Virus record (IMG/VR): IMGVR_UViG_3300004463_000027
Span: 1 to 22,616 of that record
Origin: a virus
DNA length: 22,616 bases
Strand: one strand, 5' to 3'
Position 1 is the first letter of the stretch. Each line of letters starts with the position of its first letter. Below the pieces are notes generated by a model. That model worked only from the letters and a program-made list of their open reading frames with translations. It had not been told where the DNA came from and did no database searches. Positions 1 to 22,616 of the stretch are shown piece after piece. The position numbers and the translations under genes were made by a program.

Positions 1-552
1 TCCAACCAGGGCGGCGCCGGTTGGCTGCGCTAGGGCAATAAGAACGGAGGCGGCTGATTGCGCAGACGGCGCGACGGCAACAGGATTGCCGAGGGCGTCA
101 AAGCTCAACAACTTGTTTGCCCGTTCAGCAATTACAGGCATTTCTGTGCTAAGGCCAGAACCATCAGAGACAGGGAATGTGATTGCACGGCCGAGCTTGT
201 TGTTTAACTGCTGCGTGATCATCGTCAGCTTGTCGAGTGCGTCCTCGTGCGACTCTGCCGGGAAATCGTCATTCTGAACGTAATTTGCCTCTTGTGTCTG
301 AGGGACATTACGGACGATGGTCAGCGTCTGCCCAACAGGAAGCACAGCAAGCAGCGTGACAGAGCCAGTCGGGTTACCAGTGCCGGCGACGGTGTAATCC
401 GTGTTCAGCACTAGCTCATGCTCACCCAGGCTATCAGCGCGCACAACACGAAGATGACTCGCATCCAAGAACCGGAAGCCGACAGTAAACGGCCCGGTGG
501 TGCCAGCACCAGCATACGGGCCGGACTGGTCAATGTCGGTTTCAACGGTCAT
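1..552 (-). CDS. Tail fibre/tailspike, N-terminal virion-anchoring part (partial, 3' end outside window)
   Basis: The open frame of 184 codons runs from the ATG at 550-552 to the window edge without a stop. The translation begins MTVETDIDQSGPYAGAGTTG and contains FTVGFRFLDASHLRVVRAD, LNTDYTVAGTGNPTGSVTL, LTIVRNVPQTQ and SHEDALDKLTMITQQLNNK. This is the pattern of the T7 gp17-type N-terminal domain that attaches fibres and spikes of podoviruses to the tail. The last residues visible, QPTGAALVG, resemble the linker that in many phages leads into a tailspike beta-helix, but the receptor-binding part lies outside the window, so fibre versus depolymerase spike cannot be decided. The Shine-Dalgarno sequence AGGGGAAA sits 5-12 bases upstream. 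The gene follows the internal virion protein genes, as in T7. The family call is firm. Confidence 0.85.
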   Translation of the reverse strand, partial: MTVETDIDQSGPYAGAGTTGPFTVGFRFLDASHLRVVRADSLGEHELVLNTDYTVAGTGNPTGSVTLLAVLPVGQTLTIVRNVPQTQEANYVQNDDFPAESHEDALDKLTMITQQLNNKLGRAITFPVSDGSGLSTEMPVIAERANKLLSFDALGNPVAVAPSAQSAASVLIALAQPTGAALVG

Positions 553-579
553 GGAATTTCCCCTGATGAATTTCAGGGG
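553..579 (-). promoter_or_regulatory. Leader hairpin containing the ribosome binding site of the tail fibre gene
   Basis: On the minus strand CCCCTGA (579-573), a six-base loop and TCAGGGG (566-560) form a perfect 7-bp stem that ends seven bases before the fibre ATG. The 3' arm carries the AGGGG of the Shine-Dalgarno sequence. No U-tract follows, so it is not a standard terminator. Sequestration of the ribosome binding site, or protection of a processed 5' end, is inferred. Confidence 0.5.
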
Positions 580-627
580 ATTTTACCCTTGTTGTGGCTT
601 CTATACCACAGTGGCGCTATAGCAACA

Positions 628-3180
628 CTATTGACCGATGGTTCTGCCGAAGTCTGGTGCGCGCTGAGGCGCCGATGTGCCTGGCTGCCAATAGTAGGTC
701 TGGCCAAACTCCCGCTCCTGGCGCCGCTGCATGGTATTCAGGTATCCGGGGGACATGAATTCCTGCAACTCATGCACCACCAAGTGGTCAAGCGCGGCCT
801 TCACATACCAGAGGTTGGCACCAGGAATGTTGCCCTTCACGAAGCGCACCAGCTCGGCGCCAAAGTGCGTGTCTTTGCCCTGCGCTGCCTCGACAATATT
901 CCCCTGAGTCAGCCTGAAAACCTCTTCGGCGGCGCCAACTACCGGGCCAAGGAATGCAGCAGCTGGCGAGGTTTCGTGCCGCGTTGTGCCGGAAAACAGG
1001 AAGTCCCCATAGAGGCCGAAGCCGCCGCCTTGCAGGAAGGCTTGAAGCCAGTTCTTGGCGGCATGCTTCTCGCCCCACAGCGCGCGCGGGTCTCGGCCAG
1101 CGATCAACTCCTTAACCTGCATGGCGGCGATACCCAAGCCAAGCGCCAGTGACTGATGCAGGGCCAGATAGCCAACCTTGGCGCCGGTCGTATTCTGCGC
1201 CAGGCCGCGCTGCCAGTGGCGCATGAAGGCTGCAAGTGGCGTAGTCTTGAACAGGAACACGGAGCGTGTTAGTTCCCCCTTCCATGTTCCGCGCTGTAAG
1301 CCGCCGCCAGTCGCCGCGCGCTCCAGCGCTTTAGGCGTGACGACTGCCATATCCACTTCTTCCGCCACGGCGCCAATAAGTTTCAGCGCGGCATCGCGGC
1401 GGATCTTGTCTAGCGTTGCGGTGTAAGCCGGCGATCCAGGCGATGCGCGCGTGGCCAGGTCTGGAATCATATGCTCAAGTGCAGCATCCGGCACGTTGTA
1501 AATCGAATCAGGCGTCAGGATGGTTTCATTGCCGCCCCACTTCTCAGGCGTGGCCGCGCGCCAAACAGTCCAGTCGGCTTCCGTAATGCCCTTGGACAGC
1601 AGGATCTTGTGGTCGTCAGCATCCAGAGCGGACAACGACTTTACATCACGGGTCAGATGCCCAATGCTGTCCATCATCGTGACGCCAAAAGCCCGGCGCC
1701 GCACGTCGGTAATCGCATTCAGGCCAGAAGCGCGCATAGTGGCGTGCGCCAACTTGGCAGGCACGGCAGTTGTCAGATTGTCCTCGCCCCAGCGGTTCAG
1801 ATCGCCAATCGCGGTTTCCAGTGCCAGACCGGCGCGGCGCGCTTGGCGCAACTCTTCCTTGTTGACCAGGTTCATGGCGGCCAGCTCATTACGGAATACC
1901 TGCATCACCGGCATGCGGTTCACGCGCGCCGTGTTGATGATGGTTCCCTCGTCGGCGATGGACGACACCACAGCACTACCCAAGCGCGAGGCAACCAGCC
2001 AGTTGCGGATCGCTTCAAACGCGCGCGCCATCTTCTCACTGGCCACCGGCTGCTGCTCGCCCATGACCACGTTCCAGAGATTGGTCAACTTAGCAACCTG
2101 TTCCTCGTAGCGCCCAATATGCGCCGGGTCAGTTTCCGCGGCCTCTTTCAAAGCAGTGTCGCGGAAGTATTCGAATGCTGCATTTGGATTCGGGCCGAAG
2201 ATTTCGACGGAAGCAGTATCGCGCGCCATGCCGCCAATGTGGTCCACCATGATCTGCAGCAGGCCTTTTTCGCCATAGTTCGCCTGATAGGCCATGTACG
2301 ATTCAGCATCCTTGAAGTGGATCGATCGTGCCTCGGCGTTACGGTTAGCCATCATGCCAGTGCCCTGGCGCTGACCTGGCTGCAGCTTATTGCGTCCATT
2401 AGTGGCGATCGACCGCCATGCCTCGCCAAGGAATGCGCGCACCTGGTCGTCGTTCATCAGGCGCCCGTCATCAAGCACATACTGCTTTCGGTCAAGTAGC
2501 GGCATGATATCTGCCGCCCACTTGTCGGCGCCTGCCTTGGCCACGCGAAGCTGCGCATGGTGCTGCGGAAGCGACCAGCTTTCCAACTTGCCGACCTTGC
2601 CGCCGGCGTTATTGAACTGCTGTCGCATGTCTTCCGCGGTCTTGAGCCACGCCTCGGCCGCCTTCACTACGATAGGGTCAATCCCGTCACGCTCACCAAA
2701 CACAGCCCGGGTGAACGTGGCCACGCCTTCTGTGTTCTCCAGAAAGCCAAAGAAACGCGGATCCAGTTGTTCGAACACGTCAGACAGCCGGCGCAGGTTG
2801 TCGGTACGGATGGACTGCGCCAGCGTTTCGACCGATCGGAACGATCCTTTGCCATCAGTGACAGCGGCAGTCAGTCGCTTCAATGCATCCAGCCGGCCTC
2901 CCTCCCATGCGCCAGTCTGGCGATTCAGGGCATCATGGGTTTCAATCTGGCGCTGCAGGCGGAACTTGGCCAGCCTGGCGTCAGACAGCAAATCAGCCAC
3001 AGCAGCATCAGCGGCGGCGTCCAAGCGCTGACCGTCAGACATCTGGCGCCATGCTTCCGGATCACGGCGTGCAAGCTGGTGCATCGCCTTCGAAATCTTC
3101 TCTTCGATCTTGGCGGATTCACCCTGCGTAAGTTCTCGGCCAATTGCGCGCTGCACGGCAGCTAAGCATTGTGGTTTCAT
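628..3180 (-). CDS. Large internal virion (DNA ejection) protein, 850 aa
   Basis: This is the last of three very large genes between the gp14-like gene and the tail fibre, the position occupied by gp15 and gp16 in T7-like phages. The protein is mostly predicted helical, with charged N-terminal helices (residues 1-200). A more hydrophobic stretch near residues 670-700 (VGYLALHQSLALGLGIAAMQ) could contact a membrane. The C-terminal block with NLWYVKAALDHLVVHELQEF and PGYLNTMQRR is a pattern I recall from internal proteins of other podoviruses. No enzymatic motif is visible. It probably travels in the capsid and helps build the trans-envelope conduit during infection. The start ATG directly follows the TAA of the upstream gene, so translation is probably coupled. 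The role is inferred from position and resemblance. Confidence 0.7.
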   Translation of the reverse strand: MKPQCLAAVQRAIGRELTQGESAKIEEKISKAMHQLARRDPEAWRQMSDGQRLDAAADAAVADLLSDARLAKFRLQRQIETHDALNRQTGAWEGGRLDALKRLTAAVTDGKGSFRSVETLAQSIRTDNLRRLSDVFEQLDPRFFGFLENTEGVATFTRAVFGERDGIDPIVVKAAEAWLKTAEDMRQQFNNAGGKVGKLESWSLPQHHAQLRVAKAGADKWAADIMPLLDRKQYVLDDGRLMNDDQVRAFLGEAWRSIATNGRNKLQPGQRQGTGMMANRNAEARSIHFKDAESYMAYQANYGEKGLLQIMVDHIGGMARDTASVEIFGPNPNAAFEYFRDTALKEAAETDPAHIGRYEEQVAKLTNLWNVVMGEQQPVASEKMARAFEAIRNWLVASRLGSAVVSSIADEGTIINTARVNRMPVMQVFRNELAAMNLVNKEELRQARRAGLALETAIGDLNRWGEDNLTTAVPAKLAHATMRASGLNAITDVRRRAFGVTMMDSIGHLTRDVKSLSALDADDHKILLSKGITEADWTVWRAATPEKWGGNETILTPDSIYNVPDAALEHMIPDLATRASPGSPAYTATLDKIRRDAALKLIGAVAEEVDMAVVTPKALERAATGGGLQRGTWKGELTRSVFLFKTTPLAAFMRHWQRGLAQNTTGAKVGYLALHQSLALGLGIAAMQVKELIAGRDPRALWGEKHAAKNWLQAFLQGGGFGLYGDFLFSGTTRHETSPAAAFLGPVVGAAEEVFRLTQGNIVEAAQGKDTHFGAELVRFVKGNIPGANLWYVKAALDHLVVHELQEFMSPGYLNTMQRRQEREFGQTYYWQPGTSAPQRAPDFGRTIGQ

Positions 3181-5934
3181 TTATGGTCCCATCCGTGCGG
3201 CACATGCCGCGGCTGCATTGTATCCGGGCGCATCCTCCTGCGCGGCGGCAATCCCATCATCGGAATGCTCAAGGGCCAGAGCAGCCGGCATAGACTCGCC
3301 GCCTCCCGTAGCGACATGGGCGTTTGGCTGGTCGAACAGCACTTGCTCAACCGAAGCATCCAACCCTTGGCGCGCCGCGATGTTCTGCTCGGCCTGCCTT
3401 ACTGCCGCCTCCTGCTTTGCCAGCTTCTCTGCTGCTGCCTCCTGTGTTGCGGCACTCGGCCGGCGACGAATTTCGAATTCACCGCTGTGCAGCTTCTTCA
3501 CGGTGTAGGCCGCGCCGATACCCTGCTTGGCAATGTAGGCGCGCGCCTTGGCATCCGTGTCAAAAGACTGGCCGGTGTGTGCATCCACCTCTGGATTATC
3601 CGGCTCAGCTTTTGGCGCCGGCTCTGGCTTGGGCGTTTTCACTTCGGTCCCGTCCAGCGTGGCGCGCAGCAGTTCACCGCGCGACGGCGGCAGAGTATCG
3701 AACATGCCAGCCTGACGCGGGTCGCCCAGCGCCTTGACCTTCTCGTAATAACCCTGGATCGCTTCGGCCATGGCCTTTGGAGAACGGCCTTTCTCTTGAA
3801 AGTGTTGCATCCACGCCACAGACTCAGGGCCAACACCAGAGCCGAACATGTCTTGCTGAGCCAGCCATTGCTCGAGCTTCATACCTTCTGCGCGCAGCAT
3901 GTGCGAAGTGTCGTATGCCTGCAACAGTTGCTGCTGGATGTCCAGGTCGTAGAAGTCCCCGCGCGCAATACCTTGTCGCGTTTCTGCAACAGTTGGTGCG
4001 GCCTTGACCATGGCGCTGGTCAGGTTGCGCGATAGATCATCAGTGCCTTCCACCATGCGGGCGAGTGCTGGCGAGTCGCCATAGGCTTTGTGCAGGATTC
4101 CATTGCGAAGGCGCATTTCGCCCTGCGGCGACAGTCGGCCCTCAGCATCCACAAATTCCGCGCGCTCGCCTTCCGGAACATCGCGCAGCCATTGCGTCAC
4201 GAAATCACGGAGCGAAGCAGAATTCAGGTTCCCACTAGCCGGCATCTCAGGAAGATCCGGCATCCGCTCTGAATCGACGCGCGCTTGCTCTAATGCTGAC
4301 ATGCGCAGACCCTGGCTTTCATTGGACAGGATAGCGGCCAATTTGACGTCAACAGGCGCGGTAAGCTGGCGCACCAGCACCGGCTGTGTCATGCCGTTGA
4401 TTTGCTCTTGCGTCAGGCCAAACTCGGCAGAGCGTTGTTCCAGCGCAACGCGGTACGACTCGCCGGCTCCGCTTGCATATGCCTGTTGTATTGCTGCAAC
4501 ACGTCCATTGCCGCCTACAATTTCTCCAGTAGTGGCCAGGGTAGGGGCGCCCTCTGCCATGCTTGGCGCCTCGCCGAGCCGGCCGAATTCCAGGCTACCG
4601 GCCATCTTGGTAATCTGCAGTTGCGATGCCACACGCGTGCGGTCGCGGAACTGGTTGTCTGCCTTGCCGATCGTTGCGGCCAGTGAATCAGCTTCCACCA
4701 CCATGAAGCGCACAGGCTGGCGCTGGTCGCCTACAAACACTTCGCCGTCACGCCCGACGATCTGCCCTGGCAAGTCGCGCGCTCCAAGTCCCTCCATTGC
4801 ATCCGCGGCTTGCTGCAGCTTCCGGCCGGTGAATTCCGCTTCGTCTGCCGGCGTCAGGCCGCGCGCCTCTACTTGCGCGCGCAACTCGTCCAGTTCATCC
4901 AGGACCGTACGCAGTGGCCCCTCCTCGCGCAGTGCCTGCACTACCTGCGCCTGCATGACGGAGCGGTTCGGCGCGAACTCAGCGCCATCGATGCCGGTTT
5001 GCGACAGGTCTACTTCGCGGCCGGCAATCAGGTCTTCCATGGCCTTGTTCATGGCTTGGCCATGGGCAGAGCGCGACTGTGGGTCAACTGGAACACCCGG
5101 CGCCGTGGATACCTGCAGATGCTGCTGGAGATTGGCTGCCAGCGCTTCATCGGCAAGGGATGGCGGAATAACCGGCGCCTCGCGTCCTGCCTGGTAATGC
5201 AGCAAGCCACCGAATGCCGCGCCAAGAATGGCATCGGTGATAATCTCCTGCGTGTCGAATGCCTTGTATTGCTTGGACACCTCGCCATAGCCGCGCGACT
5301 CCAGCAGTGCAGATGTTGTGCCACGCTGCGCTGCGCCCATGCCAACGTTGGAGGCAACGCCGGTTCCAATTCGGGTTGCCAAGGTCGAGCCAAACGCTGC
5401 AGGCAGCAATACGCCAGCGCCGGCAGCGGCGCCCTGAATGATACCGACCGTTGTCGCTGTAGTTGAATCGACACCTTTTTGCTCTGCTTCAACTTTGGCA
5501 GCGTAGCCTTGAATGCCGCCTACAGCCGCGGCGCCGCCCAGAGGATTGCCGCCAGCCGCCACGGTGCCGCCGATTGCCTGAGGAATCACGGTAGCCAGGC
5601 CATAGCCAAGCTGGCCAATCCTGCCCACATCAGGCCCAGGCATTAGGTAGCGCACAGACTCAGTGGTCTTGATCTGTTCGTTGCGCAGGAAGTCCTGCAC
5701 CGAAGCGCCGCCGAACAGGTCATCAATCTTGCGGGCGATCGGCATCAGCGCTGCAGTGCCACTATCAGCAGCCACCATGGCAGCCTGCGCGCCGGACTGC
5801 AGCAAGCCCAAGCCAAGCCCCTTGCCGGCGCCGGACCACAGCCCCGGGCCAAGGTCGCCAGGCTGGATAGGGTTCATCGCAGCATTCTGTCGTGCCGACT
5901 CGGCGCCGCGCGGGTCCAGGTCGAAGTAGCTCAT
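3181..5934 (-). CDS. Internal virion protein with ddrB/ParB-type domain, 917 aa
   Basis: The protein has three visible parts. Residues about 105-250 are rich in Gly and Ala with glycine-zipper-like hydrophobic segments (YGLATVIPQAIGGTVAAGG, VGIIQGAAAGAGVLLPAAFG), which suit membrane insertion. Residues about 408-560 look like the ddrB-like branch of the ParB superfamily, with FMVVEADSLAAT, DRTRVASQLQI, GEIVGGNGRVAAIQQAY (GNGR at 475-478) and LSNESQGLRMSALEQARVDS. A helical region follows, then a Pro/Lys linker near 770-790 and an Ala/Glu/Gln-rich C-terminus. The ddrB-ParB domain is known from phage and plasmid polyvalent proteins that enter a cell together with the DNA. The gene overlaps its upstream neighbour by ATGA and abuts the next gene. 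Ejection with the genome and DNA binding or protection are inferred. Confidence 0.7.
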   Translation of the reverse strand: MSYFDLDPRGAESARQNAAMNPIQPGDLGPGLWSGAGKGLGLGLLQSGAQAAMVAADSGTAALMPIARKIDDLFGGASVQDFLRNEQIKTTESVRYLMPGPDVGRIGQLGYGLATVIPQAIGGTVAAGGNPLGGAAAVGGIQGYAAKVEAEQKGVDSTTATTVGIIQGAAAGAGVLLPAAFGSTLATRIGTGVASNVGMGAAQRGTTSALLESRGYGEVSKQYKAFDTQEIITDAILGAAFGGLLHYQAGREAPVIPPSLADEALAANLQQHLQVSTAPGVPVDPQSRSAHGQAMNKAMEDLIAGREVDLSQTGIDGAEFAPNRSVMQAQVVQALREEGPLRTVLDELDELRAQVEARGLTPADEAEFTGRKLQQAADAMEGLGARDLPGQIVGRDGEVFVGDQRQPVRFMVVEADSLAATIGKADNQFRDRTRVASQLQITKMAGSLEFGRLGEAPSMAEGAPTLATTGEIVGGNGRVAAIQQAYASGAGESYRVALEQRSAEFGLTQEQINGMTQPVLVRQLTAPVDVKLAAILSNESQGLRMSALEQARVDSERMPDLPEMPASGNLNSASLRDFVTQWLRDVPEGERAEFVDAEGRLSPQGEMRLRNGILHKAYGDSPALARMVEGTDDLSRNLTSAMVKAAPTVAETRQGIARGDFYDLDIQQQLLQAYDTSHMLRAEGMKLEQWLAQQDMFGSGVGPESVAWMQHFQEKGRSPKAMAEAIQGYYEKVKALGDPRQAGMFDTLPPSRGELLRATLDGTEVKTPKPEPAPKAEPDNPEVDAHTGQSFDTDAKARAYIAKQGIGAAYTVKKLHSGEFEIRRRPSAATQEAAAEKLAKQEAAVRQAEQNIAARQGLDASVEQVLFDQPNAHVATGGGESMPAALALEHSDDGIAAAQEDAPGYNAAAACAARMGP

Positions 5935-8492
5935 TCAATCCCCTTGATCTGGCCGTACGCACTGCGCGCCGTATTCAATGGTGTGTTGAGGTCCAGCACA
6001 ATCGGACCGCTTGGGCCATTCAGGTATGCAGCGCCGTTGGTCAGCATGTAGCGCCCGGGGCCGACCGACTCCAGCCCGTAGGCTGACAAGTTGTCAAATG
6101 CCGTCCCTTTCATGTTGTTGCTGGCCATGGCCTGGTTGAATGCTGCGGCCGCGCGGTCCTTGAAATCGCTGTCGGCGATGCCCCACGGTTTCATGACCTG
6201 GCCAAGGCTGTTGTAGTTGATCAGCCCACCAGTTGCCGCGGCAGTCGCCTCTTTCGCAATTCGCGCATCCAGTGCATCCGACAGCACACCTTTCCGATTC
6301 GCGGCGCCGGCGTAGTATGCCTTAAAGGCCTGGTATGCCACTGCGTAGCCACTGGCGTCCGAGCGGAAAGCCGTGCCAACTGCATCATTGAAGGCCAGCG
6401 ACATGTCCGTTTCCTTCGGCATTGGGAACTTGCCGGGGCGTCCGTCCTGCTGTTTGTCGCCCTTGCTCGGGTTGAGAATGGCCTCGCCTTCCAGCATCAG
6501 CGCGGCAACGTTGCGAGGCTGCAGCACAACATCGGGGCCACCAAAGAACCCCGTTGCCACGGTCGCCGGCGTTTGCTTAACCAGGATCGAGCCGGCCACA
6601 GCCGTAACAGGCGAGTCAGGCGCCAGTTGTCCCATGACCGAGTTATAGGCGCGCGTGTCACCAGCCAGTCCAGTGCGCACCTGGTCCAGATACTGCAGCT
6701 TGGCCTGCGTTGGCATGGCATGGAGCGCCATGGACATCTGTGCCGCCTCTCCGTTGGAAAGGATTCGGTATGGAGTGTTGTAATCTTGCGACATCATATT
6801 AGCCACGCCGATGCGCTGGTTGAGCTGTGCGCCGAGTTGGTCAGTCTTGGACATGTCGATAGGTGCCGCACGTGTCAGGCTGTTGCGCTGCGCGAACAAG
6901 ATCGGGTCATCCTGGCGCTGCTTCACAACCTGTTGCGCGGCCTGCAGTCGTACATTCTGGCGCGCATCGGCAGCAGCATAGCCAACACCCTCCGGTGGTT
7001 TGGATGCGGCCAGCGTTGCGGCAATCTGCGCATCCGTCTGGCCGGCGAAGTTCTGGATATCCACCGCCATATCGCGGCCACCCTTGTACGCCGCCGCCTT
7101 GATCGGGCCTTCGATCGGACCGTAGCTCTGCGCGAAGTATTCTGGCGTCAGGTTGAACGGATCCACCTTGCCATCCTTGTGCATGGCCAGCGCGTCACCC
7201 AGCAGGCGGTCGGCATCTCCCTTGCGCTGCGCCTGCCCCTGGCTCACCAGACGCTGAGCCTCATCGATCAACTGATATTGCTGGTGCTGGTCGAGCGCGG
7301 CGAAGGTCTTCGGAATGTTGTCAGAAAATGACAGTCCAGCATTGGCAGTCAGTTGCGGCTGCGTGGCTGCCTCGCCGGCGCCGGCCTTGGCCGTGATCGA
7401 CTTCACATAGTTCTGTGTCTCGGCAGGCAGGTTCGCTAGCCAGTTATCGCCGCCCTTCTCGATGGCTTTGCGCGTGGCGCCCGGACCAGCGTTGTAAGCT
7501 GCAAGTGCCTTGGAAACATCACCACCGAAAGTGTCCAGTTGCTTGGCGAAGTAAGCCGATCCAAGCGCCTTGTTGTACTCGGCATCCGTGCGCAGGCGCT
7601 TTTCATCCCACGGCAGGCCGGCCAGTTCAGCGGCCTCCGGTCCAGTTGCAGGCATGATCTGCGCAATGCCGATAGCGCCAGCACTAGAGGTGATTGGCTG
7701 GCCAGCAGCATCAGTCTGCCGGCCACCAGATTCCTGATTCAGCAAGGCGGCAAACAATGCATCACGGTTCGGCTCTGCGACGGCTGGTGCGGCGCCGGCC
7801 TGCGGCTTCACGCGCGAGGCAATGAATGCTGCCGGGTCGCGTTTCATCTGCCCATACTCGACGGAGCGCGCGGCGTCCTTCAGGTAGGCCATGGCGATTT
7901 CTGCCCGCTTGCCTTCAGGAATGCGCGACTGCGCGGAGATGGCGGCAATGCGGCGCTGCGTCACCTCGTCAAAGCGGTCAGGCGAAGTCTCCAGCACCTT
8001 GTTGTCGGCGTCCATGCCAAGTTTGGTATCGGCTACGACCTTCTCAGTGGTCGCGCGGTCCTGGTGGCTGAACAAGTCCTGGTCGATTCGCGAGCGCATG
8101 CGTTCCGCGTGCTGGTCGAACCACATACGGGATTTCTCGGTCGGCAGCGCTTTAGATTGCTCTTCCTTCCACTTCTTGAACTCAGAATCCGAGGTCTTGC
8201 GCAGATCTTCTCCACCTACCTGCCAGCCCTGTTTGAGCTCGGTCGTGCGCTGATTCCAGAAGGCGTCACCCTCCGATAGCGCATTGGCAGCCGATAGGGC
8301 GGCCTGATCTTCCTGTTTCTGCTCATCAAGGCGCCTGTTCCGCTCGTCAACAGCCATCATGGATTCCGCTGCGCCAGCAATACCTCTCCCCAGCGCCGAT
8401 AAGCCCTGTCCCTCTGAAAGGTTCACGCGCGCCACGCCGACAGTATTGCCAGATGGGCCGATGCGACGTTCGTAGGTTGGAATGCCAGCCAT
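5931..8492 (-). CDS. Internal virion protein with lytic transglycosylase (SLT) domain, 853 aa
   Basis: Residues about 243-366 form a soluble lytic transglycosylase domain that cleaves peptidoglycan glycan strands. The catalytic Glu is E254 in LLNQESGGRQ, followed by SAGAIGIAQIMPATG and the ALAAYNAGPGAT motif. In podoviruses such a domain is carried in the capsid and opens the cell wall for DNA entry; in T7 it sits at the N-terminus of gp16. Here it follows about 240 helical, charged residues and precedes some 490 residues without a recognisable domain. The gene starts just after the gp14-like gene and overlaps the next gene by four bases (ATGA), giving a cassette of three ejection proteins. 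The domain call is firm; placement in the virion interior is by family and context. Confidence 0.9.
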   Translation of the reverse strand: MAGIPTYERRIGPSGNTVGVARVNLSEGQGLSALGRGIAGAAESMMAVDERNRRLDEQKQEDQAALSAANALSEGDAFWNQRTTELKQGWQVGGEDLRKTSDSEFKKWKEEQSKALPTEKSRMWFDQHAERMRSRIDQDLFSHQDRATTEKVVADTKLGMDADNKVLETSPDRFDEVTQRRIAAISAQSRIPEGKRAEIAMAYLKDAARSVEYGQMKRDPAAFIASRVKPQAGAAPAVAEPNRDALFAALLNQESGGRQTDAAGQPITSSAGAIGIAQIMPATGPEAAELAGLPWDEKRLRTDAEYNKALGSAYFAKQLDTFGGDVSKALAAYNAGPGATRKAIEKGGDNWLANLPAETQNYVKSITAKAGAGEAATQPQLTANAGLSFSDNIPKTFAALDQHQQYQLIDEAQRLVSQGQAQRKGDADRLLGDALAMHKDGKVDPFNLTPEYFAQSYGPIEGPIKAAAYKGGRDMAVDIQNFAGQTDAQIAATLAASKPPEGVGYAAADARQNVRLQAAQQVVKQRQDDPILFAQRNSLTRAAPIDMSKTDQLGAQLNQRIGVANMMSQDYNTPYRILSNGEAAQMSMALHAMPTQAKLQYLDQVRTGLAGDTRAYNSVMGQLAPDSPVTAVAGSILVKQTPATVATGFFGGPDVVLQPRNVAALMLEGEAILNPSKGDKQQDGRPGKFPMPKETDMSLAFNDAVGTAFRSDASGYAVAYQAFKAYYAGAANRKGVLSDALDARIAKEATAAATGGLINYNSLGQVMKPWGIADSDFKDRAAAAFNQAMASNNMKGTAFDNLSAYGLESVGPGRYMLTNGAAYLNGPSGPIVLDLNTPLNTARSAYGQIKGIE

Positions 8493-8494
8493 GC

Positions 8495-8977
8495 TTATTT
8501 ACCTCCGATTGCCGTGGTAGTTGCTGCCTTCGGTGCATTGCGGGCGCCATATGCCCCAGCAGCAGCCTGAGCCAGGGAGCCAACAGCCGATAGATAACCA
8601 GCAGACTTCCCAGATTTCCCACTGGCACGCGACGCTGCGGCTTGACTGCGAAGGCCCGATACTCGATTCCCGCCTTCATATCGGATTTGCATTGCATCAG
8701 CCTCAGCGTTAAACAGCGACTGACGGAGCAAATCAGCAGCAGAGCCATTGAGTTGTGCCCCGGATTCGGCGCCGGCAGCAATCTGTGTGCCAATAGCCTG
8801 ACGAGCGCGCGCGCGCTGCTCATCCTCTTGAGTTGAGGCGATTTGCGCTGCTTGCTTGGCATTTTCCTCGCCCTGGGCGGCCTCATAGTTCCCCATGGCC
8901 TCTGCGGCTTGCCCTTGGCGAACCATGCCAATAACGTTCAGCGCCAGGCCGCCAACTGCAATAGCTGCGAATGTCAT
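8495..8977 (-). CDS. gp14-like internal virion protein, 160 aa
   Basis: The protein begins with a hydrophobic segment (MTFAAIAVGGLALNVIGMV) followed by a long Ala/Gln/Glu-rich helical stretch (QGQAAEAMGNYEAAQGEEN, QRARARQAIGTQIAAGAE) and a Gly/Ala/Ser-rich C-terminus. This design, and the position immediately before the large internal protein genes, match T7 gp14, the small ejection protein that inserts into the outer membrane. T7 gp14 is somewhat longer at 196 residues. The start overlaps the end of the cupin-like gene by ATGA (8974-8977), so the two are probably coupled. Assignment rests on context and composition more than on residue-level similarity. Confidence 0.7.
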   Translation of the reverse strand: MTFAAIAVGGLALNVIGMVRQGQAAEAMGNYEAAQGEENAKQAAQIASTQEDEQRARARQAIGTQIAAGAESGAQLNGSAADLLRQSLFNAEADAMQIRYEGGNRVSGLRSQAAASRASGKSGKSAGYLSAVGSLAQAAAGAYGARNAPKAATTTAIGGK

Positions 8978-9465
8978 GATTTCAATTCCTCAAAAATATC
9001 GTCTTCTGTCAGTTCAGCTTCGATCGCGTCAGGGTCGGTCAAATCGGTTACATGGGTAGTGATGAATACCGTATCAGCATGGGCCGTGATGACTCGTTTT
9101 GTGCCTGGATGCGTGATGAAAAAATGGAATCCTGTCAAACGCTTCTGCGCGCCATCGGTCCAGATCGTGCAGTCCCCAAGCACCATGATGAAATGCTTCT
9201 TCTTGTGGGTCTTGGTCACCGCCAGTTGGCCAGCTGGCATTACATAACGGCGCGCGCACTGACCATCGGCATGCAGCGTTTCGACCTGCACAGGGCGCCG
9301 AGGAAGGCCGGCAGCGTCAACAACAGAAGCCATTTCGCCCTGAAGTTTGCGCATGGATTCAAGCGGCATTCCGGGGCCGCAGTCGTGAATAATCGAGCGC
9401 GCAACCATGTCAGCAGTCTGCGCGCCAAGTTGCTGCATTGCCTCAAAAAGTGTAATTTCAGTCAT
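8974..9465 (-). CDS. Cupin-like beta-barrel protein in the tail/ejection cassette, 163 aa
   Basis: I chose the start MTEITLFEAMQQ because the longer frame would run far into the upstream gene, whereas this ATG overlaps its end by only eight bases. The N-terminal 60 residues are helical. The second half (from RRYVMPAGQLAVT) has beta-strands with a cupin-like layout: THKKKHFIMVLGDCTIW, then FHFFITHPGTKRVITAHAD and VFITTHVTD. The His pairs could bind a metal, but the canonical HxH...E set is not complete, so activity is uncertain. The C-terminus is strongly acidic (DPDAIEAELTEDDIFEE). Comparable small cupin-fold proteins occur beside tail genes of podoviruses. It may be structural or a small enzyme; I cannot tell which. 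Confidence 0.55.
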   Translation of the reverse strand: MTEITLFEAMQQLGAQTADMVARSIIHDCGPGMPLESMRKLQGEMASVVDAAGLPRRPVQVETLHADGQCARRYVMPAGQLAVTKTHKKKHFIMVLGDCTIWTDGAQKRLTGFHFFITHPGTKRVITAHADTVFITTHVTDLTDPDAIEAELTEDDIFEELKS

Positions 9466-9895
9466 TTTTCTTGATCCTCGCCCACATTGTACAGTCGCCG
9501 CCATCAGGACGATATGCACGGGCTAGCCCTTCGAATTCGAATCCAAGCATTTCCAGCAGCCTTTCGCCAGGCGTAAAGCCAACATCAACCGCTGATTCGA
9601 TGCGTCGCCATGGCGCCACGTGGTCAATGTAGCCGCGCAGCGCGCGCACCACGCCAACCATGCTTCGGCCAGCATCCCGCGATAATAGTGCCCAGGCCGT
9701 AGCGCAGCCCTGCCACCGCTCATCAAATCCAGCGCAGATCAGAACGTTGCCAGCATCATCCAGCGCCGTGAAAGCCGTGCACCCTTCCAACATGGCGCCG
9801 TACCAATCTTGCCCCAGCACTTCAAGCATATGCTGCTGTGCAGGCTGTAGGTTGATCTGCGCTAGGTGCTGCGCACTGAATTGGATAACCTTCAT
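9458..9895 (-). CDS. gp13-like GNAT-fold protein, 145 aa
   Basis: Size, position after the nozzle gene and sequence pattern match the T7 gp13/DUF2833 family, small proteins with a GNAT (acyltransferase-like) fold. Seen here are an N-terminal MKVIQFSAQHL opening, a central strand FTALDDAGNVLICAGF, a helix with RDAGRSMVGVVRALRGYI and the closing strand/helix pair VGFTPGERLLEMLGFEFEG, which is typical of the end of a GNAT fold. The usual acetyl-CoA pyrophosphate-binding motif (Q/RxxGxG/A) is not clear; RDAGRS is the nearest match, so catalysis is doubtful. In T7 gp13 is needed for virion morphogenesis, where it supports incorporation of internal proteins. The start overlaps the upstream stop by ATGA. 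Confidence 0.65.
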   Translation of the reverse strand: MKVIQFSAQHLAQINLQPAQQHMLEVLGQDWYGAMLEGCTAFTALDDAGNVLICAGFDERWQGCATAWALLSRDAGRSMVGVVRALRGYIDHVAPWRRIESAVDVGFTPGERLLEMLGFEFEGLARAYRPDGGDCTMWARIKKND

Positions 9896-10128
9896 TTCGA
9901 TGTTTGCTGCCCAGGGCGAAGGTCCGGATCATAGCGGCCACCACCAACCCTCAAAGCCGCACCCACAGCACCAGCGACAGCAATCTTTGCAAGAGTCTCC
10001 TTGATGGCTTTTCGTTCTGCCAATGATCCATAAAGCCCAAGCGAAGCATCACCATAACCGGCCGAGTCGCCAAGGAACAGCTTGTGGTTGATGGCGTCAC
10101 CGGCGACGCCCAAATAGTCTGTCGTCAT
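9892..10128 (-). CDS. Small unknown protein between nozzle and gp13-like genes, 78 aa
   Basis: I do not recognise this protein. It begins MTTDYLGVAGDAINHKLFLG, has a mildly hydrophobic Ala/Val stretch near residues 46-60 (LAKIAVAGAVGAALRVGGG) that might be a weak membrane helix, and ends in a basic, polar tail. It is joined by ATGA overlaps to both neighbours, the nozzle gene upstream and the gp13-like gene downstream. That tight packing supports it being a real gene rather than a spurious frame. A minor virion or tail-assembly role is possible from context only. Confidence 0.6.
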   Translation of the reverse strand: MTTDYLGVAGDAINHKLFLGDSAGYGDASLGLYGSLAERKAIKETLAKIAVAGAVGAALRVGGGRYDPDLRPGQQTSK

Positions 10129-12350
10129 CTTGCATCCTGAACAACTATTTGTGGATAAATTCCTTCCAGTGTTACCGCCATGGGCTGATCGTTGACGTAC
10201 TGGATATAGGCGTCCGTTTCATATCCTTTCGGCCACGACACCAGCATGTCACCAGAGTAAAGCGGCACCGGCTGATTCATAGGCTGACCCTGACCAAATA
10301 GGAACAGGTCCATGTGGTCATCATCTGGGCCGTACTTGCCGCCGCCAGTGTTCAGGAACCGGAAGACCATCTTGTGCATACGCTTGGTCTTGCCTTGGGC
10401 GGTTCCATCTGCGGCGCCGGCTTCCATGCGCATAGTACGCAGCCGACACGGTGCAGGAAGGCCAATAGCCACGATTGAATAGGGGCGCTGCAATGTAATC
10501 TCACCACCGGTAACCACGCGCTGAGGGTGCGGCGAACCATTGGTCAGGACATCGACAGTCTGCCCCTCGATGTGGCCAAGGCCTGTAATCGTGGTTGCCG
10601 GCGCGCCGTTATAGGTCAGTCCGCAATCGACATAGAACTGCGAGCTTTGAAGGTCGCCTTCACGATATGGACGTTCCATGTATTCGACATAGCGTTTCGA
10701 CACGCCATTGATGGTGCGCCGTACGATCATCCATACCTCGTTGCGATCCCCCTCAGCAGCCGGCATGGTTGCCACCGATTCCACAAAGGCATCACTCCCG
10801 CCGATGATATGCCGGTGCCAGCCCCGCACGCGCTGTTCAGTGTTCCAGGTCAGGCAGGCAAGCTTGCCGTCTGCACGCACCGCCCACACCAACGGGTCAG
10901 GCTCTTGTGCAAAGTCGAAATCGATAATTCCAGACGTAGTAATGTGGTCGGCGTCAACCGTGGCATCCGATGAAGAATAGCCTGATACCTCGTCGTAGGT
11001 AATCTCGCGGCACTTGAGGCCGGCACGTTGCACGAACAGCACCGATGCACCAGCCTGGGCGGGCATGATGGAGCGCGTCCCGAAATTCGACTGTGGCCGC
11101 ACGCGGACATTGCCGGGCGCCAGCGGCGTACCGTTGGAGTACTCACCAATGACAAACTCAGATCCAGCTGTGCCAACGATCAATTCTTTGTCGGCAATCA
11201 TCCACTGGATCTTGTTCAGCGTGCCAGACGCAATCGTCAGGGTGATTGCCATATCATCTGTCACCGAGCCGAAGTTCAGCCGCGAGAAGTCGTCAAAACC
11301 GCTGGATACCGACGACCATAAAGTGTAGTTGCGCGCCATCCACAGGCGCTCGCGGAAGAATGCCACATCAGACGGCCAGCCTTCGGTGTCAGACCAGGCC
11401 GCCGCCGCCCAGCGTGTGGTGGCATTGGGCGCGCCAACGCAATCCTGCGGCAGTCGCTGCACAACCGTGACATTGACGACTGTCGGCGACACATAGCCAG
11501 TAATCGTGACGTATCCATAGCCAGCGTCCCGGAATTCCCACAGCACGCCGGTATCGCCATCGTATCGGGCGCCTGTGTCATGAACTGGTTTCACCGCGCC
11601 AGTGGTGGCCGTATTAAGCGCTTCGTAGATCTTGGCGTCAGACTTGCGACGATTGCCAGCCGTGATGGACTTTGCCGGCTCCCAGGCCGTTACACTGGAA
11701 GTGTTCTTTGCCTCCAGGTAGAACGGCGTGCCAACCATATTCGATGTAAAAATACCCATGCTGGCCGTCAACGTAGTGGCGCCAGTCTGCGCGCCAGCAT
11801 AGACCGTTGTGGTTGTGGCCGGGTCGATATCCTTGAACGGCCCCCATTCAGGCGTGAACTGTGTCAGCGTGAACGATGTTGGCGATGTGCGCTTGAGGAT
11901 CTGCGGCGGATATTGTGGATGCGTGATGTACAGAAAGTCGCCGGACTGGGCAAAGCGCAGACGGCAAGTCCCATCCGTATTGAACATGCTTGCAATGGTG
12001 TAAGGCGTCACAACTTCAACCGGCGTCCCAGGTGGAGACTCCAGACGGCCACGTACCAGCGTGGTAGTGTCCCAGGTGTAAAAGCGGATATACAGGTCGC
12101 CGAATTCCAGGATATAGGCCTGGTCAACCGAGTACTCGAAACGCTGAAGCCAGGAACGTTTCGTGGAATCCTTCGTTTCTTTGATGAAGCGCGTCCCGCC
12201 GCGACGCCGCGCTGGCCCCTGAACAGTCGGGATGAAATTCTCCATGATGGAGCAGCCGGAACTAAATTTGGCGTAATCTGTTCTGGAATCGAGAGCGCGT
12301 GACAGCTCGCCAGAATTGAAGCTCACCTGTGCAGGACTCGCCTTCCCCAT
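10125..12350 (-). CDS. Tail tubular protein B / tail nozzle (T7 gp12-like), 741 aa
   Basis: The N-terminus VSFNSGELSRALDSRTDYAK, followed by SGCSIMENFIPTVQGPARRR and GGTRFIKE, is the signature of podovirus nozzle proteins. Six copies close the distal end of the short tail and bind fibres. The middle is beta-rich (FGDLYIRFYTW, VSPTVVNVTVVQRLPQ, FFRERLWMARNYTLWSSVSS, GFDDFSRLNFG), as expected for a propeller-like nozzle. The length is close to the 794 residues of T7 gp12. A good Shine-Dalgarno (AAGGAG) lies upstream of the ATG, and the gp11-like adaptor gene ends nine bases before it. The stop overlaps the next small gene by four bases. Confidence 0.9.
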   Translation of the reverse strand: MGKASPAQVSFNSGELSRALDSRTDYAKFSSGCSIMENFIPTVQGPARRRGGTRFIKETKDSTKRSWLQRFEYSVDQAYILEFGDLYIRFYTWDTTTLVRGRLESPPGTPVEVVTPYTIASMFNTDGTCRLRFAQSGDFLYITHPQYPPQILKRTSPTSFTLTQFTPEWGPFKDIDPATTTTVYAGAQTGATTLTASMGIFTSNMVGTPFYLEAKNTSSVTAWEPAKSITAGNRRKSDAKIYEALNTATTGAVKPVHDTGARYDGDTGVLWEFRDAGYGYVTITGYVSPTVVNVTVVQRLPQDCVGAPNATTRWAAAAWSDTEGWPSDVAFFRERLWMARNYTLWSSVSSGFDDFSRLNFGSVTDDMAITLTIASGTLNKIQWMIADKELIVGTAGSEFVIGEYSNGTPLAPGNVRVRPQSNFGTRSIMPAQAGASVLFVQRAGLKCREITYDEVSGYSSSDATVDADHITTSGIIDFDFAQEPDPLVWAVRADGKLACLTWNTEQRVRGWHRHIIGGSDAFVESVATMPAAEGDRNEVWMIVRRTINGVSKRYVEYMERPYREGDLQSSQFYVDCGLTYNGAPATTITGLGHIEGQTVDVLTNGSPHPQRVVTGGEITLQRPYSIVAIGLPAPCRLRTMRMEAGAADGTAQGKTKRMHKMVFRFLNTGGGKYGPDDDHMDLFLFGQGQPMNQPVPLYSGDMLVSWPKGYETDAYIQYVNDQPMAVTLEGIYPQIVVQDAR

Positions 12351-12359
12351 TTCAACTCC

Positions 12360-13007
12360 TTAAATTATCACAATGCCAGAAGGCAGAGAGATGACGTCAC
12401 CCTCGCCACTGCCGCCGAGAATGCCGCCCTCGCGGGCATCCAGCCAGCTACCCCACGGCATTTCGTCAGGCGTGGTCTCGATGGCGTCTTGGCGTTGCGC
12501 TTCGGACAGGGCGAACTTGTATTCATCCGCCGCACGCGCCCGCTTTGTCTCCGATTGAGTCAGCGTCTCGCCTGCCTCCATGGCCAACTTGCACGCCAGA
12601 GCTTCCACGAACAGAGGATCGAATAGGCCGGTGTTGGTGATTTGCGACACGTAGCGGATCTTCAGCGGCGCCGGCAGATCGGTCAGCAGCAACCCACCTT
12701 CCAGCGACCACGGCCCGCGCTGCTTTGACAGCGGTCGCACGTAGATTTCATTGACCTGAACCAGAGACATGAAGTCGGATGGCAGCGGGTATTGCGTGGT
12801 GAATCCCCAGTCAGGCGAATCGACCAGGGCCACCAGCTGGGCGCGCTTCAAGGAGAACTTCCAGCGGGAGCGGCGTAGCTCGGCATCGCGCACCTGGTCA
12901 AAGATTCGATTCATGAGGCGCGCTGGTTTGGTGTCGTCTGTCAGCAACAGAACCGGCTCCTCACCCAGTTTCGACAGCGCGTAGTTAGCAAGTTGTGTCT
13001 TGTCCAT
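12360..13007 (-). CDS. Tail tubular protein A / head-tail adaptor (T7 gp11-like), 215 aa
   Basis: The N-terminus MDKTQLANYALSKLGEEPV with the following FDQVRDAELRRSRWKFSLKR is typical of T7 gp11-like adaptors, which form a dodecameric ring between portal and nozzle. Further family-like features are YPLPSDFMSLVQVNEIYV, LPAPLKIRYVSQI and FVEALACKLAMEAGETLTQ. Length is close to T7 gp11 (196 residues). It is the first gene after the terminator at 13055-13079, so it probably opens a new transcription unit for tail proteins. The ribosome binding site is imperfectly spaced: AGGG lies about 12 bases from the ATG. Confidence 0.88.
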   Translation of the reverse strand: MDKTQLANYALSKLGEEPVLLLTDDTKPARLMNRIFDQVRDAELRRSRWKFSLKRAQLVALVDSPDWGFTTQYPLPSDFMSLVQVNEIYVRPLSKQRGPWSLEGGLLLTDLPAPLKIRYVSQITNTGLFDPLFVEALACKLAMEAGETLTQSETKRARAADEYKFALSEAQRQDAIETTPDEMPWGSWLDAREGGILGGSGEGDVISLPSGIVII

Positions 13008-13019
13008 GGTGCTGATTAT

Positions 13020-13039
13020 CCCTCACGTGTTGCGTATTT
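13020..13039 (-). promoter_or_regulatory. T7-promoter-like sequence ahead of the tail operon (weak candidate)
   Basis: The minus strand reads AAATACGCAACACGTGAGGG, which agrees with the T7 late consensus TAATACGACTCACTATAGGG at 13 of 20 positions without gaps. It lies between the terminator at 13055-13079 and the gp11-like ATG at 13007, where a promoter would be expected. The core CTATA part is not conserved, and no phage RNA polymerase gene is visible in the window, so this is tentative. Confidence 0.25.
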
Positions 13040-13054
13040 ACCACTCAGCATAAG

Positions 13055-13079
13055 AAAAAGGAGCGCACACAGGCGCCCC
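13055..13079 (-). terminator. Rho-independent terminator after the capsid operon
   Basis: On the minus strand GGGGCGC (13079-13073), loop ctgtgt and GCGCTCC (13066-13060) form a 7-bp GC-rich stem with one G-U pair, followed by TTTTT (13059-13055). It lies 25 bases downstream of the 86-residue gene's stop. On the plus strand the stem is followed by TTCTTTT, so it may work in both directions. Confidence 0.8.
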
Positions 13080-13103
13080 TTCTTTTGCCCGGTCCGAATC
13101 GGA

Positions 13104-13364
13104 TCAGGTTTCGGCTACAGATGGCCCACGGCGGCGGCGCCCACTGGTTGGCTGCGTAGGATCCGACTTGCCAGGGATCACCCGCGCGCCGGAATTCGAA
13201 TGGTGCGGAATCGCAGCTTTCGCCTCCGCTGCTTTCTGTACTGTTTCGGCTTCCTCGTCGGAAATCTCCACAGCCCAGGATGCTTTGGTTGGCCAGTCGA
13301 ACACCTCGCCAGGCCTTACCAGCCCGGATGGGAGTGCGCCAATGGTTACCGCTCGCTGCTTCAT
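13104..13364 (-). CDS. Small virion-associated candidate, 86 aa, last gene of the capsid operon
   Basis: I cannot assign a function. The protein starts MKQRAVTIGALPSGLVRPGE and has a short acidic helix (EISDEEAETVQKAAEAKAA). It ends in a basic, Pro/Ser/Thr-rich tail (TQPTSGRRRRGPSVAET) with four consecutive Arg, which could bind nucleic acid or an acidic protein surface. It overlaps the cement-protein gene by ATGA (13361-13364) and is followed directly by a terminator. That makes it part of the capsid-cement unit, and a small head protein is the likeliest reading. Confidence 0.6.
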   Translation of the reverse strand: MKQRAVTIGALPSGLVRPGEVFDWPTKASWAVEISDEEAETVQKAAEAKAAIPHHSNSGARVIPGKSDPTQPTSGRRRRGPSVAET

Positions 13365-13825
13365 TGGATGGTGAAGCCAGCTTTGTAGGCGGTGAATGCC
13401 TGTGCGTCTTTGACCAGGAAGGCGTCAAAGGTACCGGCAGTCAGCGGACCGCTTGCCACGGTGAAGCGCACCGCCAGATAGCGCTCGTAGGCGCCGGCCG
13501 GCAGTTTGATCTTCACCAAGTTGGTGCCAGCTGGCGAGAATGCCGCGAAGGCCAACGCTGCCGTCGAGAAATGCACGGTCGGCGAAGACATCGAGGTATT
13601 GTCGTCAGATTCCAGGGTGATAGTCAGCGTCGCGTCGGAGCTTGCGTCGGTCGCAGCGGTCAGCGTGTTGACGATCAGGTAGATGTTCTCGCCGGTGCCA
13701 ATATCGCGGGTCAGGTTAGTGACCTGGTTATTGCCTAGCGGGTACAGATCGACCACGTTGGTAGAGACTGCGGTCGCGGTAACTGCTTGCGCGTCCGAGA
13801 ACTCCAGGAGTTTATCCATAATCAT
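13361..13825 (-). CDS. Bbp16-like capsid cement (decoration) protein, 154 aa
   Basis: The sequence (MIMDKLLEFSDAQAVTATAV, VVDLYPLGNNQVTNLTRDIG, LTITLESDDN, LPAGAYERYLAVRFTVAS, GTFDAFLVKDAQ) has the pattern of the Bbp16 family. In phage BPP-1 that jelly-roll protein sits on the outside of the capsid and cements capsomers. It is beta-strand rich and lacks charged helices, consistent with such a fold. The gene lies 23 bases downstream of the major capsid gene, the expected arrangement. I kept the first ATG because AGGAA lies nine bases upstream of it; the ATG two codons later would be too far away. Confidence 0.8.
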   Translation of the reverse strand: MIMDKLLEFSDAQAVTATAVSTNVVDLYPLGNNQVTNLTRDIGTGENIYLIVNTLTAATDASSDATLTITLESDDNTSMSSPTVHFSTAALAFAAFSPAGTNLVKIKLPAGAYERYLAVRFTVASGPLTAGTFDAFLVKDAQAFTAYKAGFTIQ

Positions 13826-13848
13826 GATTCAGGTTCCTTTCTGGCGGA

Positions 13849-14868
13849 TTACGACACAACCGCTTCGGTGTTCAGGATCTGGTCAACCATGCGCACCGGG
13901 ATACCGTTGAAGCGAGTATCAAAGATGGTTTGGCCAAACTGGTTCAGCGCTGGCTGGATGGCAATCGCCGAGTTGGACTTTTGCAGGGCCATGACGCGCA
14001 GCAGAGACAGCACGGTGCGGTTCGCGTAGAAGACAGGCTTGATGCCGCCCATGTTCGGCAGGCGGTCCACGGCGCGGCTCATCATCTTGATCAACTCGGT
14101 CGATGCGGTAGATGCCTGAGTGCCGGTCAGCGCCAGCAGGTCAGAGATATCGACGTTGGCGATACGCACGGCATAGCGCCAGTCACGCAGAGCCAGACCA
14201 ACTTTCCACTGGAACTTGTCGTGATAGGCCTCGTACTTGCCGCCACTGGCGTCGGTCACGACTTCCAGGCCACGGTCGGTGTGTTGCAAACCGGCAGTGG
14301 TGCCTTTCGGGTAGATGCCGTGCACGGTGTTGTCACCCCAGCCAACCAGCCACACAGAGGTGTTGTCAGTGCTGGCGCCGCCTGCATTCAGGATGTTCTG
14401 GCCATTGGCAGCCGACAGCGAGGAGTAACGCAACGACAGGCCAGTAAAAGCCTCTGGCTCGCTGGTGCTGTTGCCGTAGATCAGGGTCTGTGCAAACTCC
14501 TGATTCATACCCTCCAGGAAGCTCGACGCTTCGGACATGCGGAACGATGCAACGTCGCCGTTCAGTTCAGCCAGGTCTTTATCGACCACGGACCAGGCTT
14601 CCAGCATGCCGCAGGTGTCATCGACTTGTACGGTGGTCGATTTGGAAGGCTGTACGCCGTAGTTCAGCTTGCGCCATGCCACGTCAGGCAGGCCGGTGCG
14701 GACGGTGGTACGGTGACCGGTCGGCAGGTTGCCTTCCTTCATCACCATGTCCATGATGATCTCGTTGGACTGCGACAGCATCTCAATGATGCGCGCCGGT
14801 TTGCCGTCAGGGTCCTGGCGCTTGGCCCAATCAGCCAGCGTCAGGTTGTTGGTAGCAAGGGTTGCCAT
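13849..14868 (-). CDS. Major capsid protein (HK97 fold, BPP-1 Bbp17-like), 339 aa
   Basis: The sequence LTLADWAKRQDPDGKPARII, EGNLPTGHRTTVRTGLPDVA, WRKLNYGVQPSKSTTVQVDD and MNQEFAQTLIYGNS is characteristic of the podovirus major capsid protein group that includes BPP-1 Bbp17. Later blocks (FTGLSLRYSSLSA, VWLVGWGDNTVHGIYPKG, LGQ-type loops and FNGIPVRMVDQIL near the end) also match the family. These proteins adopt the HK97 fold and form the icosahedral shell. A strong Shine-Dalgarno (GGAGG) precedes the ATG. The gene has its own leader with a terminator and a candidate promoter upstream, which fits the high level of synthesis required. The length is normal. Confidence 0.93.
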   Translation of the reverse strand: MATLATNNLTLADWAKRQDPDGKPARIIEMLSQSNEIIMDMVMKEGNLPTGHRTTVRTGLPDVAWRKLNYGVQPSKSTTVQVDDTCGMLEAWSVVDKDLAELNGDVASFRMSEASSFLEGMNQEFAQTLIYGNSTSEPEAFTGLSLRYSSLSAANGQNILNAGGASTDNTSVWLVGWGDNTVHGIYPKGTTAGLQHTDRGLEVVTDASGGKYEAYHDKFQWKVGLALRDWRYAVRIANVDISDLLALTGTQASTASTELIKMMSRAVDRLPNMGGIKPVFYANRTVLSLLRVMALQKSNSAIAIQPALNQFGQTIFDTRFNGIPVRMVDQILNTEAVVS

Positions 14869-14927
14869 GTGTGGCCTCCAGGTAAATTGATTTCACCCGG
14901 AACTCAACCGCCCCGGAATGTGAGGCG

Positions 14928-14956
14928 AATATACAACACTTGTGGGATAAAAACAA
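14928..14956 (-). promoter_or_regulatory. Candidate sigma70-type promoter for the major capsid gene
   Basis: On the minus strand TTGTTT (14956-14951) and TATATT (14933-14928) are separated by exactly 17 bases and lie about 60 bases before the capsid ATG, downstream of a terminator. The -10 element is close to consensus (5 of 6), the -35 weaker. It overlaps the GTGTTG-TATA motif seen at other intergenic sites. Confidence 0.45.
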
Positions 14957-14961
14957 CGGAA

Positions 14962-15063
14962 CAAACGTTTGCAGAGGATTAGCAGACGAAAAAAAGCCCC
15001 GGACGTAATCGCGGGGCAAAGGCTAGTGTTTTGTGTTGTAGCTATACAACGGCAAACGTTTGC
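14962..15063. repeat. Pair of near-identical palindromes flanking the pre-capsid terminator
   Basis: CAAACGTTTGC occurs at 14962-14972 and GCAAACGTTTGC at 15052-15063. The second is a perfect 12-base palindrome directly after the scaffold stop codon, the first lies just upstream of the candidate capsid promoter. A further inverted repeat, GTTGTA-GCTA-TACAAC, occupies 15035-15050. These could be binding sites for a dimeric regulator; that is inferred from symmetry and position only. Confidence 0.5.
14989..15017 (-). terminator. Rho-independent terminator between scaffold and capsid genes
   Basis: On the minus strand GCCCCG (15017-15012), a ten-base loop and CGGGGC (15001-14996) form a perfect 6-bp GC stem followed by seven T (14995-14989). 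It separates terminase/portal/scaffold from the capsid gene. Partial termination here, with a promoter just downstream, would allow capsid protein to be made at a different level. Confidence 0.85.
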
Positions 15064-15064
15064 A

Positions 15065-15769
15065 TTAGCTGCCGTACAGAACAGACTGAGTGGTCTTACG
15101 TTCACCACCATCAGCGGCCTGGCTTGCCTGGCTATTCGAGTCATGCTCGCCCAGGCCGGCGCCGATGCCCATGAAGAACTGCATGGTTGCCTTGTAGCCG
15201 ATCTTGTCTTCGATTGCGGTGATGATGTCGGCAGCCTGCTCGGCGCCTGCGAATTGACGGACAGCGCGCTTGGCCAGTTCCATCTGAGGTTCATAGCGCT
15301 CGCCCAGTTCAGTTTTCAGCGCGGTCTGTTCAGCCTGGTTTTTGGCGTCCAGCGCGGCGACACGTTGCTGCTCGGCAGCTGCCATGCGGGCTTCCGCCTT
15401 GGCCAGCAAGTCACCTTGCAGACCAGTTGCCTGATCCTTTGTCAGCCCGTACTTGTGCATGACGTCGGCCACCTCGCCAACGAAGGCCGGGTCTTCGCCG
15501 TCGCGCACCTTCAGGCCGTAATCGGCGGACTTCTCAGGGCGCCCCAGTTTGCCGTAGAACTCGGACCACTGCTCGGGAGTGGCATCTTTGCCGGGCAGGG
15601 ACAGGCCAGTCTCGGCGGCGGTGGTCGTGGTTGCAGCAGCTTCCGTGGTTGCTGCAGTAGTTGCTGTGGTCGCGCCGGTCAGCGCCGCCGTTGCGCTGGT
15701 GCTGACCGGCGCCGTGGTCGTGGTCGTGGTAGTCGTGGTGTCGGCGGTGGTGGTTGCTACATCGCTCAT
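15065..15769 (-). CDS. Capsid scaffolding protein, 234 aa, with Thr/Ala-rich N-terminus
   Basis: Placed directly before the capsid gene, the protein has the usual scaffold layout. There is a disordered N-terminus, a motif around PGKDATPEQWSEFYGKLGRP and ADYGLKVRDGEDPAF, a long charged coiled-coil-like helix (DLLAKAEARMAAAEQQRVAA, DAKNQAEQTALKTELGERYE) and a short C-terminal tail (KTTQSVLYGS). Scaffolds of the T7 gp9 and BPP-1 Bbp18 type guide capsid assembly and then leave the head. Residues 7-52 are extreme in composition, nearly only Thr and Ala, including a run of nine Thr; at DNA level this is a degenerate trinucleotide repeat near 15600-15760. The start overlaps the upstream stop by ATGA. 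Confidence 0.85.
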   Translation of the reverse strand: MSDVATTTADTTTTTTTTTAPVSTSATAALTGATTATTAATTEAAATTTTAAETGLSLPGKDATPEQWSEFYGKLGRPEKSADYGLKVRDGEDPAFVGEVADVMHKYGLTKDQATGLQGDLLAKAEARMAAAEQQRVAALDAKNQAEQTALKTELGERYEPQMELAKRAVRQFAGAEQAADIITAIEDKIGYKATMQFFMGIGAGLGEHDSNSQASQAADGGERKTTQSVLYGS

Positions 15770-16059
15770 GGCTCGGTTTCCTCTTGATTACGCAGTGCAA
15801 GCAGCTGCGCGTCGGTTAAGTTCAGGGTTTGCTGTATGCGCAAGTATACCTCTCTACGCCCCTCTGCGACAGCCGTCGCATGTGTGTCAACGCGGCCATC
15901 CTTGCTGAAGATGACGCACGACCGATCAGCGCGGCAGAACTCGGCCAGGTCCTCCATGGCCATGCGGCCAGCGTTGATATCGGCCTTCTTTCCTGGCTCG
16001 GCTACCAGGGCGCGGTAGGCGGCGCGGAGATTGAGGAAGCGAAGGTAGTTACTGCTCAT
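15766..16059 (-). CDS. Bbp19-like small phage protein, 97 aa
   Basis: The segment MAMEDLAEFCRADRSCVIFS, then GRVDTHATAVAEGRREVYLR and IQQTLNLTDAQL, matches my memory of the Bbp19-like phage domain, found between portal and scaffold genes in BPP-1-like podoviruses. The function is unknown; a head-assembly role is suggested by position. The two Cys in FCRADRSC are conserved-looking but too few to call a metal site. It overlaps the portal stop (ATGA at 16056-16059) and the scaffold start, so the three genes are probably translated in a coupled manner. Confidence 0.65.
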   Translation of the reverse strand: MSSNYLRFLNLRAAYRALVAEPGKKADINAGRMAMEDLAEFCRADRSCVIFSKDGRVDTHATAVAEGRREVYLRIQQTLNLTDAQLLALRNQEETEP

Positions 16060-17720
16060 GTAGGCACAACCATCGGGGCAGCCGAACTCTCAGCAGTGGA
16101 TGCGATTGCCCCCGCTTGGGCAAGATCTCGTGCAGCACTTGCGGCCACTGGCGCAGCTTGCAGTACTTGCGATGCCTGCGCCTGCGCGGCAATCTGCTCG
16201 TCAATGCCTTCCATCTCTTCGTCAGAGTACAGGGCCTTGGCTGGGAAGCCGTTCACATCGGCAAGGATCTTGACTGCCTCGCTCAGGTTGAAGCGCTTGA
16301 ATGTCTCTTGCGGGCCGATAACCTGGGCGATTGGCGTCAACTGTTCGAACGTGCGAAGGATGGCCACGCCTTCACCAGAGCGGCGCGCCAGCGACAGCGG
16401 GTTTTCGAACTTGATAGCATAGATCCCGCCACGGTCGAGCAGCGCCTGAGGCATCGGCGGCAGTGCGCCGGCAGCAGCCAGGATATCAATCTCGCGCTCG
16501 ATCATCGGCTTGAGGAATTCATCCTCGATACGGGCGGCTGCTGGCGCCAGCAGTGCGCCCTTCTCCTGCGCGCGGATCATCGCCTCGGTGGCGGTCATGG
16601 CCGGCGTCTCGACAAGGATATTGAACAGGGTGTTCCACAGCGCTTCCTTGACCACCATGCGCTTCTGCTCGCGCATCTCGATGCCGATTTCAACGTGCTG
16701 GCCGAACTGCATTGGCTGGATTAGCTGATGGCCTTGTTCATCCACACCACCGTAGTTGATCGCTGCCGGCGTCAGGCGGATGGCGTCCAAAATCCCGTCA
16801 CGGTGCGCGAGCAGCGGCGGCAGGGTAGCCAACTGCGCCGCCTGAATCGTGGTGCGCTCCATCTCGTTCAGCATCTTGATATCAGGCAGCACGGTCATAC
16901 AGGCAGAGCGCCCGTAAATCTCATTCGATGCAACCGACGCGCGGCCCACGGCAACCGGGAACGTGCGATAACCACCAACCGACACCACCTCGCGGAAGTC
17001 CGGAGCAATGACGTAGGAGGCATAGCGCATGCCTCGATAGTCCATGCGACCGGACATAATGTCTTCGTTCGGCTTATAGCATCGGATGAAGGTGAATTCT
17101 GTCTCGGGCTGATTCTCGGCAGCCGCGCGGATGGCTTGCGGCAGGCTATTCAAGCCGAATTCCTTGGCAGCCTGGCGCGCGGTCATGTTGTGCTGGCGGT
17201 GCACCTTGTCCACCATGCCGAACTGATTTTCAGCCATGTAAAGCTGCTCGATGCCGATGGAGTCATAGTAGAGTCCACGGCCCAGGCGGTCACCAATGAA
17301 CATGGCCATCGTACCGGCCCAGCCGTGATCGTAGTAGCACTCGGTCGATTGCGTGCTGAAGTTGGCAGCGTAGCGGGCGGCGAAGATGCGGCGCGTCACT
17401 TCGTCCAGGTAGCGCTGCACTTCCGTATCATCGCGCAGGTCTTCGTCAACCGCTTCCAGACGGTGCCATTCCTGGCCGGATGGAGTGGACAGCGATTGCA
17501 CGGCAGCGGCATAGCGGTCCAGGGCAAGCGCAGGCGTCGAGTCAAAGATACGCTCAGTCTTGCGCTGGCCCTTCTCCTGGTTCGGTGCACCCTTGCCACG
17601 GAATAGGTTTTTGCGAGGAATCACGCGCTCCGAGATTTCGGCCCACTGATCCTCGAATGTGGTGCGTTGCGTGACCATGCGCCCGTGGTCACGCAGGATA
17701 TCGTCGGCGCGCGAGTCCAT
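16056..17720 (-). CDS. Portal protein (podovirus head-tail connector), 554 aa
   Basis: The protein starts MDSRADDILRDHGRMVTQRT with FEDQWAEISERVIPRKNLFR and ERIFDSTPALALDRYAAAVQ, the standard opening of podovirus portal proteins of the T7 gp8 type. Further matches are the segments VGGYRTFPVAVGRASVASNE, IYGRSACMTVLPDIKMLNEM and TPAMTATEAMIRAQEKGALL. Twelve copies form the ring through which DNA is packaged and ejected. The length is close to T7 gp8 (536). The C-terminus is an Ala-rich helical barrel-like region (QASQVLQAAPVAASAARDLA). The ATG lies one base after the upstream gene's stop and the end overlaps the Bbp19-like gene. Confidence 0.93.
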   Translation of the reverse strand: MDSRADDILRDHGRMVTQRTTFEDQWAEISERVIPRKNLFRGKGAPNQEKGQRKTERIFDSTPALALDRYAAAVQSLSTPSGQEWHRLEAVDEDLRDDTEVQRYLDEVTRRIFAARYAANFSTQSTECYYDHGWAGTMAMFIGDRLGRGLYYDSIGIEQLYMAENQFGMVDKVHRQHNMTARQAAKEFGLNSLPQAIRAAAENQPETEFTFIRCYKPNEDIMSGRMDYRGMRYASYVIAPDFREVVSVGGYRTFPVAVGRASVASNEIYGRSACMTVLPDIKMLNEMERTTIQAAQLATLPPLLAHRDGILDAIRLTPAAINYGGVDEQGHQLIQPMQFGQHVEIGIEMREQKRMVVKEALWNTLFNILVETPAMTATEAMIRAQEKGALLAPAAARIEDEFLKPMIEREIDILAAAGALPPMPQALLDRGGIYAIKFENPLSLARRSGEGVAILRTFEQLTPIAQVIGPQETFKRFNLSEAVKILADVNGFPAKALYSDEEMEGIDEQIAAQAQASQVLQAAPVAASAARDLAQAGAIASTAESSAAPMVVPT

Positions 17721-17721
17721 G

Positions 17722-17928
17722 TTAGCTTCCCAGCAGGTTAGTAGCGGATACAGCGCCAGTGGTTCCGGTCGTTGGCGCCTGGCTGGAAGTCAGGTCAGTA
17801 GCAGCGCGGCCTCGGCGACGACGCAACAGGTCCGACGCATTGCGGTCGATCTGCTGCTGGTCAATCATTGGTGGCGGTGGCGCTGGGGTAACTACTGGGG
17901 CACGTGGCTTTGAAAAGAGTCCGGACAT
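17722..17928 (-). CDS. Small proline/arginine-rich protein between terminase and portal, 68 aa
   Basis: The protein begins MSGLFSKPRAPVVTPAPPPP, continues with a Gln/Asn/Asp-containing helix and an Arg cluster (LLRRRRGRAATD) and ends in Ser/Thr/Gly-rich sequence. Small proteins of this sort, with a proline-rich N-terminus and an Arg-rich middle, occur between large terminase and portal genes in several podoviruses, but I know no established function. A Shine-Dalgarno-like AGGA lies in the end of the terminase gene. The spacing (six bases from the upstream gene, one base to the next) supports it being real. Confidence 0.65.
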   Translation of the reverse strand: MSGLFSKPRAPVVTPAPPPPMIDQQQIDRNASDLLRRRRGRAATDLTSSQAPTTGTTGAVSATNLLGS

Positions 17929-17934
17929 GATCGT

Positions 17935-19380
17935 CTATCCTAAAATTGAGTAATCGGCAACTGCTTGGCGTGGTAATTCTGCCACATCGCGTACTGGATA
18001 GGCAAAGGAAAGGACAAGAGCGTCGGCGCGGTTTGGCGATGGAATACCTCTTGCCTTCATGTCTTTCTTGCTCTCGATCTGAATCTTGCCATCCATGCGC
18101 GGCACCGTCTCAGGCGCCTGCAACTCGTCACGCAATACAGGATCTTCAGGGATGGCGCCGCCCGCTTTGAGCCAGTCGCGGGCCAACTTGTACATCTCGG
18201 CGCGCTTGTTCAGGCAGCCAGGGTCCGCCGACTCGCCGGCGAACCAGACGATTTTCCAGCGACGGCCCATTGCCTCACCAGCTGACACAATGCCCGTTCC
18301 ATAGCCGCCATCGACAAATACCGTCTTGGCGCCGTATTCGTCCTGCATGCGCGCCACGATGCCGGCTGCAACCAGGTCATTATCATTCTTGGCCATGCGA
18401 TGCACGACCTTGAACATGAGGCCCTGGCGCAGGCCGATCACGAATTCATCGTCGCCCTCCCACGCTGGGTCCACCGTCAGAATCTTGGCGGCGAAGTCAT
18501 ATTGCTCTGGCCGCAAGTGACGCCCATATGCTCCAGTTACATCTTGCTCGCTGATGAACTGCCGGGAAGACATAGATGGGAACATGCCGCGCACGCGGAT
18601 CTTGAAGAAGTCGGAATCAACGCCGTAGTCTTCCTCCCACTTGGCAATCTGCTCCTTGTTCGTGCCATCAACCGTGCGGCTGTCGATCTGCTTGGCATTC
18701 CAGCGATGCTTGAAGCGGCGGAAGCATTCACGGAACCTGCCTGTGTTCCTGGTCGGGTTCCCGAATGCGATCCAGATGATTTCCGTATCCTCGTCGGTCA
18801 GTGCACCCTCGGCAACTTCCCACACCTTGTCGCTAATGGCCGATGCCTCATCGAAGATCAGCACGATACGCTTGCCCTTGTTGTGCAGGCCGGCGAATGC
18901 CTCGGTGTTGGTTTCTGACCACGGCACGAAGTCGGCGCGCCAGTTCTTGGCGTGTTCCTTGTCACGACTTGCTACGCTGGTAGCCTGAACATCAAACCAA
19001 TGATTGGTAATGGACAGACGCTGCCACTTGCCTACCTCTGGCGCGGTCTTGGTACGCAACTGCGTGTCCGTATTGGCAGTGATGACAACCTTGCAATCGT
19101 CGCAGGTAGACAGCGCCCAATTGATAATCATGCCGATGCCAGCAGACTTGCCGATACCGTGGCCTGATGCGCGGGCAACTAGCAATGGCTGGAAGCGTTT
19201 CGCCGGGTCGCTCAGATGGTCGCGAATGTCGCCCATCATCTCAGCCTGCCATTCACGCGGGCCAGAGTAATCAGCCAACTCCCCGGCGCCCCAGTCATAG
19301 GCGAACTGGGCCCAGCGCAGCGGGTCAGCAGCGCACGCCGCCGCCAGGTCAATCAGCTGATCCTCAGGATTCGTTGCCAT
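17935..19380 (-). CDS. terL: Terminase large subunit, 481 aa
   Basis: This is the DNA-packaging motor. The ATPase part has Walker A in ASGHGIGKS (residues 73-79), Walker B in RIVLIFDEAS (D177, E178) and the coupling-like segment AFGNPTRNTGRFRECF (from about 206). The C-terminal nuclease has the RNase H-like acidic positions D304 (LTVDPAWEGDDEF), D357 (TVFVDGGYGTG) and D453 (NRADALVLSFA). Length is normal for compact phage terminases. The ATG at 19378-19380 lies inside the end of the small subunit gene (17-base overlap), so synthesis of the two subunits is probably coupled. It cuts and translocates the genome into the prohead via the portal. Confidence 0.93.
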   Translation of the reverse strand: MATNPEDQLIDLAAACAADPLRWAQFAYDWGAGELADYSGPREWQAEMMGDIRDHLSDPAKRFQPLLVARASGHGIGKSAGIGMIINWALSTCDDCKVVITANTDTQLRTKTAPEVGKWQRLSITNHWFDVQATSVASRDKEHAKNWRADFVPWSETNTEAFAGLHNKGKRIVLIFDEASAISDKVWEVAEGALTDEDTEIIWIAFGNPTRNTGRFRECFRRFKHRWNAKQIDSRTVDGTNKEQIAKWEEDYGVDSDFFKIRVRGMFPSMSSRQFISEQDVTGAYGRHLRPEQYDFAAKILTVDPAWEGDDEFVIGLRQGLMFKVVHRMAKNDNDLVAAGIVARMQDEYGAKTVFVDGGYGTGIVSAGEAMGRRWKIVWFAGESADPGCLNKRAEMYKLARDWLKAGGAIPEDPVLRDELQAPETVPRMDGKIQIESKKDMKARGIPSPNRADALVLSFAYPVRDVAELPRQAVADYSILG

Positions 19381-19858
19381 TGCGCTGCTTTGCTCGAGCC
19401 AAGCGCTCGGCCAGGGATTCGTTGACGGTCATGTCGATGGTCTGCTTGTCGCCCCATTTCTTGGGGTTCCATTTTGCCAACAGCTTGAGACGAGTCTCAA
19501 TCTGGAGCTTGCGGTGACCAAGCATATCTTCCCGCTTGATCTTGATTCCGTTCTCGCTTGTCTCTTCCGTCTCCCCGATTACTGGAGTGTCAGCAATGCG
19601 CAGGCAATCCTGGCTAATTGCTTCCTCGCCAAGTTCCCTCGCGTGCGCGATGCGTGACGAAAGATTACTGTCATCATCTATCCAGCGATAAACAGTCTTC
19701 CACGATGGCATGTGATCGTCACGGCAGATTTGGCGCAATGGTTCGCCATCAGACAGCCGATCAATAATCTCATCGACCAAGGCATCAGTGCGCTCGCCAC
19801 GGCGGAATTTTGTGCCTTCTACGGCCTCATCAGTAACCTTATTTTTTTTGGATGCCAT
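19364..19858 (-). CDS. terS: Terminase small subunit, 164 aa
   Basis: The segment LSDGEPLRQICRDDHMPSWK, followed by TVYRWIDDDSNLSSRIAHAR, is the helix-turn-helix and following helix of the terminase small subunit family that recognises the packaging site. The C-terminal half contains RKLQIETRLKLLAKWNPKKW, also typical of the family. I prefer the ATG at 19858 (MASKKNK) because a G-rich stretch lies just upstream; an in-frame ATG four codons earlier (19870) is possible. The first codons overlap the 3' end of the HNH gene by about 20 bases. The N-terminus is lysine rich. Confidence 0.88.
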   Translation of the reverse strand: MASKKNKVTDEAVEGTKFRRGERTDALVDEIIDRLSDGEPLRQICRDDHMPSWKTVYRWIDDDSNLSSRIAHARELGEEAISQDCLRIADTPVIGETEETSENGIKIKREDMLGHRKLQIETRLKLLAKWNPKKWGDKQTIDMTVNESLAERLARAKQRNGNES

Positions 19859-20336
19859 CTCTGCCCCCATTCTTCATTTTCATCAATTTGTGAAATTCTG
19901 CTATTTCAGTTCTTTGCTTTGCGGAAATTTCTTGAGAAAGTACAGGAATGAATGTAGGACGATTGTCTCTTACCTTAATCTGTTGGATTACATCTCGGCT
20001 GACCTTGACCTCTTCTGGCACTACTGTTACATGCTGCTTAGGACGAGCAGGGCAAGCCTGAATTCTTGCAACAGTCTTTATGGCCTCTTTCTTTTTCGTT
20101 TTTTTGGGCTTGCGATTGCGATACACATTCGGCTTCCATAGCATCCGAGCAACGCCGTTATGAATCATCATGTGATCGCCGGCTTCAATGAGAACGAGAT
20201 TTTTGGGGTCGTTGTTACCGTGATCCCCGTCCATGTGGTGAATATTGAAGCCCTGCGCAATGATTCCGGCAAGCCATTCCTCTGTGCGTTCAGGATGCGC
20301 AGATAGCCAGACGTAGTGGTAATTTTTTAGGCCCAT
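19839..20336 (-). CDS. HNH endonuclease, 165 aa, AT-rich
   Basis: Residues 31-60 carry an HNH core: NIHHMDGDHGNNDPKNLVLI followed by EAGDHMMIHN, with H33-H34, N46, H55 and H59 as likely active-site and metal positions. Such free-standing HNH nucleases behave as homing enzymes or assist terminase in DNA cutting; genes beside terminase are common. The C-terminal part is basic (RKPKKTKKKEAIK, then HKLMKMKNGG), probably for DNA contact. I chose the ATG at 20336 rather than the GTG four codons earlier because AGAGGG lies at a workable distance upstream. The gene is visibly richer in A and T than its neighbours, which suggests separate acquisition, and its end overlaps the terS start. Confidence 0.82.
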   Translation of the reverse strand: MGLKNYHYVWLSAHPERTEEWLAGIIAQGFNIHHMDGDHGNNDPKNLVLIEAGDHMMIHNGVARMLWKPNVYRNRKPKKTKKKEAIKTVARIQACPARPKQHVTVVPEEVKVSRDVIQQIKVRDNRPTFIPVLSQEISAKQRTEIAEFHKLMKMKNGGRDGIQKK

Positions 20337-20391
20337 ACCCAGATTCACCCTCTATGTGACACATGTCGCAATGATGCCACAGGTTGGTGTT

Positions 20392-21036
20392 TTACGCTAC
20401 TGGAGGGCGTTCTTCCCACCACCAGTCGTAGACACCGACAGCATTTTGCGAGGATGGATTTTGTAGGCGAGCATGATAGACGCCAGGCGCGAGGCCGCGT
20501 AATCCAGCGTTCTGCGCCACGGAGGCAGAGCCAGCGCCTACGCCGGCAGCCACGCGCATGATATCAACCACGACGCCACCGGTAGCAGCGCCGACGCCGC
20601 CTGTTTCGATCACGCTGCCGCTTGTGAAGAATGGGCTGGGCTGTTCGGTCATCTGGTTGCGGCGCCGGAATGTCGCTGCGGTCCACGGCCCCGGAGAAGT
20701 GGCCATTGCAGCGTTTGCCGTCCAGCGTACGGCGCCAGACTCGATGCTGACGCGCTGGTCGTGCAGGATGAAGTTGTAGCTGATGGTGTGGCGCACCCAA
20801 ATCTCGCCGCCGGCCGGAATGTCGAACTCCACGAACATGCGGAACTCGCGGCCCTCGTAAAATCCTGTGCTGCCTTCATCTACCCTTAGACGCGGACGCA
20901 TATCGCTGTAGATGCCAGTGACCAGGAAGGCGGGCGGCTGTGCGATGACGCGCTCGGCAAAAGTGCCGTCCTCCATGTCCACATCAAGGCGCGCCACGCC
21001 TGCATCGTTCTCGTCTTTTACGATCCTGTCTGCCAT
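20392..21036 (-). CDS. Unknown protein, possibly structural, 214 aa, first gene of the morphogenesis region
   Basis: I do not recognise the family. The sequence is beta-rich (RLDVDMEDGTFAERVI, FRMFVEFDIPAGGEIWVRHT, SYNFILHDQRVSIESGAVRW). There is a Gly/Val/Ala-rich region at about 145-180 (GGVGAATGGVVVDIMRVAAG) and an aromatic C-terminus (VGVYDWWWEERPPVA). No signal peptide or catalytic motif is evident. The strand pattern and a position next to the packaging genes would suit a virion or capsid-associated protein. It has a clear ribosome binding site (GTGAGG, seven bases before ATG), and a terminator plus candidate promoter lie upstream, so it may open the late transcription unit. Confidence 0.65.
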   Translation of the reverse strand: MADRIVKDENDAGVARLDVDMEDGTFAERVIAQPPAFLVTGIYSDMRPRLRVDEGSTGFYEGREFRMFVEFDIPAGGEIWVRHTISYNFILHDQRVSIESGAVRWTANAAMATSPGPWTAATFRRRNQMTEQPSPFFTSGSVIETGGVGAATGGVVVDIMRVAAGVGAGSASVAQNAGLRGLAPGVYHARLQNPSSQNAVGVYDWWWEERPPVA

Positions 21037-21063
21037 TTTTTTGCCTCACTCAGCCGATGTGTA

Positions 21064-21092
21064 ATTCTCGGTTAAGTGTGGTTTGTTTGCAA
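21064..21092 (-). promoter_or_regulatory. Candidate sigma70-type promoter ahead of the packaging genes
   Basis: On the minus strand TTGCAA (21092-21087) and GAGAAT (21069-21064) are separated by 17 bases. They lie between the tRNA-cluster terminator and the 214-residue gene. Each element matches the consensus at four of six positions, so support is modest. Confidence 0.35.
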
Positions 21093-21105
21093 CGGATTTC
21101 GACGT

Positions 21106-21130
21106 AAAAAAGCCCCGCACTTGGCGAGGC
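21106..21130 (-). terminator. Rho-independent terminator after the tRNA cluster
   Basis: On the minus strand GCCTCGC (21130-21124), loop caagt and GCGGGGC (21118-21112) form a 7-bp stem with one U-G pair, followed by six T (21111-21106). It lies nine bases downstream of the tRNA-Gly gene. Confidence 0.85.
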
Positions 21131-21139
21131 TTGTAATGC

Positions 21140-21213
21140 TGGAGCAGCGGGACAGAATCGAACTGTCGTCTTATGCTTGGAAGGCATTAGCTCTGCCATT
21201 GAGCTACGGCTGC
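21140..21213 (-). tRNA. tRNA-Gly (TCC)
   Basis: All four arms of a 74-base tRNA can be drawn, including an encoded CCA. The anticodon loop CTTCCAA gives TCC, reading GGA/GGG glycine codons. The T-loop is normal (TTCGATT). Two blemishes are seen: a C-C mismatch at acceptor positions 6-67 and an A-A at 27-43 of the anticodon stem. It is the last tRNA before the terminator. Confidence 0.88.
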
Positions 21214-21265
21214 TTTGAAACTGGAGCCGGCCCCTTGACTAGAGGGGAGTCATCCGGCATTGATC

Positions 21266-21341
21266 TGGCAACGGATCATGGATTCTAACCATGGACCTAC
21301 GGGATCAAAACCCGCTGCTCTACCAACTGAGCTACGCCCGC
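21266..21341 (-). tRNA. tRNA-Gln (TTG), irregular: unpaired acceptor strands and altered T-loop
   Basis: The length (76), D-arm, anticodon arm (loop TTTTGAT, anticodon TTG), variable loop, T-stem and encoded GCCA are regular. The 5' acceptor strand GCGGGCG does not pair with the 3' strand ATCCGTT: only two Watson-Crick pairs and one G-U are possible. The T-loop reads TTAGAAT, with A in place of the almost invariant C56 that contacts G19. It may be a recombinant or decaying gene. Confidence 0.7.
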
Positions 21342-21372
21342 AATCGCTTGTTTCCAATGCGATGTAGTGATG

Positions 21373-21419
21373 AGCGCCAGGCGGCTTCCACCCGGCGCTA
21401 GGGCCACCTTACAAGCCCT
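21373..21419. other. Two adjacent hairpins between tRNA-Gln and alkB genes
   Basis: AGCGCCAGGCGG (21373-21384) and CCACCCGGCGCT (21388-21399) pair over 12 positions with two wobbles around a three-base loop. AGGGC (21400-21404) and GCCCT (21415-21419) form a second stem directly beside it. No T-tract follows on either strand, so a standard terminator is unlikely. It may mark an RNA-processing site between alkB and the tRNA. Confidence 0.5.
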
Positions 21420-21425
21420 GCGAGG

Positions 21426-21971
21426 TTACGCTTCGTAACCCCTGAAAGTGATGCTGATGCGAGGACCGCACACAAACCCCGCCTTGGGGATTCTGTGCAT
21501 GTGCGTGTCCTGCATGCCAGGCGCCATTACGCACAAGCTGCCGTTTTCCAGCAACACCTTGGTGACGTCCTTAGGGTTCTCGTTCGGGTAGAACCAGATT
21601 TCCCTTTCGGCGCCCAAGGTGACGATGGCGATAGGACGGTTGTCATCCATCTCTGGCGAGTTGTCTGCGTGGCCACCCAAGTGGTCGCGGCCGTCTTCGT
21701 ATCCGTTCAGGAATGCGACCTCGAACTTAACGCCCAATGCGGCTTCGACTTCGGCTTTGATGGCCAGAATCGCAGGGTGCCATGCATTAGGCAGATACTC
21801 GCGCTCGCCGGCGCCGCGGCCGTAGACGTAAGGCACGGCGACTTCGTTGCAGTAGTATTCGCGCCTTGGCGTCGAACCCCTGCGTTCCCACGCCAGCTCG
21901 TTCCATAGAACGTCGAAGGCGGAGTTCGGATTGGCCACGAAGCCGGGCCTATAGCTGACACAGTCCAACAT
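21426..21971 (-). CDS. AlkB-like 2-oxoglutarate/Fe(II)-dependent dioxygenase, 181 aa
   Basis: This family removes alkyl groups from bases in DNA or RNA by oxidative demethylation. The iron ligands are visible as H101 and D103 in GGHADNSPEM and H159 in MAPGMQDTHMHRIPK. The 2-oxoglutarate-binding arginines are R171 and R177 in PRISITFRGY. The substrate-loop region (REYYCNEVAVPYVYGRGAG) and PIAIVTLGAEREIWFYP also fit. I start the gene at ATG 21971 because GAGGAAA lies six bases upstream; a longer frame would run into the tRNA-Pro gene. It is flanked by tRNA genes on both sides. DNA repair against host or environmental damage is the usual proposal, but an RNA or tRNA substrate is also possible. 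Confidence 0.88.
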   Translation of the reverse strand: MLDCVSYRPGFVANPNSAFDVLWNELAWERRGSTPRREYYCNEVAVPYVYGRGAGEREYLPNAWHPAILAIKAEVEAALGVKFEVAFLNGYEDGRDHLGGHADNSPEMDDNRPIAIVTLGAEREIWFYPNENPKDVTKVLLENGSLCVMAPGMQDTHMHRIPKAGFVCGPRISITFRGYEA

Positions 21972-21989
21972 AGTGGTTTCCTCAAAAAG

Positions 21990-22068
21990 TGGTCGGGACA
22001 ACTGGATTCGAACCAGTGATTTCCTGCTCCCAAAGCAGGCGGCTTAAACCAGACTTGCCTACGCCCCG
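21990..22068 (-). tRNA. tRNA-Pro (TGG)
   Basis: A regular 79-base tRNA with encoded CCA. Acceptor strands CGGGGCG and TGTCCCG pair with two G-U pairs, the anticodon stem CCTGC/GCAGG encloses TTTGGGA (anticodon TGG), and the T-loop is TTCGAAT. The D-loop is long (13 bases between GGC and GCC). The 3' end lies 18 bases before the alkB ATG. Confidence 0.92.
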
Positions 22069-22084
22069 AGTAAAAATCACATTG

Positions 22085-22157
22085 CATGGCAGGGTGGACT
22101 TGAACCACCAACCTTCGGATTTGGAGGCCGCTGCACTGCCAATTGTGCTACTGCCAT
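22085..22157 (-). tRNA. tRNA-Trp (CCA), weak anticodon stem
   Basis: Acceptor (ATGGCAG/CTGCCAT), D-arm (GCAC/GTGC) and T-arm (GGTGG/CCACC, loop TTCAAGT) all pair perfectly. The anticodon loop CTCCAAA gives CCA, and the discriminator base is G as in bacterial tRNA-Trp. The anticodon stem GCGGC/TCCGA pairs only at its three central positions: the pair next to the loop is C-U and the outer one G-A. CCA is not encoded (gene is followed by CAA). Identity as Trp rests on the anticodon. Confidence 0.75.
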
Positions 22158-22189
22158 GCAATGTGTTTTCTTCGTGTACTACTGGATAC

Positions 22190-22271
22190 TGGCAGAGCGA
22201 GTTGGATTCGAACCAACGACATATCCTAGGGTCAAAACCTAGTGCCTTGAGCCTGACTTGGCGACCGCCCT
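22190..22271 (-). tRNA. tRNA-Gln (TTG), second copy, large D-loop
   Basis: An 82-base tRNA with encoded GCCA. Acceptor strands AGGGCGG and TCGCTCT pair throughout, with two G-U pairs. The anticodon stem CTAGG/CCTAG encloses TTTTGAC (anticodon TTG). The D-loop has 13 bases and the variable loop eight, both longer than in the usual bacterial tRNA-Gln. The T-loop TTCGAAT is normal. This copy looks fully foldable, unlike the other tRNA-Gln. Confidence 0.88.
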
Positions 22272-22292
22272 ACATGAAACTACAGAAATCAA

Positions 22293-22368
22293 TGGCTCCC
22301 CAACCTGGACTCGAACCAGGGACCAACGGATTAACAGTCCGCTGCTCTACCAACTGAGCTAATCCGCA
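22293..22368 (-). tRNA. tRNA-Asn (GTT), acceptor strands do not pair
   Basis: D-arm, anticodon arm (GCGGA/TCCGT, loop CTGTTAA, anticodon GTT), variable loop, T-arm (CCTGG/CCAGG, loop TTCGAGT) and encoded GCCA match bacterial tRNA-Asn closely. The 3' acceptor strand TTGGGGA would need TCCCCAA as partner, but the 5' strand is TGCGGAT, leaving only three of seven pairs. The 5' strand therefore looks as if it came from another tRNA. Function is uncertain. Confidence 0.75.
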
Positions 22369-22616
22369 TCGGAAATCTTGGCCCAACTCTCATGGGCCTC
22401 TCTGCAAGCGGAGTCGCATTACGTGGCAGCTTTCTAGCCTCACCACACAACATCTGCCTAGCCAATAAAGTAGGCTTTGTCTCGGTGCGGCCAGAGAGTC
22501 GCGATCTTACTCCTGGTCTACCGTCTAAAGCAGATTGTGTGTGGCGCCTGTCTTTGCAGGCCGTCAGCGGCACTAACTTTCTCTGCCCGTCACAACAGTT
22601 TTTCGGTATCCCGAGT
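22369..22616. other. Right-end stretch without a recognisable gene
   Basis: No reading frame with family resemblance and no further tRNA (no T-arm consensus on either strand) is seen here. A perfect 6-bp inverted repeat, GGCCCA/TGGGCC with a seven-base loop, lies at 22380-22398 just upstream of tRNA-Asn. A weaker one, GCCTA/TAGGC, lies near 22460-22480. It may be the leader of the tRNA operon. Confidence 0.4.

Follow-up and report, generated by a model that had tools for sequence, protein, structure and literature searches.

A gp16-type podovirus protein, probably ejected, that holds a ddrB module in a variable slot and shares a pair of terminal cysteines with gp17

Introduction

DdrB of phage P1 is a head (virion) protein that belongs to the Dar anti-restriction set and has been linked to protection against type I restriction (PMC9024508, PMC12810830); it is also listed as aiding the addition of DarB to the capsid (PMC9024508). 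The ddrB domain was described in late phage proteins in 2017, including an Acinetobacter prophage protein in which it is fused to a lysozyme (PMC5512222). The ParB fold, to which such domains are assigned, is now regarded mainly as an NTP-binding module (PMC12704722, where DdrB is not mentioned).

Two questions about podoviruses are of interest here: by what means the ejected proteins assemble as a conduit, and in what way effectors accompany the DNA. We analyze a virus fragment of 22.6 kb (IMG/VR record IMGVR_UViG_3300004463_000027; 22,616 nucleotides), the whole of which we call the window. We consider it fairly likely that one of its genes combines a gp16 frame, a ddrB cargo and a cysteine-bearing tail, that its product is joined to gp17, and that the cargo acts on DNA. 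Neither the ddrB domain nor the sort of place that it occupies is new; what adds interest is the slot that holds it, together with the pair of cysteines.

Results

The gene and its neighborhood

A preliminary description of the window had noted a 917-residue open reading frame at positions 3181-5934. The frame does exist, but it lies on the minus strand, and the plus-strand frame is interrupted by stops. The gene and its immediate neighbors are as follows.

3181..5934, minus strand: gp16-type ejection (internal virion) protein P0001, 917 amino acids, with a ddrB module as putative cargo (profile matches, epsilon15 synteny)
4918..5934, minus strand: N-terminal frame domain of gp16, residues 1-339, matching phrog_1145, rich in glycine and alanine and mostly helical (helices from a low-confidence model)
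628..3180, minus strand: gp17-type virion structural protein P0002, 850 amino acids (phrog_684)
5931..8492, minus strand: gp15-type ejection protein P0003, with an SLT transglycosylase domain and no cysteine (PF01464, 3e-16)
8495..8977, minus strand: gp14-type internal virion protein P0005, with no cysteine (phrog_418, 3e-22)

All of the main genes of the window lie on the minus strand, including those for the terminase, the portal, a GP7-type major capsid protein, the adaptor and the nozzle. After the nozzle come a GNAT-like protein, a small tail-fiber-like protein, the gp14-like protein, the SLT transglycosylase protein, gp16, the phrog_684 protein and a tail-fiber N-terminus. This order matches that of genes 7 to 17 of Salmonella phage epsilon15, gp11-gp17 included. 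The two neighbors named in the preliminary description are confirmed. The SLT protein lies directly upstream of gp16 and the gp14-like gene precedes the SLT protein; gp16 sits between an SLT-bearing gp15 and gp17, just as it does in epsilon15. A tRNA cluster at 21140-22271, also on the minus strand, holds five genes (Gly, Gln, Pro, Trp, Gln).

The phrog_1145 profile matches residues 1-339 of the protein with an E-value of 7.8e-59, and this N-domain is 21-38% identical to that of gp16 in named phages. We conclude that the gene is the gp16 of an epsilon15-like podovirus, and that its product is probably packaged and ejected. The earlier suggestion of a probable ejected virion protein bearing a ddrB domain is therefore well supported, by phrog_1145 (8e-59) and by the gp11-gp17 gene order shared with epsilon15; the wider proposal, that the protein enters the host and there may shield DNA or block a defense, is plausible. 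A structural model of full-length gp16, built from five sequences, was poor (pLDDT 46) and is not used here.

Glycine-zipper segments of membrane type had also been proposed for residues 105-250. This region consists of 20% glycine and 18% alanine, 16 of its 146 residues are charged, and it contains several moderately hydrophobic stretches (19-residue means of 1.0-1.7). The zipper itself does not survive comparison with shuffled sequences, since GxxxG occurs 5 times as against 5.4 times in the shuffles (P 0.68) and so is not enriched. The region may contact a membrane even without an enriched zipper motif.

The ddrB module

Within gp16 the module comprises the following features.

4363..4728, minus strand: ddrB-like ParB domain PF18763, residues 403-524 (Pfam profile and predicted fold)
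4501..4512, minus strand: GNGR motif, residues 475-478, the GxxR of Box II of the ParB fold (three of its four residues invariant in 40 of 40 modules)
3643..4362, minus strand: helical second half of the module, residues 525-764, common to P1 DdrB (homology, model)

The PF18763 match is strong (E = 3.6e-26; 92.1 bits, compared with a Pfam cut-off of 27.6). As for its extent, the preliminary description had placed the domain at about residues 408-560, but the homologous unit is larger, reaching from about 396 to 764: in tblastn searches, a Manatee Spring podovirus matches residues 396-764 at 38%, and P1 DdrB matches residues 428-738 at 32% identity over 311 residues (1e-23). The GNGR motif is where it had been reported. 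All 40 aligned modules keep G475, N476 and R478 of this motif unchanged, along with Q428, R430, Y494 and N538. R478 supplies the conserved active-site arginine of PF18763 in 40 of 40 modules. We read Y494 as the tyrosine of the extra helix described in PMC5512222. By eye, and preserving order, Q428-R430 can be mapped onto Box I, GNGR onto Box II and N538 onto Box III, a mapping that profile comparison does not confirm.

A model of residues 396-770, predicted from 40 sequences, shows a ParB-like fold with a mean pLDDT of 87.8 and a pTM of 0.81, in agreement with the fold first proposed. When the model was compared with known structures by a second aligner, the ten best rows were all ParB, Noc, KorB or PadC (Z 6.7-8.4); most of these matches cover about 90 residues at 2.5-3.4 A, and a Z near 8 lies in what the tool calls its "common" range. 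Foldseek gave no significant match of the model to the PDB, sequence and profile searches of the PDB found no ParB, and a direct profile comparison of the module with one chromosomal ParB was negative. Because of these negative comparisons, the ParB assignment rests on Pfam together with the predicted fold, which support it but fall short of proof.

The protein differs from a canonical ParB partition protein in that it has no PF02195 match, and none of the scanned window proteins resembles ParA. Of the P1 Dar partners DarA, DarB, Hdf, DdrA and Ulx, none was seen among the open reading frames scanned in this 22.6 kb fragment. A scan of the genome contigs found only two ddrB loci.

A variable slot between frame and tail

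In order to avoid bias, we gathered relatives of gp16 in three ways: through the N-domain, through ddrB, and through the neighboring gp17. The gp16 proteins of named phages have in common the N-domain (about 340 amino acids) and a short terminal tail, while the middle varies. That middle has no recognized domain in epsilon15, SPN1S, Shamal and YeP5. It consists of an SLT domain plus ddrB in TPWB-05 and Piluca, and of ddrB alone in the window and in relative L096. In L097, L098, L110, L113, L122 and L193, ddrB is accompanied on one side or the other by a Zeta-toxin-like kinase domain; in L181 it is accompanied by a GNAT-like domain. A polyvalent-type ADP-ribosyltransferase occupies the slot in L187 and L245, and L247 combines ddrB, the ADP-ribosyltransferase and Zeta. 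The swap is directly visible in the nearest relatives, L097 and L098, where the kinase domain is inserted precisely at the point at which the ddrB module meets the tail.

Across these relatives the length of the protein ranges from 430 to 2553 amino acids, and yet the frame and tail remain constant. The comparison of sequences shows gp16 as a frame, formed by N-domain and tail, around a slot with interchangeable cargo. Polyvalent proteins carry several effector domains on a single delivered chain (PMC5512222); the window gp16 has one recognized domain of this sort, and relatives have two or three. The longest of the proteins, of 2553 amino acids (L245:338-7996), has long stretches without a recognized domain in addition to its ADP-ribosyltransferase. 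In the open-licence literature, we found no description of this frame-and-slot arrangement.

A single cysteine at each end of the gp16-gp17 boundary

Three further features lie around the junction of the two genes.

3184..3240, minus strand: conserved C-terminal tail of gp16, residues 899-917, roughly AxxCxLRxG (family alignment)
3202..3204, minus strand: codon TGT of Cys911, the sole cysteine of gp16 (sequence)
3166..3168, minus strand: codon of Cys5, the sole cysteine of gp17 (sequence)

In the window, then, the 917 residues of gp16 and the 850 of gp17 include one cysteine each, and there are none in gp15 or gp14. The same pattern holds throughout the family. After grouping at 60% identity, 35 of 36 clusters place the tail cysteine 4-8 residues before the C-terminus of gp16; in the lone exception, L167, the gene is split in two, and the cysteine-bearing tail closes its second half. 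Cys5 of gp17 is present in 26 of 26 clusters and is almost the only cysteine of that protein. From the N-domain up to the tail, the body of gp16 contains no cysteine in 32,464 residues; the corresponding counts are 0 in 25,934 for gp15 and 1 in 5,854 for gp14. Neighboring proteins, by comparison, contain 0.83% (gp12), 2.0% (gp11) and 1.9% (gp13) cysteine.

Eight distant phages have the pair as well (BcepC6B, Acinetobacter 4316, SI2, VP2 of Vibrio, K225, Tr60_Ab31, Skadi-3 of Pelagibacter, and ct3Et533); in each of them gp16 has one cysteine 3-10 residues before its end, and gp17 has one at positions 4-12. In one clade (L272-L282) the ddrB slot protein and gp17 form a single protein of 1850-2760 amino acids, and the profile of the gp16 N-domain finds no match in its N-terminal part. 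Seven of eight such fused proteins are free of cysteine, and the eighth has one near its middle. All of these fusions are related to one another as a single clade, so that fusion and the accompanying loss of the pair count as one event.

The tail cysteine is encoded by TGC in 19 cases and by TGT in 17. Because the two codons are used almost equally, it is the amino acid that selection keeps. What counts against our main reading of the pair, given below, is the overlap, in many genomes, of the LRG part of the tail with the probable ribosome-binding site of gp17.

We also considered whether ddrB modules are poorer in cysteine in the gp16 slot than elsewhere. They are not: modules of both groups are all cysteine-free, and so the module has lost its cysteines outside the gp16 slot as well. 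No cysteine occurs in about 10,600 residues of modules from all contexts, sorted into 29 groups that include P1 DdrB and giant polyvalent proteins. Low cysteine may be a general mark of ejected proteins. The GNAT-like gp13 homologue (9458-9895) has a normal cysteine content, unlike gp14-gp17, and judged by this content it is perhaps not ejected.

Discussion

How gp16 and gp17 might be joined

The simplest reading of the cysteine pair is a disulfide between the gp16 and gp17 molecules at their terminal cysteines; we give such a bond an even chance or slightly less, and more broadly propose it or a similar contact. We favor it because the fusion clade joins exactly the C-terminus of gp16 to the N-terminus of gp17, the sites of the sole cysteines. 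In our main reading, gp16 is probably packaged, and ejected together with gp14, gp15 and gp17. The two cysteines would hold gp16 and gp17 together end to end, and the simplest link would be a disulfide that forms once the virion is released or in the periplasm of the host. As a further step, the reducing cytoplasm could then free gp16 along with its cargo. A capsid assembled in the reducing cytoplasm need not form disulfides, which counts against the bond.

A fuller version of the disulfide reading, for epsilon15-like podoviruses, would also take in the purge of cysteine from the rest of the ejected proteins. The disulfide would make gp16 and gp17 into one chain for the passage through the oxidizing envelope, the reducing cytoplasm would cut it and free gp16 with its interchangeable effector cargo, and in the fusion clade the gene fusion would replace the bond. 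Removal of cysteines elsewhere would serve to keep wrong bonds from forming in the oxidizing envelope. We advance this version tentatively, and think it somewhat more likely to be wrong than right.

Alternatively, the cysteines may stay unbonded, with the gp16 tail and the gp17 head serving as signals for assembly or loading, docked on each other, on gp15 or on the portal, and with the cysteines kept for packing or for binding a metal. Two observations favor this view: in every case the short tail forms the extreme end of gp16, and the gp17 head (MKxxCxxAVxxAxGR) is conserved beyond its cysteine. On the other hand, the purge of cysteine elsewhere in gp14-gp17 suggests the avoidance of wrong disulfides, and both cysteines are absent from the fusion clade. 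We give docking without a bond somewhat less than an even chance. A mere DNA-level effect of the nearby gp17 start can be rejected, given that TGC and TGT are about equally frequent and that TPWB-05 keeps both cysteines despite an open reading frame between the genes.

In the open-licence literature we found no report of the gp16-gp17 cysteine pair, although such absence is no proof of novelty.

What the cargo might do

Once inside the cell, the ddrB module would bind an NTP and, at an early stage of infection, act on the incoming DNA or close to it; its P1 relative is believed to do so as part of the Dar anti-restriction set. Of a nuclease, a packaging factor, and a switch or clamp that depends on NTP and sits on the incoming DNA, we lean towards the last, since NTP binding is the main property now ascribed to the ParB fold (PMC12704722).

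The module could instead be an NTP-regulated nuclease which, once injected, would nick or degrade the DNA of the host or of rivals. A nuclease was proposed in 2017, on the model of ParB-like nucleases such as Osa and GmrS (PMC5512222), and the arginine pocket is conserved in ddrB modules. However, later work casts the ParB fold chiefly as NTP-binding (PMC12704722), and we see no separate nuclease motif in the ddrB module. A nuclease therefore seems to us unlikely.

It is similarly improbable that the module is a packaging or assembly factor, acting inside the capsid on behalf of other internal proteins and having no task in the host cell. The aid that P1 DdrB gives to the addition of DarB to the capsid (PMC9024508) speaks for such a role. 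Yet the open reading frames scanned in the window, itself a fragment, include no DarA- or DarB-like gene, and the slots of relatives contain enzymes typical of effectors.

Implications

The fixed frame and tail show where effectors are located in a large group of phages, so that new effectors can be read off between the N-domain and the tail. The cysteine pattern, for its part, is an unusually sharp sequence signature, and it points to one possible bond between two named residues.

Comparison with known systems

The gp16 of the window, with its neighbors, is most readily compared with gp16 of epsilon15 (NP_848224.1) and its Uetakevirus relatives, which share the gene order, the N-terminal 340 residues, the single-cysteine tail and Cys5 of gp17. 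The epsilon15 protein differs in being 634 amino acids long, with no Pfam domain in the slot. The gp16 proteins of Acinetobacter phage TPWB-05 and Alcaligenes phage Piluca share the frame, the tail and a ddrB module in the slot, but they carry an SLT domain before that module; the Piluca record already notes a likeness to epsilon15 gp16.

P1 DdrB, for its part, has the ddrB-ParB domain and the helical region in common with the window protein, at about 30-32% identity. It differs in that it lacks the gp16 frame and tail, has a C-terminal metallopeptidase region (PMC5512222), and belongs to a myophage. By contrast, we found no sequence match between the window gp16 and the ejection proteins of T7 and P22, even though T7 gp16 and P22 gp16, gp20 and gp7 likely do the same job, that of a conduit for DNA ejection. 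Since T7 gp15 and gp16 and P22 gp7, gp20 and gp16 contain no cysteine at all, paired terminal cysteines of the kind seen in gp16 and gp17 are absent from them.
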